Shown here in pieces: positions 1 to 64,000 of a stretch of 64,000 nucleotides of DNA. The position numbers and the translations under genes were made by a program. The DNA comes from Armatimonadota bacterium. GTDB lineage: Bacteria > Armatimonadota > Fimbriimonadia > Fimbriimonadales > Fimbriimonadaceae. The notes below the pieces were generated by a model. The model saw only the letters and a program-made list of their open reading frames with translations, had not been told where the DNA came from and did no database searches. Position 1 is the stretch's first letter. Every line of letters begins with the position of its first letter. The stretch spans positions 582,306 through 646,305 of the forward strand of contig JAFDWQ010000001.1 in assembly GCA_018268395.1 (NCBI GenBank), given 5' to 3'.

Positions 1-61
1 CCCGGATAAGACTCGTCTTGCCATGGTCGACGTGACCCGCGGTACCGATCAACTTGGCCAT
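1..61 (-). CDS. selB: SelB-type translation GTPase, N-terminal fragment cut by window edge
   Basis: Read on the minus strand from ATG at 61, the 20 codons inside the window give MAKLIGTAGHVDHGKTSLIR. This is the P-loop start of a translation-factor GTPase. The form IGTAGHVDHGKTSLI fits SelB, the selenocysteine-specific elongation factor, better than EF-Tu, which reads [15 protein letters not shown] purine-rich ribosome site (GGGAGAAGG) precedes the ATG. The upstream asparaginase-like gene ends only 18 bases away, so the two are probably co-transcribed. The rest lies outside the window, so the SelB call rests on this N-terminus alone; another EF-Tu-like GTPase is possible. Confidence 0.65.
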   Translation of the reverse strand, partial: MAKLIGTAGHVDHGKTSLIR

Positions 62-79
62 TTGGCCTTCTCCCTTCGG

Positions 80-955
80 TTACAGCCCGGCGACGCCGGT
101 GTATTCCCGGACGTCGATGCGCCCGTCCTGCCACGACCACAGATGGAAGACGCCCTTCGTCGTGCACGCCCCGATCCCGCCTTGTCGGTCGATCGCCAGG
201 ACGACACAGGCGATGTCGGCGCTTCTCGGCTGCCGCCTGAGCATATGGTGCACCGTCGCCTCGCACGCCTCCTGTGCGCTCGCTCCCGCCTGCATCGCTT
301 GCGTCGTGCGGAAGGACGCGCACGCCTTCCACAGTTCTTCGCCCCACCCTGTCGCCCCGCAAGCGCCGGCTTCGTCGTCGGCGTAGATGCCTGCCCCGAC
401 GATCGGCGAGTCCCCAACGCGGCCCGGCTTTTTGAACGACCATCCGCTTGTCGAACTGGCGGCCGTGAACCGCCCGTCGTCCTCGCGCCCGAGCATCGTG
501 ACCGTGTCCCGGATGCTGTGGACGTATTCCGTCTGGACTTCAGGCGTCCGGAGCCATTCTTCATAGCGTCGGACGGCTTCGTCGGTCATCAAGTTTTGCG
601 GGCGAAGTCCTTGCTCGATCGCGAACCGCCGGGCTTGCTCGCCCGCGATCATCACGTGAGGCGTACGTTCCATGACCCACCGGGCGACCGAGATCGCGGG
701 CAGGATCCCCCTCATGGCGCAGACCGCCCCAGCCTTAAGAGTGCGGCCTTCCATAATGCTCGCATCGAGCTCGAGCTCGCCGTCCGAGTTCGGGAGCGAC
801 CCCCTTCCGATCGCGATGAAGGCCGGATCGTCCTCGACCGCGGTCAAGCCGGCCTCGATGCTGTCGAGCATGTTTCCGGTGGCTTCATACTTTGCGCCGG
901 CGACTTCGACGGCGACCTTCCCTGGTTCGTTCCAGGTGGCGAGGATCGTGGGCAT
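80..955 (-). CDS. N4-(beta-N-acetylglucosaminyl)-L-asparaginase / isoaspartyl peptidase family Ntn-hydrolase
   Basis: A 291-residue member of the glycosylasparaginase/isoaspartyl peptidase family. These enzymes are made as a precursor that cleaves itself before a threonine, which then becomes the N-terminal nucleophile. The candidate nucleophile is Thr151 in SIRDTVTML. Family blocks are visible: LELDASIMEG near 62-70 and KPGRVGDSPIVGAGIYAD just after the cleavage site. There is no signal peptide, so it should be cytoplasmic. Substrate (GlcNAc-Asn or isoaspartyl peptide) cannot be fixed by eye. A second, exported paralogue lies at 16.6 kb. It is probably the first gene of an operon with the SelB-type gene. 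Confidence 0.88.
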   Translation of the reverse strand: MPTILATWNEPGKVAVEVAGAKYEATGNMLDSIEAGLTAVEDDPAFIAIGRGSLPNSDGELELDASIMEGRTLKAGAVCAMRGILPAISVARWVMERTPHVMIAGEQARRFAIEQGLRPQNLMTDEAVRRYEEWLRTPEVQTEYVHSIRDTVTMLGREDDGRFTAASSTSGWSFKKPGRVGDSPIVGAGIYADDEAGACGATGWGEELWKACASFRTTQAMQAGASAQEACEATVHHMLRRQPRSADIACVVLAIDRQGGIGACTTKGVFHLWSWQDGRIDVREYTGVAGL

Positions 956-963
956 GTCCTCGG

Positions 964-969
964 ATTATG
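964..969 (-). promoter_or_regulatory. -10-like CATAAT, possible leaderless start of the asparaginase gene
   Basis: Minus-strand CATAAT lies 8 bases before the ATG at 955. The spacer also contains GAGGA, so a short-leader or SD-assisted start is equally possible. Confidence 0.35.
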
Positions 970-1001
970 AGGGATCACGGGGTCTGGGGGACGGCCCCGG
1001 C

Positions 1002-1418
1002 TTACTCGCGCCGGGTCGCTTGCCGAGGTCCGAACAGTTCGGCGTTGGCCTGCGGTTTCAGGCTTTCAAGGAACTTCGCGACGGCCGTTTCCGCCTCGCT
1101 ATCAAAAACGTGGCTTCCGTCTACGCTCCCTTGCCAGACGTTTTCGACGACCCAGTCGGGAACGGGCAGGTACACGATCCGTTCCGGGGCCGCGACAGTG
1201 ACGGTCAAGACGGTCGCCGAGGAGGCGGTGTCACTGTAAATGAACTCGAACCGGGCTGCCTGAGGGCTGTAAACGGTCGCTCCCATCTGTGGCCTTCCTT
1301 TCGCTTTGGCCTCGGTGAGGACGTTCCGGTCGAACTCTCCCAGAGACGGTTCGAGGCCCTGGGAGAGCTCGTCGAAGAGCGTCCGCTTCCGGTCTGCGGC
1401 CCATCGGTTCAGGCTCAT
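1002..1418 (-). CDS. conserved-looking hypothetical protein, 138 aa
   Basis: I do not recognise this protein. It is soluble, with a charged N-terminal stretch (residues 1-40), a beta-rich middle (EFIYSDTASSATVLTVTVAAPERIVYLPVPDWV) and a helical C-terminus ending in a charged tail. It has no signal peptide or membrane segment. The ATG at 1418 has a TAGGCT hexamer 6 bases upstream and no Shine-Dalgarno, the leaderless arrangement seen repeatedly in this window. It lies between the asparaginase gene and the divergent flagellin gene. Codon use looks like that of neighbouring genes. Confidence 0.6.
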   Translation of the reverse strand: MSLNRWAADRKRTLFDELSQGLEPSLGEFDRNVLTEAKAKGRPQMGATVYSPQAARFEFIYSDTASSATVLTVTVAAPERIVYLPVPDWVVENVWQGSVDGSHVFDSEAETAVAKFLESLKPQANAELFGPRQATRRE

Positions 1419-1569
1419 GGGACGAGCCTACTCCATGTCAGAAGGCTCCGATCCCCGTATCGTTGCCGGCCGGTAGGAACGCTGACGGTAACAGTACGGG
1501 ATTATGGACTCTGCCGTCAGAAATACTGGGATTCCTTCCGGCGGAGTGCGGAACGCAGGTTCTGGGACG

Positions 1570-1588
1570 GGCTTGTGGGACGCAAGCC
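1570..1588 (+). other. hairpin in the flagellin 5' leader
   Basis: GGCTTG (1570-1575) and CAAGCC (1583-1588) can pair around a 7-base loop (TGGGACG), about 40 bases before the flagellin start. It could affect message stability or translation. I could not match it to a known riboswitch. Confidence 0.35.
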
Positions 1589-1627
1589 TCACCCTGTAAG
1601 GCAACGCAAGACTTCACGGAGGAAGAC

Positions 1628-3043
1628 ATGTCGTATAGGATCAACACCAATATCACCGCGATGACGGCTTTTCGGAGCTTGGGCTCCACGGGCAACGACC
1701 TGAACAAATCGATCAGCCGCCTGTCAACCGGTCTTCGGATCAATTCTGGCGCGGACGACCCTGCAGGCCTTATCGCCGTCGAGGGTTACCGCAAGCAGAT
1801 CAGCGGTATGGAAGCCGCGCTTCGCAACAACCAGGACGCGATGAACTACGCCAAGACCGCCGACGGCGCCCTTGACGAAGTCAGCCGCCTTCTGCGGGAC
1901 GCCCGCTCTCTGGCGGTCGCCAACGGTAACAGTTCGTTGGACGCGAACCAGAAGCAGGCCAACCAGACGCAGTTGAACAACATTCTTGCGTCCATCGACC
2001 GCATCTCGTCGAACACCGCGTTCGGCACCCGAAAGCTCTTGAACGGCGCCGCCGGCACCACCGGTACGGTCGCCAACACGACGAAGGTCTCCAGCGCCTA
2101 TGTCGCCGGCACGATCGGCACGACGGCGATGACGAGCAACGGAACGCTCGACATCAACGTCACGACGGCTGCGCAGCAGGCGACGGTCGCCGGCACGAAG
2201 ACCTATACGAACGGCACGACGCAGGCTCTGACCGCGGGCGGTACGTTCACGATCAACGGCACGCAGTTCACGGTCAACTCGGGCGACACCGTCCAGCAGG
2301 TCATGGACAAGATCAACGGTGCTGTCGGAACGACGGGCGTCCGCGCCACGTTCGGCAGCAACGTGATCAGCCTGACCTCGGAGAACTACGGCGATGATCA
2401 AACGATCAATCTGACCGACTCGGGGACGACGCTTCTCAGCGCTGCCGGCAGTTCGTCGGACGCTGGTGTCGACGCCGTCGCGACGGTCACCTACAACTAT
2501 ATGGTAGGTACGACCGCAACTACGGCAACGGCGAGCTTTACGAGCGGTAGCGGCCTCCAGTTGAAGGACACCAACGGCAACGTCATGAACCTGACGGTCT
2601 CCGGCGGTACGGCCACGGGTTCGACCACGGGCGTCGTGCAGGTCAACGCGGGTCAAAGCGCGTTCCAGCTCGGTGCGAACGGTGGCGACACGGCCTACCT
2701 GAACCTGAGCAACTTCAGCTCGACCGCCTTGAGCCTTGGCAGCCTGGACATCACGGGCTCCAGCGTCCAGACGGCGCTCGACTCGCTCGACTCGGCCATC
2801 AACACGGTCTCGACCTCTCGCGGGAACATCGGGTCGTTCATGAAGAACACGCTCGAATCCAACATGCGGGCGATGAGCGTCGCGAAGGAGAACCTCTCCG
2901 CCACCGAGTCCGACCTCGCCGATATCGACGTCGCTGAGGAAATGACCAACTATACGAAGCTGCAGATCCTGCAGCAGTCCGGCCTCTCGATGTTGGCGCA
3001 GGCCAACTCGGCTCCGCAGGCCGTTCTCTCGCTGCTCCGCTAA
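1628..3043 (+). CDS. fliC: flagellin
   Basis: This encodes the 471-residue filament subunit. The start MSYRINTNITAMTAFRSL and the following LNKSISRLSTGLRINSGADDPAG are the conserved flagellin D0/D1 N-terminus. The end (MSVAKENLSATESDLADIDVAEEMTNYTKLQILQQ...AQANSAPQAVLSLLR) is the conserved C-terminus that pairs with it as a coiled coil. The middle, about residues 150-390, is Thr/Gly/Asn-rich and contains a Flagellin_IN-like repeat (TFTINGTQFTVNSGDTVQQVMDKIN). The ATG at 1628 is chosen over an upstream in-frame start because it has a strong GGAGGAAG site and begins the family consensus. No other flagellar gene is nearby, so this is an isolated locus. It ends in a clear terminator. Confidence 0.97.
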   Translation: MSYRINTNITAMTAFRSLGSTGNDLNKSISRLSTGLRINSGADDPAGLIAVEGYRKQISGMEAALRNNQDAMNYAKTADGALDEVSRLLRDARSLAVANGNSSLDANQKQANQTQLNNILASIDRISSNTAFGTRKLLNGAAGTTGTVANTTKVSSAYVAGTIGTTAMTSNGTLDINVTTAAQQATVAGTKTYTNGTTQALTAGGTFTINGTQFTVNSGDTVQQVMDKINGAVGTTGVRATFGSNVISLTSENYGDDQTINLTDSGTTLLSAAGSSSDAGVDAVATVTYNYMVGTTATTATASFTSGSGLQLKDTNGNVMNLTVSGGTATGSTTGVVQVNAGQSAFQLGANGGDTAYLNLSNFSSTALSLGSLDITGSSVQTALDSLDSAINTVSTSRGNIGSFMKNTLESNMRAMSVAKENLSATESDLADIDVAEEMTNYTKLQILQQSGLSMLAQANSAPQAVLSLLR

Positions 3044-3068
3044 CGCGGCTCAGCGGCAGACCTCTAAG

Positions 3069-3101
3069 AGCCCCGGGGACATCCCGGGGCTTCTTCGTTT
3101 T
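3069..3101 (+). terminator. intrinsic terminator after flagellin
   Basis: A perfect 9-bp stem, AGCCCCGGG (3069-3077) with CCCGGGGCT (3083-3091), is followed by a T-rich stretch. It may also serve the convergent DUF4139 gene that ends at 3106. Confidence 0.8.
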
Positions 3102-3105
3102 CGGA

Positions 3106-4635
3106 TCAGTTGGCGCTCGGGACCAACACTTGGAGCGTGTATTCGGCCCGGGCTTTGGCCCCTGCTTTGAGCCTGGGGCTCCATGTCAGGACCGAGACCG
3201 GATTGGCCTGTCGAAGTCCGGCCGGCGTCTTCTTGACTTCGACCCCCGGACCGGCCGTCGCTTCGCCCGTCGCGGTCTTCACGACCTTCATCTGGACCTC
3301 TTTGCCCTTTCGGTTCGTGACCTCGATGACACCCTTGACCGTCACACGGTCGTACACGTTGCGGTTGCCGTTCTTGACCACGCCGACGACCCGGCCCGTC
3401 TCCTCCTCGGTCGTTTCAGCCGAGACGTCCAAGGCCTTGGTCACACGGACGGAGGTCTCCGCGTTCGGGGACGTGTAGTTCAGCATGTCTTGTCCGAGGA
3501 CTTCTCCGTTCTTCACCGTGAGGACGGCGGCGGTCGTCAATGGTTGCCCGGACGTGTTCTTGAACTTCAAGGTGTGCCACACGTCCAAAGCCTCGGCATC
3601 GGCCCGCCATTCGCCAGAGCTCACGTATCCGTCGGGGATCTCGACGCGGTAGACGGGTTCGTACTCGGCCGTCGCCTTCAGCACGATGTAATAACCCCTT
3701 TCCCCTCGTTTCAGGGTGACCCCGGGCTGCTTGTAGAAGAAGAGGTCTTCGAGCTGTGTCCCGGTCGCTGACGGATCCGGTAGGAATTCGCCGCCTGCGC
3801 TTCCGGTCTCTCCCATCCGCGCGGCGTTCTGCGTCATCGCGTCCCGTCGGAAGTTCCGGTCGGTCGCTCCGTACATCAACGAGTTGACGAACTGGTCGAC
3901 AGAGGCTCCGGATCCGAACGGGTCGGGAACGGCGATGAACCGGACGTTCGGAAAGCCGGTCACCAGGTTCACGGCGACCCCTTCAAGGTCGTTCAGGTCG
4001 TTCATCACCGTCGCCTTGGCGGTGAGGTCCAGTCTCTTGTCGTCGGAGATGTCGATCCGATAGGCGGGGACCCACGTCATGCCTCGTTGAAGGCTCGCGA
4101 CATAGACCTTGCCGTCTCCTTGGCCCCGGATTTCGATCACCGTCCTGGTCGAGGACGCCGGGACTTTGTACGCGAGGGTTTCACCCCCGGCGACGATCCG
4201 GACGATGGACGACTTCATCAACGCCACGCGCTTTTCCCCTTCGCTCGCGAGGACGACCATGGGCCCGTCCGCGCTCAGGACCGTTCCCGTGACGAGAGGG
4301 TTCTGGCCCGGGTATGCCGGTGACGTCTCCAGCGTCAGGCGTTTTCCGACGTTGGCGGACAGCAGTTCGTCCCACGTGACCGCGTTCCGTTCGGACTTGG
4401 TCTCGATCGAACCCGTCCAAGCGCGCTCCAGCTTCACGCTTTCCGATGCACTGATCCAAAGCGTACCGAGCGAAGTGGACACAGGGGGCGTCACGACCGC
4501 CTTCCCGCTATTGAACGGCGCTTCCCGGACGACCACGGCATATCCGTTCTTGAACAGTGACGCGGCGACGATCTTCCCTTCATCGACTTCTTGGGCCTGT
4601 GTTACGGCCAGCAAACTCAACGTTCCCCAAATCAT
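3106..4635 (-). CDS. DUF4139 domain-containing exported protein
   Basis: A 509-residue protein with a short signal peptide (MIWGTLSLLAVTQAQ). The central stretch RGMTWVPAYRID near residue 190 and the beta-rich body with YRVEIPDGYV..GEWRADAEALDVWHTLKFKNTSGQPLTTA match the DUF4139 family, also annotated as mucoidy-inhibitor-like. The family's biochemical role is not established. Residues 200-300 contain an insert rich in polar residues (MYGATDRNFRRDAMTQNAAR). The gene converges on flagellin and ends five bases after its terminator. The start has GGAG about 11 bases upstream. The family assignment is from motif shape, not a search. Confidence 0.7.
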   Translation of the reverse strand: MIWGTLSLLAVTQAQEVDEGKIVAASLFKNGYAVVVREAPFNSGKAVVTPPVSTSLGTLWISASESVKLERAWTGSIETKSERNAVTWDELLSANVGKRLTLETSPAYPGQNPLVTGTVLSADGPMVVLASEGEKRVALMKSSIVRIVAGGETLAYKVPASSTRTVIEIRGQGDGKVYVASLQRGMTWVPAYRIDISDDKRLDLTAKATVMNDLNDLEGVAVNLVTGFPNVRFIAVPDPFGSGASVDQFVNSLMYGATDRNFRRDAMTQNAARMGETGSAGGEFLPDPSATGTQLEDLFFYKQPGVTLKRGERGYYIVLKATAEYEPVYRVEIPDGYVSSGEWRADAEALDVWHTLKFKNTSGQPLTTAAVLTVKNGEVLGQDMLNYTSPNAETSVRVTKALDVSAETTEEETGRVVGVVKNGNRNVYDRVTVKGVIEVTNRKGKEVQMKVVKTATGEATAGPGVEVKKTPAGLRQANPVSVLTWSPRLKAGAKARAEYTLQVLVPSAN

Positions 4636-4696
4636 GGTTGCACTCCGACTTCATGGACGATCCGAGTCCAGAATCGATTCAAGCGCCGGGACGGAG

Positions 4697-4702
4697 TAGG
4701 AT
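4697..4702 (+). promoter_or_regulatory. -10-like TAGGAT, predicted leaderless start of corA
   Basis: TAGGAT lies 8 bases before the ATG at 4711, with no Shine-Dalgarno in between and no clear -35 element. Confidence 0.4.
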
Positions 4703-4710
4703 CGAGTTCC

Positions 4711-5748
4711 ATGAGCGATCCGGTGAGCGCAGCGTTCGTCGCCCGAGTCGGGCAGTATTCCGAACCGGGAGGGTTCGCTGCGGTCACGGTCGACGAGGCC
4801 CTCAAGACCAGACCTGACAAGAAGGGCCTGACGTGGATCGCCTTGACCGTCCAGGAACCGGAGGCAGCGAAGGACGTCCTCCAGGAAAAGTTCGGTTTCC
4901 ATCCGGTCGCCATTGATGACGCGTTGAGCGACAAAGAGCGGCCGGGCTACTTTTTCGGCGAGGATTACGTCTTTGCGACCCTGTCACTGGTCACGGGGAC
5001 GCAAGAAGGGACGAAGTACACGCACTTGGGGCTCTTCGTTTGTCCCCATTGCCTTGTTTCGGTGACGACTCTGGGCTCCGACTTCGTCAACGAGTGGTTC
5101 GACCGCTGGAAAGCTCATCCGAAGGAGATCGGAACGGCCAGCGACATGTTGATGAGCGAGTTGATCGACGCGGCCATCGACGATTATTTTCCAGCCCTGG
5201 ACCGGATCCAGGGCGAACTCGACAGACTAGAAGAAGGCGTCTACCGTGGGGCGCGGCCCGATGTTTCGGCCGCGATCCGGCTCCGGCGCAACCTCCTCGA
5301 GATGCGTCGCCAGGTCACACCCACGAGGGACATCCTGAACGGCCTCCTCCGCAGGGATTCGCCCGTCATCAAGAGAGAGACGTGGACGTACCTCCAAGAC
5401 TGTTACGACCACACCCTTCGCGTCTTAGAGGGGATCGACCTGAACCGGGACATCCTGACCTCCATCATGGACGCACAACTCAGCGTGACGTCGAACCGGC
5501 TCAACGAGGTGATGCGGAACATGACTTCGATCGCGACGATCCTCATGCTCATGACCCTGGTCACGAGCATCTACGGGATGAATTTCAAGTACATGCCCGA
5601 ACTCGATTGGGCGGACGGCTACTTTCTAGTGCTGGGCGTGTTGGCCGTCATCGGAGTCGGGGGGATCGCCGTCGCGACGAAGGTCGGCTGGTTCACGGTC
5701 AAATGGCCGTGGCGTCTCCGAAGCCGCGGGCCGAAGTCGAACCGTTAA
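4711..5748 (+). CDS. corA: CorA-family magnesium/cobalt transporter
   Basis: A 345-residue inner-membrane divalent-cation channel of the CorA family. The diagnostic GMN motif (IYGMNFKYMPEL) lies at residues 289-291 at the end of the first transmembrane helix (MTSIATILMLMTLVTSIY). The second helix is FLVLGVLAVIGVGGIAVAT, and a basic cytoplasmic tail follows. The N-terminal domain and long stalk helix (DALDRIQGELDRLEEGVYRG, then the RRNLLEMRRQV region) have the usual CorA layout. The ATG at 4711 gives a standard length; upstream in-frame starts overrun the neighbouring promoter. The stop codon overlaps that of the convergent merR gene. Confidence 0.95.
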   Translation: MSDPVSAAFVARVGQYSEPGGFAAVTVDEALKTRPDKKGLTWIALTVQEPEAAKDVLQEKFGFHPVAIDDALSDKERPGYFFGEDYVFATLSLVTGTQEGTKYTHLGLFVCPHCLVSVTTLGSDFVNEWFDRWKAHPKEIGTASDMLMSELIDAAIDDYFPALDRIQGELDRLEEGVYRGARPDVSAAIRLRRNLLEMRRQVTPTRDILNGLLRRDSPVIKRETWTYLQDCYDHTLRVLEGIDLNRDILTSIMDAQLSVTSNRLNEVMRNMTSIATILMLMTLVTSIYGMNFKYMPELDWADGYFLVLGVLAVIGVGGIAVATKVGWFTVKWPWRLRSRGPKSNR

Positions 5749-6014
5749 GCGGCGGGGTCAAAGGTCTGGCGGGCAAGGTGCTTTCGGGCTCCGGCGATCG
5801 AAAACATTTCGTCGCGAAGGAGCCGTTTGAGCGTAAAGACGGTCTGGATGTCCTGCGGCCGGTACCGCCGCTGGCCGCCTTTGGTCCTTTCAGGGCACAA
5901 ATGCCCGGCGAATTCGCGTTCCCAGTACCTCAGGGTGTGGACCTCCACCCCCGTGATGTTACTGGCCATGCTGATGTTGACCGCTTGTCCCGCCTTCGCG
6001 CTCCGGTTCGCCAT
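5745..6014 (-). CDS. MerR-family HTH regulator, DNA-binding domain only
   Basis: An 89-residue protein consisting of a MerR winged helix: ISMASNITGVEVHTLRYWEREF for the helix-turn-helix and RRYRPQDIQTVFTLKRLL for the wing and following helices. No ligand-binding domain follows, so it is a short MerR form like those that act as simple repressors or cofactors. The ATG at 6014 gives the canonical N-terminus; longer in-frame readings extend into low-quality sequence. Its stop codon shares a 4-bp TTAA with the stop of corA. The target is unknown; the divergent 650-residue gene is the obvious candidate. Confidence 0.85.
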   Translation of the reverse strand: MANRSAKAGQAVNISMASNITGVEVHTLRYWEREFAGHLCPERTKGGQRRYRPQDIQTVFTLKRLLRDEMFSIAGARKHLARQTFDPAA

Positions 6015-6194
6015 ATCCTGTCCGCCGACGTTCGGGCGTGTGCCCACATTCCCATATTCGGCAAGTACCCGGCGATTTTCAGGGGCGGGCCCGGGTTCCG
6101 GGAACCACTTCGCGACGTTCCGGATTGAGCCCCATGGGCCGGACAAGACGGAAGATCGCGGACGGTTGTCGTAGAATCTCAGGAACGACCCGAC

Positions 6195-8147
6195 ATGGAC
6201 TCCCCTTGTCCCACACAGGAACAGGCGCTTGCAGAACTGGAGCGGACGGCTCCCGGAGCCCCGTTCTTGGCGCTCGGACAAACGGTCTTCTGGGACGAGC
6301 CGATGAAGGCGGGGGTCGCCCTCAGGTCCCGAGAACTGGGATACGCGCGGTCGTTCGTAGCGGGTGTCCACGACACGGACTACTTCGCGAAGCTGTCCCG
6401 TAGCGGCAAGACGAGCGGCTACGAAGCCCTTCCCCATAACGACACCACGACCCGCGACCTATGGAGCGCTGCCGGCGAGTTTTCGGCCCTTTTCGGGTCG
6501 GAGACGGTGGTCACGCGCGACCTGCTCCAGTCTCACGGCGGCCGGACGACCGAGATCCAGGCCGAGCGGCCCGGATACTTGGACGAACTCACGGAGGCCT
6601 GGGGTTGGCGCGGCATCGTTTCGAACGGCCCGGAATCCAGGATCACGGCCGAAAAGCCTATCGCCCCGCTGATGCCGGTCCTTTTCGAGACTTTCCGTTG
6701 GGCCGTCGAAGAGTCGCTCGCATTGGTCGCCGGCCCGCATCGGACGGACAGTGAGCGGGCCGCAGAGGCGCTGACCTCCCAAGTCTGCGACGCCTCTTGC
6801 GACGGTGCCGGAGACACGCTTTCGGACTTCTTCCAGCGTCTGCTCCCGGTGATGTACCGGGCGGCAGCGGGTCAGAACGTCGAGTTGGACACCACGCGGA
6901 CGACCGAGCTCTTGAAGTTCAACCGCACGACGTGCTCCCTGCCCCGGTTCGAACTCTTCCGGTGTTTCGTCGAACCCGAGACGCGGCCCTTGGCGGTCCG
7001 GGCGTACGACGACGCCATCCGTGGCTCTGAGGTCTACACCCTAGACCGCTTCGGTGCCGGAGCACTGCCGTTCGACCTCTTCGTGCCGGGCCATGGCCGC
7101 GGCACGCTTCGCATCGGAAATCGGGGCGGCGTCGTCATGTCGCCGGAGCCCGTCGGATTCTCTTTCAAGAAGCCTCCGCAGACGCTCGAGGACCTGGCCG
7201 GGATCATCGAAGACCGGTTCGGCCCGGACTGCGTCCTGATCGGAAAGGCCGTGACCCTTATCGGGATGCTGGGCCACGAGTTCGTTTTCGTCTTCCATGA
7301 AGGGGCGAGCAGCTATGTCACACGAAGCCGCGACTTTCATAGGCGCTTGGCCGATGCCGGGCTGGCCTTGTCCCTCAACCCGGTGTTGCGGGTCGACCTC
7401 GAGCCTTGGGACGCGCTCGACGAGTGTTGCGCCTGGTTCCGACTTCCGGAACCGATGCGGCGCCCCTTCGGCGTCGACGAAACGAGCGGCCGGAGCCTGG
7501 CCACGCGGTGGAAGGAGGTCGTAGAGGAACAAAAGACGCTTCTGGACCGACTCAAATCCCTGAGGCGGCCGTTAGACCTCGTCCGGTTCCTCGACGAGAC
7601 CGTCGGGGGCCGATGGAACTGCCTGGCCCGGTGTTATGAGAACCTGCACGAAGACATGCTCGCCCTTCATCGCGACGTGGAAAGCGTGAGGGCCGAAAAG
7701 GCTGTCGTCCTGAAGTCGGTCAAGGACGCGAAACGGACGCTCGACGAGGCCGAATCCGCCAAAGGCCGCCACTGGCGCGACCGGATCTTTGAGAAGGACG
7801 CGACCCCCGACGATCTGGCCGAGCGTGAAGCCCACGTCCGACGGGTCGCCGCCGCCGCCGAACGGGTCGGGGCGTTGGAGCGGGACTGGCGGGACCTGCA
7901 GGCCCGTCAGGACGCCATCGTCTCGTCCGAAGAGGCGACGCGGGCAAAGGAGACCCGGAAGAACATGGCCTTTGAGGCCGAACTGGCCCGCGTCAAGCTG
8001 ATCCGGGAGGCAGTCATGGCGTCGGTCGGTATGGTCAAAGCCGGGCATAGGCCCTCGGCCTGGTGGTTCCCGCTCGTCTGCCCGGACGGAAGTTGGTTCC
8101 GGGCGACGTCCCGCAGGGCGCGATACCGATTGGAGCCCTTGATCTGA
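6195..8147 (+). CDS. uncharacterised 650-aa protein with C-terminal coiled coil
   Basis: I do not recognise this family. It has no signal peptide or transmembrane segment. Residues 1-400 look globular, with many Trp and Cys residues. Notable stretches are an aromatic and Asp-rich N-terminus (FLALGQTVFWDEP, GVHDTDYFAKLS), NRTTCSLPRFELFRCFVEPE near 235-255, a Gly-rich segment (FVPGHGRGTLRIGNRGGVV) near 300, and DALDECCAWFRLPEP near 410-420. Residues about 480-620 are a long charged helix, likely a coiled coil. The tail ends with WWFPLVCPDGSWF. It has AGGA about 10 bases upstream of the ATG at 6195 and stands one base before dapF, so the two are probably co-transcribed. Confidence 0.8.
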   Translation: MDSPCPTQEQALAELERTAPGAPFLALGQTVFWDEPMKAGVALRSRELGYARSFVAGVHDTDYFAKLSRSGKTSGYEALPHNDTTTRDLWSAAGEFSALFGSETVVTRDLLQSHGGRTTEIQAERPGYLDELTEAWGWRGIVSNGPESRITAEKPIAPLMPVLFETFRWAVEESLALVAGPHRTDSERAAEALTSQVCDASCDGAGDTLSDFFQRLLPVMYRAAAGQNVELDTTRTTELLKFNRTTCSLPRFELFRCFVEPETRPLAVRAYDDAIRGSEVYTLDRFGAGALPFDLFVPGHGRGTLRIGNRGGVVMSPEPVGFSFKKPPQTLEDLAGIIEDRFGPDCVLIGKAVTLIGMLGHEFVFVFHEGASSYVTRSRDFHRRLADAGLALSLNPVLRVDLEPWDALDECCAWFRLPEPMRRPFGVDETSGRSLATRWKEVVEEQKTLLDRLKSLRRPLDLVRFLDETVGGRWNCLARCYENLHEDMLALHRDVESVRAEKAVVLKSVKDAKRTLDEAESAKGRHWRDRIFEKDATPDDLAEREAHVRRVAAAAERVGALERDWRDLQARQDAIVSSEEATRAKETRKNMAFEAELARVKLIREAVMASVGMVKAGHRPSAWWFPLVCPDGSWFRATSRRARYRLEPLI

Positions 8148-8148
8148 A

Positions 8149-9003
8149 TTGAGACACGTCCGCTTCTGGAAGACCGAAACGATCGGGAACGACTTCGTCC
8201 TCGTCCGGGCCGAAGACGTCGAAAACCTCGATCTCCCCGCCTTGGCCGTCGAACTCTGCGCACGCCGGACCGGGATCGGTTCGGACGGACTCTTGACCGT
8301 CGCTCGGGCGCCGTTCGGCGCTGTCCTCCGTATGTTCAACCCGGACGGCACGGAGGACTTTTGCGGTAACGGGCTCCGCTGCACGGCCGCCTACGTCCGG
8401 GAGTCGGGCTGGACGGGCGAGCGTTTCCAAATCCTACACGGAGGGCGACGGATCGAAGCCTGGGCCCGGGACGACGGGACGGCCGGGATCGAACTGCCGC
8501 CGGCGGACTTTTCGCCCGAAGCCGTTCCGGTGCTCAGTCAAGGCCCGCTGCTCGACGCGGCCGTCCAAGGTGTGGTCGGGACCGCCGTGAGTACGGGAAC
8601 GGCCCATTTCGTCGTCGTGAGGGACGAGCTTCCCGGCGACGAAGAGTTCGACAGGGTCAGCCCGTTGATCGAGCGAGACCCCCTCTTTCCCGAGCATACG
8701 AGCGTGATGTTCGTCCGGCAGGCAGGCCCGAAGCGCCTCGAACTGAGGATTTGGGAACGCGGGGCGGGCGAGACTTTAGGTTGCGGGACTGGAAGCGCGG
8801 CCGCTGCCGTCGTCGTCGCCCGCAAGACTGGGACCGGAGGGCGGTACACGGTCGTCAATCCAGGAGGAGAACTCGAGGTTTGCCTTGACGACTGGACAGC
8901 GGCCATCGTCTCCGAATCCCGGCCCGTCGTGACCTTCACCGGCACGTTCGTCGTGCCCGTTGCGGCGACGGTCCCGACGGGCGCGCGCGCTCGGCTCGTC
9001 TGA
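8149..9003 (+). CDS. dapF: diaminopimelate epimerase
   Basis: This enzyme converts L,L- to meso-diaminopimelate, the last-but-one step of the lysine pathway, which also supplies peptidoglycan. Length is 284 residues, normal for the family. Both catalytic cysteines are visible: Cys72 in FCGNGLRC and Cys212 in TLGCGTGSA, the latter following the RIWERGAGE block. FNPDGTEDFCGNG and GNDFVLV are further family signatures. Translation appears to start at TTG 8149, one base after the stop of the 650-residue gene, so the two are likely translationally linked. The N-terminus (RHVRFWKTETIGNDF) fits this start. Confidence 0.95.
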   Translation: MRHVRFWKTETIGNDFVLVRAEDVENLDLPALAVELCARRTGIGSDGLLTVARAPFGAVLRMFNPDGTEDFCGNGLRCTAAYVRESGWTGERFQILHGGRRIEAWARDDGTAGIELPPADFSPEAVPVLSQGPLLDAAVQGVVGTAVSTGTAHFVVVRDELPGDEEFDRVSPLIERDPLFPEHTSVMFVRQAGPKRLELRIWERGAGETLGCGTGSAAAAVVVARKTGTGGRYTVVNPGGELEVCLDDWTAAIVSESRPVVTFTGTFVVPVAATVPTGARARLV

Positions 9004-9080
9004 GCCCGCCCGAGAGTCCTCGAAAAAACCGGCATCCGCCTTGCCCATGGGCTCGGACAGTCGGAGTAAAGTGAAGGGGT

Positions 9081-9554
9081 ATGAGGGATTATCGCCTCGA
9101 AGCCCTAGCGGCCTCGCCAAAGATCGTTGAGCGTGTCCTCCGAGTCTTTCCCCGCGACCGCTATGACGAGCGTCCGTACCACGAAAGTTTGACCTGCCGC
9201 GAAATCTTCGCGCTCCTGTCCGATTCCGAGGAGATCGTCCTCGACCGGATCCGCACCGCCAACCGGAAGCCAGGTTCGACCGTCGCATGGTACGAGCCGG
9301 AAGAACGGGCCCGCGACAGGCACTATGCCGAGAAGGAGCCTTTCCATGAAGCCGAAGTCTTCGAGTCGCGGCGTCAGATGACGATCGACTATCTGGAGGC
9401 CCTCGGCCCCGAGGACTTTTCGAAGACGGTGACCTTGGACGGCCACGGCACGTTCACGATCGACGACTATATCGGGCTCGTCACGGCCCACGACCTCAGC
9501 CGGATCGCCGAACTGACCGAGTTCCTCGCCAACGAAGCCGCCACGATCGGCTGA
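9081..9554 (+). CDS. DinB-like four-helix-bundle protein
   Basis: A 157-residue DinB/DUF664-type protein. These are four-helix bundles that usually bind a metal through three histidines, and many act as bacillithiol- or mycothiol-dependent transferases or have no known function. Here the helices carry YHESLTCREIFALLSDSEEIVLDRIR, EVFESRRQMTIDYLEAL and VTAHDLSRIAELTEFL; the last gives the C-terminal His. The first expected histidine is less clear. The ATG at 9081 has both GAAGGGG and an upstream TAAAGT. It converges on enolase, separated by a strong hairpin. A second DinB-like gene lies at 47.1 kb. Confidence 0.75.
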   Translation: MRDYRLEALAASPKIVERVLRVFPRDRYDERPYHESLTCREIFALLSDSEEIVLDRIRTANRKPGSTVAWYEPEERARDRHYAEKEPFHEAEVFESRRQMTIDYLEALGPEDFSKTVTLDGHGTFTIDDYIGLVTAHDLSRIAELTEFLANEAATIG

Positions 9555-9562
9555 CCGGTACC

Positions 9563-9595
9563 GGCCCGCCTCCGGTCGACAGCCGGAGGCGGGCC
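9563..9595. terminator. bidirectional hairpin between DinB-like gene and enolase
   Basis: A perfect 13-bp stem, GGCCCGCCTCCGG (9563-9575) with CCGGAGGCGGGCC (9583-9595), and a 7-base loop. It sits between two convergent genes. There is no long T-run, but the stem is very stable. Confidence 0.7.
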
Positions 9596-9602
9596 GAAAG
9601 GC

Positions 9603-13456
<3,854 letters not shown>

Positions 13457-13460
<4 letters not shown>

Positions 13461-14467
13461 GCCTGTCCGGATTCACGGACCAGCTTGACTTCGCGCTTCG
13501 AGGCCCAACCTTGCAAGGGCACGCGGGTCGTGGCCCGGTTCCGGAAAAGGGTCTTCCCGTCGGCCACGATCCGCACGTCTAAGTACATCCGGTCGTCTTC
13601 ACGGATCCCGCTCACCTCGAACGTGCTCTCAAAGTTGGCAGGAGGCGTCAGGACGAAAAACTTCGTACTGCCGAAGCCCGTTTCCAAGGCGTCGTCCCTG
13701 TCCCGAAGCAGACTGACGACCATCTCGGCTCCCAAGGGCAACGTTTCGCGGTGGATCCACGTCGCGTAGCCCGTGACCCGGACCGTCGTCTTTTGTTCGA
13801 CGGCTCCGGATCCGAGCGGCCCGGCCGGATCGGCCCAAACTCCCAGGGCCGAAAGGGGGACACGGACCTGATCGGCGTCGGGGCCGAGCACGCCCGGACC
13901 GACTGCGAACGCCAGGTTCGTCTTCGTGACGGCGAACGGCCCGAGCAAGTCGGGCGAGAATTCGGACAGCGGCTCGAGGCCGTGCGCCTTTCGAGTCTCG
14001 TTTGCGGGCTGTAACACAAGGTCTGCAGTGAACTTCGCGAGGTCCGCGTCCTTCTTGAAGACGTCCGGAATCTGGAGCGCCTTTGGTTCGCGACGGACAA
14101 TCCCGACCGTGACGGGGCTGAGTTCCGTGACATCGGCCTCCCCCGCCCCGGTCTCATTGACTCGGACCTGGAAGCTGACGAGCGTCGGTCCGGCTACGCT
14201 GACGAACGAATCGAGTCGAAACTCGCGCGGTGTCGAGGGCAGGACGATGGTGTCCTGACGTCCGGCGGCGAACGTCCGGAACCGGGCCTCGCACTGCTCC
14301 CGCAGAATCTGGTTCGCCTTCACGGTCAGCGGGGCGTCGCCGCCCAAAACGGGGTACTTCGCCGATGCCTTCCAGCGCCCCGGCTTTTCCTCGGACAGCT
14401 TGACCCAGGTCACGGTCGGAACCTGCGCGTCCTGAATCAACAGGGCCAATATCCCGACCGCGACCAT
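13457..14467 (-). CDS. exported protein, DUF3298/RsiV-like
   Basis: A 336-residue protein with a hydrophobic N-terminus (MVAVGILALLIQDAQ) that may be a short signal peptide. Residues 25-200 resemble the DUF3298 (RsiV-like) fold: WKASAKYPVLGG, then VKANQILREQCEARFRTFAAG, LDSFVSVAGPTLVSFQVRVNETG and a final VPLSALG. In anti-sigma RsiV this fold binds lysozyme, but many exported DUF3298 proteins have no known role. The last 120 residues form a separate beta-rich region. ATG 14467 is preferred over the GTG two codons earlier because a TAAACT hexamer lies 6 bases before it. The AAA ATPase gene ends 12 bases upstream. Confidence 0.6.
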
Positions 14468-14473
14468 GGTCAC

Positions 14474-14479
14474 AGTTTA
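14474..14479 (-). promoter_or_regulatory. -10-like TAAACT, predicted leaderless start of the DUF3298-like gene
   Basis: Minus-strand TAAACT lies 6 bases before ATG 14467 and just after the stop of the AAA ATPase gene. It could give the downstream gene its own leaderless transcript. Confidence 0.4.
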
Positions 14480-15718
14480 CTAGTCGTCGTCGTCGTCACG
14501 GACGTGCTCCGGGATCGCGGGCGTCCCTGCCGCAACCTGCTTGCGCAACGCTTCGACCTGGGCATCGAGGACCTCCTCCATCGGGACGGCACCGTCGGCG
14601 CTGACCCACGCCATCAGGGACGAAAGGCACAGTTCCTTGAGATAGGCGAAGGAAAACCCTTCCGTCGCTTCTGCCAGGCGTCCGATCGTCGCACCGTCTG
14701 GTTGGAAGCCTTCGCTCCACAGACGGGTCTGCCTATCCAGGTAGGCGGACCGGAGGGAGGGCTCTGGAAGTCCAAAACCGACCTTCCGGTCGAAGCGCGA
14801 CGGCCTCTCGACCAAAGCCGGGTCCAGTCTCTCCGGATGGTTCGTCGTCGCGAGGACGAGGATCCCTTCGTTCTGCGCGAACCCGTCGAGTTCGTTGAGG
14901 AAGAACGAGAGCTTCTTCGCCGTCACGACGGAGTCGACGTCCTCGATCAAAACGATACACGGAGCGACGTTCCTGGCCCTCGTGAAGACGGCCTGGATAC
15001 CAAATTCCTCGCTACATTGCGACCCGATGAACGACCGGACATAGAACGTCGGCTTCTGAAGCCGGTTCACCAGGGCCTTCAAAGCGTGCGTCTTACCGTT
15101 TCCCGGAGGGCCTGTCAAAAGCACGCCCCGTTTCCACGGAATGCCGTACCGCCGGTATGTTTCGCACGCGTTGAAGAACCCCTCGGTCGCGTCGAGCAGC
15201 GCAGCCATCGTGGACGGGTCAAGGATCAAGTCTTCGAACCGTGCCGACGCGATCTGCCGGACGAGCCCCTCGTCGCGCCGCCAATAGCCGTGGGCGAAGA
15301 CGAGGATCTCGCCGTGGACCTGGTCGCACCACCGACAGACTTCGCTGAAGAACTCTTCGGCGAGCGGTCCGGTCTCGGCGATCAGGTAGTGGCGCACGGT
15401 CTCCGACGTCGTCAAGAAGAACGTATGGAACCGATGCCCGCGCCAGAGCACTTCGCAAAGGGAGTTTTCGACCTGTACGGATTTGACGGCCGAGACGTAC
15501 TCGGCTTTGTGCTTGACCTGCGGCCGGACCGTGTCCAGCACCATCAGCGAGCATTTGCCTTTGTCGGCGTAAAGTGTCACGTCGAAGCTACAGTCCTCCG
15601 TTTCTAGGACCGCGCAACCGGGGAACGCCTCGGCGATCGCTCCACCCATGATGTAGGTGGCGGCGCAAGGCTGTGCATGCAGGGCCCGCGTCAGGGCCTC
15701 ATTGAGCTGTCTGACCAT
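14480..15718 (-). CDS. AAA+ ATPase, BCS1/FtsH-like, with poly-Asp tail
   Basis: A 412-residue protein. Residues 1-170 are an unrecognised N-terminal domain. Residues 180-350 are an AAA module: Walker A GPPGNGKT (203-210), Walker B CIVLIEDVD (254-262), sensor-1 TTNHPERLDPAL (291-302) and a conserved Arg region RPSRFDRK (305-312). The order is that of classic AAA proteins such as BCS1 and FtsH, but there is no transmembrane segment and no protease domain. The protein ends in five aspartates encoded by a GAC repeat next to the stop codon. It is followed by the DUF3298-like gene 12 bases later, so the two may be linked in function. Confidence 0.8.
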   Translation of the reverse strand: MVRQLNEALTRALHAQPCAATYIMGGAIAEAFPGCAVLETEDCSFDVTLYADKGKCSLMVLDTVRPQVKHKAEYVSAVKSVQVENSLCEVLWRGHRFHTFFLTTSETVRHYLIAETGPLAEEFFSEVCRWCDQVHGEILVFAHGYWRRDEGLVRQIASARFEDLILDPSTMAALLDATEGFFNACETYRRYGIPWKRGVLLTGPPGNGKTHALKALVNRLQKPTFYVRSFIGSQCSEEFGIQAVFTRARNVAPCIVLIEDVDSVVTAKKLSFFLNELDGFAQNEGILVLATTNHPERLDPALVERPSRFDRKVGFGLPEPSLRSAYLDRQTRLWSEGFQPDGATIGRLAEATEGFSFAYLKELCLSSLMAWVSADGAVPMEEVLDAQVEALRKQVAAGTPAIPEHVRDDDDD

Positions 15719-15756
15719 GTGAAATTTCGTCCCTTAAGGGTCGGGGGGCGCGACGA

Positions 15757-15796
15757 GGCGCAGAGAAGGCGCAGAGAAGGCGCCGCGTAGCGGCGC
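15757..15796. repeat. GC-rich tandem repeat and hairpin in a gene-poor gap
   Basis: Two perfect copies of GGCGCAGAGAA (15757-15767 and 15768-15778) run into a 7-bp hairpin, GCGCCGC-GTA-GCGGCGC (15780-15796). The surrounding gap, 15719-16004, holds no gene I can support. It is the leader side of the AAA ATPase gene. Confidence 0.55.
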
Positions 15797-16004
15797 GAAG
15801 GGTGCGACGGCGCGCTAGGCGCCGGGAAGAAGGCCCAGCACCGACGCGACGTGGTTTGCGGGTCGGCAGAACGTGAACATGACGGGCGGGACGATCATGG
15901 CACGACGGCACACGGGCCAGACGGGACCTGCCGGCTCAGGGCCTGGCAACATGGGAGCTGCGTCAAAGGACGCGGCTTCCGCTCTCAGCGGGACTCCGTT
16001 CCGG

Positions 16005-16562
16005 TCAACGGGACTTGGTCGCGATCTCCTTCTCGATCGCTTCGACCACCTGCGGGTCGTCCGGCTTCGTCCTGGATCCGAAGCGGCCGACGACGTGTCC
16101 CTTCCCGTCGACCAGGAACTTTCCGAAATTCCACTCGATGTCCTTTCCGTCCGTGTTCTTGATGAGCCAGGTGTACATAGGGTGCTGTTCCGGGCCGAGC
16201 ACATGGATCTTCGAATAAAGGGGGAACTTGACGTTGTAAGTCGCGGAACAGAACTCCTTGATCTCGGCTTCGGTTCCGGGCTCTTGGCCTTTGAAATCGT
16301 TACAGGGGAACCCGACGATGACGAACCCCTTGTCCTTGTACTTCTCGTAAAGGGCCTCCAAGGCCGTGTACTGCGGCGTCAGGCCGCACTTGCTCGCAAC
16401 GTTGACGACGAGGACGGTCTTACCCTTGTACTCCGACATCGACCGGACTTTGCCGTCGATATCGGTCATCTTAAAGCTGTGCCACGAGTCCGGCACGGCC
16501 GATGCCGACTGCGGGGCGCCTCCGTCGACGGCGGCCAGAGCGAGCGAGAGCGCGAAGAGCAT
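16005..16562 (-). CDS. glutathione peroxidase-like thiol peroxidase, exported
   Basis: A 185-residue thioredoxin-fold peroxidase that reduces hydroperoxides. The catalytic cysteine is Cys59 in NVASKCGLTPQYTALE (codon TGC, so not selenocysteine). The partner glutamine is in FPCNDFKGQEPG and the Trp/Asn pair in WNFGKFLVD; note FPCND where most family members have FPCNQ. An N-terminal hydrophobic run (MLFALSLALAAVDGGAPQSASA) suggests export. ATG 16562 is chosen over TTG 16577: it begins the signal peptide and has TATACA 5 bases upstream. Bacterial Cys-type GPx enzymes usually use thioredoxin rather than glutathione. Confidence 0.9.
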   Translation of the reverse strand: MLFALSLALAAVDGGAPQSASAVPDSWHSFKMTDIDGKVRSMSEYKGKTVLVVNVASKCGLTPQYTALEALYEKYKDKGFVIVGFPCNDFKGQEPGTEAEIKEFCSATYNVKFPLYSKIHVLGPEQHPMYTWLIKNTDGKDIEWNFGKFLVDGKGHVVGRFGSRTKPDDPQVVEAIEKEIATKSR

Positions 16563-16618
16563 GTCTTTGTATACCAAAGAGTGCGTCCAGGACGCGCCTC
16601 TCTGGTCGAGAATCGGGA

Positions 16619-16624
16619 TAAAGT
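16619..16624 (+). promoter_or_regulatory. -10-like TAAAGT, predicted leaderless start of the exported asparaginase gene
   Basis: TAAAGT lies 6 bases before ATG 16631. There is no Shine-Dalgarno. The gene is divergent from the peroxidase gene, whose own TATACA lies about 50 bases away. Confidence 0.4.
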
Positions 16625-16630
16625 GGCCGA

Positions 16631-17719
16631 ATGTCCCGTACCATCAGCCGCCGCGACCTGATCGCGGGGGGCGCAGGTCTGGCCGTCGCGGCCCGTGCTT
16701 CCTCGTTTCCCGGCGTGTTCCTCCCTTCGGCCACGAAGCCCGTCGTGGTGTCCAGCAGCAACGGTCACATTTTCAAGAACGGTGGGCCGAGGACGTGCGT
16801 CCAGGAAGCGTTCTTGCGCCTTTCGGGCGGGACAGACGTCTTGGAAGCCCTCGTCGCCGGCGTCGCGATCCCCGAGCAAGATCCGACCGAGACCTCGGTC
16901 GGTTATGGCGGTCTGCCCAACGCCGAAGGCGTCGTCCAGCTCGACTCGTGCGTCATGCACGGGGCCAAACGTTGGGCCGGCGGCGTCGCGTGCCTGGAAG
17001 GCGTGAGGACGCCGGCGGCGGTCGCACTCCGCGTCGCCGGCGACACGGACCATCATCTGCTCGTCGGAAAGGGCGCCCAAGATTTTGCGCGCAGGCTCGG
17101 GTTCACGATCGAAGCCGACCTCAACACCGACACCTCGCGCAAGGCGTGGCTGGAATGGAAGCGCCGCACGGATCCGGACCATTACCTCGACCCGGGCAAG
17201 CGGTCCGGTGGGCGACAAGCGCTCCTGTCGATGATCCAGGAAGGCCTGATCGATCCGCTCCATGCCTACGGGACGATCAACTGCAACGGTCTGAACGAGA
17301 AAGGCGAGATCGCAGGAGTCACGACCACGAGCGGGCTCGCCTTCAAGATTCCTGGACGCGTCGGCGATTCTCCGATCCTTGGTGCAGGGCTTTATGTCGA
17401 CGGTGCCGTGGGAGCGGCCGGATCGACCGGGCGTGGGGAGGCCAACCTCTACGGGTGCCTCTCCTTCTTGATCGTCGAAGAACTCCGTCGGGGCGTCCAT
17501 CCGAAAGACGCGGGGATGGCGGCGATGAAGCGGATGAAGGCGAACACGTTCGAAAAGCGTCTGAAGAACGAAAAGGGCGAGCCGAACTTCGGCATGGAGT
17601 ACTACGTGCTCGACGTGAAGGGCCGCCACGCGGGGATCAGCACCAACAAGGGTTCGCGGTATGCCGTTTGCGACGAGAACGGGGCCCGCCTCGAGCCGTG
17701 CGAATACGCCTGGGGTTAG
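16631..17719 (+). CDS. Tat-exported glycosylasparaginase-family Ntn-hydrolase
   Basis: A 362-residue relative of the enzyme at 80-955. The N-terminus, SRRDLIAGGAGLAVAARASS, has the twin-arginine pattern, so it should be exported folded. The presumed self-cleavage and nucleophile Thr is Thr215 in YGTINCNGLNEKG, followed by TTSGLAFKIPGRVGDSPILGAGLYVD, the strongest family block. QLDSCVMHGAKRWAGGVACLEGVRTP is the N-terminal domain block. GTIN at the cleavage site differs from the more common HDTIG but occurs in the glycosylasparaginase branch. The likely product is release of aspartate from Asn-linked GlcNAc or isoaspartyl peptides outside the cytoplasm. The stop shares 4 bp with the convergent DUF503 gene. 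Confidence 0.9.
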   Translation: MSRTISRRDLIAGGAGLAVAARASSFPGVFLPSATKPVVVSSSNGHIFKNGGPRTCVQEAFLRLSGGTDVLEALVAGVAIPEQDPTETSVGYGGLPNAEGVVQLDSCVMHGAKRWAGGVACLEGVRTPAAVALRVAGDTDHHLLVGKGAQDFARRLGFTIEADLNTDTSRKAWLEWKRRTDPDHYLDPGKRSGGRQALLSMIQEGLIDPLHAYGTINCNGLNEKGEIAGVTTTSGLAFKIPGRVGDSPILGAGLYVDGAVGAAGSTGRGEANLYGCLSFLIVEELRRGVHPKDAGMAAMKRMKANTFEKRLKNEKGEPNFGMEYYVLDVKGRHAGISTNKGSRYAVCDENGARLEPCEYAWG

Positions 17720-18003
17720 GGCCGCCAGAGATCGCGCAAGACGCTCGTGACCTCGACTTCGGGATGCTCGTCGAAGGCCTTTTCCACGTTGAACAGCACC
17801 TTCTCGACATGACCCGCATCGTTTGACGGCACGGTCGCGCAGACGAGCGCGTTGCCCCAAAGGTCTTGGTCGCCCACTTCGGCGATCGCGACATGGAAGT
17901 CGTTGCGGCACTTCTCGATGAGCCCGCGCAAGAGGTTCCGTTTATCCTTCAGCGATCGGCAACCTTCCAACCTGAGATCGAGGGCGACGACTCCGACGAC
18001 CAT
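17716..18003 (-). CDS. DUF503 family protein
   Basis: A 95-residue protein. VVGVVALDLRLEGCRSLKDKRNLLRGLIEKCRNDFHVAIAEVGDQDLWGNA is the DUF503 (YlxP-like) consensus. These small ferredoxin-fold proteins are often encoded near rbfA and infB, but here there is no such context. The ATG at 18003 overlaps the stop of the DoxX-like gene (TGATG), which supports translational coupling and fixes the start. The stop shares 4 bp with the convergent asparaginase gene. The function of the family is unknown. Confidence 0.9.
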   Translation of the reverse strand: MVVGVVALDLRLEGCRSLKDKRNLLRGLIEKCRNDFHVAIAEVGDQDLWGNALVCATVPSNDAGHVEKVLFNVEKAFDEHPEVEVTSVLRDLWRP

Positions 18004-18410
18004 CAGCCGAGCCTCCCGACTCCGGTCAGGACCAACCCGAGCAGGGCGCCGACAAAGTACGTCGCGAGCGTCGCAGCACCCGCATAGTCTTTTGCGACGC
18101 GCTGTCCGAAGAAGAGCATGCACAGAGCCGCGCAGCAAAGGCCCAACCCCAAGGTCTGCGCTCCTGCCAGGGCCGGGACGAACAAAGCTGCGGCGCCTGC
18201 CGCACAGCAAGCTCCTGCGGCCAACTCGACGACCGTGACCGTCGCCAGCATCACGGGTACGAGTTTGGCCAACGGGGACTTTGAAAAATGCCCGGTCAAC
18301 CACTCGAGGTTGCCTTTCCGGTCGGTCACTTTGTCCAGCCCAGATTGTAGGAACAGGACGGCAAAAAAGAGGCAGGCGAACGCCTTTCCCAAGGCGAGGG
18401 CATCGAGCAT
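18003..18410 (-). CDS. DoxX/MauE-like small membrane protein
   Basis: A 135-residue protein with four predicted membrane helices: ALGKAFACLFFAVLFLQSGLDKV, LVPVMLATVTVVELAAGACC, AAALFVPALAGAQTLGLGLCCAALC and AGAATLATYFVGALLGLVL. The F...SGLDKVTDRKGNLEWLTGHFSK pattern after helix 1 is typical of DoxX/MauE-type proteins, which are often linked to quinone or thiol redox partners. The ATG at 18410 has AGGAAAAG upstream. The stop overlaps the DUF503 start. The exact family (DoxX, MauE or DoxD) cannot be fixed without a search. Confidence 0.75.
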   Translation of the reverse strand: MLDALALGKAFACLFFAVLFLQSGLDKVTDRKGNLEWLTGHFSKSPLAKLVPVMLATVTVVELAAGACCAAGAAALFVPALAGAQTLGLGLCCAALCMLFFGQRVAKDYAGAATLATYFVGALLGLVLTGVGRLG

Positions 18411-18447
18411 GTCTTTTCCTAGAGACGGTCTGCAGGGGCCCGAGTCG

Positions 18448-18846
18448 TCACCGCAACGTGGTGACGAGCCGTCTGACGGTCTCGTAAGACAAGTAAGGCG
18501 CGTCGGGTGCGACCAGTCCACCGTGGATCAGTTCACGGATCTTGCCCGACGGTATCGTGCTCGCCTTGGCGAAGACGTACGTCCCGACGTCCTGGGCCAA
18601 TGCGACCCGATCGGCCCTCAACATGCGGCTTTCCGACCATCCGAGCGTTCCCAAAGGCGCTTCGAGCAGGACGCCGTCATCGAGGAGCGACTCGATCTCG
18701 GGACGTAGGCCCGCCATCGTTTCTTCAGCCCGACGCTTGGCCTGCCAAGCCTCGATCCACGTTCGGACCAGGCGCTGCTCTCGAGTCTCGGAAACGTCCC
18801 GCACCCGCATCAGCCGAACGTTCGGCAGTTCCTTACGATCATCCAT
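18448..18846 (-). CDS. hypothetical protein, 132 aa
   Basis: I do not recognise this protein. It is soluble and charged. Residues 20-50 form a helical segment (REQRLVRTWIEAWQAKRRAEETMAGLRPEIESLL), and the C-terminus is a second helical unit (ASTIPSGKIRELIHGGLVAPDAPYLSYETVRRLVTTL) that could be a small winged-helix-like module. ATG 18846 has GGAGAGG 9 bases upstream; a GTG two codons earlier is also possible. It ends 37 bases before the DoxX-like gene, in the same orientation, so it may be the first gene of that unit. Confidence 0.6.
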   Translation of the reverse strand: MDDRKELPNVRLMRVRDVSETREQRLVRTWIEAWQAKRRAEETMAGLRPEIESLLDDGVLLEAPLGTLGWSESRMLRADRVALAQDVGTYVFAKASTIPSGKIRELIHGGLVAPDAPYLSYETVRRLVTTLR

Positions 18847-18889
18847 CGCCACCGACCTCTCCGAGGCGACAGTGTCTCACAAACGTACG

Positions 18890-20110
18890 TCACGGTGCAA
18901 GATCGACCCATCTTCTTTTGAGGAGCGGCCCGGTCCAGCCTGGGCGGTCGAGGAACATGATCCGGACCCGGCCAGGGCCGTCGCCGGGACGTGACAACGT
19001 CCGACAGACACGACGGATCACCTGTTCATCGGGAAACACGGGGGCGTTCATCGCGGCCAGCGCCCATTTTCCGACGTTGACGGCGCTGCCTTCCGGATCG
19101 GGCCGGAGGACGCCCGCCAGGGAGGGAGGAGCTGCAAAAGCACGCTCCTGGTCCAGGACGACGATCGCTTGGACGACGTCGCCGGTGTAGAGCGCGGCTG
19201 AGAAATAGGGCGGCCATAGGCCGAAGGGGCAGAGCGAAGGCAGGAGGCCCATGAGGACGACGGCCGCGGACTTCGTCAGGTCGCCCTGTCGCCGGAACAA
19301 GCCCGAGGCGAGCCGGAAACGGTCCGCCTTCCAGAAGAGCGTCAGCACGAGCAAGGCGTTCCCGACGTTCCAGGGCCAGACGCTGGAGTTGTAGTCGCGG
19401 CCCCAGGGTCCGAGCATCGCAAGAAGGAAGGCGTGCATCGCCACCAGACCGACCACCGCAACGTTCCTCGTCTTTCCCCACAGCAGTCCGAAACCCAAAA
19501 GGGCTTCGACGGCCGGCGGGACGAACCAGAGCTTCAGGACGGTCTCTCGGAATCCAGGTTCCAGATTGTCGAGGACGGGCTGGAACACGAAGGCGAACGA
19601 CGAGTGCTGGAACCCGAAATTGAACTTGTGCAGTCCGCTCCAGACGTACGTGAACGCGATGACGACCCGGCAAGCGTCCAACGACCGTCCGGTGTCATCG
19701 TCGGACGTTGCGGACCGCACCGTCGCCAGGGCTGCCAAAAGCAACACGTCTTGATAGAACCAGGGCTGCCATCGGTTCGCATCTCCCAGAGCCACGAACA
19801 CGGCCAGGATCAGGAAAGCGATCAGGAACGGACGCGCCGGGACACGGGCCACCGAGACGACCAGTAGGCCGATGAGGGCGAACAAGGCGAAGGTGTCGAA
19901 AGGGGGAGGGAGGTTCGGCCAGAACGCCGGTACGGGGACGAGCGGAAAGTCGCGTCCGGTCGTCCAAAGGGGTGCCGCGACGATCATGGACGCCAAGAGG
20001 GCCAGTGCGGTCACGGCCTTGACGGCCTGGAACCTCCGCGATTCCATGCCGCCGATCGACGGGTCTGAAGCTCCCGAGACCAAAGTCCATAAGGTCCGGA
20101 CGTCAGGCAA
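18890..20110 (-). CDS. polytopic membrane protein, HTTM-like
   Basis: A 406-residue protein with about eight hydrophobic helices between residues 25 and 310. YVWSGLHKFNFGFQHSSFAFVFQPVLDNL near 155-185 resembles the core of HTTM (horizontally transferred transmembrane) and vitamin K carboxylase-like proteins, where a similar F..SG.HK.N motif is seen. The C-terminal 90 residues are soluble (PEGSAVNVGKWALAAMNAPVFPDEQVIRRVCRTL). The start is TTG 20110 with GGGAG six bases upstream; an internal ATG at 20047 is an alternative. The function is unknown and the family link is tentative. Confidence 0.7.
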   Translation of the reverse strand: MPDVRTLWTLVSGASDPSIGGMESRRFQAVKAVTALALLASMIVAAPLWTTGRDFPLVPVPAFWPNLPPPFDTFALFALIGLLVVSVARVPARPFLIAFLILAVFVALGDANRWQPWFYQDVLLLAALATVRSATSDDDTGRSLDACRVVIAFTYVWSGLHKFNFGFQHSSFAFVFQPVLDNLEPGFRETVLKLWFVPPAVEALLGFGLLWGKTRNVAVVGLVAMHAFLLAMLGPWGRDYNSSVWPWNVGNALLVLTLFWKADRFRLASGLFRRQGDLTKSAAVVLMGLLPSLCPFGLWPPYFSAALYTGDVVQAIVVLDQERAFAAPPSLAGVLRPDPEGSAVNVGKWALAAMNAPVFPDEQVIRRVCRTLSRPGDGPGRVRIMFLDRPGWTGPLLKRRWVDLAP

Positions 20111-20153
20111 AGTCGTCTCCCAATTCGGGGTCGATTCTATCCCGCTTGGAAGG

Positions 20154-20405
20154 TCACAGGTGCCGTCTGGGCACCGCTCCGGCCCGGACGCGCCGGGGAA
20201 TGGGGCGCTGGGTCTGACCCGACGTGCGGCCGTAGAGGAACGGGGCGGCGATACAGCCGATCAAGAGGGTGTTGCCCGTCCATCGCGCCGCGAAGAGCAA
20301 GAGGTCGAGACCCTTCCCGTCCGACGGGGCATGGACGGTCAAGACAAGGGCCAGAGCGGCACAAGCCGAGAAGGTTTGAGGACTGAGGCGGGCTTTCGGT
20401 CTCAT
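20154..20405 (-). CDS. small hypothetical membrane protein, 83 aa
   Basis: A short reading with two hydrophobic stretches, TFSACAALALVLTVHA and ARWTGNTLLIGCIAAPFLYG, and a basic C-terminus. The ATG at 20405 has GGGGAG upstream. It lies in the gap between the HTTM-like gene and the divergent PEP-CTERM gene, and its codon use is plausible. No family is recognised, and its small size leaves real doubt. Confidence 0.45.
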   Translation of the reverse strand: MRPKARLSPQTFSACAALALVLTVHAPSDGKGLDLLLFAARWTGNTLLIGCIAAPFLYGRTSGQTQRPIPRRVRAGAVPRRHL

Positions 20406-20538
20406 CGGATCGCTCCCCGGTGTTCCGTGTACCTGAAGACGTGGAGAAGGGTTGCACTCGTTCGACCTGACTTCGGTCACCGAGGAATCCAGGCCGGTGT
20501 CACGTTCGACCGACAATCTCTCAATAAGGAACCGCAGC

Positions 20539-21354
20539 ATGAAACGAACCGCCCTCCTCGTCGCCCTCGTCGCCGCTTCGCTCTCCCAAGCGTCGATCGT
20601 CTCGGTCACCAGTGGCGACACGCTCTTGGGGAACCGTCCGTCGAACCTTCTCACCAATGGAAGTTTCGAAGCCGATGCCGGGTCGGCCACGAACCTGTCG
20701 TATTGGGCGACGGGGACGACGCTGACCCCTTCGATGAGCTTGACGGGCTGGACGGCTTCGGGAGGGCCGCAAAACTACGCGCAATGGGGGAACAACGGTC
20801 CACAACTCGTAGGCAGCGACACGATCCCTCACGGCGAGAACGCGGTCTACTTCGGAGCCGGCATCATGATGCCGCTCGCCATGGACCCGACGTTCGCCCC
20901 GGACGGTTCGGTCAGTTTCTCGGGCAACCCGAACATCCAACCCAAACCCGGCTTCGGGCCTGTGACCTTGAGTCAGACCGTGTCGGGGCTCAACACGTCC
21001 CAGCAGTATCTGCTCGACTTTTGGGCTTCGGGCGAGAACGCCGGGTTCAGTTCCTGGGGCGACGGTTTCTTCGGCCTCGATATCACGGGCGAAGCACAGT
21101 TGTTGCTCGCCGCTCCGGGCGGGCTCTCCGGACTCGGCGCCTCACAGCGCTATTACATCGTGTTCCAACCGACGGCGTCCTCCGTCACCCTGACTTGGAC
21201 GAACTGGGGGCACTACATCGACAGCTTCGGCCTGTTCCACTCGGAGCTCGTCATGGACGACGCCATCTTGAATCCGGTTCCCGAACCGGGGACATTCCTG
21301 GTCCTCGGCCTGTCGCTGGCGTCCTTAGCGGTCCGGCGAAGGCGTCGGAGGTGA
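20539..21354 (+). CDS. PEP-CTERM sorted surface protein
   Basis: A 271-residue exported protein. It has a signal peptide (MKRTALLVALVAASLSQAS) and a C-terminal PEP-CTERM signal: VPEPGT, hydrophobic FLVLGLSLASLAV, then six arginines. This signal is recognised by exosortase, which cuts near PEP and passes the protein to the cell surface. The body contains NLLTNGSFEAD near the start and LDFWASGENAGFSSWGDGFFGLDI, the shape of a DUF642/carbohydrate-binding-like beta-sandwich. The ATG at 20539 has AAGGA. An inverted repeat follows the gene. No exosortase gene is in this window. Confidence 0.9.
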   Translation: MKRTALLVALVAASLSQASIVSVTSGDTLLGNRPSNLLTNGSFEADAGSATNLSYWATGTTLTPSMSLTGWTASGGPQNYAQWGNNGPQLVGSDTIPHGENAVYFGAGIMMPLAMDPTFAPDGSVSFSGNPNIQPKPGFGPVTLSQTVSGLNTSQQYLLDFWASGENAGFSSWGDGFFGLDITGEAQLLLAAPGGLSGLGASQRYYIVFQPTASSVTLTWTNWGHYIDSFGLFHSELVMDDAILNPVPEPGTFLVLGLSLASLAVRRRRRR

Positions 21355-21366
21355 TCCGTGCGCGGT

Positions 21367-21405
21367 GCGGGCGGGCGACAAGGCCTTCAGGCTAGGACCG
21401 CCCGC
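21367..21405. terminator. inverted repeat between the PEP-CTERM gene and uvrB
   Basis: GCGGGCGG (21367-21374) pairs with CCGCCCGC (21398-21405) around a 23-base loop. It overlaps the last codons of uvrB. It may act as a terminator for one or both convergent genes. Confidence 0.35.
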
Positions 21406-23557
21406 GCCGCCTCGGATCCTTGCGCCTGGCGCTGACCCCGATCTTGCCGTCCGTGACGCCCATCACCTTGCGAAGCTGGACGATCTCGTCCCTGACTCGG
21501 GCAGCCTCTTCGAACTCCATGCCTTTGGCGAAATCCTTCATCTGACGTTCTAAAGCCCCGATCATCATCGGGATGTCGTCGATGTTCACCGTTTGGTCAG
21601 GTTGCGACTTGACCCAGACGCGTGCGCCGTCGCCCCCGATCTTCAGGAGCGGAGAGTCCGAAGGGTCTCCTCCGGTCTCGTCCGGCTCCGGCGGCGAAAC
21701 GTCGCCGTACTGCGAGACCAGTTCCCGCACGACTTCGTAAGACCGGACGGTTTCGCGGACCTCCTTCTGGATGGTGTACGGCTCGACCCCGTGCTCTTCG
21801 TTGTAGGCAAGTTGGACTTCGCGGCGTCGGTTGGTCTCGCCGATGGCCCTTTCCATCGAGCCCGTGACGTTGTCCGCGTAGAGGATGACAAGGCCGTTGA
21901 CGTTGCGGGCCGCGCGTCCGATCGTTTGGACGAGCGACGTTTCGGAACGAAGGAACCCTTCCTTATCGGCGTCCAGGATGGCGACGAGCGTGACCTCGGG
22001 CAAGTCCAGGCCTTCGCGCAACAGGTTGACGCCGACGACGACGTCGTACACGCCGAGCCGAAGGTCGCGTAAGATCTCGGGGCGGTCCAACGAATGCACG
22101 TTGGAGTGGATGTAGTTAACTTTCACCCCCAGGTCTTCCAAGTAACCGGTCAGATCCTCGGCCATCCGTTTGGTGAGCGTCGTGACGAGCGTCCGTTGCC
22201 CCTTGTCCACGCGCGTCTTGATCTCGTTCATCAGGTCGTCGATCTGGCCTTTCGTGGGGCGGATCACGACTTCGGGGTCCACGATGTAGGTCGGTCGGAT
22301 GATCTGCTGGACGCGTTGCGACTCTTGCTCGCCTTCGAACGGGCCGGGCGTCGCGCTGACGAAGACCACTTGAGGGACCCTTGTCAAGAACTCCTCGAAC
22401 TGGAGCGGCCGGTTGTCCAAGGCGCTGGGAAGCCGGAACCCGTAGTCGACGAGCACTGACTTGCGTTGCCTGTCCCCGTTGTACATGGCTCGGATCTGGG
22501 GCAGCGTGACATGGGATTCGTCGATGAAGACCACGGCGTCGCTCGGCAAGAAGTCGAGGAGCGTGTACGGCGGCGTTCCGGCTTCACGTCCGTCGAAATA
22601 GCGCGAGTAGTTCTCGATCCCGTTGCAGAACCCGACCTCACGGATCATCTCGAGGTCGAAGTCCGTCCGCTGCTTCAGCCGCTGGGCTTCCAGCAGCTTT
22701 TTCTGTTCTTCGAACCACACGACCTGGCGGTCCCTCTCGTCCTCGATCTGAGCCAGCACGGTTTCGATCCGTTCCCATGGCGTGACGTAGTGCGTGGCGG
22801 GAAAGACCGAACAGCGTGACGGCTCGTCGATGACGTCCTGGGTCAGGGGGTCGATCAGCCGGATCCGCTCGACGGTGTCGCCGAAGAACTCGACCCTCGT
22901 GACGATCTCTTCGTCCTTCGGCTGGATGTCAAGGACGTCGCCCTTTCGGCGGAAGGTGCCACGGTCGAGAACGATGTCGTTCCTCGTGAACTGCATCTGC
23001 ACCAGCTTCTGGATGGCCTCCTGCATCGGAAACTCCACTCCGTTTTCGAACGTCACGACGGAATCCGCATAGACGTCGGGCGAACCCAGGCCGTAGATAC
23101 AGCTCACGCTCGCTATGACGACGACGTCTCGCCGCTCGAGGAGTGCTTGGGTCGCAGCGTGGCGCAACCGCTCGATCTCTTCGTTGACACTGCTGTCCTT
23201 TTCGATGTAGAGATCGCTTCCAGGGACGTAGGCTTCCGGCTGATAGTAGTCGTAATAACTGATGAAGTACTGGACCGAATTCTCGGCGAAGAAGGCTCGG
23301 AACTCCTGGCACAGTTGGGCGGCCAGGGTCTTGTTGTGGGCGATGATCAGGGCAGGGCGTTGCGTCTGCGCGATGACGCTCGCCATCGTGAACGTCTTGC
23401 CCGTTCCCGTCGCACCGAGAAGGGTCTGGAAACGGTATCCGCTGTCGATGCCGTCGCAGAGTTGCTCGATCGCCTGCGCCTGGTCTCCTTTGGGCGTGTA
23501 GTCCGGGTTCAAGACGAAGGGCGTGTCGTAACGGACGATCGACTGCACGGAAGACAT
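21392..23557 (-). CDS. uvrB: excinuclease ABC subunit B
   Basis: UvrB is the damage-verifying helicase-like subunit of nucleotide excision repair. The 721-residue protein has Walker A GATGTGKT at 48-55, the beta-hairpin block [32 protein letters not shown]-type FIDESHVTL and the C-terminal helicase motifs [10 protein letters not shown] and QTIGRAARN. The tail has the UVR motif ([34 protein letters not shown]) that binds UvrC, followed by a basic end. It is some 40-50 residues longer than many UvrB proteins because of an acidic linker before the UVR motif. TATACT lies 9 bases before the ATG. Confidence 0.98.
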
Positions 23558-23566
23558 GTGGACTTC

Positions 23567-23572
23567 AGTATA
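23567..23572 (-). promoter_or_regulatory. -10-like TATACT upstream of uvrB
   Basis: Minus-strand TATACT lies 9 bases before ATG 23557. The spacer holds no Shine-Dalgarno, so uvrB may be read from a leaderless or very short-leader message. No LexA-type box is obvious. Confidence 0.4.
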
Positions 23573-24007
23573 CTAGCGCGGCTCTGGATGGCGGCCGCTT
23601 TGCGCTACCGTTTCGCCTCCCAGAGTGACCGCGACCCGGATCTTCGGCCGGCCGTCCTCGCCCGTCAGGAAGACGTAGCGCGACGTCTCCGTCCACACTT
23701 CGTTGCCGGCAGCGTCAAAGCCGGGCCATCGGACCGTCGCTTCGGACAGGCGGTCGGTGAGCGGACCGTAGCTCTGGACTTCCGGCCTTGTCGCTAGGAT
23801 CCCTTCGTCATCGTAGAATTTTCTCCCTTCGGCCGACATCGTGTGGAGTTCTTCCTCTGAATGGAGGACGAACGCGCCTTGGTGTCCGATGAAGAAGGCG
23901 GGAAAGTCGAAGGCGGAGGCGATGCCCGCCCGGTCGTTCTCGCTCAGGGCCCGTCCGAAAGACTCCAAGGCTTCGACGGTCCTCTGACGGCGTTGTCCGT
24001 CGTCCAT
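23573..24007 (-). CDS. SnoaL/DUF4440-like small protein
   Basis: A 144-residue protein without signal peptide. The layout fits the NTF2-like cone fold: helix (QRRQRTVEALESFGRALSENDRAGIASAFDFPAFFIG), then HSEEELHTMSAEGRKFYDDEG and a beta-rich end (ETSRYVFLTGEDGRPKIRVAVTLGG). These proteins are often cyclases, isomerases or ligand binders, and the specific role cannot be told. The ATG at 24007 has a strong GGAGG site 7 bases upstream and is preferred over a longer reading. The gene lies between uvrB and an AraC-type regulator on the same strand. Confidence 0.65.
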   Translation of the reverse strand: MDDGQRRQRTVEALESFGRALSENDRAGIASAFDFPAFFIGHQGAFVLHSEEELHTMSAEGRKFYDDEGILATRPEVQSYGPLTDRLSEATVRWPGFDAAGNEVWTETSRYVFLTGEDGRPKIRVAVTLGGETVAQSGRHPEPR

Positions 24008-24065
24008 GTGTCCTCCAACGTCGCAAGACGGCACCGGATCGAAGGGACCCAGCGGCAGGACAAGT

Positions 24066-24923
24066 TCAATCGGTCCCGGGTGGCGCCGCGCGCAACGACA
24101 GGCACACCTTTGTTCGGACCGTCTCGAAGGGCAACGGCCACTCCGCGTACTCGTCCCACGAGCACGCCGCGTCCGGCCAGCGGCCCGTCATGTGCGTCCA
24201 TGCTTCGTGGCGCTCGTTCCGTTCGACGAACCGGACGGTCTTGACCGTCAGGCTCCCTGGGATCTCTAGGGTCTTGAACCCGTCACAAGGACGCTCGCCG
24301 TCGCTCAGAACGTATCCGAGGTCGGCCCGCATCAGGTCGCTGTGCGGACACGTCCAGATCGAATCGTGGTACACGGTCACCCACCTGCGGTTTTCAAGGT
24401 ACGGGACCGTCTCCCATCCCAACGACAGTTTCGCGTAGTTCCCGGTGTGCCGGACCACGGCCAGCCGCACCGCTGGGGTGCGGTCCAGTCGTGCGTCGAA
24501 CTTGGTCTTGCGGACTTTGTCACCAGGCTCGGGCTCCCACTCCGGAATCCAGTGCAAGCCCTCGTCCGACGGCAACCGCCACTCGTGGTGCCCTGCGTCG
24601 AAGCCGCTCGGCGGGACCCCGTACGCTTTGCGGAACGCCCGCGAAAAAGCCTCGGGCGAATCGAAGCCGGCAGCTTCCGAAGCTTCTAAGACACTGGCCC
24701 CTTGGGCCAGACGGCAGGCGGAACGCTCGAGGCGGATCCTGCGGAGAAAAACGCTAAGGTTCTCGCCCGTCAACGCTTGGAAGACGCGCGTCAGGTGGAA
24801 GCGGGAATAGCCGCAGGAGTCGGCCATGTGCTCGGCCGACTCAAAGTCAAGCGGCGAACGCAAGACGCGGCCGATCAGATCGCCCATGACGATCCCGAGC
24901 TCCCGCCGCGTCTTGGCCTTCAC
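24066..24923 (-). CDS. AraC-family regulator with GyrI-like effector domain
   Basis: A 285-residue transcription factor. Residues about 15-110 are the two-HTH AraC DNA-binding domain (CGYSRFHLTRVFQALTGENLSVFLRRIRLERSACRLAQGASVLEASEAAGFDSPEAFSRAFRKAYGVPPS). The rest is a GyrI-like ligand domain (TPAVRLAVVRHTGNYAKLSLGWETVPYL ... ADLGYVLSDGERPCDGFKTLEIPGSLTVKTVRF), the arrangement of Rob/SoxS-type drug or small-molecule sensors. The start is GTG 24923, which overlaps the stop of the PEP-CTERM propeller gene (GTGA) and has AAGGAG upstream. A shorter start at ATG 24887 would trim the first twelve residues. Confidence 0.9.
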   Translation of the reverse strand: MKAKTRRELGIVMGDLIGRVLRSPLDFESAEHMADSCGYSRFHLTRVFQALTGENLSVFLRRIRLERSACRLAQGASVLEASEAAGFDSPEAFSRAFRKAYGVPPSGFDAGHHEWRLPSDEGLHWIPEWEPEPGDKVRKTKFDARLDRTPAVRLAVVRHTGNYAKLSLGWETVPYLENRRWVTVYHDSIWTCPHSDLMRADLGYVLSDGERPCDGFKTLEIPGSLTVKTVRFVERNERHEAWTHMTGRWPDAACSWDEYAEWPLPFETVRTKVCLSLRAAPPGTD

Positions 24924-25828
24924 GGCTTCGACCGTCTCCTTTTGAGAAGGGCCGTCCCTGCGGCGGTCAGAGCCATCAACGACGCAGGCTCGGGGACGAC
25001 GAGAAGGCTGACCGGCCCACTGAGGCCCGTGGTCACGAAGGCACCCTGGAACGCGCCTGTCGCGGCATCGTAGCGAAGGATGCGGTTGTTCCTCCAACTG
25101 GTCACGTACAACGAATCTCCGTAAAACGCCATGCCGGACGCTCCGTTCAGGCCACCGGAACCGGTGGTGACGAAGGTGTCGACGAACGCACCCGATGTAC
25201 CGTCGTAGCGGAGCACCCTGTTCCCGTTATCGCTCGAAACATAGACATAGGGCCCACGCCACAGCATTTGTCGGGGTTGTGACAGCCCGCCCGAACCGGC
25301 AACGACGAACGCGCCCTTCGAGGCACCCGTCGCCCCGTCGTACCGCAAGACCGCGCCGCTCCAAAAGCTCGGGACGTAGAGGTCGCCGTCAGGCCCGAAG
25401 ACCGTGCCGAGGTCGGGCCCATCGAGGCCGCCGGAACCTGCGGTCACGAAGGTTCCCTTCGGCGTCCCGTCCGGTGCGTACCAGGACACGCTGTCGGTAT
25501 CGAATTCTGCGACAAAGGCCGACTTGTCGTGTCGAAAGGCGATCGCGGTCGGCGACGAGGCCGTCGCGAAGCGGCCCTTCCAGGAACCGTCTTGGGCAAA
25601 GGTCTCGACCGATCCGGTCAGTTCGCTCGTAGCGTAGACCTTGCCGTCCGGCCCTAGGGACATTCCAAGAGGACCGTTCAAGTGACCGCCCTCTACAGGG
25701 CCGATCAGCGTCCCCGTCGTCAGGTCGTACCGTTTGATGTGGTCGCCCGTGTAGCTTCCCACCCAGAGTTCTTCGGCAAGGGCGGCATGAGTGATGAAAG
25801 CGGTCAGGAGAAAGAAGGTCGTTCGCAT
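24920..25828 (-). CDS. PEP-CTERM beta-propeller protein
   Basis: A 302-residue exported protein: signal peptide (MRTTFFLLTAFITHAALA), then about six propeller-type repeats with the pattern GP.LG...GPDG.LYV.....GAVLRYD..TGA..GAFV..GSGGL. These resemble NHL/SMP-30-type six-bladed propellers, which often bind ligands or sugars. The C-terminus carries a PEP-CTERM signal (VPEPASLMALTAAGTALLKRRR). The ATG at 25828 has GGAG upstream. Its stop overlaps the start of the AraC/GyrI gene, so the regulator is translationally coupled to a surface protein. Confidence 0.88.
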   Translation of the reverse strand: MRTTFFLLTAFITHAALAEELWVGSYTGDHIKRYDLTTGTLIGPVEGGHLNGPLGMSLGPDGKVYATSELTGSVETFAQDGSWKGRFATASSPTAIAFRHDKSAFVAEFDTDSVSWYAPDGTPKGTFVTAGSGGLDGPDLGTVFGPDGDLYVPSFWSGAVLRYDGATGASKGAFVVAGSGGLSQPRQMLWRGPYVYVSSDNGNRVLRYDGTSGAFVDTFVTTGSGGLNGASGMAFYGDSLYVTSWRNNRILRYDAATGAFQGAFVTTGLSGPVSLLVVPEPASLMALTAAGTALLKRRRSKP

Positions 25829-25900
25829 CGGTGTGCTCCGTGACCATTCTCCGGCGGCTTGTCGGACAAAACCTGACCGGCGGTGCGGAATTCAGCCCGT

Positions 25901-26842
25901 CTAAGGGTTCCAGCGCTTCCATTCCGGTGGCATGGCCTCGAGTCTCCACCGAAGTTCCGGGACACCACCGACGGGGAGCCGCCACCAGGGACGGCGGAAC
26001 AGAGAAGGGTCCAGAAACGCCGGTTCGCCGACCGCAAGCGCGCACCATGACCAGAGGACGCGCGCCTCGAATCCTTCGTCGGTCACACCGCCCGCGTCCC
26101 GGTACGCCGTGACAAGACCCGGCAAAGCCCACAGCGGAAAACCGGAAAAGTCGACGGCCGGATCACCCCAGCACGCGTTACCCCAGTCAAGGACGACGAC
26201 CCGGCGGTCCTGGACCATGACGTTGTACGGATGAAGGTCATGGTGGACGAAGACGTTCTGGTCCGGAGGGCCGAGAGGGTCGTACGGGAACGCTGTCGAA
26301 AGCCGAGCGGTCCAGGCCTCCAGCCACGACGATTCCGACGGTGTCAACGACCCCTTCTCCGCGAGCGACGCCGTTTCGACGGCCGGGTCGTCGACCCACC
26401 ATGGATTGAGCCGCGCGAGAGGGTCGGGGACGTCCGCGGTCCGGTGCAGGGCCGCGATGGCGGAACCAAGGTCGTGCAGCAGCCAAGACCACTGGGCTTC
26501 TGCCTCTTCCCAGGTCTCGAAGACGGCGCATGTCCCCAACGTCTCGCCCCAGACCCGCTCCGTGACCATGACAGGAGCGTCGACGATATCCCGGTCGTCG
26601 TCGAAGACGATGATCTTCGGCGTGTCGACACCGGCCCTAAAAGCCGCCGGTGCGGCGACGGACTCCGCATAGAGGGGCGGTTCATAGTCGGGTTGAGCCG
26701 GGATCCTGACGACCGCGCCGCCGACAGCCCAGATGTCGTTGATAATGCCGAGTTTCCGCATCGGCACGACGGGGTTCCCAAGGCCGTGTTTATCGGCGAC
26801 GGCTTGGACGGATTCAGGCGAGAACGGGCGGGGCTCCACCAA
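25901..26842 (-). CDS. aminoglycoside phosphotransferase (APH)-family kinase-like protein
   Basis: A 313-residue protein of the APH/choline-kinase fold. The catalytic loop is VHHDLHPYNVMV, with the family's H.D....N pattern, and the metal-binding segment is VVVLDWGNACWGDPAVDFSGFP. The N-terminal lobe contains the ATP-binding region NDIWAVGGAVVRIPAQPDYEPPLYAESVAA. Such kinases phosphorylate aminoglycosides, macrolides, homoserine, methylthioribose or other small molecules; the substrate cannot be inferred, and the name does not imply drug resistance. The start is TTG 26842 or GTG 26839, one codon apart. No partner gene is evident. Confidence 0.85.
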   Translation of the reverse strand: MVEPRPFSPESVQAVADKHGLGNPVVPMRKLGIINDIWAVGGAVVRIPAQPDYEPPLYAESVAAPAAFRAGVDTPKIIVFDDDRDIVDAPVMVTERVWGETLGTCAVFETWEEAEAQWSWLLHDLGSAIAALHRTADVPDPLARLNPWWVDDPAVETASLAEKGSLTPSESSWLEAWTARLSTAFPYDPLGPPDQNVFVHHDLHPYNVMVQDRRVVVLDWGNACWGDPAVDFSGFPLWALPGLVTAYRDAGGVTDEGFEARVLWSWCALAVGEPAFLDPSLFRRPWWRLPVGGVPELRWRLEAMPPEWKRWNP

Positions 26843-26891
26843 GAGGTGAAGGTACCCGTTGAAGTGCCGGTGCCCGCCCGGGGCGTCCTCG

Positions 26892-28892
26892 CTAACCCGG
26901 TAGTTCCGGAATCAACAGCGGCATGAAGACGCCGCCGACGACCGAGCGGGCCCGGAACCCGACGCACTTGCCCGTCTTGGTGTCGAACCAGTCGGTCAAC
27001 GGGATCCGGTCAGGTGTTTCGTTCATCCATTTGTAGAGCGGCGCCATGATCGCGTCGAAATCCGACTTCTTGGAAGCCAGGCATGCCGTCCATACCGTCC
27101 AGTCGAGTTTCGTGTAGTCCGCTCGGTTATCGAGGGGCAGTCCGAAGGTGTTTTGGTTCTTCAGATACCAGGCGACTTCTTTGTCGTAGACCTCTTGTGG
27201 GAAGAGGCCCAAGTTCAGCACTTTGTCCCAGACGAGGTTGTACTTCTGGCTCCAACTTCCGGCCCGGTCGAAGGCCAACCGGTAGTGCCCTTGGTCGTCG
27301 GCGAGCTTCATCCACTCCTTGACGAAGCCTTTGGCCGTGTCGTCCCATCGCTTCATCGTGGCCTTGTCACCGAGGTGTCCGGCCATCCGGCCGTAGCAGG
27401 CCATGGCCACGATCGCCTTCACCGAGAGGTTGGCGTTGTGCGCCATGTGCCCGGCAAAGTCGTCCGTACAGAGTTGGTTCCCGGGGTCCACGCCGAACCG
27501 CTTCAGGTACTCGGCCCACTCGGTCAGTTCCTTCCAATAGGACTTGATGAACGCTTCGTCGCCGGTCTTCTCCAGATACGCGGCACACATGATCAGCATG
27601 TTGCCGCTCTCTTCGACCGGCATCTGGTTCTCCTCCGTCTTTTCACCGCCGCCGTAGACTTGCCCGTTCGCCTTCGGATACTGGCCGAGGTCGTGGGGCG
27701 CGAACGACCATTTCCACCTTGGCGAAGCGGCGTAGTCGAGGACCGGCTTCAGGTTCGCTTTGAGCAGTTCCGGGTTGTACGCGAGGAAGATCGGGCAGGC
27801 GGGGTACATGACATCGACCGTTCCGATGCATCCGTTGCTGAAGTTCTCCTTACTGAACATCAAGAGGCTGCCGTCTTCGTCCCGGACGATCTTATGCGCC
27901 GCCAGGCTCTGCCTGTACGACAAAACGGCCAGATCGGCATAAGGCCGTCCGCCGACCTTCGTCCACGATTCCATGAGGGAGCGGCCGTAAGACTCGTACG
28001 AACTTGCAGGGCGGGCCGTTTCTCCAAGCTCGGCCAGGAACGGTCGGTCACCGGTCCTCCAAGCAGCCCGAAGCGGCCGTCGGAAGTATTCGATCGCAAA
28101 GTCGTCGTCATAGGCGAGTTGCATCCGGAACGTCGTGGGTTCTGCACCGACCCCGGACACCGATTGGACGCACGCCATGACGGGCCAGTCGTCGGAGACC
28201 GCCCGAGGGGTCCGGAAGTCGTCGTCGACAGGAAGCGAACCTGAGGAAGCGAACTGACGGCGCACGTCCTCGCTCCCCCCGAACCCGATCTGGCCGCCGT
28301 TGGGGATCAAGTGAAGCACGCCCCAGTCCGAACGATGGTCGTCGCCCGTGCGGTTCAGCGGTTTCCTGCCGTCGTGCCACATGGCGGCGACGTCCGATCC
28401 GCCCTTGCGCAACCGACTCCACTGCACCGACTGGGACGGGTCGTCGACGACGAGTTCGCCCGAACAGTCGAGGTAGACCGCGACGTCGTGCGGCTTCCCG
28501 TCGTCCGACAGGACCGTCACTTCGACGTCGGTCTGGTCTCGCGAACACAGGTCCGGGTCACGGACGTCTTGCCACGGCAGGAAACGCACGGTCAGCCGGA
28601 TCCCGGCCGCGCTGAACGTGTAAGCGGTGACGTGCGGAAGGACCTCCAACGAGACTTGGTCCATGGCTGGAAGTCCGCCGAGCCCGCGGCTCATCCATCG
28701 GAACGCTTTGCCGTCGATGCGGGCCATCCCGCACATCGCCTGGTTCTTCCCCGTCCAATGCTTGGTCCAATCGTCGGTCAGACGGTCGTTGAACGACCAG
28801 ACGGAGAAGAACGGATCGTGAGTGACGAGGGGTACGGCGGGCGGACGGAAGTCTTGGAGCATGAGCATCGAGGCGGCGACCAGCGTGACCAC
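26892..28892 (-). CDS. DUF4965/DUF5127 family protein (glutaminase A-like, glycosidase fold)
   Basis: A 666-residue exported protein (hydrophobic start MVTLVAASMLMLQD). FRPPAVPLVTHDPFFSVWSFNDRLTDDWTKHWTGKNQAMCGMARIDGKAFRWM is the characteristic N-terminal block of this family. The C-terminal part (NLSVKAIVAMACYGRMAGHLGDKATMKRWDDTAKGF, SWSQKYNLVWDKVLNLGLFPQEVYDKEVAWYLKNQN) is the six-hairpin DUF1793-type domain. Fungal relatives are annotated as glutaminase A, and the fold is that of glycoside hydrolases; the true substrate is uncertain. The start is GTG 28892 with TAGACT 6 bases upstream. Confidence 0.85.
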   Translation of the reverse strand: MVTLVAASMLMLQDFRPPAVPLVTHDPFFSVWSFNDRLTDDWTKHWTGKNQAMCGMARIDGKAFRWMSRGLGGLPAMDQVSLEVLPHVTAYTFSAAGIRLTVRFLPWQDVRDPDLCSRDQTDVEVTVLSDDGKPHDVAVYLDCSGELVVDDPSQSVQWSRLRKGGSDVAAMWHDGRKPLNRTGDDHRSDWGVLHLIPNGGQIGFGGSEDVRRQFASSGSLPVDDDFRTPRAVSDDWPVMACVQSVSGVGAEPTTFRMQLAYDDDFAIEYFRRPLRAAWRTGDRPFLAELGETARPASSYESYGRSLMESWTKVGGRPYADLAVLSYRQSLAAHKIVRDEDGSLLMFSKENFSNGCIGTVDVMYPACPIFLAYNPELLKANLKPVLDYAASPRWKWSFAPHDLGQYPKANGQVYGGGEKTEENQMPVEESGNMLIMCAAYLEKTGDEAFIKSYWKELTEWAEYLKRFGVDPGNQLCTDDFAGHMAHNANLSVKAIVAMACYGRMAGHLGDKATMKRWDDTAKGFVKEWMKLADDQGHYRLAFDRAGSWSQKYNLVWDKVLNLGLFPQEVYDKEVAWYLKNQNTFGLPLDNRADYTKLDWTVWTACLASKKSDFDAIMAPLYKWMNETPDRIPLTDWFDTKTGKCVGFRARSVVGGVFMPLLIPELPG

Positions 28893-28898
28893 GAGGCG

Positions 28899-28904
28899 AG
28901 TCTA
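28899..28904 (-). promoter_or_regulatory. -10-like TAGACT upstream of the DUF4965 gene
   Basis: Minus-strand TAGACT lies 6 bases before the GTG start at 28892, with no Shine-Dalgarno; a predicted leaderless transcript. Confidence 0.4.
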
Positions 28905-28940
28905 GCCTACGTGACCTGGGCCGTGCCGCCCGTCAGCCGC

Positions 28941-29492
28941 CTAACCGAACAACGACGACTGGACCGCGTCGACCTTGGCCGTCGCGTTGAAGCCGCCCTC
29001 CAGCATGTGGCTCGCGAGGCCGATGCCGAACACGGTCGCCATCAACAGTTCAGGGTCGTTGAACGGCGAGTCCTTCCGCGCCTTTGAGGACGGAACTTGA
29101 TCGGACAGCAACTGGAGCCATGCCGCCCAGAGGGCCTTCAGCTTCTTGCGGAGTACCGGATCGGAGACGCCCGCCACGTACAGGCCCGCGAGCACTTTCA
29201 CGAACCGGCTCTGCTTGCGGCAATAGGCTTCGGCCAGGGCCAGCTCGTTCTCGACCATGTCCCGGGGGGACGCGGCCCCTTCCTGGAACCGCTCCCGGTC
29301 TTCCTTAAGGATTTGGAGCGCGTAGTCGGCGACGCCCGCCAAAAGGTCGGACCGTCGTCGGAAGTAGTAGTGGACGGTCGCATGGTTCACTCCCATTTCG
29401 GCGGCGACGGTCCTCGCATGGACCTCCTCCAACCCTTTGGTTCCCATGAGCCCGTAGGCAGTGACCAAGACCTCCTGTCTGCGATCAGCCAT
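28941..29492 (-). CDS. TetR-family transcriptional regulator
   Basis: A 183-residue regulator. The N-terminal HTH is RRQEVLVTAYGLMGTKGLEEVHARTVAAEMGVNHATVHYYFRRRSDLLAGV, a standard TetR DNA-binding domain. The rest is a helical ligand-binding domain (MVENELALAEAYCRKQSRFVKVLAGLYVAGVSDP). The start is ATG 29492, giving the usual short N-terminus before the HTH. It is divergent from alanine racemase, with 130 bases between starts. Its target is not obvious; a self- or alr-regulating operator could lie there. The ligand is unknown. Confidence 0.92.
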   Translation of the reverse strand: MADRRQEVLVTAYGLMGTKGLEEVHARTVAAEMGVNHATVHYYFRRRSDLLAGVADYALQILKEDRERFQEGAASPRDMVENELALAEAYCRKQSRFVKVLAGLYVAGVSDPVLRKKLKALWAAWLQLLSDQVPSSKARKDSPFNDPELLMATVFGIGLASHMLEGGFNATAKVDAVQSSLFG

Positions 29493-29518
29493 AGCATCCC
29501 GATTGTCCACCGGCAGGC

Positions 29519-29542
29519 CCACCGTTGTCAACCATAAGGTGG
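29519..29542. promoter_or_regulatory. possible TetR operator: interrupted inverted repeat
   Basis: CCACC and GGTGG, 14 bases apart, lie in the divergent TetR/alr promoter region. TetR operators are usually palindromic, but this is short and GC-rich, so it may be chance. Confidence 0.2.
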
Positions 29543-29622
29543 TCGAGTTTCGGGCCCTCGGGGCTCGACTTTCGACGGTCAAGCCCCAGTGTAGGACGCA
29601 CGCTTAGGCTCACAATGGCCGG

Positions 29623-30726
29623 GTGCAGCCCTATCCGCGAACGTGGGCGGACGTCGATCTGCCCGCCCTGGCGCACAATCTGGCCGAAGTCCGCAATCGC
29701 GTCACCGACCCTAAGGTCGGCATCGCGCTCGTGACGAAGGCCGACGCGTACGGTCACGGGCTTGTCCCTGTCTCGCGGTACGCGCTTCGCAACGGCGCGG
29801 ACTGGGCGGCGGTGGCGACCGTCCAAGAAGGGATCGCCCTGAGGGACGCGGGGATCGAGGCGCCGATCATCGCCTTGTCCCCGATCCTCGACATCGAAGC
29901 CGAACAGGCCGTCTTCTACGACCTTGACGTCCTCACGGAGAACCTGGACACCGCCCGTGCGCTCGATGCGGCCGCCCGATCTGTCGGCAAGCCCGGACGC
30001 ATCCATCTCAAAGTCGACACCGGCCTGCACCGTTTCGGGTGTGATCCGGAACAGGCCGTCGCCTTGGCCCTCGCCATCCGCGAGATGCCCGATCTGAAGC
30101 TCGTCGGCATCTGTCAGCATTTTGCGGACAGTTCGCGCGATCCGGCCTTCACCCGGCTCCAGATCGACCGTTGGCTCGAAACGCTCCAGGCGTGCGAGGA
30201 AGCCGGTCTCTCGTTCGAAATCGTCCAAGCCGCCAACAGTGCAGGAGCCGTGCGGCACCCTGAAGCATGGGGGACGCTCGTCCGGGTCGGGATCATCGGC
30301 TATGGTATCGATCCCTTCGACCTTCTCGAGGGTGCGGCCAAGCCCGTCCTTCGATGGACGGCACGTCTCACCGCGATCCGGGAAGCGTCCCAAGGCGACC
30401 CTGTCGGGTACTCGGGCACATGGGTGCTGGACCGCGACAGCCGCCTCGCCACGGTCGGGGCAGGTTACGGCGACGGCTATCCGAGGACGCTGAGCAGCAG
30501 AGGCGTCGTCGAAGTCCGTGGGCGTCAGGCCCAAGTCGTCGGCCTTGTCTGTATGGACCAGATCATCGTCGACGTGACCGACATCCCGGACGCGACGATC
30601 GGCGACGAAGTCCTGTTGATCGGTGACTCCGTCCAGGTCCCGCTCCTCGCCAAGCTCGCTGAGACCAACTCCCACGAGATCGTCACCCGAATCATGTCGC
30701 GCGTCCCCCGACGCTATCACTATTAG
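29623..30726 (+). CDS. alr: alanine racemase
   Basis: A PLP enzyme that makes D-alanine for peptidoglycan. It is 367 residues, the normal family length. Lys39 in TKADAYGHG is the PLP-binding residue. The catalytic Tyr is in the AGYGDGYPR block near residue 285, and CMDQIIVD and GYGIDP are further signatures. The start is GTG 29623; the N-terminus RTWADVDLPALAHNL matches the family. It is divergent from the TetR gene and stands just upstream of the segregation and cell-wall genes, which fits a cell-envelope cluster. Confidence 0.96.
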   Translation: MQPYPRTWADVDLPALAHNLAEVRNRVTDPKVGIALVTKADAYGHGLVPVSRYALRNGADWAAVATVQEGIALRDAGIEAPIIALSPILDIEAEQAVFYDLDVLTENLDTARALDAAARSVGKPGRIHLKVDTGLHRFGCDPEQAVALALAIREMPDLKLVGICQHFADSSRDPAFTRLQIDRWLETLQACEEAGLSFEIVQAANSAGAVRHPEAWGTLVRVGIIGYGIDPFDLLEGAAKPVLRWTARLTAIREASQGDPVGYSGTWVLDRDSRLATVGAGYGDGYPRTLSSRGVVEVRGRQAQVVGLVCMDQIIVDVTDIPDATIGDEVLLIGDSVQVPLLAKLAETNSHEIVTRIMSRVPRRYHY

Positions 30727-30833
30727 CGCCGTCGCCCGTCAGGGCCGGCATCCGCTTCCGGCGGCCGTTCGTCTCTTGGGTCACGGGTCGGACCCGCCCG
30801 AGGTATCGTCCCTTCACGCCCGCCCCTCCGAAG

Positions 30834-31589
30834 ATGTCTTCGACCCGCGAACTCGCCAAAACCGACCAGATCACCGCCCTCGGCGTCACGCAACCCCCCG
30901 AGATCCTCGTGGAGTGCGAAGCGTTCACAGGTTCCCTGGCGACGCTCTTCTTGAGCGTCCGCGAGGGCCAGGTCGACCTTCTTGGCGTCCCGCTCGCGCC
31001 CGTCTGCGAGGCCTATCTCCTTTACGTCGTCGAGAGCGCACGACAGGACATCGACCGGTCTTCGGCGGCCCTCGCCGTGCTCGCTTATCTTCTCGAACGT
31101 AAGGCCTGGGCGCTGCTGCCGAACGAGGACGAGGAACCGGAGTCAGAGGAGGGCGTCGAGCGGGCCGAGCCGTGGATGCACGAGTTCGCCCCTGCGATCG
31201 AGGCCCTTCGTGAACTGGCCGAAGAGCGCGGCCAAGTGTTCTTCCGTCCCCCTGAAGGCCGTACTTCCAGCTATGAGCTCCCGATTGACATGGGCGACGT
31301 CAGCCTGTTCGACCTCGGGCGAGCCTTGTCCCGCTTGCTCGCCAGGGCCCATCCCGATCCTCCAGGGGCTTCCCGTGGCCCGTCGCGCTCGCTGAGCGAA
31401 CAGATGAAGATCGTGCTCGGCGTCCTGGCCGTGGAGTTCCGCCCGCTCGACAAGATCGTCACAGGAGAGTTCCGTCGCAGCGAGGTCGTCTGGTGGTTTC
31501 TCGCGCTGCTCGAACTCATCCGCCTCTCCCAAGCCCGGGTCAGGATCGCCGAAGGCGAAGTCGAATTCGCTCGGGCGGTGGCTTCATGA
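30834..31589 (+). CDS. scpA: segregation and condensation protein A
   Basis: ScpA is the kleisin that links Smc heads in the bacterial condensin complex. The 251-residue protein has the N-terminal block FTGSLATLFLSVREGQVDLLGVPLAPVCEAYLLYV, the acidic linker (EDEEPESEEGVERAEP) and the C-terminal winged-helix part (GEFRRSEVVWWFLALLELIRLSQARVRIAEGEVEF). It overlaps scpB by 4 bases (ATGA), the usual arrangement for these partners. Smc is not in the window. Confidence 0.95.
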   Translation: MSSTRELAKTDQITALGVTQPPEILVECEAFTGSLATLFLSVREGQVDLLGVPLAPVCEAYLLYVVESARQDIDRSSAALAVLAYLLERKAWALLPNEDEEPESEEGVERAEPWMHEFAPAIEALRELAEERGQVFFRPPEGRTSSYELPIDMGDVSLFDLGRALSRLLARAHPDPPGASRGPSRSLSEQMKIVLGVLAVEFRPLDKIVTGEFRRSEVVWWFLALLELIRLSQARVRIAEGEVEFARAVAS

Positions 31590-32140
31590 GCGTCCTTCGG
31601 CACGTGGAGGCCCTCTTGTTCGTCGCCGACTCGCCGGTCCGGCCGGAAGACCTGGCCCGGGCGATCGAGTGTCCCGTGTTCGAAGTCGAGGAGGCGCTCG
31701 ATAAGATCGGTGCGCGCCTTCACCACGATTCCGCTTTGGAACTCGTCCGGATCGCAGGTGGGTTTCAGATCTGCACCAAAGCCGAGTACGCGATGACGTT
31801 GGCCCGGTTCGCCAAGCCTCAGAAGCAAAAGCTCAGCCGCAGCCTCATGGAAGTCCTCGCCATCGTGGCCTACCAGCAGCCGGTCACGGCTGCGGAAATC
31901 GATGCCGTTCGCGGCGTCGACAGTTCCTATGCCCTCCGCCAGCTCTTGGACAAGCGGCTCTTGACCGAGGTCGGCCGTAAAAAGGCGCCAGGTCGGCCGC
32001 TCCTGTTCGGTACGACCCAGCAGTTCCTCCATGCGTTCCGACTCGACGACCTTTCCCAGTTGCCGCCCGTCGAGCGGGCCCTTCCGCAGACGGTCGGAGA
32101 AGGATCGTTGCCCGACCAGGCTTCTTTCGCCCTGGAATGA
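31586..32140 (+). CDS. scpB: segregation and condensation protein B
   Basis: ScpB binds ScpA as a dimer in the Smc complex. The 184-residue protein consists of two winged helices: [24 protein letters not shown]...VFEVEEALDKIG and KLSRSLMEVLAIVAYQQPVTAAEIDAVRGVDSSYALRQLLDKRLLTEVGRKKAPGRPLLFGTT, the most conserved ScpB block. The ATG at 31586 overlaps the scpA stop; a longer in-frame reading is not needed. It is followed 31 bases later by the D,D-carboxypeptidase gene. Confidence 0.96.
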   Translation: MSVLRHVEALLFVADSPVRPEDLARAIECPVFEVEEALDKIGARLHHDSALELVRIAGGFQICTKAEYAMTLARFAKPQKQKLSRSLMEVLAIVAYQQPVTAAEIDAVRGVDSSYALRQLLDKRLLTEVGRKKAPGRPLLFGTTQQFLHAFRLDDLSQLPPVERALPQTVGEGSLPDQASFALE

Positions 32141-32171
32141 AGGCGCCCCGGTCGCGAAACGAAGGGTCATA

Positions 32172-33404
32172 ATGGTCGTCATGACGAGACGGCCCCCCTC
32201 GGACGTGATCCGGCTCGCCATGGCCCTTGTGGCGTGCGGGGCTGCGGCCGTTCCCGCAGCCGCGAAGCAGCCGCAATCTTATGCCGGGCCGATGATCACG
32301 GCCTCGGCCGCGGTCGTCGTCGAATGCGAATCAGGTCGTTTGCTCTTTGCGAGAAACGCCGACCTGAAGCGGCCGCCCGCCAGTACGACCAAGATCATGA
32401 CGGGCTTGCTGCTCGCCGAAACGTGTCGGCCGGACGAAACGGTGACCGCGCCCGCCGACACGCAGTCCGTCAAGGAGAGCAGCATGCACCTCATGCCTGG
32501 AGAGCAGATCCGGGCCGAGGAGTTGCTGTACGCCCTCATGCTCCGGAGCGCGAACGACGGGTGCCACGCAGTGGCCGTCCATGTCGCCGGGTCCGACGAG
32601 GCGTTCGCCAAGCTCATGAACGAGCGGGCCGCCAAGATCGGATGCCGGGACACGACGTTCGTCAATCCCCACGGCCTACACGATCCGCGCCATCTCACCA
32701 CGGCTTATGACTTGGCCCTCATGGCCCGCGAAGCGATGAAGAACGAACTGTTCGCCAAAGTCGTGAGAACCCAGAGGAAGACCGTCGTGAGGAGCCTTAA
32801 CCTCAAGGACACCGTCATGGTCTCCCGCAACAAATGGTTGCCCCTCGATCCGACCGCCCTCGGCGTCAAGACCGGCTACACCAAACCCGCCGGACACTGC
32901 TTCGTCGGATGCGCCGAGCGCAACGGCATGAAGGTCGTGACCGTGATCCTCGACAGCAAGGACTGGGTGAAAGACCAGGAGGAACTGACGGAGTGGAGCT
33001 ACCAGAACTGGGAGCTCCGGGATGCCGTCGAGGCCGGAACGGCGTTCGACGCCCCCGTCAAGGACGGTACGTCCGAGTCCGTTCACGGTCGGGTCGATAA
33101 GGGGTTGACCCTGCCGTTGCCGACACAAGGCGGCGTCGACGTCGACGTCCAGTTCGTCCCGACCCCAGGACTCCAGGCTCCGGTCCGCGTCGGCGACGAG
33201 ATCGGCGCCGTTCTCGTCACGTACGAGCGTCAGCGTCCCGTCCGGATCCCGGTCTTGGCCGACCAGACGGTCGGACAGCGGCCCGCCCTGGCCGGGATCG
33301 TGACGAACCCGGCCGTGATCGGCGGCTTCGTGGCCTTGGGAGGGGCCGCGCTCGCCATGCGTCTTCGCTCGCGACGCATGGCAGAGTCCTTTGTCCGCTC
33401 ATGA
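32172..33404 (+). CDS. D-alanyl-D-alanine carboxypeptidase (penicillin-binding protein 5/6 type)
   Basis: This enzyme trims the terminal D-Ala from peptidoglycan stem peptides. The three active-site motifs are STTK (71-74), SAN (126-128) and KTG (233-235). A signal peptide covers the first 30 residues, and the last 45 carry a hydrophobic helix (PAVIGGFVALGGAALAM) with a basic end, the membrane anchor of PBP5-type enzymes. The beta-rich segment between them is the usual C-terminal domain. The start is ATG 32172 with GAAGGG five bases upstream, or ATG 32181 if the CATAAT at 32168-32173 drives a leaderless transcript. It overlaps rluB by ATGA. Confidence 0.94.
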   Translation: MVVMTRRPPSDVIRLAMALVACGAAAVPAAAKQPQSYAGPMITASAAVVVECESGRLLFARNADLKRPPASTTKIMTGLLLAETCRPDETVTAPADTQSVKESSMHLMPGEQIRAEELLYALMLRSANDGCHAVAVHVAGSDEAFAKLMNERAAKIGCRDTTFVNPHGLHDPRHLTTAYDLALMAREAMKNELFAKVVRTQRKTVVRSLNLKDTVMVSRNKWLPLDPTALGVKTGYTKPAGHCFVGCAERNGMKVVTVILDSKDWVKDQEELTEWSYQNWELRDAVEAGTAFDAPVKDGTSESVHGRVDKGLTLPLPTQGGVDVDVQFVPTPGLQAPVRVGDEIGAVLVTYERQRPVRIPVLADQTVGQRPALAGIVTNPAVIGGFVALGGAALAMRLRSRRMAESFVRS

Positions 33405-34123
33405 GGCTCCACCGCTACATCGCACAGTGCGGGGTCACGTCCCGCCGTAAGGCCGAGGAACTGATCCGCGAAGGCGTCGTAGCCGTCAACGGCACGGTCG
33501 TCACCGATATGGGCGTTACCGTCGATCCTGATGCGGACACGGTCGAGGTGGAGGGCCGGACGATCACTCTGCCCCGGCCGGTCTACGTGCTGTTCAACAA
33601 GCCGCGCGGCGTCGTGACGACACTCTCCGACGAACTCGGCCGTCCGACGGTCCGTGACTACTTCCCGCTCGCCGATGCCGGCTTGAAACCTGTCGGCCGC
33701 TTGGACATGGACACGGAAGGCCTGCTGATCCTCACGAACGACGGCGACCTGGCGGCGCGTCTGACCCATCCCCGCTACGGTGTCGAAAAGGAGTACGAGG
33801 CGACGGTCCGGAACCTCCCCGACGACCGCGACCTCGCCCGGCTCGAAAAGGGCATCCGGATCGACGGGGCCGTCACCGCTCCGGCCCGTGCCGACGTGAT
33901 CAACTATGACGAGAAGAAGGGGCTGGCGACCGTGACCCTCGTGATCCATGAAGGCCGCAAGCACCAGGTGCGCCTCATGTTCGAAGCGGTCGGGCATCCG
34001 GTCGTCGCCCTGCGCCGTACGCGTATCGGAAAACTGAGGGTGAAGGGCATGACCTCCGGCGAGGCCCGCAGGCTGGGGGCGAAAGAGGTCGAGACGCTTC
34101 GCAAGGCCGTGGGCTTGGCCTGA
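33401..34123 (+). CDS. rluB: rRNA pseudouridine synthase, RluB/RsuA family
   Basis: It isomerises a uridine in rRNA. The protein has 240 residues: an S4 RNA-binding domain (MRLHRYIAQCGVTSRRKAEELIREGVVAVNG) then the catalytic domain, with the nucleophile Asp102 in GRLDMDTEGLLILTNDGDL. FNKPRGVVTTLSD and EGRKHQVRLMFEAVGHPV are further family blocks. In many bacteria this gene lies next to scpB, so the context supports RluB over RsuA, though the exact target base is not certain. ATGA overlaps the carboxypeptidase stop. Confidence 0.93.
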   Translation: MRLHRYIAQCGVTSRRKAEELIREGVVAVNGTVVTDMGVTVDPDADTVEVEGRTITLPRPVYVLFNKPRGVVTTLSDELGRPTVRDYFPLADAGLKPVGRLDMDTEGLLILTNDGDLAARLTHPRYGVEKEYEATVRNLPDDRDLARLEKGIRIDGAVTAPARADVINYDEKKGLATVTLVIHEGRKHQVRLMFEAVGHPVVALRRTRIGKLRVKGMTSGEARRLGAKEVETLRKAVGLA

Positions 34124-34260
34124 CCGTTCTGGAGCGCCGTCGTTCCCCACGAAAGCCTGCGGGCCCCGGTCCTGGAGCCAGGTTTGTCTGGATCAGGCGA
34201 GGACCCGCGATGACTTCAGCGTCTTGACGCCGCAGGACCCGTTCACCGAGCGTTCGCCCT

Positions 34261-34374
34261 GCGATGGGCGGAGCAGGTCGCGGACCTCGCCCTCCCGTGG
34301 AGCGCGGACTTCAGTCCGCTGGATCCCGGGCTTCAGCCCGGCGAGCGTGCGATGGGCCGAGCAGGTCGCAGAAC
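34261..34374. repeat. imperfect 25-bp direct repeat, 88 bp apart
   Basis: GCGATGGGCGGAGCAGGTCG (34261-34280) recurs as GCGATGGGCCGAGCAGGTCG (34349-34368) with one mismatch, and similarity continues for a few bases. Each copy is followed by REP-like hairpins, so this looks like a duplicated REP unit. Confidence 0.6.
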
Positions 34375-34404
34375 TCAGTCTTCCGGATCGTGGGCTTCAG
34401 CCCA
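34304..34404. repeat. REP-like palindromes upstream of the RAYT gene
   Basis: Three hairpins with a 2-base TC loop: GCGGACT-TC-AGTCCGC (34304-34319), CCGGGCT-TC-AGCCCGG (34326-34341) and TGGGCT-TC-AGCCCA (34391-34404). REP elements of this type are mobilised by or linked to RAYT proteins. Their opposite-strand form, with loops GA or AA, flanks the other side of the gene. Confidence 0.7.
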
Positions 34405-34471
34405 CACCAGCATAAGCCCGGATGCAAAATCACGACACCACATAGCCGACGTCTGTCGACAAAATCGACGC

Positions 34472-35100
34472 ATGCGCTCGACGTCGGCGGCCCACGAGAG
34501 CTATTCGAGCCGAGGCTACCTGCCGCATTGGGACGTGCCCGGCGCCGTCCAGTTCCTGACTTGGCGGCTTCACGACTCATTGCCGCAAGAGGTTTACGAC
34601 CGCCTGATCCGGCAAGCGGCCTCCAAAGGCGAGGACGTCCGGCCAAAACAGGTCGAAGCCTTGCTCGACAAGGGCTACGGGCAATGCTTGCTCGCGCGAC
34701 CGATGGCCGCCATAGCCGTTCAGCACGTGCTTTTCGACGACTTCCCGGATATCAGCTTCACGCTTTTTGTGTGATGCCGAACCATGTCCATGCTGTCGTG
34801 ACCGTTCCTGAACAGACTCGGCTTTGCGATTTCGTCCAAGCCCTCAAGGGAAGGAGCGCCCGCCTCGCCAACGAGGCCCTTGGCAGGCGCGGCAGACTCT
34901 GGCAACCGGACTACTTCGACCGCGTCGTCCGGGACGAAGCGCACTTCGTAAAGGTTGCGACGTACGTCGAGCACAACCCTGTGACGGCTCGGCTCGCCGT
35001 TTCAGCGAGCGGGTACGCCTTTAGTTCGGCCTATCCGGCTAACGAAGCGAAGCTTGTCGCTTGGGCAGAAAAGCGCCGGGCTGAAGCCGACGCTCCATAG
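34472..35100 (+). pseudogene. REP-associated tyrosine transposase (RAYT), frameshifted
   Basis: Two overlapping reading frames together encode one RAYT/Y1_Tnp-type protein. The first, from ATG 34472, gives RGYLPHWDVPGAVQFLTWRLHDSLP..., the N-terminal domain, and runs off frame near 34745. The second, ending at 35100, continues with GYQLHAFCVMPNHVHAVVTVPE and then WQPDYFDRVVRDEAHFVKVATYVEHNPVTARL, the conserved catalytic half; HVH is the metal-binding HUH-type motif. A single-base indel between the two would restore a protein of about 205 residues. It is either a decayed gene or a sequencing error. REP-like repeats lie on both sides. Confidence 0.8.
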
Positions 35101-35148
35101 CGAGAGATCGTTCCAGAAGGGCGATGAGGCGGACGTGATCCAAGGTCG

Positions 35149-35362
35149 CCGGGCTGAAGCCCGGGCTCCAGCGGACTAAAGTCCGCGCTCCGTTGACGGG
35201 AAGTCCGCGTCCTATGGCTTTCGAAGACCGGATGCACCGGGCTGAAGCCCGGGGTCCTGCGGACTAAAGTCCGCGCTCCAGCCCCGAAGTGTCCGCGCTC
35301 CAGTCCCGAGAAGTCCGCACACCCGTACGCTCCGTGGACCCAATGCGGACTGAAGTCCCCGC
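35149..35362. repeat. REP-like palindrome array downstream of the RAYT gene
   Basis: CCGGGCT-GA-AGCCCGG occurs at 35149-35164 and 35237-35252. GCGGACT-AA-AGTCCGC occurs at 35171-35186 and 35259-35274. A degenerate copy, GCGGACTGAAGTCCCCGC, is at 35345-35362. The two main palindromes keep the same order and about the same spacing, 88 bp between pairs. This array fills the gap before the DUF255 gene. Confidence 0.75.
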
Positions 35363-35375
35363 TCCGAGGGGGCAC

Positions 35376-35381
35376 CATACT
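35376..35381 (+). promoter_or_regulatory. -10-like CATACT before the DUF255 gene
   Basis: CATACT lies 8 bases before ATG 35390, right at the end of the REP array. There is no Shine-Dalgarno, so a leaderless transcript is possible. Confidence 0.35.
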
Positions 35382-35389
35382 CGGGCGAC

Positions 35390-37549
35390 ATGCCCAACAG
35401 GCTCGCGAACGAGGCTTCCCCCTACCTCTTGCAGCATAAGGACAACCCGGTGGACTGGTGGCCGTGGGGCGAGGAAGCTTGGGCACTGGCGCGGGCGGAA
35501 CAGAAGCCCGTCTTTCTCAGCGTCGGCTATTCGAGCTGTCACTGGTGCCATGTCATGGCCCATGAGAGCTTCGAAGACGACGAGGCGGCCCAAGCTCTTA
35601 ACGGGTCGTTCGTCAGCATCAAACTCGACCGCGAAGAGCGACCAGACGTGGACGAGGCGTACATGACGGCCGTCCAACTCGCCCATGGGCACGGCGGGTG
35701 GCCTATGAGCGTCTTCCTGACGCCGGACAAGAAACCCTTCTTCGCAGGGACATATTTTCCGAGGGAATCGAGGGGCGGCCATCCCAGCTTCCTCCAAGTG
35801 GTGAACTCGTTGGCCACGGCTTGGCGGGAATCGCGGGCCGACGTCGAGCGGACGGCCGACGAGTTTGCGACGGCCCTCGCCGGGGTCATGGAGCGGAACT
35901 TGCCCGCATCGTCGGGTGTCCTTGACGTCCAGCTTCTTGACCGTGCGGTGGAGGCCTTTCATCAGGATTTCGACCATGAGCACGGCGGGTTCGGGGACCG
36001 GCCCAAGTTCCCGCCCCATGCCGCGCTCCTCTTCCTGTGCGACTACGCCCGGTACCGGCCAGACCTGCCAGGCGATTCCGGTGAACTGCCCGGCCAAGCC
36101 GCCCTCATGGCCCTGCTCACCTTGGAGAGGCTGGCCCTCGGGGGGATTTACGACCATGTCGGTGGAGGCTTCCACCGGTATTCGACCGACGACCGCTGGC
36201 TTCTTCCCCACTTTGAGAAGATGCTCTACGACAACGCGCAGCTCTTGACCGCCTACTCGGAAGGCCGCAAGCTCGCGGGCGACCCGAGGCTTCAAGCCCT
36301 GTTCGACCGTACGGTGGAACGGACGTCGGACTGGATCGAAAGGGAGATGACGGCGGAGTCTGGCTTGTACATGTCCGCGCTCGATGCCGACAGCGAGGGG
36401 GAAGAGGGGCTTTACTACCTGTGGACGACAGGTGAAGTGGACGAAGCCCTGACCGACCGTGCGCCCGGCTTTGCCGCGACGTTCGGTCTGACCGCGGGCG
36501 GCAACTACCTTGACGAAGCGACAGGCCGCACGACGGGACGGAACGTCCTGAACCTCGAAAGGGACGTGGAGGGTCTCTTCGAGTCCGAATTGGACGCCTT
36601 GCGGAACGCAAGGTCCGGACGGGTCCGGCCGGGAACCGATCACAAGTGTCTGGCCTCCTGGAACGGTCTGACGATCGGGGCGATGGCACAGGCGGGACGC
36701 GTCACAGAGGCCGTCCGAGCTTCACGTTCCTGGCTCGGGTTCCTCGAGGACTCAGGACTTCCCCACATGGTGACCGACGGACGTCCAAGCGGTCAGCCCT
36801 TCCTTGACGATCTCGCCTTCCTTGCCGACGGGTTCCTTGACCTTGCCGATGTCACGGAGGACGACACGTGGCGATCGGCAGCAATGCGATTGGCCCGCCA
36901 AATGGTGGAACGCCACGGCGGTCCGTCCGGCGGGTGCACCTTCACGGCCCACGACGGAGAGGCCTTGTTCGGCCGTTCGAAACCGTTCATGGACAATGCG
37001 ACCCCGAGTCCGAACGGAGTGGCGGCAAGGGTCTTCCGGCGCCTCGGACTTAGCACAGAGTCCCGAGCCGTCCTGGACGCGGGTCTCGGTTGGATGGAAC
37101 GCGCGCCCGCAGCGACGCCGACCCTTTTGCGGGAAGCCCTCCTCGCCTTGGTCTCCGCAGGGGGCGTGGCGGGCCGTTCGGAACCTGCTCGTCCGACCCA
37201 GGACGCACAGATCGGAGTGACGTTGGTCCCGAGAGAGCTCGAGCCCGACGACGACGGTTTTGCCTATGCGGAGATCGTGCTGGACATCCCAGAAGGCGTT
37301 CACGTCAATTCGGACGATCCCGCGGCGAAATGGCTGGTCCCGACCGACGTCGAGGTCGATGGCGCCTACGCCGAGGCGGCCTATCCCGAAAACAAGGACG
37401 GGACGTACCGTGGCCGGACGGTCATCGGCCTGAGGATCAGAGCGGCAGGCGCCCAAGGGCGGTTCGAAGTCCGCGTCCGGTTCCAATCGTGCACGGAAAG
37501 CGAATGCTCACTGCCCGAAGTGCGGGTCGTCGAAGGACGGCTGAAGTAG
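35390..37549 (+). CDS. DUF255 thioredoxin-fold protein with C-terminal DsbD-alpha-like domain
   Basis: A 719-residue protein. Residues 1-160 are the DUF255 thioredoxin domain, with CHWC at 50-53 in [21 protein letters not shown]. Residues about 200-560 form an alpha/alpha barrel-type region ([33 protein letters not shown]) shared with YyaL and human SPATA20. The last 110 residues differ from those relatives: [27 protein letters not shown] and [15 protein letters not shown] look like the DsbD N-terminal (alpha) domain with its Cys pair. There is no signal peptide, so a disulfide-related role in the cytoplasm would be unusual. The function of the family is not known. Confidence 0.85.
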
Positions 37550-37552
37550 AAT
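37547..37552 (+). promoter_or_regulatory. -10-like TAGAAT, predicted leaderless start of serA
   Basis: TAGAAT lies 7 bases before ATG 37560 and includes the TAG stop of the preceding gene. There is no Shine-Dalgarno for serA. Confidence 0.4.
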
Positions 37553-37559
37553 CCGCCCC

Positions 37560-38765
37560 ATGAAAGTGCTGGTTGCCGACAAGTTCGAGAAGAGCGGTCT
37601 CGAGGGGTTGAAAGCTCTCGGCTGCGACGTCGTGAACGAGCCTGACCTGAGCGGGGAGGCTTTGGCCGCCGCGATCAAGGAGCATCGGGCTGAAGTGTTG
37701 ATCGTCCGGAGCACAAAGGTCGACGCTTCGATGTTGGAGTTCTCGTCGCTCAGCCTGATCATCCGGGCCGGAGCAGGCTACAACACGATCGACGTCGCGG
37801 CCGCGAGCGCCCAAGGCATCTATGTCGCCAACTGCCCGGGCAAGAACGCGCAAGCCGTCGCCGAACTCGCGTTCGGACTCGTTTTGAGCCTCGACAGGCA
37901 GATCCCCGACAATGTCGCCCAGTTGAGGCAGGGCAAGTGGAACAAGAAAGGCTTCAGCAAGGCCAAGGGGCTCTATGGTTCGACCATCGGCCTCGTCGGA
38001 ATGGGTCAGATCGGGCAGGAGATGATCCCTCGGGCGAAGGCGTTCGGCATGTCCGTGGTCGGCTTCAGCCGCTGGATGACTGCCGACGTCGCCGCCGCTC
38101 TCGGGATCGGGCAGGCGCATTCCTTAGAGGAACTGGCCCGACAGTCGGACATCGTCAGCGTGCACGTGTCCCTTCGGCCCGAGACGAAGGGTCTTTTGGA
38201 CAGAGCCTTCTTCGACGCGATGCGGCCCGGAGCGCTGTTCGTGAACACGAGCCGAGCCGAAGTCGTCGACCAGTCGGCCTTAGTGCAAGCCGTCAAGTCA
38301 GGACGGATCCGGGCCGGCCTGGACGTCTTCGAAGGCGAACCCACGGGCGGAGAGGGAGACTATGACGGCGAACTGAAGGAGCTGCCCGGCGTTTACTGTA
38401 CGCACCACATCGGCGCCTCGACCGAGCAGGCTCAAGAGGCCGTCGCCGCAGAAACGGTCCGCATCGTACGCGACTACCGCAACACGGGACACGTGCCCAA
38501 TGTCGTGAACATCGCAAAGGGTGAGACCGCCACCCACCTCCTCGTGGTCCGGCACAAAGACCGCGTCGGCGTGCTCGCGTCGGTTTTGTCGTTCCTTAAA
38601 GAGGACGGGGCGAGCGTCCAGGAAATGGAGAACATCGTGCTCGGTGGCGCCCATGCCGCGATCGCTCAGATCTCTGTGGACAAGGAGCCTTCTGAAAGTT
38701 GTCTCGGCCGCATCCGGACGTCGCCCGACGTGTTCTCGAGCAATTGCTTCTCCATCGCGAAGTGA
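37560..38765 (+). CDS. serA: D-3-phosphoglycerate dehydrogenase-like protein with ACT domain
   Basis: A 401-residue NAD-dependent 2-hydroxyacid dehydrogenase, likely the first enzyme of serine synthesis. The NAD-binding motif is GLVGMGQIGQEM. Substrate and catalytic regions are IRAGAGYNTIDV, NTSRAEVVDQSAL and the His in HHIGASTEQAQ. The tail (LLVVRHKDRVGVLASVLSFLKEDGASVQEMENIVLGG) is an ACT-like regulatory domain. The family contains other hydroxyacid dehydrogenases, but the ACT domain favours SerA. It is followed 18 bases later by the GH20 gene on the same strand. Confidence 0.9.
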   Translation: MKVLVADKFEKSGLEGLKALGCDVVNEPDLSGEALAAAIKEHRAEVLIVRSTKVDASMLEFSSLSLIIRAGAGYNTIDVAAASAQGIYVANCPGKNAQAVAELAFGLVLSLDRQIPDNVAQLRQGKWNKKGFSKAKGLYGSTIGLVGMGQIGQEMIPRAKAFGMSVVGFSRWMTADVAAALGIGQAHSLEELARQSDIVSVHVSLRPETKGLLDRAFFDAMRPGALFVNTSRAEVVDQSALVQAVKSGRIRAGLDVFEGEPTGGEGDYDGELKELPGVYCTHHIGASTEQAQEAVAAETVRIVRDYRNTGHVPNVVNIAKGETATHLLVVRHKDRVGVLASVLSFLKEDGASVQEMENIVLGGAHAAIAQISVDKEPSESCLGRIRTSPDVFSSNCFSIAK

Positions 38766-38770
38766 CGGGC

Positions 38771-38776
38771 TAAACT
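38771..38776 (+). promoter_or_regulatory. -10-like TAAACT, predicted leaderless start of the GH20 gene
   Basis: TAAACT lies 7 bases before ATG 38784, the same spacing as at serA. There is no Shine-Dalgarno between them. Confidence 0.4.
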
Positions 38777-38783
38777 CCACCTT

Positions 38784-41366
38784 ATGTGGACGATCCTGGC
38801 CGGCGTCGCTTTGACGGTGGCCGCACCCGATTTGCACCTCGTTCCGACACCGAAGACGGTCAAGGTGCGGGAAGGGGGGTTCAGCATGGTCGGCCGCTCA
38901 CCGGTCTGGGTGTGCAACTCCAGTCCCGACGACGCCTACGCGGCGGAGATGATCATCGCAGACTCTGCGGGCAGTTTCCGGTGGCGCGACCGCAAGACAC
39001 AACCGTACGTCACGGTCGGTCGGACGACGGACGCTGCGATCGCCCCGAAGCTCCGGCTTCTCAACCTGAGCTTGCCCGCCGACGCCGGGAAGGACGCCTA
39101 CATCGTCAGCGTCCGGCCGAAACAGATCGTCTGCGCAGGCAAGTCGGCTGCAGGCACGTACTACGCCGTCCAGACGCTGCGCCAATTGATCCGGGCGAAC
39201 ATGGACGGCTCTTTGATCCCCAGCGTCGACATCGTGGACTGGCCGAGCCTCGAGATGCGGGGTTGGCAGGACGACGTGAGCCGCGGACCGATCCCGAACT
39301 TGGCGTTTCTGAAGAAGCAGGTCAAGGAACTGAGCCACTACAAGCTGAACGCGTTCACGCTTTACACGGAGCACGTCTTCCGGCTCGAAAAGCACCCTCG
39401 TATCGCTCCGAAGGACGGCCTGACCGCGGACGACATCAAGGATCTGGACCGCTACTGTAAGAAGCACCATGTGCAGTTGATCGGCAACTTCCAGAGCTTC
39501 GGCCACTTCGCAAACATCCTGAGCGTCAAAGGCTACGAAAAGCTCGGAGAGACGCCGAACGTGATCTCGCCCGCTAAAGAGGAGAGTTATGCGTTCTTGA
39601 AAGACGTCTACGACGAGATCGCTCCGGCGTACACCTCCAAATTGTTCAACATCAATTGCGACGAAACGTACGGTCTTGGAGAAGGTGCGAGCAAGGAGAT
39701 GGTCAAGAAGGACGGGCTCGGAAACGTGTACGCGAAACACATCAACCGGGTGAACGACCTTCTCAAGAAGCACGGCAAGACCTGCATGATGTGGGGCGAC
39801 ATCGCCTTGCAGTATCCCGACATCAGGAAAAACCTTCCCAAGGACCTGATCGTCCTCACGTGGGGCTACCACCCGGGTGCGAGTTTCGTCGACCAGATCA
39901 AGCCGTTCACCCAGATGGGATACAAGTTCCTCGTCTGCCCCGGGGTTTCGTGTTGGGGCCAGATCTACCCGGACCTGGACGCCGCGACGGTCAATATCTC
40001 GAACTTCGTCCGTGACGGAGCGGCCAACGGTGCCATGGGAATGTTGAACACGACCTGGGACGATACGGGCGAGAACCTGTTCAACAACAATTGGTTTCCT
40101 CTGGTCTGGGGCGCCGAAGTCTCCTGGACGCCCGCACCCGACATCAGCGATACGGTCGTCCCCATGAGGAACGGGATCAACGGGACGGACCTGACGCGAC
40201 AACACGTGCCTCATCCAAGGGTCGCGTCCTTTAACGAGGCCTTCCCCCGCCTCTTTTACGGATTGAAGGACGGCAAGCTGTCCCGAGCTTTTTGGAGGCT
40301 GTCCCGGCTGCGGGCGTGGCCCCTTACCAACGGATTGTCCGACCAGGCGTTCTGGCGCGCGCCGTGGGACACCGATCCTCGAGTGGCCGCTGCCGCTGCC
40401 GACCCCGGGTTCGCCAAAGAGACATCGGACGTCCTGTCCATGATCTTGAAGGCGAAGGCCGAAGCGTCGCGCAACGCCGAGACCCTCGACGCGGCCCTGG
40501 TCGCAGGGGCCAAAGCAGCTTATCTCTTCGCACAGGCGAAAGTGGTCGCGGAGCTGCCGAACTTCATGAAGATCGCGCCGGCCTCCAGGGCCGAGTCAGC
40601 ACGCGAAGCGGCCGAGTCGTTAGCGTCCCAGCTCAAAACGCTACGGTCCAAATACGAAGCGGCTTGGAAAGCCGAATGTCGGCCGTGGTGGTTGGACCGG
40701 AACCTTGCCAAATTCGACAAGGCGATCGCAGACACGTCGTCCCTGGCGACCGTTCCGCTGTTAGAGCCGAACGGAGGGAGCTTCAGCGGCAAGACCGAGG
40801 TCAAGGTCCTCTCCATGGACGAATCCGGCGAAGTCCGTTATACGCTCGACGGGAGCGAGCCGACCGACGCGGCGCATTTGTACACCGGACCCGTCCAATT
40901 GGAGAAGTCGGCGAGGCTACGGGTCAAGCGTTTTCTTCCGGGCGGTGTCGCGACCCCTTCGGTCATGGCCTTGTTCACCCGGATGACCCGTCCCTGCAAA
41001 ATCGAGACCCCTTGGACGGCCTATGGCGACCATGCACCCGGTTTGGCCTTCGACGGGCTTGACGATACGTACTTTTGGTCGTACGGCCAACCGTCGGCAG
41101 GTTCGTCGTTCACGGTCGTGTTCGACGAAGCCGACCTGGTGCCCGGCCTCACCGTGACGACCGGGCATCCGGACCACCCCGACGACTACGTCCACGAGGG
41201 CGTTCTCGAAGTCTCGCCCGATGGGCAGAAGTGGCGGGAAATGGCGAAGTTCGAGAAGGGTGTCGCCAAAACCGGCATGATCGGGTTCAACGTGAAGGCC
41301 GTCCGGATCCGGTTGACGAAAGACAACGGGAACTGGCTCGTCGTACGGGAGATCGCGATCCCTTAG
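38784..41366 (+). CDS. GH20 beta-N-acetylhexosaminidase, multi-domain
   Basis: An exported 860-residue enzyme that should release terminal beta-GlcNAc or GalNAc. A short signal peptide (MWTILAGVALTVAAP) is followed by the GH20b-type domain (about 17-150) and the catalytic barrel (about 155-490). The catalytic pair is Asp293-Glu294 in NINCDETYGLG; the Glu is the acid/base and the Asp aids substrate-assisted catalysis. Residues about 670-725 resemble a chitobiase C-terminal domain (VRYTLDGSEPTDAAHLYTGPVQ). The end is an F5/8-type discoidin-like domain (GLAFDGLDDTYFWSYGQP ... FNVKAVRIRLTKDNGNWLVVREIAI) that may bind sugar. GH130 follows 13 bases later. Confidence 0.92.
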   Translation: MWTILAGVALTVAAPDLHLVPTPKTVKVREGGFSMVGRSPVWVCNSSPDDAYAAEMIIADSAGSFRWRDRKTQPYVTVGRTTDAAIAPKLRLLNLSLPADAGKDAYIVSVRPKQIVCAGKSAAGTYYAVQTLRQLIRANMDGSLIPSVDIVDWPSLEMRGWQDDVSRGPIPNLAFLKKQVKELSHYKLNAFTLYTEHVFRLEKHPRIAPKDGLTADDIKDLDRYCKKHHVQLIGNFQSFGHFANILSVKGYEKLGETPNVISPAKEESYAFLKDVYDEIAPAYTSKLFNINCDETYGLGEGASKEMVKKDGLGNVYAKHINRVNDLLKKHGKTCMMWGDIALQYPDIRKNLPKDLIVLTWGYHPGASFVDQIKPFTQMGYKFLVCPGVSCWGQIYPDLDAATVNISNFVRDGAANGAMGMLNTTWDDTGENLFNNNWFPLVWGAEVSWTPAPDISDTVVPMRNGINGTDLTRQHVPHPRVASFNEAFPRLFYGLKDGKLSRAFWRLSRLRAWPLTNGLSDQAFWRAPWDTDPRVAAAAADPGFAKETSDVLSMILKAKAEASRNAETLDAALVAGAKAAYLFAQAKVVAELPNFMKIAPASRAESAREAAESLASQLKTLRSKYEAAWKAECRPWWLDRNLAKFDKAIADTSSLATVPLLEPNGGSFSGKTEVKVLSMDESGEVRYTLDGSEPTDAAHLYTGPVQLEKSARLRVKRFLPGGVATPSVMALFTRMTRPCKIETPWTAYGDHAPGLAFDGLDDTYFWSYGQPSAGSSFTVVFDEADLVPGLTVTTGHPDHPDDYVHEGVLEVSPDGQKWREMAKFEKGVAKTGMIGFNVKAVRIRLTKDNGNWLVVREIAIP

Positions 41367-41379
41367 CGGGCAAGGCACC

Positions 41380-42357
41380 ATGTCGTCCGTTCGCATCATC
41401 GGGGCGCCGCTGCCCCTTATCCCGTGGCAGGAACGGCCGTCCGGGTGCCTGGACGCCGTTTGGCGGTACGACCGTAACCCGATCGTTCCCCGCGACGCGA
41501 CGCCAACGAGCAACAGCGTCTTCAACAGTGCCGCGGTGCCGTTCGGCGACGGGTTCGCAGGGGTGTTCCGGTGCGACGACCGCCGACGCGAAATGCGGCT
41601 TCACGCCGGATTCAGTCCGGACGGGGTCTCATGGGACATCGACCCCGATCCCATCGTCTGGGACGTTCCGACAGGAGTCGAAAAGCCGGATTACGGCTAC
41701 GATCCGCGGGTCTGCTTCCTCGACGGCCGTTATGTCGTGACATGGTGCAACGGATGGCACGGCCCCACGATCGGGATCGGTGAGACCGACGACTTCCGGT
41801 CGTTCCGGATGATCGAGAACGCGCTGCTTCCCTTCAACCGCAACGGGGTCTTGTTCCCGCGCAGGGTCCAGGGCCGTTACATGATGCTCAGCCGTCCGAG
41901 CGACAACGGCCACACGCCGTTCGGCGAGATCTTCCTGAGCCAAAGCGACGATCTAGTCCATTGGGGTCGCCACCGCTGGGTGATGAAGCCGGAACAGCCT
42001 TGGGAAAGCACGAAGATCGGTGCCGGGCCTGTTCCGATCGAAACGTCGGAGGGATGGCTCTTGATCTACCATGGCGTGCTGACGAGTTGCAACGGGTACG
42101 TCTACCACTGGGGCGCGTGCCTTCTGGAGTTGGACGAACCGTGGAAGGTGAAAGCCCGTTCAGCACCGTACTTGATGTCGCCGCAACTCCCCTATGAACT
42201 GTCTGGCGACGTGCCGAACGTCGTGTTCCCTTGCGCGGCGCTGTGCGACCCCTCGACTGGGCGGATCGCGGTCTACTACGGCGGAGCGGACACGGTCACG
42301 TGCCTAGCGTTCACAACGGTCGACGACATTGTCCGAGCCGTTCGGAGTTCGTCCTAG
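41380..42357 (+). CDS. GH130-family mannoside phosphorylase/hydrolase-like protein
   Basis: A 325-residue five-bladed propeller of the GH130 type. The pattern is YDRNPIVPRDATPTSNSVFNSAAVPFGDGFAGVFRCDD, then YGYDPRVCFLDGRYVVTWCNG, RNGVLFPRRVQGRYMMLSRPSD, and KIGAGPVPIETSEGWLLIYHGV with GGADTVTCLAFTTVDDI at the end. The DP pair after YGY marks the catalytic Asp. Characterised GH130 proteins phosphorolyse beta-1,4-mannosides, including Man-GlcNAc, or hydrolyse beta-1,2-mannosides. There is no signal peptide, so it acts in the cytoplasm. It may use sugars released by the GH20 enzyme; this is inferred from adjacency. Confidence 0.88.
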   Translation: MSSVRIIGAPLPLIPWQERPSGCLDAVWRYDRNPIVPRDATPTSNSVFNSAAVPFGDGFAGVFRCDDRRREMRLHAGFSPDGVSWDIDPDPIVWDVPTGVEKPDYGYDPRVCFLDGRYVVTWCNGWHGPTIGIGETDDFRSFRMIENALLPFNRNGVLFPRRVQGRYMMLSRPSDNGHTPFGEIFLSQSDDLVHWGRHRWVMKPEQPWESTKIGAGPVPIETSEGWLLIYHGVLTSCNGYVYHWGACLLELDEPWKVKARSAPYLMSPQLPYELSGDVPNVVFPCAALCDPSTGRIAVYYGGADTVTCLAFTTVDDIVRAVRSSS

Positions 42358-42506
42358 CGGCACTGTGGTGCAGGCAGCCCGCCTGTAAGACGTAGCCGGC
42401 GGGTAGCCGACTGGATGCAGGCACCGCGAAGGTCGCATTCGGCACCCGACAGGTCCTTCCTTTTGTGATGCAGGATACGGGCCTGCACGACAAGTCAGGC
42501 CCGTAC
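42358..42506. other. intergenic gap with no feature found
   Basis: This 149-base gap lies between two convergent genes. GCCGGCGGGTAGCCG and GCAGGCAGCCCGCCTG are short GC-rich self-complementary stretches. No gene or clear terminator was found. Confidence 0.5.
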
Positions 42507-43463
42507 TCAAACCCGGACCTTGGCTTCGTCGACCAGCCAACAAGCGCCTTCATGTCCGGCTTCGAACGCCAAGAGCCCGGGCTCCACTTGGCACCGGTCG
42601 TGCCGGAAGGAACACCGGGGCGAGAACGAGCAACCTTCGGGCATGCGTCCGAAGTCCGGCGGCTGCCCCGGGATCTGGGCCAGACGGTCTTGACCCCGGC
42701 GCGGCATCGCATGGAGCAAGGCTTGAGTATAGGGGTGGCACGGCGATTGCAGCACTCGCGCGACCGTTCCGGTCTCCACGACCCGTCCCGCGTAGAACAC
42801 GGCGACAGTGTCGGAAACGGAGCCGATGACGCCGATGTCGTGGGAAATGAGCAAGACCGCCGTCCCCGACTCGGCCTGAAGCTCGTTCAGGAGGTGGAGG
42901 ATCTGGGCCTGGAGAGTGACGTCGAGAGCCGTCGTCGGCTCGTCCGCGATCAGGACTTTCGGGTTGGAAGCGAAGGCGCAGGCGATCACGACCCTTTGAC
43001 GCTGCCCCCCGCTCATCTGATGGGGGTACTTACGGGCCGATTCGGGCGGGGCCGGAACCCCGACCCGCCGCAACATTTCGACCGCTTTGGCCCGACCGGA
43101 AGACCATGACAGGCCTTGGTGGAGGCGGTACACCTCTGCGATCTGGTCGCCGACCCTCATCATCGGGTTCAAAGCCGTGAACGGGTCTTGCATCACGAGG
43201 GCGACGTCTCGACCGCGGACGTCGAGCCATTCCCGCTTCGACAGCGTGTTCAAATCGCGGCCCTCCAGGAGGATCCGGCCCCGTGTGACACGTCCGGCGG
43301 TAGGGAGCATCCCCATGACCGCAAGGCCGGTCATCGACTTGCCGCAACCCGACTCGCCAACGATCCCAAGGGTCTTCCCAGGTTCGACCGAGAACGAGAC
43401 CCCGCGCAGGACCTCGGTCGGACCGAAAGCGACGTGAAGGTCTTGGACTTCCAGCATGGACAT
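42507..43463 (-). CDS. oligopeptide/dipeptide ABC transporter ATP-binding protein (DppD/OppD type)
   Basis: A 318-residue nucleotide-binding subunit. Walker A is GESGCGKS (36-43), the signature is MSGGQRQRVVIA and Walker B is KVLIADEPTTALDV. The C-terminal oligopeptide transporter extension has the Cys cluster (CSFSPRCSFRHDRC) that can hold an iron-sulfur cluster or zinc, typical of DppD/OppD. It would energise uptake of peptides. No permease, binding protein or second ATPase is nearby, so its partners must lie elsewhere. TATCAT lies 9 bases before the ATG. Confidence 0.93.
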   Translation of the reverse strand: MSMLEVQDLHVAFGPTEVLRGVSFSVEPGKTLGIVGESGCGKSMTGLAVMGMLPTAGRVTRGRILLEGRDLNTLSKREWLDVRGRDVALVMQDPFTALNPMMRVGDQIAEVYRLHQGLSWSSGRAKAVEMLRRVGVPAPPESARKYPHQMSGGQRQRVVIACAFASNPKVLIADEPTTALDVTLQAQILHLLNELQAESGTAVLLISHDIGVIGSVSDTVAVFYAGRVVETGTVARVLQSPCHPYTQALLHAMPRRGQDRLAQIPGQPPDFGRMPEGCSFSPRCSFRHDRCQVEPGLLAFEAGHEGACWLVDEAKVRV

Positions 43464-43505
43464 GCCAGAAGCATGATACTGCCCGAAGTCGGGTCAGGGA
43501 CAACG

Positions 43506-43535
43506 ATGAAGGACGGCCCGTAGGCCGTCCTTCAT
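43506..43535 (-). terminator. hairpin after the V8-like protease gene
   Basis: A perfect 13-bp stem, ATGAAGGACGGCC (43506-43518) with GGCCGTCCTTCAT (43523-43535), and a 4-base loop. It lies 24 bases past the protease stop. There is no T-run on either side, so it may be a weak terminator or a 3'-stabilising hairpin. Confidence 0.6.
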
Positions 43536-43558
43536 GGTCGCGTCCGGTCCGTCGGGAC

Positions 43559-44536
43559 TTAGTGGACGTAGGCGTCGATCGAAGCGAACTTGCTGCTCGT
43601 GATCCTGGTGCCTCGGTTGTACTTTTTGGTCCAGTAGGTGTTCCAACCCGAATGGGCGGCCACGATATACCGGTCGCCACCGATGAACCGGTAGACGCCA
43701 GCCCCGCTGTCGCCGCTCTCGGTATCGATCCAGTAGTACAGGCGGTTGGTGGTCTGGATTTGAATCGGGTCGCTGTCGTACCACTGCGTCCCGTACGGCT
43801 TGTCACCGGGGTAACCGCCGATCGTCGCTCCGGCACCCTCGTTGTCACTGACGGACGCGAAGCCGTACCAGCCCGTCAAGGACCCGATGTTGCTGGACAG
43901 GCGGACCACGGCCATGTCGTGGTCATAGTTCCCCTTGCTCGTGAAGTCCGACCAGTACAAGACGTTCGTGCCGGAGGCCGAGCCGAACGGAAGCGTCGTC
44001 CCGTCTTGTCCCGGATAGACGCGGACGTTCGTGGCGAACCCGCCGTGCGAACCGTCGTACACGACGTGGCAAGCCGTCAACACGTCGTTCTTGTCGATCA
44101 GGTTTCCTGAGCCGCTGACGGTGTAGCCGTCCCGGAACGTGGACACGATGCGGCAGCGGGCACTGTTGGGGAACGACGTGGTGCTGGACACTTCGGTACG
44201 GTCATCGGACCCGAAGACGTCCTGAATGGTCTGTTCGTTCCCCGTACCACGGTCGGCTCCTCCGGCGTCGTCCGACGTCCGGAACCCTTTATGGAGCGTT
44301 CCAAACGATGTCGTCCGTGTCGACGGGTCTGACCCGCAGGTGTCCGAGAAGCGGGTCGAGATCCTGGCTTGGATGTCGAACGACCAGGCTTCGGGCTGAG
44401 AGACAGGCGCATTCGACGGGCCCATGACCGAAGGGCGAAGGGGCCCTTTCACGGAGGGCGACGACTGAGCCGAGGCGACAGAAGTCAGAGCGAGAAGGGC
44501 GCTGAGGACGAGGGTGGTTTCGAGGGTGGTTTTCAT
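43559..44536 (-). CDS. secreted trypsin-like serine protease (V8/glutamyl endopeptidase type)
   Basis: A 325-residue exported protease. A signal peptide (MKTTLETTLVLSALLALTSVASAQ) is followed by a pro-like region to about residue 125. The triad is His157 in VLTACHVVYD, Asp207 in YDHDMAVVRL and Ser277 in GDSGAG. The order and the segment TIGGYPGDKPYGTQWYDS fit the S1B (V8-like) branch. The substrate preference cannot be read from sequence. A GATCA/GGAG-like purine site precedes the ATG. It is divergent from the response-regulator gene and ends at a strong hairpin. Confidence 0.9.
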   Translation of the reverse strand: MKTTLETTLVLSALLALTSVASAQSSPSVKGPLRPSVMGPSNAPVSQPEAWSFDIQARISTRFSDTCGSDPSTRTTSFGTLHKGFRTSDDAGGADRGTGNEQTIQDVFGSDDRTEVSSTTSFPNSARCRIVSTFRDGYTVSGSGNLIDKNDVLTACHVVYDGSHGGFATNVRVYPGQDGTTLPFGSASGTNVLYWSDFTSKGNYDHDMAVVRLSSNIGSLTGWYGFASVSDNEGAGATIGGYPGDKPYGTQWYDSDPIQIQTTNRLYYWIDTESGDSGAGVYRFIGGDRYIVAAHSGWNTYWTKKYNRGTRITSSKFASIDAYVH

Positions 44537-44691
44537 TGTCCGTGATCCTGGCGGAACCCGCGTCGGGCTCCGATGACGACATGGTTCCGCACCGACCGTT
44601 ACAGGTTCGTTACGGGCACGACCGGCCTTTCGGTATGTTCACTGGGCCCGGATCAAGAGCGTCCATCCGTTCTTGCTTTGACCCTCCGGGG

Positions 44692-44697
44692 TATCCT
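44692..44697 (+). promoter_or_regulatory. -10-like TATCCT, predicted leaderless start of the response regulator
   Basis: TATCCT lies 7 bases before ATG 44705. No Shine-Dalgarno lies between them. Confidence 0.4.
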
Positions 44698-44704
44698 CGT
44701 GCCC

Positions 44705-45367
44705 ATGTCAACGACTATCAGGGTCGTCATTTGCGATGACGAGGCGGGTTATCGCAGTGCGATCCAACGGACGCTGACGCTGATGCCCGAATGCGAGGTG
44801 ATCGGCGTCTGCAAAGACGGGCAAGAGGCCCTCGACCTCTGCCTGTCCGATCCGCCCGACGTATTGCTGACCGACATTAACATGCCGCGCATGGACGGCC
44901 TCGAGCTCATGAGGCGCCTCCTGCGCAAGGAGAAGGACGTCAGGGTCGTCGTCCTCACGATCAACGAAGACGACGAGACGGTTTTCGAAGCGATCCGGTC
45001 CGGAGCCATGGGCTATCTGCTCAAGACGTCCACTCCCCAAGACGTCATCGAGGCCATCCGGCTCGCCAACCGGGGTGAATCGAAGCTCACGCCCAAGGTC
45101 GCATCGAAGGTCCTCGACGATTTCCGCCGCGTCAAAGACGATGATGAGACGGACGACACCGAGCTCTACGTCCTGAGCGACCGCGAGACCGAGATCTTGG
45201 AGCTCATCGCCAAGGGCATGCGCAACAAGGAGATCGCCCTGCACCTCTCCATCGCCGAGAAGACGGTCAAGAACCACGTCTCCAACATCCTTAAAGCCCT
45301 TCAGGTCAACTCGCGTACAGAAGCCGCGATGAAAGCCGTGAAGGCGAAGTTGGTCCAGGGAAACTGA
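44705..45367 (+). CDS. NarL/FixJ-family response regulator
   Basis: A 220-residue two-component regulator. The receiver domain has the phosphoacceptor Asp57 in LLTDINMPRMDGLEL, the acidic pair DD at 11-12 and Lys in YLLKTSTP. The LuxR-type HTH is LSDRETEILELIAKGMRNKEIALHLSIAEKTVKNHVSNILKAL. No histidine kinase is adjacent, so it is an orphan here. The ATG at 44705 begins the receiver consensus; a GTG two codons upstream is possible. It ends at two strong hairpins. Confidence 0.95.
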   Translation: MSTTIRVVICDDEAGYRSAIQRTLTLMPECEVIGVCKDGQEALDLCLSDPPDVLLTDINMPRMDGLELMRRLLRKEKDVRVVVLTINEDDETVFEAIRSGAMGYLLKTSTPQDVIEAIRLANRGESKLTPKVASKVLDDFRRVKDDDETDDTELYVLSDRETEILELIAKGMRNKEIALHLSIAEKTVKNHVSNILKALQVNSRTEAAMKAVKAKLVQGN

Positions 45368-45371
45368 GCCG

Positions 45372-45410
45372 GCCTCCTTCCTTCGACGACGAAGATTGAA
45401 GGAAGGAGGC
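45372..45410 (+). other. first hairpin downstream of the response regulator
   Basis: A perfect 13-bp stem, GCCTCCTTCCTTC (45372-45384) with GAAGGAAGGAGGC (45398-45410). It directly follows the stop and precedes the stronger T-tract terminator. Confidence 0.6.
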
Positions 45411-45419
45411 AGAGCCCGC

Positions 45420-45457
45420 GACCAGGGTCCGCTCGTGGCGGATCCTGGTCTTTTTTT
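45420..45457 (+). terminator. intrinsic terminator with T-run
   Basis: A 13-bp stem with one G-U pair, GACCAGGGTCCGC (45420-45432) and GCGGATCCTGGTC (45438-45450), followed by seven T residues. It ends the response-regulator transcript and borders the convergent M28 peptidase gene. Confidence 0.9.
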
Positions 45458-45462
45458 GCGCC

Positions 45463-47037
45463 CTACTCCTTGAGGGGTTTGTCCACGACGGGCCGCTTGG
45501 CCGCATTGGCCAAGTCCCAACCGGTCGCGAAGACCGTCCGGGCGACCTTGCTCATCTTCTGGAAGTCGATCTTCTCGACGTGGTCGCTGACCCGATGGTA
45601 GTCCTCATGGACGCCGTCGAAGTAAAAGATGATCGGCACGCCCTTTCGAGCGTAGTTGTAGTGGTCCGACCGGTAGAAGATCCGCTCCTGATCGGCCGGG
45701 TCGTCGTACTTGTAGTTGAATTTGAGCTTAAGGAAGTCCGCATTGACAGACTCGCTCGCCTTCTGGAGGTCCGTGCTCATCTTCGTCGATCCGACCACGT
45801 AGATTTCGTCAGGACCGGTCAGCACCTTATTGGCCGGGTTGGTGTCGCCGGCAGCCTTACTCCGGCCGATCATGTCGATGTTCAGCTGGGCGACGACGTT
45901 CTTCAAATCGATGGTCGGGTGTTCGACGAAGTACGAGGAGCCCCACAACCCTTTCTCTTCTCCACAGTGCCAGACGAAGACCAACGACCGTTTCGGCTTC
46001 GGACCGGTCAAGAACGCATGAGCGATCTCGAGGATCGACACCGTTCCGGAACCGTCGTCGTCGGCGCCGTTGAAGATCCGGTCGCCCGACCCGGTCGTCC
46101 GCATCCCGACATGGTCGATGTGGGCTCCAAAGGCGACGTACTCGGCTTTGAGTTTCGGATCGGAACCAGGGATGACCGCGACCACGTTTTGCGTCCAAGC
46201 CGTTTCGGTCGTCTCGGTCACTTTGAACTTGACACTTTTACCGGAAAGCTCGAAGGCGCTCTCCGGTGCCGCCCGACCTTTCAGGACGTCGTCCACGGCC
46301 ACGCGTTCGCCGTCGAACATCGCCCGAGCGACGTCAGGCGAAACGGTCACGGTCGGAACTCCCGCCGGTTCGCCGTCCTCCCCGCCCGAGTCCGGTGCGA
46401 AACCGCCCATGTTCTGGCGCGTGCTAGGCGACCAGGAGCCGGCGTACCCACTGTCGGCCACCGTCACGATTCCTTTCGCGCCGAACCGTGAAGCGGCCAT
46501 GGCCGGGGTCAGGAAATCCGTTCCGGGCGTGCCCTGCATGTCGCGGAACGACACGCCTTCCGGCATCCCCATCGCCGTGACCATGACCTTGCCCTTCAAG
46601 TCGATCCCTTTGTAAGGGTCGATGCCCTTGGCCTTGACCATATAACCGTGCCCGACATAGACGAGCTGACCGTCCACGTCCCCGCCGGACGACACTCTGA
46701 AGATGCCTTCGCCGTACTTGAACGTTTTGCCGCCGAACTCTAACGAACTCTGGTCCGGTTCGCTCCGCGAACGGCTCAATTTGATCTTTTGGAAGAACGT
46801 TCCGTTGTCGCCCGCCGGGCTCGCGCCCCAAAGCTTCAACTGGCTTACGACGTATTTGCAGGCCGTGTCCAGCCCGCGAGACGGCGTGTCCCGTCCTTCG
46901 AGTTCGTCGCTGGCCACCAGCTCCAAATGGGCTTGGAGCCGTTCCGGAGTGATCGCGGCGTGGTTTCCGTGTTTCGATTGGGCGACGGCGAAACCTGCTA
47001 ACGATGAGAGCAGGACAGGTGCAAGGATCCGAGTCAT
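45463..47037 (-). CDS. M28-family zinc aminopeptidase/carboxypeptidase-like, with PA domain
   Basis: A 524-residue exported metallopeptidase. The signal peptide is MTRILAPVLLSSLAGFAVA. A PA-type insert lies around 125-235 (VYVGHGYMVKAKGIDPYKGIDLKGKVMVTAMG). The M28 metal ligands are in FGAHIDHVG, NGADDDGSG, CGEEKGLWGS, NIDMIGR and RSDHYNYARKGVP, with the catalytic Glu in GEE. It should cut N-terminal or C-terminal residues from peptides outside the cytoplasm. The start is ATG 47037, with GGGAG upstream; a TTG two codons earlier is possible. Confidence 0.93.
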   Translation of the reverse strand: MTRILAPVLLSSLAGFAVAQSKHGNHAAITPERLQAHLELVASDELEGRDTPSRGLDTACKYVVSQLKLWGASPAGDNGTFFQKIKLSRSRSEPDQSSLEFGGKTFKYGEGIFRVSSGGDVDGQLVYVGHGYMVKAKGIDPYKGIDLKGKVMVTAMGMPEGVSFRDMQGTPGTDFLTPAMAASRFGAKGIVTVADSGYAGSWSPSTRQNMGGFAPDSGGEDGEPAGVPTVTVSPDVARAMFDGERVAVDDVLKGRAAPESAFELSGKSVKFKVTETTETAWTQNVVAVIPGSDPKLKAEYVAFGAHIDHVGMRTTGSGDRIFNGADDDGSGTVSILEIAHAFLTGPKPKRSLVFVWHCGEEKGLWGSSYFVEHPTIDLKNVVAQLNIDMIGRSKAAGDTNPANKVLTGPDEIYVVGSTKMSTDLQKASESVNADFLKLKFNYKYDDPADQERIFYRSDHYNYARKGVPIIFYFDGVHEDYHRVSDHVEKIDFQKMSKVARTVFATGWDLANAAKRPVVDKPLKE

Positions 47038-47119
47038 CTTCAAGGCTCCCTCAGCTTACTCGTGCAGAACGCCGGATCGTTCCGGATTCTTGAGTTCAAA
47101 TCCGTGTGCATAATCGGCC

Positions 47120-47668
47120 GTGACCTTCGAGGAACTCATCCAAACCGCCTCGGAAAAGAACCGTGACCACTTGGAAAGGGCCAGGACGGCCGTCACGGGC
47201 GTATCGGAGTGGGACTTGAACCATAAGCCCGCGTCTGGCGACTGGAGCCCGGGGCAGATCTTCCGCCATTTGGTCCTCTCGAACAATCCGTACCTCGCCC
47301 TGCTCCCTCAGGCGACGGCGAAGGCTCCCTCGGCGGCGACCGGCATCGTGCGCCATACCAAGATCGGCGGATTCATCGCCCGTCAGGCCGGGCCGGGGAC
47401 CAACGCTCCGGCGCCAAAGCCGATGGTTCCGGAAGAAGGCACCTTCGGGGCGTCGACCGTCGAGGAGTGGATCAGCGGTCAAGAGCGCCTCTACGAAGCG
47501 ATCCAAAACTGCCGCGGAAAAGACCTGAACGCGAAAGTCCTTCGCAACCCCATGTTAAAGCTGTTCGCGATGTCCCTTGGCGACGTCCTGGAGATCCTCA
47601 CCGTGCACACGGAGCGACACGTGCTGCAAATCGAAGAACGGCTCCACCACGCCGGACTTCCGTCTTGA
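47120..47668 (+). CDS. DinB_2-like protein
   Basis: A 182-residue protein of the DinB four-helix-bundle fold. TFEELIQTASEKNRDHLERARTAVTGVSEWDLNHKPASGDWSPGQIFRHLVLSNN gives helix 1-2 with a His, and LGDVLEILTVHTERHVLQIEERL the C-terminal His pair of the metal site. It may be a thiol-dependent transferase or have a structural role. The start is GTG 47120 with CATAAT 5 bases upstream. A second DinB-like gene is at 9.1 kb, with low similarity. Confidence 0.75.
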   Translation: MTFEELIQTASEKNRDHLERARTAVTGVSEWDLNHKPASGDWSPGQIFRHLVLSNNPYLALLPQATAKAPSAATGIVRHTKIGGFIARQAGPGTNAPAPKPMVPEEGTFGASTVEEWISGQERLYEAIQNCRGKDLNAKVLRNPMLKLFAMSLGDVLEILTVHTERHVLQIEERLHHAGLPS

Positions 47669-47749
47669 GAAACTCCGGATGAACAAGTCGTCACCGACGG
47701 TCGTCTGATCACGACAAGGGACGGCGCTTTCGTCCCGCGAGAGGAAAAA

Positions 47750-48223
47750 ATGATCATCCGCGCGACACTCTTGCTCGGTGCTGCCCTAGGGACTTGTGCC
47801 GCGGCACACGCCGAGACTCGAGCCATCGAGGGACACGGTTTCGCCAAGAACAGGGCGAACCAGACGATCAGGTTCGACATGGCCGTTTCCCAGGTCGATG
47901 ACGCTGCCGCTCAGGGCCGGATCGAATTCAAGTGGAGGAACGGAGCCCGCGAGGTCACGGTCACTTGCGCTCGACCGAACGGAGTGAGGGTCGGGCCCCG
48001 CGAGGCCCGCACCTCCGGGCGAGCGGTCATGACCGTCCGGGCGAACGGGAACACCGTCAAAACCGAAGGAGAGGTCTTCGTCGCGGCCTTTGATTCGGCG
48101 GACAACGCCCACCGAGACCGTGTGCGGTTCCGGTTCGTCCGAGACCCGTTCGGATCCCCTGAAGGCGACTTCTTCTTTGAAGGCGAGGTCGTCGACGGCA
48201 ACATCGTCGTCCGCAAGTCTTAA
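47750..48223 (+). CDS. small exported hypothetical protein, 157 aa
   Basis: The signal peptide is MIIRATLLLGAALGTCAAAHA. The mature part is a beta-rich domain (FDMAVSQVDDAAAQGRIEFKWRNGAREVTVTCARPNGVRV ... GEVFVAAFDSADNAHRDRVRFRFVRDPFGSPEGDFFFEGEVVDG). I do not recognise it, though similar short exported beta-sandwich proteins occur in environmental genomes. The start has GAGAGGAAAAA before it. It is followed by a bidirectional hairpin and a convergent VIT/VWA gene. Confidence 0.7.
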   Translation: MIIRATLLLGAALGTCAAAHAETRAIEGHGFAKNRANQTIRFDMAVSQVDDAAAQGRIEFKWRNGAREVTVTCARPNGVRVGPREARTSGRAVMTVRANGNTVKTEGEVFVAAFDSADNAHRDRVRFRFVRDPFGSPEGDFFFEGEVVDGNIVVRKS

Positions 48224-48270
48224 CTTACGGTCGTCACACTGAAGTCTGGTCTTGGACCTGACTGGAGAGG

Positions 48271-48308
48271 AGCAAGAGAGGCGCCCCCGATCGAGGGGCG
48301 CCCTTGCT
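48271..48308. terminator. bidirectional hairpin between convergent genes
   Basis: A compound stem, AGCAAG...GGCGCCCC with GGGGCGCC...CTTGCT (48271-48308), with a 7-base loop. It separates the small exported gene from the convergent VIT/VWA gene. Confidence 0.7.
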
Positions 48309-48317
48309 GTTCCAAGA

Positions 48318-50639
48318 TCAGTCTACGGGCACCGGCGAGATTCGCAGGACGGCCGAGACCTTGGCCAGTTCAGCCAGTTTCTTGCCATCGATCGTCCCGA
48401 AGACCACCTTGAGCCCCTTGTCTTTGTCCTCGATCTTCAAGCCCGCTTTTTCCAGTGCCTTGAGAACGTCGGTCGAGACGTCGGTCACCTTGACCTGGAC
48501 CACGACCGGCCCGGACTTCTTATGAAGGCTCGAGTCGACCTTGACGAGCGGGTCGAGCCGGCCGGACTTGATCGCTTCGTTCGTCGACTTGAGGTCGAGG
48601 GACAGGCCGTTCTCTTGCTGTTCCGCCGACTTTGCCTTACCGAGCATGGCCGTGGTCGAGGGACGGCCGGCGACCGGGGACCCTGGGCCGGCACCGCCTC
48701 CTCCGCCGCGGGCGACGCCGAACGTCGACCTGTTCGATGAGTTCGCACGGCCCTCGTCGGTGTCGGAGCCCATCGTGACGCCGTCCGTCATCTCGACGGG
48801 CACAGCGACCTTCCTTTGCTTGCCACCGACGTTCACGACCTTCTGCTCGACAGCGACGAAGGACGTGTACTGGGTCATGATGCCGTACTTCAGAGAGAGG
48901 TCGATGATCTTGTTCTGGCCATCGGTCCGCTGTTGCGGCGTCGATTTCATCGAAGCGAGCCAGTCTGTCCGTGTCAGGTCGTCCACCATCCTCCGCGCCC
49001 ACAGCGACGTCACGCCGGTCCCTGCGTTCGGGGAAGGGCCGAAATCGACCGCGACGACACGCTTCCAAGGCCCGGCGCCCGTCCGTCCGGTGACGGTGAC
49101 GGTCCCCTTACCTGCGGCAAGGTACCGTCCGGTCACGACGACCGGTCGGCCTGCAAAGAGATCTTCGAGGTTCTTCGGAGACACGTCCGCGACCTTGACG
49201 CCGTCGAATTGGACGGAAACGTCGGTGAGGACCGGAGACTGCGTGCGCTTCAAGAAGTTCGCGACCGCCGTGTCCGCGTTCTCGGCCAACGTTACGGTTT
49301 CAGACGCCCCGCGACCTTCCGCGCTCATCGCGTCGATCAGGAAGCGGTTGACCCCGTTCCCGATTCCGAACGTGAACATGCGCGAACGGTCGCGGTACTT
49401 CTGGATACGGTCGAGGATTTCGAACTCGTTGCCGATGAAGCCGTCCGTGTTGAAAACGACGAGCTTGAGGCGGTTGCCCGTAGGCGGCTGCGCCAGTGAC
49501 ATTTCGATCGCAGGCAAGAACTCCGTCCCGCCGTTCGCGTCCAGTCCGTTGACGAACGCTTTGGCCTCGGTGACGTTCGCCGGCGTGTTCTGCCTGGCCT
49601 CGGGCCAAAGCTTCCTGGCCCCGTTGCTGAACGCCACGACGTTGAAGGTGTCCGTCGTCCGCATCGCGTCGATCAACTTGGTCGTCAGTTCTTTGGACTT
49701 CTGGATCGGGAAACCGGACTGACTTCCACTCTGGTCCATGACGAACACGACCTCGCGCGGACGGACGATGTCAGACGGCACGTTCACCGGTGGGCTCAAG
49801 ACGAGGCAGAACGAGCCCGTCCCGTCTCCGTGACCGTGCGTCACGAGTTGCTCTCGAATGCCTTGGCCCTTGGTCCGGTACTTCAAGATGAAGTCTCGGT
49901 TCGGAATCTCGTCCTTTCGCTTCAGTTCGACGACGGCCGCGTTCTTACCGACGCGTTTCGTGTCGACGTCATGGAGGACACTGTTCACGCCTTCAAGTTC
50001 GGCCCCGGCGTCAAGATGGACGGTCAGCGAGACCGCCGCGCCCGAGCGGACGCCCGGCGCCAAGGTCGGAGGGCTGACTTTCTCTGGATCTGGGGTCAAC
50101 GCCGGCAAGTACCGGGGCCCGACCACCATAGGGAAACTGAATTCGAACTGCCCGTCCTCGAACTTCAGGGTCTGGACGTAACTGATCTCGACTTCGACCG
50201 TCGCTCCGGGCAGGATATTGGCGACGTTTTGCGTGAAGACGTTGGGGCGCTCTTGGTCGAGCAAGCTCGCGACCTGCCCTGAGGCACGGGCGTTTTCGTA
50301 GATCTGACGGGCTTCTTCACGACGCTTGATCTGGCCCACGATGACCCGTCCCGCAACGTTCATCCGCATCCGGTCGACGGCCGCGTCGGCCGCCATCGGA
50401 AACGTATAAACGGCCTCGATCGGTGTCCGTCCCGGGTTTTGGAACGTTTGGACCAACGTGACCCGGGCACTGATCCCGGCGATGTCCACCGAGACGTTGG
50501 TGCCCTTCAAAGGCGCAAGGACGGTCGGTCTCCGGTCCTTATCAAGGATCGTCAATTGCCCGGGCACGGCATAAGGGTCGGTCTGGGCGGACTGGCCCCA
50601 CGGGGCGAGGCAAATCGCGGCTATCGCATGGAACAACAT
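48318..50639 (-). CDS. VIT and VWA domain-containing exported protein
   Basis: A 773-residue protein. The signal peptide is MLFHAIAAICLAPWGQSAQ. Residues about 30-160 are a VIT domain (ISARVTLVQTFQNPGRTPIEAVYTFPMAADAAVDRMRM ... GQIKRREEARQIYENARASGQVASLLDQERPNVFTQNVANILPGATVEVEISYVQ). It is followed by a von Willebrand A domain with the MIDAS motif DQSGSQSG near residue 300. The C-terminal 150 residues are low-complexity (GGGGGAGPGSP) followed by a charged end. This is the usual inter-alpha-trypsin-like architecture. The exact role in bacteria is unclear. A GAGGGAA site precedes the ATG. Confidence 0.92.
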   Translation of the reverse strand: MLFHAIAAICLAPWGQSAQTDPYAVPGQLTILDKDRRPTVLAPLKGTNVSVDIAGISARVTLVQTFQNPGRTPIEAVYTFPMAADAAVDRMRMNVAGRVIVGQIKRREEARQIYENARASGQVASLLDQERPNVFTQNVANILPGATVEVEISYVQTLKFEDGQFEFSFPMVVGPRYLPALTPDPEKVSPPTLAPGVRSGAAVSLTVHLDAGAELEGVNSVLHDVDTKRVGKNAAVVELKRKDEIPNRDFILKYRTKGQGIREQLVTHGHGDGTGSFCLVLSPPVNVPSDIVRPREVVFVMDQSGSQSGFPIQKSKELTTKLIDAMRTTDTFNVVAFSNGARKLWPEARQNTPANVTEAKAFVNGLDANGGTEFLPAIEMSLAQPPTGNRLKLVVFNTDGFIGNEFEILDRIQKYRDRSRMFTFGIGNGVNRFLIDAMSAEGRGASETVTLAENADTAVANFLKRTQSPVLTDVSVQFDGVKVADVSPKNLEDLFAGRPVVVTGRYLAAGKGTVTVTGRTGAGPWKRVVAVDFGPSPNAGTGVTSLWARRMVDDLTRTDWLASMKSTPQQRTDGQNKIIDLSLKYGIMTQYTSFVAVEQKVVNVGGKQRKVAVPVEMTDGVTMGSDTDEGRANSSNRSTFGVARGGGGGAGPGSPVAGRPSTTAMLGKAKSAEQQENGLSLDLKSTNEAIKSGRLDPLVKVDSSLHKKSGPVVVQVKVTDVSTDVLKALEKAGLKIEDKDKGLKVVFGTIDGKKLAELAKVSAVLRISPVPVD

Positions 50640-50762
50640 GGTTTCCCTCTCTTCTGAGTATCAGATGAGTGTCGGACGCCACGGTTTCGTTCAAGGTTAC
50701 GTTTTCGGCGGTCCGGATCGGTGCCGGAAAGATCACGGGGGTCTTCGGACGGACGTCCGTCG

Positions 50763-50768
50763 TATACT
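50763..50768 (+). promoter_or_regulatory. -10-like TATACT upstream of the secreted deiminase-like gene
   Basis: TATACT lies 10 bases before ATG 50779. A transcript starting at the usual distance would have at most a few bases of leader. Confidence 0.4.
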
Positions 50769-50778
50769 CGCCCCTAAG

Positions 50779-52665
50779 ATGTTTCGTCGATCATTGTCGA
50801 TCGTCGCTTGTGCCGCGCTTTCGACCTTCGCACTGTCGCAACACGGACTCTACGCGGACGGGACCGACGTCTCGCGCGGCCCGATGCCTGGCGAGCTGCC
50901 GCTCGACGCCCGGATCCAGGCCGATCCTCCAAGTACGGCCCCGCCGACCGGGCCCGTCCGTTGCGTCGCCGAGTATGAGCCGATGGAGGGCATCATCGTC
51001 GCTTGGGAAGGGACTTCGGCGCAGAACGCGATCCTGACCGCGATGGCCAAGGAGTTCACCAGCGCCGATGGCGACGCCAACGTCTATGTCCTGGTCGACA
51101 CCGCCTCGGAACAGAGCTCGGTGAGCTCGGCCTTCGCGTCGGCCGGCGTGACGATGTCGCGCGTGAAGTTCCTCGTCACGACGACGGACTCGATCTGGTG
51201 CCGAGACTACGGCCCCCGTTACATTTATCAGGGCGGTTGCCGTGCGATCGTCAAACACACGTACAACCGGAACCGACCGAACGACAACGTCCTCTCCTTT
51301 GCCTATGGCAACTACCGCGGACACAGCGTCTATCAGATCCCACTGGTCCATGGCGGCGGCAACTACCACTTGGACGCCACGGGCCGGAGTTGGGCGACAC
51401 GACTGATCGCGAACGAGAACACGACGAAGACCGAAGCTCAGATCGTCCAACTTTGGAAGGACTATCAGAACGTCCAGACGACGTTGACCGACCCCTTCTC
51501 CACGTCTGTGGACAGCACGCAACACATCGACATGTGGATGCAGATCATCGGCGACGACAAGGTCATGGTCTCCGACTGGCCTCTCGAGCCGGGTTCACAG
51601 CAGGACGTCGTCTGCGATACGACCGCCTCGCTGATGTCCGGGCTGGGGTACCAGGTCTTCCGCTCGCCTGCGTTTCGGAGCGGGGGCACCCATTACACGT
51701 ACACGAACGTCGTCGTCTGCAACGGCGTCGTGATCGTGCCGAGCTTTTCGACCGGAAGCTACAACGCCCAGGCGCTTGCGGCGTGGCAACAGGCGATGCC
51801 CGACAAGCGGATCGTGCAGGTCAATTGCCAAGCGCTCGTGACCTCGGCCGGCGTCGTCCATTGCGTCGTCATGCACGTTCCGCGCTACCTCGGGGCCTCG
51901 GGGCTGCCGAAGGCCTACGTCGCGTCGCCCAACGGTGGCGGTTCGTACGCCCCGGGAAGCACGCAGTCCGTCCTTTGGGCGGCCGACGACCTGGACCGGG
52001 TGACGTCGGTCGACGTCTACCTGTCGACCGACGGAGGCGCGACGTATCCGACATTGGTGACGGCAGGACAGGTTTCTGACGGCTCGTACGACTGGACCGT
52101 TCCCGACGTGTTCTCGACGTCGGCGAAGATCAAGGTCGTCGCCCATAACGCCAGCGGCCTTGTCGGCGACGACGTCAGCGACGTCGCCTTTGCGATCCTC
52201 GGTGCCGACCGCCGGACGCCTACCGACCTGTCCGTCGTCCAAGGGCGGGCGGTCTCGGGCGGAACGTCGGCACTGGCCGTTCAAGACCAGGTCTACGCCC
52301 GGTTCGACGTGAAGGCGCCGCGACCTTCGACCGACGTCCGGCATTCAGTCGTCGAGATCGTCGCCGGGACGGCGACAGCCGTCCCCGGCCCGGCGACGAT
52401 GAGCGCGACCGTTGTCGCCAAAGCGATCCGGCCGAGTCAGGCGACGCTCAGGCTCAAGAACTGGACGACGGGACAGTGGGACGAGATCGCGCAGTTCACC
52501 CTCGGGACGACGGACACGGTGACTTCCCTGTCGGGCATCGCTCCGGCCGGCCACGTCCGGTTCGATGGTCGGATCGAGGCCGACCTGACCGTCCGTGCCG
52601 ATTCACCGCTCTCGGAGAGCGGGCAGGTCAGTGTCGACTTCCTCCAGTTCGTTCTCAGGCCTTGA
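50779..52665 (+). CDS. secreted agmatine/peptidylarginine deiminase-family protein
   Basis: A 628-residue exported protein. The signal peptide is MFRRSLSIVACAALSTFA. Residues about 60-370 are the PAD_porph/agmatine deiminase fold, with WCRDYGP (140-146), HGGGN (191-195), HIDMW (249-253) and the catalytic Cys362 in GVVHCVVMHVP. These enzymes convert guanidino groups to ureido groups with release of ammonia: agmatine in the metabolic enzymes, C-terminal arginine residues in Porphyromonas PAD. The C-terminal 250 residues are beta-sandwich domains (GSTQSVLWAADDLDRVTSVDVYLSTDGGATY and a later unit), so the layout is like the Porphyromonas enzyme. Whether it acts on proteins is not shown. Confidence 0.85.
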   Translation: MFRRSLSIVACAALSTFALSQHGLYADGTDVSRGPMPGELPLDARIQADPPSTAPPTGPVRCVAEYEPMEGIIVAWEGTSAQNAILTAMAKEFTSADGDANVYVLVDTASEQSSVSSAFASAGVTMSRVKFLVTTTDSIWCRDYGPRYIYQGGCRAIVKHTYNRNRPNDNVLSFAYGNYRGHSVYQIPLVHGGGNYHLDATGRSWATRLIANENTTKTEAQIVQLWKDYQNVQTTLTDPFSTSVDSTQHIDMWMQIIGDDKVMVSDWPLEPGSQQDVVCDTTASLMSGLGYQVFRSPAFRSGGTHYTYTNVVVCNGVVIVPSFSTGSYNAQALAAWQQAMPDKRIVQVNCQALVTSAGVVHCVVMHVPRYLGASGLPKAYVASPNGGGSYAPGSTQSVLWAADDLDRVTSVDVYLSTDGGATYPTLVTAGQVSDGSYDWTVPDVFSTSAKIKVVAHNASGLVGDDVSDVAFAILGADRRTPTDLSVVQGRAVSGGTSALAVQDQVYARFDVKAPRPSTDVRHSVVEIVAGTATAVPGPATMSATVVAKAIRPSQATLRLKNWTTGQWDEIAQFTLGTTDTVTSLSGIAPAGHVRFDGRIEADLTVRADSPLSESGQVSVDFLQFVLRP

Positions 52666-53419
52666 GCCTGTTGGCCTTCGACCGGGTCATCGTCGAGTTG
52701 AATCCGCGCAAACAAAGCCTTTCGTCCGGATGCAGGTTTCCGGCTTCGACTTCGTCCGTCCCGGCATGGATCTGGGCGAGAACCGTCTTACGGACCTTGT
52801 TCGAGCGGTTGGGTAAGGATCCGTGGATCAGGCAATAGTGGAAGAACACGACGTCCCCAGGGGACGCTTCCAAGGGTGTCGCCCGTTCGATCGGAAACTC
52901 CTCGATCAACGCATGTCCCCCGCCCATCGCCTCGTCTCTGCGTCCCAAGCGGTGCGTCCCTGGATAGACCCTTAAGCACCCCATTTCGTCCGTCGCCTCG
53001 CTGACATGGACGATCCCCGCCGTCATCGTGTCGGCCAGGGTCGGGAAGTAGCCCCAGTCCTGATGCATCGGGAACGGCGCACCGAGTTCGGCCGGCTTCT
53101 GGAAGAGTTTAGAGTGGTGCAGGACGATGTCCGGGCCGACGATCGCCTCGGCCGCGTCGAGGAACGCCGGGTTCAAGAACGCCCTTAACCAAGCGCCTGA
53201 ATACTGCTGCACGTTGTGGGTGTGGAGCACGACGGTCCCGGCCGCCCCCATGCGGTCCATTTCGGGACCGCTCCAACGGGCGTTGACGTCCTCGTCCGTG
53301 CCCAAAATCTGAGCCACGATCCGGTCGAACTCCGCTTCAAGCTCCGCGGTCTCGGCGTGCGAGTACACCGCCTTCGCCACGTAGAACCCGTGCTCGTCGA
53401 AAAACCCCTTGACGTCCAT
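52655..53419 (-). CDS. phytanoyl-CoA dioxygenase (PhyH)-family protein
   Basis: A 254-residue Fe(II)/2-oxoglutarate oxygenase. The metal triad is His119 and Asp121 in MHQDWGYFP and His199 in CLIHGSLPNRS; Arg205 after it would bind 2-oxoglutarate. GPDIVLHHSKLF and GCLRVYPGTHRLG are also family-typical. Bacterial PhyH proteins hydroxylate varied small molecules, so the substrate is unknown. ATG 53419 has CAGAAT 6 bases upstream. The last codons overlap the convergent deiminase-like gene by 11 bases. Confidence 0.92.
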   Translation of the reverse strand: MDVKGFFDEHGFYVAKAVYSHAETAELEAEFDRIVAQILGTDEDVNARWSGPEMDRMGAAGTVVLHTHNVQQYSGAWLRAFLNPAFLDAAEAIVGPDIVLHHSKLFQKPAELGAPFPMHQDWGYFPTLADTMTAGIVHVSEATDEMGCLRVYPGTHRLGRRDEAMGGGHALIEEFPIERATPLEASPGDVVFFHYCLIHGSLPNRSNKVRKTVLAQIHAGTDEVEAGNLHPDERLCLRGFNSTMTRSKANRLKA

Positions 53420-53456
53420 AGCCCGATTCTGGACCGGGAGCGACCGCGGCGCCGAG

Positions 53457-54560
53457 TCAGTCCTGGACAAGGCTCGGATCGTTGCTCGGATAGCTTCCCA
53501 GGATCGACGCTTCGAGGGCGAAACCCTGGATCGCCTTGATCGCGGTCTCGACGTTCCCGTCCGAGCGGTGACCGGCGCAGTCCACGTAGAACAGGTACTC
53601 GAACGAGGCCCGTTGGGCGGGACGGGACTCGATCATCAGGAGGTTCACGTGGTGCTCGACGAACGCACCAAGCACACGGTAGAGCTCGCCAGGGCGGTTG
53701 CGGAGGTTGAAGAGGAGCGTCGTCTTGTCTTTGCCCGTCCGCGCCGGCTCGTTGAACCCGAGGACCACGAACCGGGTCCGGTTGTTGGGGCTGTCTTCGA
53801 GCCGCTCGGCTAAAAGCGTCATGTCGAGCAGCTCGACCGTCATGGCGTTGACGATCGCCGCCCCGTCAGGGTCGGCCTTCGCCATCTCTGCGGCACGGAC
53901 GGTCGGGGCGACGCTGACGATTTCGGCGCCCGGAAGGTGGGCAGCGATCCATTGACGGCACTGTGCGGCCGGTTGCGGCCCGGCGTAGACCCGTTTGATC
54001 TGGGCCAACACCGCACCGCCCGATGCCAAACAATGGTGGACGGAGACGAAGGACTCGTCGCAGATCTTGACGTTCGTCTGAGGGAACATGTCGAGCGTCT
54101 CGGGCACGACCCCTGCGATCGAGTTTTCGATCGGGACGATGCCGTAATCGGCGCGCCCCTGGTCGACAGCCTGGAACACGGACTGGATCGACTCGACAGG
54201 CACGCATTCGGTCGAACGGCCGAACGTCTGGACCGCCGCGATGTGGGAGTACGTACCGGGCGGGCCCCAAAAGGCGACGGACATCGGCTTCTCCGCTGCT
54301 CGCGCAGCGCTGATGATCTCACGGAAGACGGCCGTGACTTGGGCGGGTTTGAGCGGGCCCGCCTCGATCTTCGAGAGCCGTTGGAAGATCTGGTGCTCCC
54401 GCTCCGGGGTGAAGTACGGCTTGTTCTGGTCTCCCTTGAGGGCCCCGATCTCGCGGGCCAGTTCGGCACGGCGCCCAAGAAGGCCGACGATCTCGTTGTC
54501 AACGGCATCGATCTCTTGTCGGACGTCGTCGACCGACCGCTTCGGACTTGACCCGCTCAT
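53457..54560 (-). CDS. pheA: bifunctional chorismate mutase/prephenate dehydratase (P-protein)
   Basis: It turns chorismate to prephenate and then phenylpyruvate for phenylalanine. The 367 residues have a chorismate mutase domain (about 8-90: VDDVRQEIDAVDNEIVGLLGRRAELAREIGALKG), a prephenate dehydratase domain (about 92-275: GPPGTYSHIAAVQTFG ... YGIVPIENSIAGVVPETLDMF ... NNRTRFVVLG) and an ACT domain (KDKTTLLFNLRNRPGELYRVLGAFVEHHVNLLMIESRPA) for feedback by phenylalanine. The order is the standard AroQ-type P-protein. It is divergent from cdaA. CATAAT is 7 bases before the ATG. Confidence 0.97.
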   Translation of the reverse strand: MSGSSPKRSVDDVRQEIDAVDNEIVGLLGRRAELAREIGALKGDQNKPYFTPEREHQIFQRLSKIEAGPLKPAQVTAVFREIISAARAAEKPMSVAFWGPPGTYSHIAAVQTFGRSTECVPVESIQSVFQAVDQGRADYGIVPIENSIAGVVPETLDMFPQTNVKICDESFVSVHHCLASGGAVLAQIKRVYAGPQPAAQCRQWIAAHLPGAEIVSVAPTVRAAEMAKADPDGAAIVNAMTVELLDMTLLAERLEDSPNNRTRFVVLGFNEPARTGKDKTTLLFNLRNRPGELYRVLGAFVEHHVNLLMIESRPAQRASFEYLFYVDCAGHRSDGNVETAIKAIQGFALEASILGSYPSNDPSLVQD

Positions 54561-54567
54561 GCGTCCG

Positions 54568-54573
54568 ATTATG
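54568..54573 (-). promoter_or_regulatory. -10-like CATAAT, predicted leaderless start of pheA
   Basis: Minus-strand CATAAT lies 7 bases before ATG 54560. There is no Shine-Dalgarno. On the other strand, TAGAAT at 54589-54594 may serve cdaA, 11 bases before its TTG. Confidence 0.4.
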
Positions 54574-54605
54574 GCGGTCGGCTTCTGTTAGAATAGAACC
54601 ACCGC

Positions 54606-55466
54606 TTGAACGAGCTCTGGAAACGAGTCCAAGACCTCTTGACCCCCGGTCCCCAGATGGTCGTGAACGTGATCGACGTCCTTTTGGTCACGTACGTGGT
54701 CTATCGCCTGCTCAAACTCATCCGAGGTACGCGGGCTTGGCGGGTCACGCTCGGGATCAGCGTTTTCGTCTCCGCCTTGCTTCTAAGCGACCTCTTCGAA
54801 TTCAGGGCGCTCCATCTGATCCTGCAACAAGCCACGTTGCTCGGCCCCGTCGCTCTCGCCATCCTGTTCCTGCCCGAACTCCGGCAGGCGATCGAGGGCT
54901 TCGCCAAAGTCGGCCTTTGGACAGGAGGGCTGATCAACAACAGCGAGCCGGGGATCCATGGAGACGCGCTCGAGGAGATCGTCGCCGCCGTCGCGGAAAT
55001 GGCCGAATCGAAGACGGGATGCTTGATCGTCGTCGAAAGGGGGACCCACTTGGACGACATCGCCGAGAACGGCGTACCGGTCCGGGCCCAAGTCACGGCA
55101 GCCTTGCTGGGCGCCGTCTTTACGGAAGGGAGCCCGCTTCACGACGGCGCGGCGCTGATCCGTAACAACCAGATCCTGGCCGCGGCCTGCCGCCTGCCCT
55201 TGAGCGAGAACCCCCGGATCGATAGCCACTTCCACATGCGCCACCGCGCCGGGATCGGCATCAGCGAACAGGCCGACTGTGTCGTCGTGATCGTGAGCGA
55301 AGAAAGGGGTTCTGTCTCGATCGCCTTGGACGGAAAGGTCGTGCCCGTCCCGTCCGGCAAGGAGCTCCGCGAACTTCTCACCCAAGAGCTTCGGGGCGGC
55401 ATGGTGGGGCGCCGGTCCAGAAAGGCGAAGGCTGCGGCCGGAGCCGAGGCGAAGAAGGTAGGGTGA
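54606..55466 (+). CDS. cdaA: diadenylate cyclase (c-di-AMP synthase) CdaA
   Basis: It makes cyclic di-AMP from two ATP. The 286-residue protein has three N-terminal membrane helices (MVVNVIDVLLVTYVVYRLL, VTLGISVFVSALLLSDLF, LLGPVALAILFLPELRQAI) and the DAC domain with DGA (180-182) in GSPLHDGAALI and RHR (212-214) in HFHMRHRAGIGISEQADCVVVIVSEERG. CdaA is the housekeeping type. The start is TTG 54606. It overlaps cdaR by GTGA. The usual glmM partner is not the next gene here. Confidence 0.95.
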   Translation: MNELWKRVQDLLTPGPQMVVNVIDVLLVTYVVYRLLKLIRGTRAWRVTLGISVFVSALLLSDLFEFRALHLILQQATLLGPVALAILFLPELRQAIEGFAKVGLWTGGLINNSEPGIHGDALEEIVAAVAEMAESKTGCLIVVERGTHLDDIAENGVPVRAQVTAALLGAVFTEGSPLHDGAALIRNNQILAAACRLPLSENPRIDSHFHMRHRAGIGISEQADCVVVIVSEERGSVSIALDGKVVPVPSGKELRELLTQELRGGMVGRRSRKAKAAAGAEAKKVG

Positions 55467-56404
55467 ACCGAACCGTGTCGCGCGAGAACTTCCTGATATT
55501 CTGCGCATCGCTCCTGATCGCCGTCGGAGTGCTTTTGTCGTTCCCATCGAACGCGGCGCCCGGGTTTCAAGACATCGACGCCCGGATCGAGTACACGGGA
55601 CTGCCAGAAGGACTGATCCTGGTGGACGAACCCAAGACGTTCAAAGTCCGTGCATCGGGCACGTCGACCCACTTGCGCCAGTTGGACGCCGACGCGGTCT
55701 CCGTCACCGTCAACCTCGCAAGCGCGCGAAAGGGGGTCTCGTCTTATCCGGTCGAAGTCGTCGCGCCTAACCGTAGGGGCGTCTCCGTCGGACCACGTGA
55801 CACCTCGTCCCTGAGGCTCGACGTGCAAAACGTGTCGTCGATCGAAGCAAAAGTCGACATCGAGCCGACGGGACTCCCGCCGCGCGACCTCATTTATGAC
55901 AGCGCGACCGTCCTTCCTGAGAAGGTGACCCTGATCGGCCCCGCCAGCGCCTTGCCCTTGGTCAAAAAGGCGCGCGTCATCCTGGACTTGGCCGCGATCC
56001 GGCCCGGAGCCACCCTCATGGTGCCCGTGGAGATCCTCGGGGACGGCAACCGGCGCGTCTCCCATGTCCGTGCCGAACCTGCCGAAGTCACGGTCAGTCC
56101 GGCCGTCGCCGCCGCGCCAGCGTCGAAGTCCGCGCTGGTCAGCCCGACATGGACAGGGCAGCCCGCCTTCGGCTACCGGGTCGAATCCGTCGACGTCCGG
56201 CCCGCCCAAGTCCAAGTCGGCGGCGAGAGCGCCGTCCTGGCACGACTTTCCGTCCTCAAAACGTCTCCCGTGAGCCTCGAGGGTCAACAGAAGGACTTTA
56301 CGACGTCGGCCAAAGTCGTGTTCCCGGACGGCGTCAAACCGGCCGGAGCCCGGGAAGTCCGGGTGACCGTCCGGATCGTCCGGGACGCGGAGCGCCGCCC
56401 TTGA
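55463..56404 (+). CDS. cdaR: YbbR-domain protein, CdaA regulator
   Basis: A 313-residue membrane-anchored protein. The N-terminal helix is FLIFCASLLIAVGVLLSFPS, and the rest consists of about three YbbR repeats (e.g. DARIEYTGLPEGLILVDEPKTFKVRASG; AKVDIEPTGLPPRDLIYDSATVLPEKVTLIGPASALPLVKKARVILDLA). CdaR-type proteins bind CdaA and modulate c-di-AMP synthesis. The start is GTG 55463, overlapping the cdaA stop. Its stop overlaps the TTG of the next gene. Confidence 0.88.
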   Translation: MNRTVSRENFLIFCASLLIAVGVLLSFPSNAAPGFQDIDARIEYTGLPEGLILVDEPKTFKVRASGTSTHLRQLDADAVSVTVNLASARKGVSSYPVEVVAPNRRGVSVGPRDTSSLRLDVQNVSSIEAKVDIEPTGLPPRDLIYDSATVLPEKVTLIGPASALPLVKKARVILDLAAIRPGATLMVPVEILGDGNRRVSHVRAEPAEVTVSPAVAAAPASKSALVSPTWTGQPAFGYRVESVDVRPAQVQVGGESAVLARLSVLKTSPVSLEGQQKDFTTSAKVVFPDGVKPAGAREVRVTVRIVRDAERRP

Positions 56405-57174
56405 TCACGGTCCGAAGGATCCATGACGATGAAGCCGAACGGTTCCTGAACCTCCTGTGCGTCGTTTTCCAACTCGACCCGTCCCGGGCCAGGCCGATCT
56501 TCTTCGAGCCTTGCCTTTACGACTTGACGCGCAAGTGGGCGCTCTTCGTGGACGGCGAAATGTGTTCGATATTGACGACGACGCCGCTCACGTTCGGTTG
56601 GGGGCGCTGTATCGGAATCGCGGGCGTGGCGACACATCCCGCCGAACGGGGCCATGGCCACGGTCAGCGCCTGTTGGAAACCGTCCTGACCCATGCCGAA
56701 CGGGAAGGAGAAGGGCCCGCCATGTTGTTCGCGCACCAGGAGACGCTGTACCGCCGCGTCGGTTTCCGACTCACGGACGAGGTCGTCCGCGGACCGGTCC
56801 GGACCGGCGGACGACCGGTCCAGACGGGCACCGTGCACAGCGCCGAAGTCCGATCGCTGTACGACCGGTGGTCGTCCGCGTCACCCGACCGTCTGCGCAG
56901 GACAGAGGACCGATGGCTGTACTGGAACCTGGCCTGCCGTCTGTGCGAGCCGTTCCTCGGAGGCTATGCGGTCGTAGAACCAGGCATCTTGCGCGAAGTC
57001 GTCCATACCGAGCCGCAAGACCGTTGGCCCATGGCCCAAGGGACCGAGTGGTACGGGCTGCGGAGCGTCACTTCGGCTTGCGGCGTGCCCTTGAAACGGT
57101 CGAAGGTCGAGCTGCTTCTGATGTGCCGCGGGGTCCCGGGCCAACCGCAGATGTTCATGACCGACCAGTTCTGA
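56401..57174 (+). CDS. GNAT-family acetyltransferase, Eis-like
   Basis: A 257-residue protein. Residues 1-130 are a GNAT domain: ITVRRIHDDEAERFLNLLCVVF, then GRCIGIAGVATHPAERGHGHGQRLLETVLTHAEREGEGPAMLFAHQETLYRRVGF, with the acetyl-CoA loop in RGHGHG. The rest is a less clear domain (WYWNLACRLCEPFLGG ... EWYGLRSVTSACGVPL) that recalls the Eis type. The start is TTG 56401, overlapping cdaR by TTGA. Its substrate is unknown. The coupling to cdaA-cdaR is notable. Confidence 0.85.
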   Translation: MITVRRIHDDEAERFLNLLCVVFQLDPSRARPIFFEPCLYDLTRKWALFVDGEMCSILTTTPLTFGWGRCIGIAGVATHPAERGHGHGQRLLETVLTHAEREGEGPAMLFAHQETLYRRVGFRLTDEVVRGPVRTGGRPVQTGTVHSAEVRSLYDRWSSASPDRLRRTEDRWLYWNLACRLCEPFLGGYAVVEPGILREVVHTEPQDRWPMAQGTEWYGLRSVTSACGVPLKRSKVELLLMCRGVPGQPQMFMTDQF

Positions 57175-57242
57175 CCGCTTGGGCATCCCCCCTCTGTTTT
57201 GAACCTGGCGCGGTATGATCGTCCGCGTTCAGGCCTGGCAAG

Positions 57243-58418
57243 ATGGTACAGATTTACACCTCGGAGAGCGTCAGCGAAGGCCATCCCGACAAGGTCGCGG
57301 ATCAGATTTCCGACGCGCTGCTCGACGCCTTTCTCGACGAAGACGCGCGATTGCTCAAAGACGGCAAGATCTCACCCGCCGAACGGTGCCGCGTCGCCAT
57401 TGAGACGATGCTGGCCCATGGCGTCGCGGTGGTCTCGGGGGAAGTCACCAGCGCGGGCTACGTCGACGTGCAAAACATCGTCCGCGACACGATCCGGTCG
57501 ATCGGCTACACCGACACCGAGATCGGGTTCGACGGTGAGAACTGCGGCGTCCTCGTCGCCATCCAGCCTCAATCGCCGGACATCGCCCAGGGCGTCGACA
57601 CCGGCGGAGCGGGTGACCAAGGCATGATGTTCGGCTACGCCTCGAACGAAACGCCCGAGCTGATGCCTTTGCCGATCAGCATCGCGCACGCCTTGATGCG
57701 CCGTTCGGTCGAGGTCCGGGGAACGTCTGGAAACCCCGGGTTCCGCCCGGACGCCAAGGCCCAGGTATCGGTCGTTTACGAAGGCGGCCGGCCGAAAGCG
57801 GTCGATACGATCGTCGTTAGCCAACAGCACGACGAGGACGTCGAGCACCATATGAAGGAACTCGTCCTCGAGCACATCGTCCGTCCGGTGCTCGCCGAGT
57901 ACGCACCTTACGTCACGAAGGACATCACGTACCATATCAACCCGACAGGACGGTTCGTCCGCGGGGGGCCTGCGGGCGACACGGGGCTGACCGGCCGCAA
58001 AATCATCGTCGATACCTATGGCGGCATGGCCCCGCACGGAGGCGGCGCGTTCAGCGGTAAAGATCCGACAAAGGTCGACAGGTCCGCGGCCTATATGGCG
58101 CGCTTTGTCGCCAAGACGATCGTGGCCGCAGGTCTGGCCGAACGGTGCCAGCTCGCCCTCGCTTACGCGATCGGGGTCAGTCAGCCCGTCGCCGTCAACA
58201 TCGAAACGTACGGGACGGAACAGATCGATATCGGCCACATCGCCCAACTCGTCCGAGACACGTTCGACATGTCCCCGCTCGGGATCGCCCAACTCTTGGG
58301 ACTGCGTGAGGCCCGCTATCGGGACACGGCCCGGAACGGCCACTTCGGCAATCCGGCCTTCCCATGGGAGCAACCGACGAAGGTCGAAGCGTTGAGACAG
58401 GTCGCTACGGTCGTCTGA
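57243..58418 (+). CDS. metK: S-adenosylmethionine synthetase
   Basis: It makes SAM from methionine and ATP. The 391-residue protein starts MVQIYTSESVSEGHPDKVADQISDALLDAFL and shows the conserved VALITGEVTS-like region (here VVSGEVTSAGYVD), GAGDQGMMFGYA, FVRGGPAGDTGLTGRKIIVDTYGG, and GGGAFSGKDPTKVDRSAAYMAR, the two signature hexapeptide regions. Length is normal. It is followed on the other strand by an isochorismatase-like gene, whose stop is 6 bases away. Weak -10-like TATGAT at 57213 lies about 24 bases before the ATG. Confidence 0.98.
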   Translation: MVQIYTSESVSEGHPDKVADQISDALLDAFLDEDARLLKDGKISPAERCRVAIETMLAHGVAVVSGEVTSAGYVDVQNIVRDTIRSIGYTDTEIGFDGENCGVLVAIQPQSPDIAQGVDTGGAGDQGMMFGYASNETPELMPLPISIAHALMRRSVEVRGTSGNPGFRPDAKAQVSVVYEGGRPKAVDTIVVSQQHDEDVEHHMKELVLEHIVRPVLAEYAPYVTKDITYHINPTGRFVRGGPAGDTGLTGRKIIVDTYGGMAPHGGGAFSGKDPTKVDRSAAYMARFVAKTIVAAGLAERCQLALAYAIGVSQPVAVNIETYGTEQIDIGHIAQLVRDTFDMSPLGIAQLLGLREARYRDTARNGHFGNPAFPWEQPTKVEALRQVATVV

Positions 58419-58424
58419 ACCCGA

Positions 58425-58979
58425 TCAAGCCTCGCCTTTGATGAGCTTGAGGACGTCCCGGAACGCCGGGTGTCTGGCGTCGCGCATCCACTCGTAGACG
58501 ACGGACTCGGTATGGGCGACGGCCGTCCCTTCGTCCGACATACGCTTGAGCCCGTTCATATGGGCCGACTCCGTCCGTGCCGAAACGGCGTCGGCGCAGA
58601 CGATGACGTCCAAATCCTCGTCGAGGAGGTCGTGCGCGGTCTGACACACGCAGATGTGGGTCTCGATCCCGACCATGACCACCTGTGGCCGCTTGAAACG
58701 GTCGAAGAGTTTCACGAACGCCTCCTCGCCCCAACAACTGAATGCGCTTTTGGCGACCGGTCGGACGCTCTTGTCCAGAAGCTCGGCGAGCGACGGTTCC
58801 GTCGCCCCCATTTTGTCGGGCACCTGTTCGGTCACGATCACGGGGACGTCAAGCAGTCCGGCGCAGGAGACCATAAGCTTGATCCTTTCCAAGACTTCGT
58901 CCCGACGCCAGACCGTATCGAAGAACTTAGGCTGGACGTCGACGACGACGAGGATCGCATCCTCGAGACGGGCAAGCAT
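58425..58979 (-). CDS. isochorismatase-family cysteine hydrolase
   Basis: A 184-residue hydrolase of the isochorismatase/nicotinamidase fold. The catalytic triad is Asp14 in LVVVDVQPKF, Lys77 in VAKSAFS and Cys110 in VGIETHICVCQTAHDLL. The pattern is that of the YcaC-like group. It could act on nicotinamide-like, carbamoyl or other amide substrates; I cannot say which. It has no neighbour that fixes its role. A CATAAC hexamer lies 6 bases before the ATG. Confidence 0.9.
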   Translation of the reverse strand: MLARLEDAILVVVDVQPKFFDTVWRRDEVLERIKLMVSCAGLLDVPVIVTEQVPDKMGATEPSLAELLDKSVRPVAKSAFSCWGEEAFVKLFDRFKRPQVVMVGIETHICVCQTAHDLLDEDLDVIVCADAVSARTESAHMNGLKRMSDEGTAVAHTESVVYEWMRDARHPAFRDVLKLIKGEA

Positions 58980-59000
58980 ACGACCGTTATGGCACGAGCG

Positions 59001-59456
59001 TCAGTCGCGATGCCGCTGGACCTTGAAGACGAACTGCTTCGTGGACGCTTCCTCGTCCACTTCCTTGCGCCGTTGACGGTTCAGCAAGAACGTGCTGAAC
59101 GGGACGTAGACGAAGCAAAGTCCTGCAAAGAGGTAGAAGAAACTCTGCGAGTGGTTCCAAGGGTTGGACGTCATCTGCTCGACGATGGCGGCCCCGATGA
59201 GGGCGCAGAGTACGATCCCGGTCACGGCACCGAAGCCAAGCGCGGAGAACGAACGGGCCTTAACGGGCTCCACCGTGATCTTGTTCTTCGACCGGACCTG
59301 AGCGAGGAGCCCTTCGATCTCGCCCGTAGGTGCCGCAAGCGCTTCGGCCAGATCTTCGACCTGTACGGCCGAAGCTTCGCGTTCCTGCCAAAGTCGCAGG
59401 ACTTCCTCGGCTTCTTCAGTCGACATCGACCGGAAGTCGGTGGTCTTCACGCTCAT
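59001..59456 (-). CDS. hypothetical membrane protein, 151 aa
   Basis: I do not recognise this protein. Residues 1-65 are soluble with helices (STEEAEEVLRLWQEREASAVQVEDLAEALAAPTGEIEGLLAQVRSK) that resemble a helical regulatory module. Two membrane helices follow (FSALGFGAVTGIVLCALIGAAIVEQM and SFFYLFAGLCFVYVPFSTFLL), then a basic tail. The ATG at 59456 has GGAGGA immediately upstream and TAAGAT 6 bases before the ATG. The N-terminal part may be a sensor domain, but this is a guess. Confidence 0.7.
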   Translation of the reverse strand: MSVKTTDFRSMSTEEAEEVLRLWQEREASAVQVEDLAEALAAPTGEIEGLLAQVRSKNKITVEPVKARSFSALGFGAVTGIVLCALIGAAIVEQMTSNPWNHSQSFFYLFAGLCFVYVPFSTFLLNRQRRKEVDEEASTKQFVFKVQRHRD

Positions 59457-59523
59457 TCCTCCATCTTAACCCACGGTGCGCGCCGCCTCACGGTTGCACG
59501 GACCGACGAATTGTACGGAAAAG

Positions 59524-59537
59524 TCCACAAGAGTGGA
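59524..59537. other. small hairpin in the gap before the Ser/Gly-rich gene
   Basis: TCCAC-AAGA-GTGGA (59524-59537) lies in a 176-base gap between divergent genes. No known riboswitch was recognised. Confidence 0.25.
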
Positions 59538-59632
59538 AACCCGGTCGTATTGTCGGTCTTGCGAATCCGGAGACAGCCCGATGATCTGACCCGGGCGAAC
59601 GTGCCTCTTTTTGTCTGTTTTAGAAGCGTCCC

Positions 59633-60304
59633 ATGAACATCATCACGACCCTAGGATCACTTGCCGGCTCCCTCCCGTCGAGTTTGCTCGGGGGCTCAGG
59701 AACTTCAGGCAGTTCCGGAATTTCCGGAAGTTCCGGCCCCTCCCCGGGAGCAGGCGGAACCGGCTCGACAGGTCCGTCATCGTCCGACTCGTCGGGAACG
59801 TCCGGCTCGTCGTCGGGCTCGAGCGGCGCATCGGGCGGTCCGTCGGGTACAGGCCCTGTCGAAGCCGGTGGCCACACGTCGGCCCCGGGCACGTCCGGAT
59901 CCTCATCGTCGATGTCGGCCCCAGGGCCATCGACCGCCGTGAACTCAAAGAGCCTCAAAGCGACGAACGCATCGAGCCGCACGATCGCTGTCAAAGCGAC
60001 CGTCACGGACTTAGGCGACGTGACTGTGGTCAAGGTCGAGGACGATGACGTTCAAAGAGCCGTCACCCAGTCCTTGTTGACACCGTCCGTTACAGAGGTC
60101 GACGAGAAGAAACTCCGGGACGACGTCCGAGCGACGTTGCGCAAAGCCATGGCCCAGCTTTCGATGCCCCTGTTCGTCCCGGATGCTTCCAAGTCGGACG
60201 AACTCTCGACCGTGCTCTCCCTTCTGAAGGCCCTTCAACCCAAGGACATGCGAGAGGCCGAGACTTCGACGCGTATGGGGCTTCCGCTCGACATGAAGCT
60301 CTAG
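59633..60304 (+). CDS. Ser/Gly-rich low-complexity protein, 223 aa
   Basis: Residues 1-100 are almost entirely Ser, Gly, Thr and Pro. The C-terminal 120 residues have normal composition and two helical stretches (VTDLGDVTVVKVEDDDVQRAVTQSL; EKKLRDDVRATLRKAMAQLSMPLFV). No family is recognised. The low-complexity part is encoded by repeats of TTCCGG and similar, so it may vary in length between strains. The opposite strand also has a 137-codon open frame with a Pro/Glu-rich pattern, which I consider a shadow. The start is ATG 59633. Confidence 0.6.
   Translation: MNIITTLGSLAGSLPSSLLGGSGTSGSSGISGSSGPSPGAGGTGSTGPSSSDSSGTSGSSSGSSGASGGPSGTGPVEAGGHTSAPGTSGSSSSMSAPGPSTAVNSKSLKATNASSRTIAVKATVTDLGDVTVVKVEDDDVQRAVTQSLLTPSVTEVDEKKLRDDVRATLRKAMAQLSMPLFVPDASKSDELSTVLSLLKALQPKDMREAETSTRMGLPLDMKL
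59700..59740. repeat. TTCCGG-type short repeats inside the Ser/Gly-rich gene
   Basis: TTCCGGAA, TTCCGG and similar units recur (GTTCCGGAATTTCCGGAAGT). They encode the first Ser/Gly repeats of the low-complexity region and are self-complementary. Confidence 0.5.
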
Positions 60305-60315
60305 CTACGGACGGC

Positions 60316-60828
60316 TCAATCGATCGGCCTGAGGACGCAAGGAAGGAGTCGACCGCCGTCGACCTGGTACAAGGCCAAGACGTGGCCGTTATCGGAGCCC
60401 GCGGCCGCCCTCACGATCGGAGCCGATGCCAATGTCCCTGGTCGCAAGAGTTCCGTGACCTTGACCGGAGGACGGCTCCAGTCTGTCCATACCCAGACCT
60501 CGTCGTTCTTGTCGTTTCCGACGACCCAGCCCCGGTCGTCGATCGTCACCGGACGGATCCCTTGCGGAGCAGGCAACGAGTACAGAATCCCCTTTGACCA
60601 GACACAGACTGTCACCCCCGAAGCCGTGGAGTACCAACCCAGAACGTCATCAAGCGAGTTCGCGCCTCCTGCCGCTCCCTCGATCGCTCCCTTCGGCAAG
60701 GGTAATGAAAGGAACCCTCGCTCGAGCGACCACCGGACGGGCCGACGCACTCCGAACTCGAACAGGACGCCGCTGACCACGCCGGTTTCAGAGAGATCAA
60801 GGGGGCGACCGAAAAAACGGCCTTGCAC
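60316..60828 (-). CDS. hypothetical protein, HAF-repeat-like, 170 aa
   Basis: A beta-rich protein with short repeats such as TGVVSGVLFEFGVRRPVRWS, NSLDDVLGWYSTASGVTVCVW and DRGWVVGNDKNDEVWVWTDW. This W/V/G pattern resembles the HAF-type extracellular repeat of PEP-CTERM proteins, but this gene has no signal peptide or sorting signal. It may be a truncated relative. The start is GTG 60828 without a Shine-Dalgarno, so the start is uncertain. It precedes fumarylacetoacetase on the same strand but reads downstream of it. Confidence 0.5.
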   Translation of the reverse strand: MQGRFFGRPLDLSETGVVSGVLFEFGVRRPVRWSLERGFLSLPLPKGAIEGAAGGANSLDDVLGWYSTASGVTVCVWSKGILYSLPAPQGIRPVTIDDRGWVVGNDKNDEVWVWTDWSRPPVKVTELLRPGTLASAPIVRAAAGSDNGHVLALYQVDGGRLLPCVLRPID

Positions 60829-60862
60829 CAGTCCATACTTCGATCTTCGGTCGGATCCTGCC

Positions 60863-62125
60863 CTACCCTAGGGCCGGCGAAACCGTGCCGGAGCATTCAC
60901 CGAACCCGACGCGGTACCCGTCTCCTTGGGCATAGGCCCGGAACGTGACGGTGTCCCCGTCTTCGAGGAACGTCCTTGATTCGCCCGTCTCGTCGAGCGT
61001 CAGGGGTTGTTGTCCGCGCCAAGACAACTCGAGCATCGATCCGTACGTGCCTTCGTCAGGCCCACTGATCGTGCCCGATGCGTAGAGGTCGCCGAACTCG
61101 ACGGGCGTCCCGTTCGAGGCCTGATGCGCCAACTGCTGCGAAACGGACCAATATAAGTGCTTCGTGTTCGAACGGCAGACCAGTTGCTCCGAAGTCATGC
61201 GGGACGATCGGAGCCACACTTCCAACTCGATGTCGAAGTGGGACGCCTTGCTCGTCCGGAGGTACGGGAGCGGAGCCGGGTCTTGCTCCATACCCGTGGT
61301 GCGGAACGGGTCAAGGGCGTCTAGCGTGACGATCCAGGGCGAGACGCTCGTCGCAAAGGACTTGGCCAAGAACGGTCCGAGGGGTTGATACTCCCAGCGT
61401 TGGACGTCGCGGGCCGACCAGTCGTTCACCAACACCAGCCCGAGGACGTGGTCCTCTGCGGCCGTGGCGGTCACCCGCTTGCCCGGTTCTTGACCGTGCG
61501 AGACGTAGAATCCCATCTCAAGTTCAAAATCCATCTCACGGGTCGGCCCCCATTCCGGAGCAGCGGCGTCCGCGGCTTTCGTCTGACCCTTAGGGCGGAC
61601 GATCCTCGTGCCGGAAGCAAAGACCGACGAAGCCCGGCCGTTATAGCCGATCGGCATCCAACGGTAGTTCGGGAGAAGAGGCGGCTGGTCGGGGCGGAAC
61701 ATCTTGCCGACGTTCGACGCATGGTGGATGCCCGAATAGAAGTCGACGAAGGCGGTCGGTGGGATCGGGACCTGGAGGTTGGCTTTCGAAACCGGGAAGA
61801 ACGCTTTCTCCCGGGCTTTTTTATCGTCGCGCAACCTCGGCTCGGAGTCCAGCAAGAGTCTGTACACCGATTGTCGGAGCTCCCTCAGCCGTCCGTCTCC
61901 GAGTTCGATGAAACTGTCCAGGATCGGGAACTCCTCGTCGTCAAGGATCCCAAGTTCGGACAAGACCATGAGGTCGAGGGCTTGGTCTCCGATGGCGACG
62001 ACGACCGACTCGTTCCGACCCTTGGGTGCGGCCAGCCCGAACGGAAGGTTTTGGATCGGGAAGTCGGACGACGGGTCGACAGGGATCCAGGACTTGGCGT
62101 CCGCCGGAACGACGAAGGGGGTCAA
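60863..62125 (-). CDS. fahA: fumarylacetoacetase
   Basis: It splits fumarylacetoacetate to fumarate and acetoacetate, the last step of tyrosine (homogentisate) breakdown. The 420-residue protein has the N-terminal SH3-like domain (SDFPIQNLPFGLAAPKG) and the catalytic domain with DFYSGIHHASNVG, NYRWMPIGYNGRASSV, EMDFELEMGFYVSHG (metal ligands), LGLVLVNDWSARDVQRWEYQPLGPFLAKSFATSVSPWIVT and NGTPVEFGDLYASGTISGP. The start is TTG 62125: it overlaps the upstream stop (TTGA) and has a perfect AGGAGGTG site. No other tyrosine-catabolic gene is in the window. Confidence 0.95.
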   Translation of the reverse strand: MTPFVVPADAKSWIPVDPSSDFPIQNLPFGLAAPKGRNESVVVAIGDQALDLMVLSELGILDDEEFPILDSFIELGDGRLRELRQSVYRLLLDSEPRLRDDKKAREKAFFPVSKANLQVPIPPTAFVDFYSGIHHASNVGKMFRPDQPPLLPNYRWMPIGYNGRASSVFASGTRIVRPKGQTKAADAAAPEWGPTREMDFELEMGFYVSHGQEPGKRVTATAAEDHVLGLVLVNDWSARDVQRWEYQPLGPFLAKSFATSVSPWIVTLDALDPFRTTGMEQDPAPLPYLRTSKASHFDIELEVWLRSSRMTSEQLVCRSNTKHLYWSVSQQLAHQASNGTPVEFGDLYASGTISGPDEGTYGSMLELSWRGQQPLTLDETGESRTFLEDGDTVTFRAYAQGDGYRVGFGECSGTVSPALG

Positions 62126-63039
62126 GCGGCACCTCCTTCCGTCCAACCTAACGCCCGAAGGCCATCGATCGGCTCCTCGACGGAGCAAGAGCCGAACCCT
62201 CCGAACACTCCCAAGAAGTCCTCGATGTCCCGTTCGCTCAGCGTGCGGCCGGCGACGCGGGCCGATGTGTCGTCGAACGAGAAGGCCCCTGCGTCCTCGG
62301 TGTCCAGGATGCTCTGGATCTCGCGCCGGGACAAGTCTTGGGTCACTGCCAAGGCGCCGGCCATCATGACGTTGACGAACCCGTGTCGGTCGGTCCCAAG
62401 CTCCGGGTCAGGGTGCCGCACAGGATCGTGGAGCCCTGCGGTGAACTTGAAGGGAGCCTCTAAAGCGGCACATTCACTGATGAATCCGGCAAGGTTCTCC
62501 GAAGACGGAAAGGCCTCGGCCCGCACGCCGCCGGTCCGCGCCTTGAAAGCGACGTCTTCGAGGGACGACGCGGCCTCGTGCATGGTGTCGACGAGCCCCT
62601 CGTCCCATCCGATCTCCGCGTAGAGCGGCAGTTCGGGGAGCCCGACGAGTCCCGGGAGCTTTTTCAAGGCGGCCAGACCCGACGACCGGGACTCTGGAGA
62701 CGTCAGCTTCGCCTCATAGGCCACGAGCGTCATTTGCCCGCGGTTCGACGATTCCTGCATTTCGATCACGTCGTGCCGGATCCGAGCTGCGGCGTCACCC
62801 TCTAAGGGGCTGCCCACGACCGAAACCTCAAGGACCGTTCCCGGATGGCCCTTCAATTCGGAAGCCAGTTCGGCCAGCCGTGAGGCGTTGCAGACGAAAC
62901 TGTCGACGATCCATGCGTTCTCCGACTCCAAGTGCCGTTTGTATTCCTTAACGGCATCGGACATTCCCAGTCCGGCAGGCGGGAACAATCCGGCATAGTC
63001 GATCGAACGCCCTAAAAGGCGTTTGAGCGAGGCAGTCAT
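62122..63039 (-). CDS. uncharacterised 305-aa protein coupled to fumarylacetoacetase
   Basis: I do not recognise the family. The protein begins MTASLKRLLGRSIDYAGLFPPAGLGMSDAVKEYKRHLES, is soluble and has an alternating alpha/beta character (LPLYAEIGWDEGLVDTMHEAA; VAFKARTGGVRAEAFPSSENLAGFISECAALEAPFKFTAGLHDPVRHPDPELGTDRHGFVNVMMAGAL), which could form a TIM-barrel-like fold. Its stop overlaps the TTG start of fahA, so the two are translationally coupled. A role near tyrosine breakdown is plausible but unproved. TAAACT lies 6 bases before ATG 63039. Confidence 0.85.
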   Translation of the reverse strand: MTASLKRLLGRSIDYAGLFPPAGLGMSDAVKEYKRHLESENAWIVDSFVCNASRLAELASELKGHPGTVLEVSVVGSPLEGDAAARIRHDVIEMQESSNRGQMTLVAYEAKLTSPESRSSGLAALKKLPGLVGLPELPLYAEIGWDEGLVDTMHEAASSLEDVAFKARTGGVRAEAFPSSENLAGFISECAALEAPFKFTAGLHDPVRHPDPELGTDRHGFVNVMMAGALAVTQDLSRREIQSILDTEDAGAFSFDDTSARVAGRTLSERDIEDFLGVFGGFGSCSVEEPIDGLRALGWTEGGAA

Positions 63040-63045
63040 GAAGGG

Positions 63046-63051
63046 AGTTTA
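63046..63051 (-). promoter_or_regulatory. -10-like TAAACT, predicted leaderless start of the fahA operon
   Basis: Minus-strand TAAACT lies 6 bases before ATG 63039, and no Shine-Dalgarno is present between them. Confidence 0.4.
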
Positions 63052-63089
63052 GCCCCTTCCAGCCGGAGCGGCGATGCCCTAGACCACCG

Positions 63090-63704
63090 TCAAGCCTCTG
63101 ACAGGCCTTTCAAACGGTTCAAAGCTTCGCTCCATGCCGTCCTTAGTCCGTCCGCTTCGGCCCGCGTCTGGATGCGGCTCGTCATCACGTTCATCAGACA
63201 CTTGCCTTTGTTGTCTTGGAACTGGACGTCGACCGTCATCGGGGCGGTGCACCCCGGATGCTCCCAAGAAAAGCGAAGGTCTTTGTTCTCTCGGACCCGG
63301 CTGAACGTCCCTCGGCAACCCGCGTCGCACGAAAGCGCGCCTCCTTCCACCGCGTCTTGCCGCCCGCCGTCGCCGAACATCTCCTGGAAGGATTGGGGAT
63401 CCGTCCAGACCGCGTAGACCTTGTCAACGGGCGCAGCGATGTTCTTGGTACAACAGATCGTAAACCCTTCGGCAAGACCGTCCTTCTTCTTGATCCCGTG
63501 GTGGGCTTCGTAAGCGACGTAGATGGTCGTCGGCCACCAGGGGTCTTTACCCGGCTGTTCCATCCTTTGCGAGCTTTCTCGACGACCCTTCTTGAGAGCG
63601 TCGATTCCGTCCAAATGTGCGAACCATTCGGCGAACGTCTTACCGGTCGCAGCGCGGCATGCGTCGTCGGTGACGGGATGGTCGGGCGTGTTCGAGACTT
63701 TCAT
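63090..63704 (-). CDS. SRPBCC/AHSA1-like protein with DUF4287-like N-terminus
   Basis: A 204-residue protein. Residues 1-75 resemble DUF4287 (ACRAATGKTFAEWFAHLDGIDALKKG...GKDPWWPTTIYVAYEAHHGIKK). The rest is a START-like SRPBCC domain (FTICCTKNIAAPVDKVYAVWTDPQSFQEMF ... DLRFSWEHPGCTAPMTVDVQFQDNKGKCLMNVMTSRIQT). Such proteins often bind hydrophobic ligands or are of AHSA1 type. It overlaps the next SRPBCC gene upstream by ATGA, so they form an operon. The role is unknown. Confidence 0.85.
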   Translation of the reverse strand: MKVSNTPDHPVTDDACRAATGKTFAEWFAHLDGIDALKKGRRESSQRMEQPGKDPWWPTTIYVAYEAHHGIKKKDGLAEGFTICCTKNIAAPVDKVYAVWTDPQSFQEMFGDGGRQDAVEGGALSCDAGCRGTFSRVRENKDLRFSWEHPGCTAPMTVDVQFQDNKGKCLMNVMTSRIQTRAEADGLRTAWSEALNRLKGLSEA

Positions 63705-64000
63705 GTTCGTTTTCCTTCAAAGTGCTTGATGAGACTGTTCAACGTCTGCTTGTTTCCGTCCATGAAGAAACGGCGCATCTTCATGGACTCGTCCTCCCTT
63801 CGGAAGCCGATCATCTTGGACGTGACGCGTGTCTTCTCTGCCCCGATCGGATCGAAGTAGACGACGGTCCAGACCTGTGAGATCGCTTTCTTGAACGGAA
63901 ACGTCTCGGGAGACTTCGTGTTCCTGATCGCGAGCATCCTCTCCGGATCGAACGCTATGATCGTGTTCTCGATGGCATCAGGCCCGCTCAAGTCGGTCCC
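63701..64000 (-). CDS. SRPBCC/AHSA1-like protein, C-terminal part, runs off the window
   Basis: The frame is open to the window edge; the last codons read GTDLSGPDAIENTIIAFDPERMLAIRNTKSP. The visible 99 residues form the second half of an SRPBCC domain (ISQVWTVVYFDPIGAEKTRVTSKMIGFRREDESMKMRRFFMDGNKQTLNSLIKHFEGK). The stop overlaps the ATG of the next SRPBCC gene. The start lies outside. Confidence 0.8.
   Translation of the reverse strand, partial: GTDLSGPDAIENTIIAFDPERMLAIRNTKSPETFPFKKAISQVWTVVYFDPIGAEKTRVTSKMIGFRREDESMKMRRFFMDGNKQTLNSLIKHFEGKRT

Follow-up and report, generated by a model that had tools for sequence, protein, structure and literature searches.

Gene X and the DapF-like gene that follows it, hereafter dapF2, are on balance probably the two components of an enzymatic module, known so far from the Armatimonadota, in which an amino-acid epimerase would work together with an ATP-dependent amino-acid ligase. 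Both genes lie on the forward strand of the window, by which we mean the whole stretch of 64,000 nucleotides that was analysed. X (6195..8147, +) is an open reading frame of 650 codons with an ATG start, and its product, a putative ATP-dependent amino-acid ligase, combines a BshC-like or class I aminoacyl-tRNA synthetase (aaRS)-like fold with a coiled coil. Its stop is located one base ahead of the TTG start of dapF2 (8149..9003, +), which codes for a second, divergent DapF-like epimerase, the partner of X. The initial annotation, which had described a 650-residue gene one base before dapF, was exact in this respect.

Distribution and anatomy of X

Homologues of X are present in 58 of the 61 genomes searched (that of the window included) and the 46 that were aligned are 33-63% identical to it, which establishes X as a real gene. 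The genome of the window has a single copy, its other match being weak (E = 0.097) and limited to the coil. In the whole phylum, a profile search (E up to 0.001; a few matches are weak) detected X in 198 out of 291 Armatimonadota genomes. A scan of the GTDB genomes found 51 X loci, whose titles correspond to Armatimonadota, unnamed bacteria and one archaeon; since this search beyond the phylum relied on exact peptide patterns taken from this one X protein, relatives may exist elsewhere. The archaeal locus (L050, JADZEW010000001.1), titled Methanoregulaceae archaeon SJ84, is identical to one from a Fimbriimonadaceae genome (L023, genome G014) and its title looks mislabelled. X has no match in the plasmid collection, and no Rfam match was obtained at E up to 1 within 5600-9700. 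The frame is intact in most other relatives and broken in Uphvl-Ar2 (L066 6001-7949) and in G035:C1:956389-958325, either by sequencing error or by decay.

The AlphaFold model of X, built from the alignment of homologues, is confident (mean pLDDT 92.8, pTM 0.85). Residues 1-432 (6195..7490, +) make up an alpha/beta core of class I aaRS-type fold, which reached a mean pLDDT of 90.1 when it was modelled alone. Conservation was scored on 41 sequences drawn from many families. The loop that follows the first strand, GQTVFWDEPMK (residues 28-38; 6276..6308, +), has G28, Q29, T30, W33, D34, E35, P36 and K38 invariant in the 41 rows and, when placed by eye, sits where BshC has GQQ.G...GP....K and the class I aaRS have HIGH. 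After the second strand, HDTDYFAK (residues 59-66; 6369..6392, +) has D62 and Y63 invariant, H59 kept in 38/41 and D60 in 40/41 rows, and falls, again by eye, at the position of the BshC EDHD. Two shorter motifs are GRGT (residues 301-304; 7095..7106, +), in which G301, R302 and G303 are invariant, and GKA (residues 350-352; 7242..7250, +), with invariant G350 and K351; further invariant columns include H81, T86, W90, E95, E103, T133, W138 and R399. Beyond the core, residues 473-618 (7611..8048, +) form a coiled coil of long helices, predicted at 473-531, 538-576 and 579-618, and residues 619-650 (8049..8144, +) a conserved C-terminal cap (RPSAWWFP...W) whose R619, P620, W623, W624 and W634 are invariant in all 41 rows.

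The long C-terminal coiled coil announced by the initial annotation therefore exists, at about residues 473-618, but it is not quite the end of the protein, as the conserved cap comes after it. Similarly, among the conserved Trp, Cys and Gly clusters that it reported, Trp and Gly are strongly conserved but Cys is not: no Cys of X is conserved, the best one (C346) being kept in 18 of the 41 rows. X has no membrane segment (highest 19-residue hydropathy = 1.57), and a membrane protein was ruled out for lack of any hydrophobic segment.

The second DapF clade and its linkage to X

The genome of the window has two matches to the DapF model (TIGR00652), a housekeeping copy (G000:C1:74469-75284) with 307.5 bits and the X-linked dapF2 with 168.9 bits, the latter still above the NCBIfam equivalog cut-off for DapF (114.65 bits). 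The two are 35% identical over 254 columns. The neighbour that had been named dapF does match the DapF model, as do all 41 linked dapF2, but it is a divergent second dapF and the housekeeping copy is elsewhere. In the phylogeny, which comprises 24 of the 41 linked dapF2, 12 extra dapF2, 31 housekeeping rows (two pairs of them identical) and 4 PDB rows of solved DapF, and which comes from a short search and no bootstrap, a branch with an SH-aLRT of 98 separates the 36 dapF2 rows from the rest.

Like DapF, dapF2 keeps the two catalytic cysteines and most of the active-site frame: none of the 41 linked copies varies at the Cys73 and Cys217 positions, nor at those of Asn64, Glu208 and Arg209, which also read diaminopimelate. 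In addition to its separate clade and its status as a second copy in the genome, it differs from DapF around these residues. The active-site loop before the first cysteine is shorter in dapF2, and the DapF PROSITE signature (as quoted in the available part of PMC8225329), with its x(4) before the first catalytic cysteine, is found in 33/33 housekeeping rows (29 distinct genes, four of which appear twice) and in 0/53 dapF2. The dapF2 side of this comparison has 12 extra copies beyond the linked ones (2 X-linked and 10 apart) and leaves out L172, L174, L175, L176 and L187, which profiles and motifs typed as dapF2. In solved DapF structures, Asn157 and Asn190 hold the distal carboxylate of diaminopimelate together with Asn64 and Arg209 (PMC8225329, available part); the Anabaena equivalents of the two Asn are Asn164 and Asn197 (PMC12039745, available part). 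Following the H. influenzae numbering, all 44 dapF2 that could be read at the Asn157 position carry Ser or Thr there; at the Asn190 position, 45 of the 49 that could be read carry Ser, 2 carry Thr and 2 keep Asn. Since Asn157 and Asn190 are lost and Asn64 and Arg209 are kept, the pocket predicted from these sequences is changed at the far end of the substrate, not emptied. The X-linked dapF2 is probably not the wall/lysine enzyme. Nevertheless, its substrate may still resemble diaminopimelate, as the Asn64, Glu208 and Arg209 positions are invariant, and a diamino-acid relative or conjugate would be a plausible candidate. Copies of the dapF2 type can be told from housekeeping dapF by a simple mark, their shorter loop together with the missing pair of Asn.

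The linkage between both genes is widespread. A dapF copy on the same strand is found directly downstream of X in 37 of the 47 GTDB loci that have downstream sequence, and next to X in 27 of 29 loci of relatives, a set that overlaps the former. The ends of X and dapF mostly overlap or nearly touch, these gap sizes being based on the start positions expected from the alignment. Among 20 author-picked regions from other families (designated by our own numbers), dapF is downstream of X in 7 (f10, f26 and f37 with one region apiece, f24 and f32 with two), and X is directly upstream, on the same strand, in three of the regions, likewise author-picked, that were fetched around dapF2 (f18, f38, f39). 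Adjacency thus concerns nine families: f1 (that of the window), f10, f18, f24, f26, f32, f37, f38 and f39. The initial annotation had made a conserved link with dapF the point on which its reading could fail, and the link held in the GTDB loci, in the other-family regions and in the three additional ones. In f6, f11-f16 and f19, X and dapF2 were seen apart, or dapF2 did not adjoin X; in genomes of f6, f11, f12, f13, f15 and f19, dapF2 is on another contig or more than 1 megabase away from X.

The two genes also co-occur across genomes. At least two dapF genes are present in 174 of the 198 genomes with X, against 10 of the 93 without it, in counts that may include split genes and are uncorrected for shared ancestry; six of these 10 X-lacking genomes are assemblies 64-84% complete from genera that otherwise have X. 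When dapF copies were typed with two profiles and motifs in 40 author-chosen genomes, dapF2 was found in 19/24 X-bearing and 0/16 X-lacking genomes; some of the typed copies are also part of the typing profiles, the margin is small in G247 (287.5 vs 277.6) and the copy of G274 is partial. Five of the 24 X-bearing genomes (G019, G020, G116, G265 and G270) have no typed dapF2, which implies that X can work without it. Genus g29, represented by two small genomes (97% complete), lacks both X and dapF2 and keeps a housekeeping-type dapF. Since typed dapF2 only occurs with X and a few lineages have X without dapF2, this distribution points to X as the enzyme of the core step and to dapF2 as one that tailors a substrate or product.

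One might instead suppose that dapF2 just duplicates the diaminopimelate epimerase and that X is an accessory enzyme of lysine or peptidoglycan synthesis, so that the operon would simply belong to ordinary lysine/wall metabolism. The score of dapF2 above the equivalog cut-off, the conservation of the five active-site positions and the class B penicillin-binding protein gene found after X in several f13 genomes would fit such a role. Yet, the presence of a housekeeping dapF elsewhere in the genome, the separate clade and changed substrate residues of dapF2 and its restriction to X-bearing genomes among the 40 typed ones make this explanation unlikely.

The fold of X and its relation to BshC and class I synthetases

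Neither Pfam nor NCBIfam has a family that X matches, and the scans of both, like that of PADLOC, were empty or gave weak hits, mostly over the coil. A profile search against the sequences of solved structures was equally weak, the best matches being a designed protein (E = 0.023, over the coil) and an adaptin (E = 0.034). The initial statement that X can be linked to no known family holds at this level, but it fails at the level of the fold, which is of BshC/class I aaRS type. Structure prediction followed by Foldseek had been suggested together with that statement; the model is confident, and the top Foldseek match is a class I lysyl-tRNA synthetase (LysRS), with E = 0.021 for the full model and 4.6e-4 for the core. 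BshC is absent from the best 50 Foldseek matches. VIA, which realigned the candidates supplied by Foldseek, ranked BshC first (4wbd). For the full model, BshC aligns over residues 1-645 (Z = 13.5, rmsd = 12.0, 427 aligned) and is tied with LysRS (Z = 12.8) by the own rule of VIA. For the core, the B. subtilis BshC (4wbd) comes first with Z = 14.1, an rmsd of 4.0 and 296 residues, class I LysRS (1irx) is second with Z = 12.2, an rmsd of 3.7 and 248 aligned residues, and the other class I synthetases have Z = 8.1 and below. The best 50 rows of VIA are made up throughout of BshC, class I aaRS, cyclodipeptide synthases or pantothenate synthetases. Cyclodipeptide synthases and pantothenate synthetases share the class I aaRS-type fold.

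BshC is the putative cysteine ligase in the synthesis of bacillithiol, a protective thiol, where it would attach cysteine to glucosaminyl-malate. In the available part of a 2015 review, it is described as a Rossmann core that carries connecting peptides and is joined to a coiled-coil domain, and no in vitro demonstration of its ligase activity existed at that date (PMC4360819). X resembles BshC (YllA, 4wbd) in its layout, a C-terminal alpha-helical coiled coil placed after a Rossmann-type core that contains inserted segments, and both can be aligned along nearly their whole chains. Nevertheless, their identity is only 10-12% in the structural alignments and there is no similarity at the profile level: when X was compared with six BshC sequences profile to profile, the probabilities were 0.2% and 0.1%. 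The likeness between their first motifs was equalled by 37 of 200 column shuffles, and the GQQ.G...GP....K of the six aligned BshC contrasts with the GQT..WDEP.K of X. Since the profile-profile comparison is null and the first motif does not beat shuffles, X is best described, on the basis of its model, as BshC-like in fold and not as BshC itself.

X has no match to the BshC family profile (TIGR03998 or Pfam). A search for bacillithiol genes that covered BshA, BshB1 and BshC found no match to TIGR04001 (BshB1) or BshC in the genome of the window, and the best BshA match (TIGR03999) has 129.5 bits, far below the cut-off of 273.7; it is thus unlikely, judging from the gene content, that bacillithiol itself is made in this genome. 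Across the phylum, the BshC model (TIGR03998) has matches in 7 of 291 genomes, 4 of them above the cut-off. X as an ordinary BshC was rejected, as the family profile, the GQQ.G...GP....K motif and the bshA/bshB1 companions are all missing. Alternatively, X could be a strongly diverged BshC, responsible for cysteine addition in a thiol pathway of the bacillithiol type, with dapF2 in the operon for other reasons. The first rank of BshC among the structural matches of VIA and the lack of any sampled genome with both BshC and X (X is in 0 of the 7 BshC-positive genomes among the 291) are in its favor; the lack of BshB1 and the low BshA score, the sequence tests, which give no link, and the tracking of X by dapF2, which it leaves unexplained, render it improbable.

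X might also act in the manner of a class I LysRS and load an amino acid onto a carrier, a tRNA or a protein. The core of X does share the catalytic fold of the class I aaRS, and class I LysRS is first in Foldseek with both models and second by VIA (Z = 12.8 and 12.2). However, no HIGH- or KMSKS-like conserved motif was seen by inspection in the X consensus, the model has a coiled coil after the core, at the place where a synthetase would carry its tRNA-binding C-terminal part, and on the core BshC has both a higher Z and more aligned residues. We regard this possibility as somewhat less probable still than a diverged BshC. Finally, the absence of the canonical class I aaRS motifs and a coiled coil suited to protein contacts could mean that X is no longer catalytic and serves dapF2 as a structural or regulatory partner, but this is very improbable given that several lineages have X without dapF2 and that the polar residues D34, E35, K38, D62, H81, E95, E103, R302, K351 and R399 are invariant across distant families, which we take to be unusual for a scaffold.

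The proposed module and other genes at X loci

In the favored two-enzyme module, dapF2 would be an amino-acid epimerase of the DapF family, independent of cofactors and retuned away from plain diaminopimelate, that flips the stereocentre of an amino acid by the two-cysteine mechanism. X would bind ATP and, within its class I aaRS-type core, use it to activate an amino acid, which might be the epimerised one, before joining this amino acid to an amine acceptor, so that both enzymes would act in one pathway leading to a small conjugate or to a building block of the cell envelope. An analogous arrangement is known from poly-D-diaminobutyrate synthesis, in which the gene of a DapF-like racemase, PddB, is translationally coupled to that of an amino-acid-joining synthetase, PddA; in contrast to X, PddA is an NRPS-type synthetase, and PddB also lost the Asn64 and Arg209 positions, both of which dapF2 keeps (PMC8225329, available part). 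HisR and CntK (PMC11602996, available part) and the O-ureido-serine racemase (PDB 7vdy) are also DapF-type enzymes that act on other amino acids, as proposed for dapF2, but their substrates and gene partners differ and the portions of the sources at hand mention no X-like neighbour.

It can be further proposed, more tentatively, that X founds a family of its own, made up of amino-acid ligases of BshC/class I aaRS fold, and that, with its dedicated DapF-type epimerase, it makes an undescribed conjugate of an epimerised amino acid (a thiol of low molecular weight, a cofactor or a component of the envelope) which would replace bacillithiol in most of the sampled Armatimonadota lineages. Among open-licence papers, no description of the X-dapF2 pair was found: Armatimonad occurs with bacillithiol in a paper on mercury genes and with diaminopimelate epimerase in none, those that join diaminopimelate epimerase with class I aaRS appear to deal with other subjects, and the words "epimerase" and "Armatimonad" are absent from the available part of a survey on class I aaRS-like ligases published in 2010 (PMC2922099). 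If the module is real, automatic annotation would miss one of its genes (X) and misname the other (dapF2, which is above the plain dapF cut-off), and a biosynthetic step with an undescribed product would be common to much of a phylum. BshC would then gain a distant second family to learn from, and dapF2 would be a further case of DapF-type enzymes recruited to new chemistry.

The other neighbours of X are less constant. As the initial annotation had indicated, a gene of the MerR family (5745..6035, -; PF13411, 6e-18; the start is an approximate estimate) lies upstream of X and diverges from it; the 230-aa merR reading frame that was listed overlaps X through a too-early start, the MerR domain corresponding to its residues 154-223. 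A merR gene is next to X in 14/51 GTDB loci and 11/30 loci of relatives (partly the same genomes), and in 0/20 of the other-family regions, for which reason a phylum-wide link was rejected. The role in envelope stress or cell-wall control that the first reading had tentatively drawn from merR and dapF was not borne out: the merR link is local, X has no membrane segment and its dapF partner is probably not a wall enzyme. Still, given the penicillin-binding protein gene that follows X in several f13 genomes, a wall role of X may be envisaged.

The remaining neighbours vary by genome and include purE/purK-like genes (by reading), penicillin-binding protein, SpoIIM-like and fabH/fabD genes. Family f13 has several genomes in which X is preceded by a SpoIIM-like gene and directly followed by a gene for a class B penicillin-binding protein, in loci that include L069 7869-9743 and L130 9896-11770 (Pfam was run on L130 only). 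In G020 (genus g18; L027 466-4501), which lacks dapF2, X is between a fabH-like and a fabD-like gene on one strand. No convincing third partner emerged from the gene clusters at X loci and dapF2 regions: an ABC-transporter ATPase, from a large family, is found in 6/71 X loci and 4/16 dapF2 regions, and the other common clusters are in few loci. Where dapF2 is apart from X, the genes that recur around it look, from sequence reading, like those of ATP synthase and chaperonins. An ftsZ-like gene is present at 15 loci, but a link with it was rejected, and no other racemase that could replace dapF2 adjoins X in L024 and L027, from two dapF2-lacking genomes.

In the window itself, an Asparaginase_2 family gene (80-955, -) is about 5 kb from X, and in L067, L068, L072 and L129 its homologues follow X at a distance of some 500 bases. 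The product of 3106-4635 (-) matches DUF4139 just above the curated cut-off (33.6 vs 31.8 bits). In another Fimbriimonadaceae genome (G009), a 500-aa protein (L218 790-2292, -) matches the class I LysRS model with 128.6 bits, below the cut-off, and is perhaps another aaRS-like paralogue.
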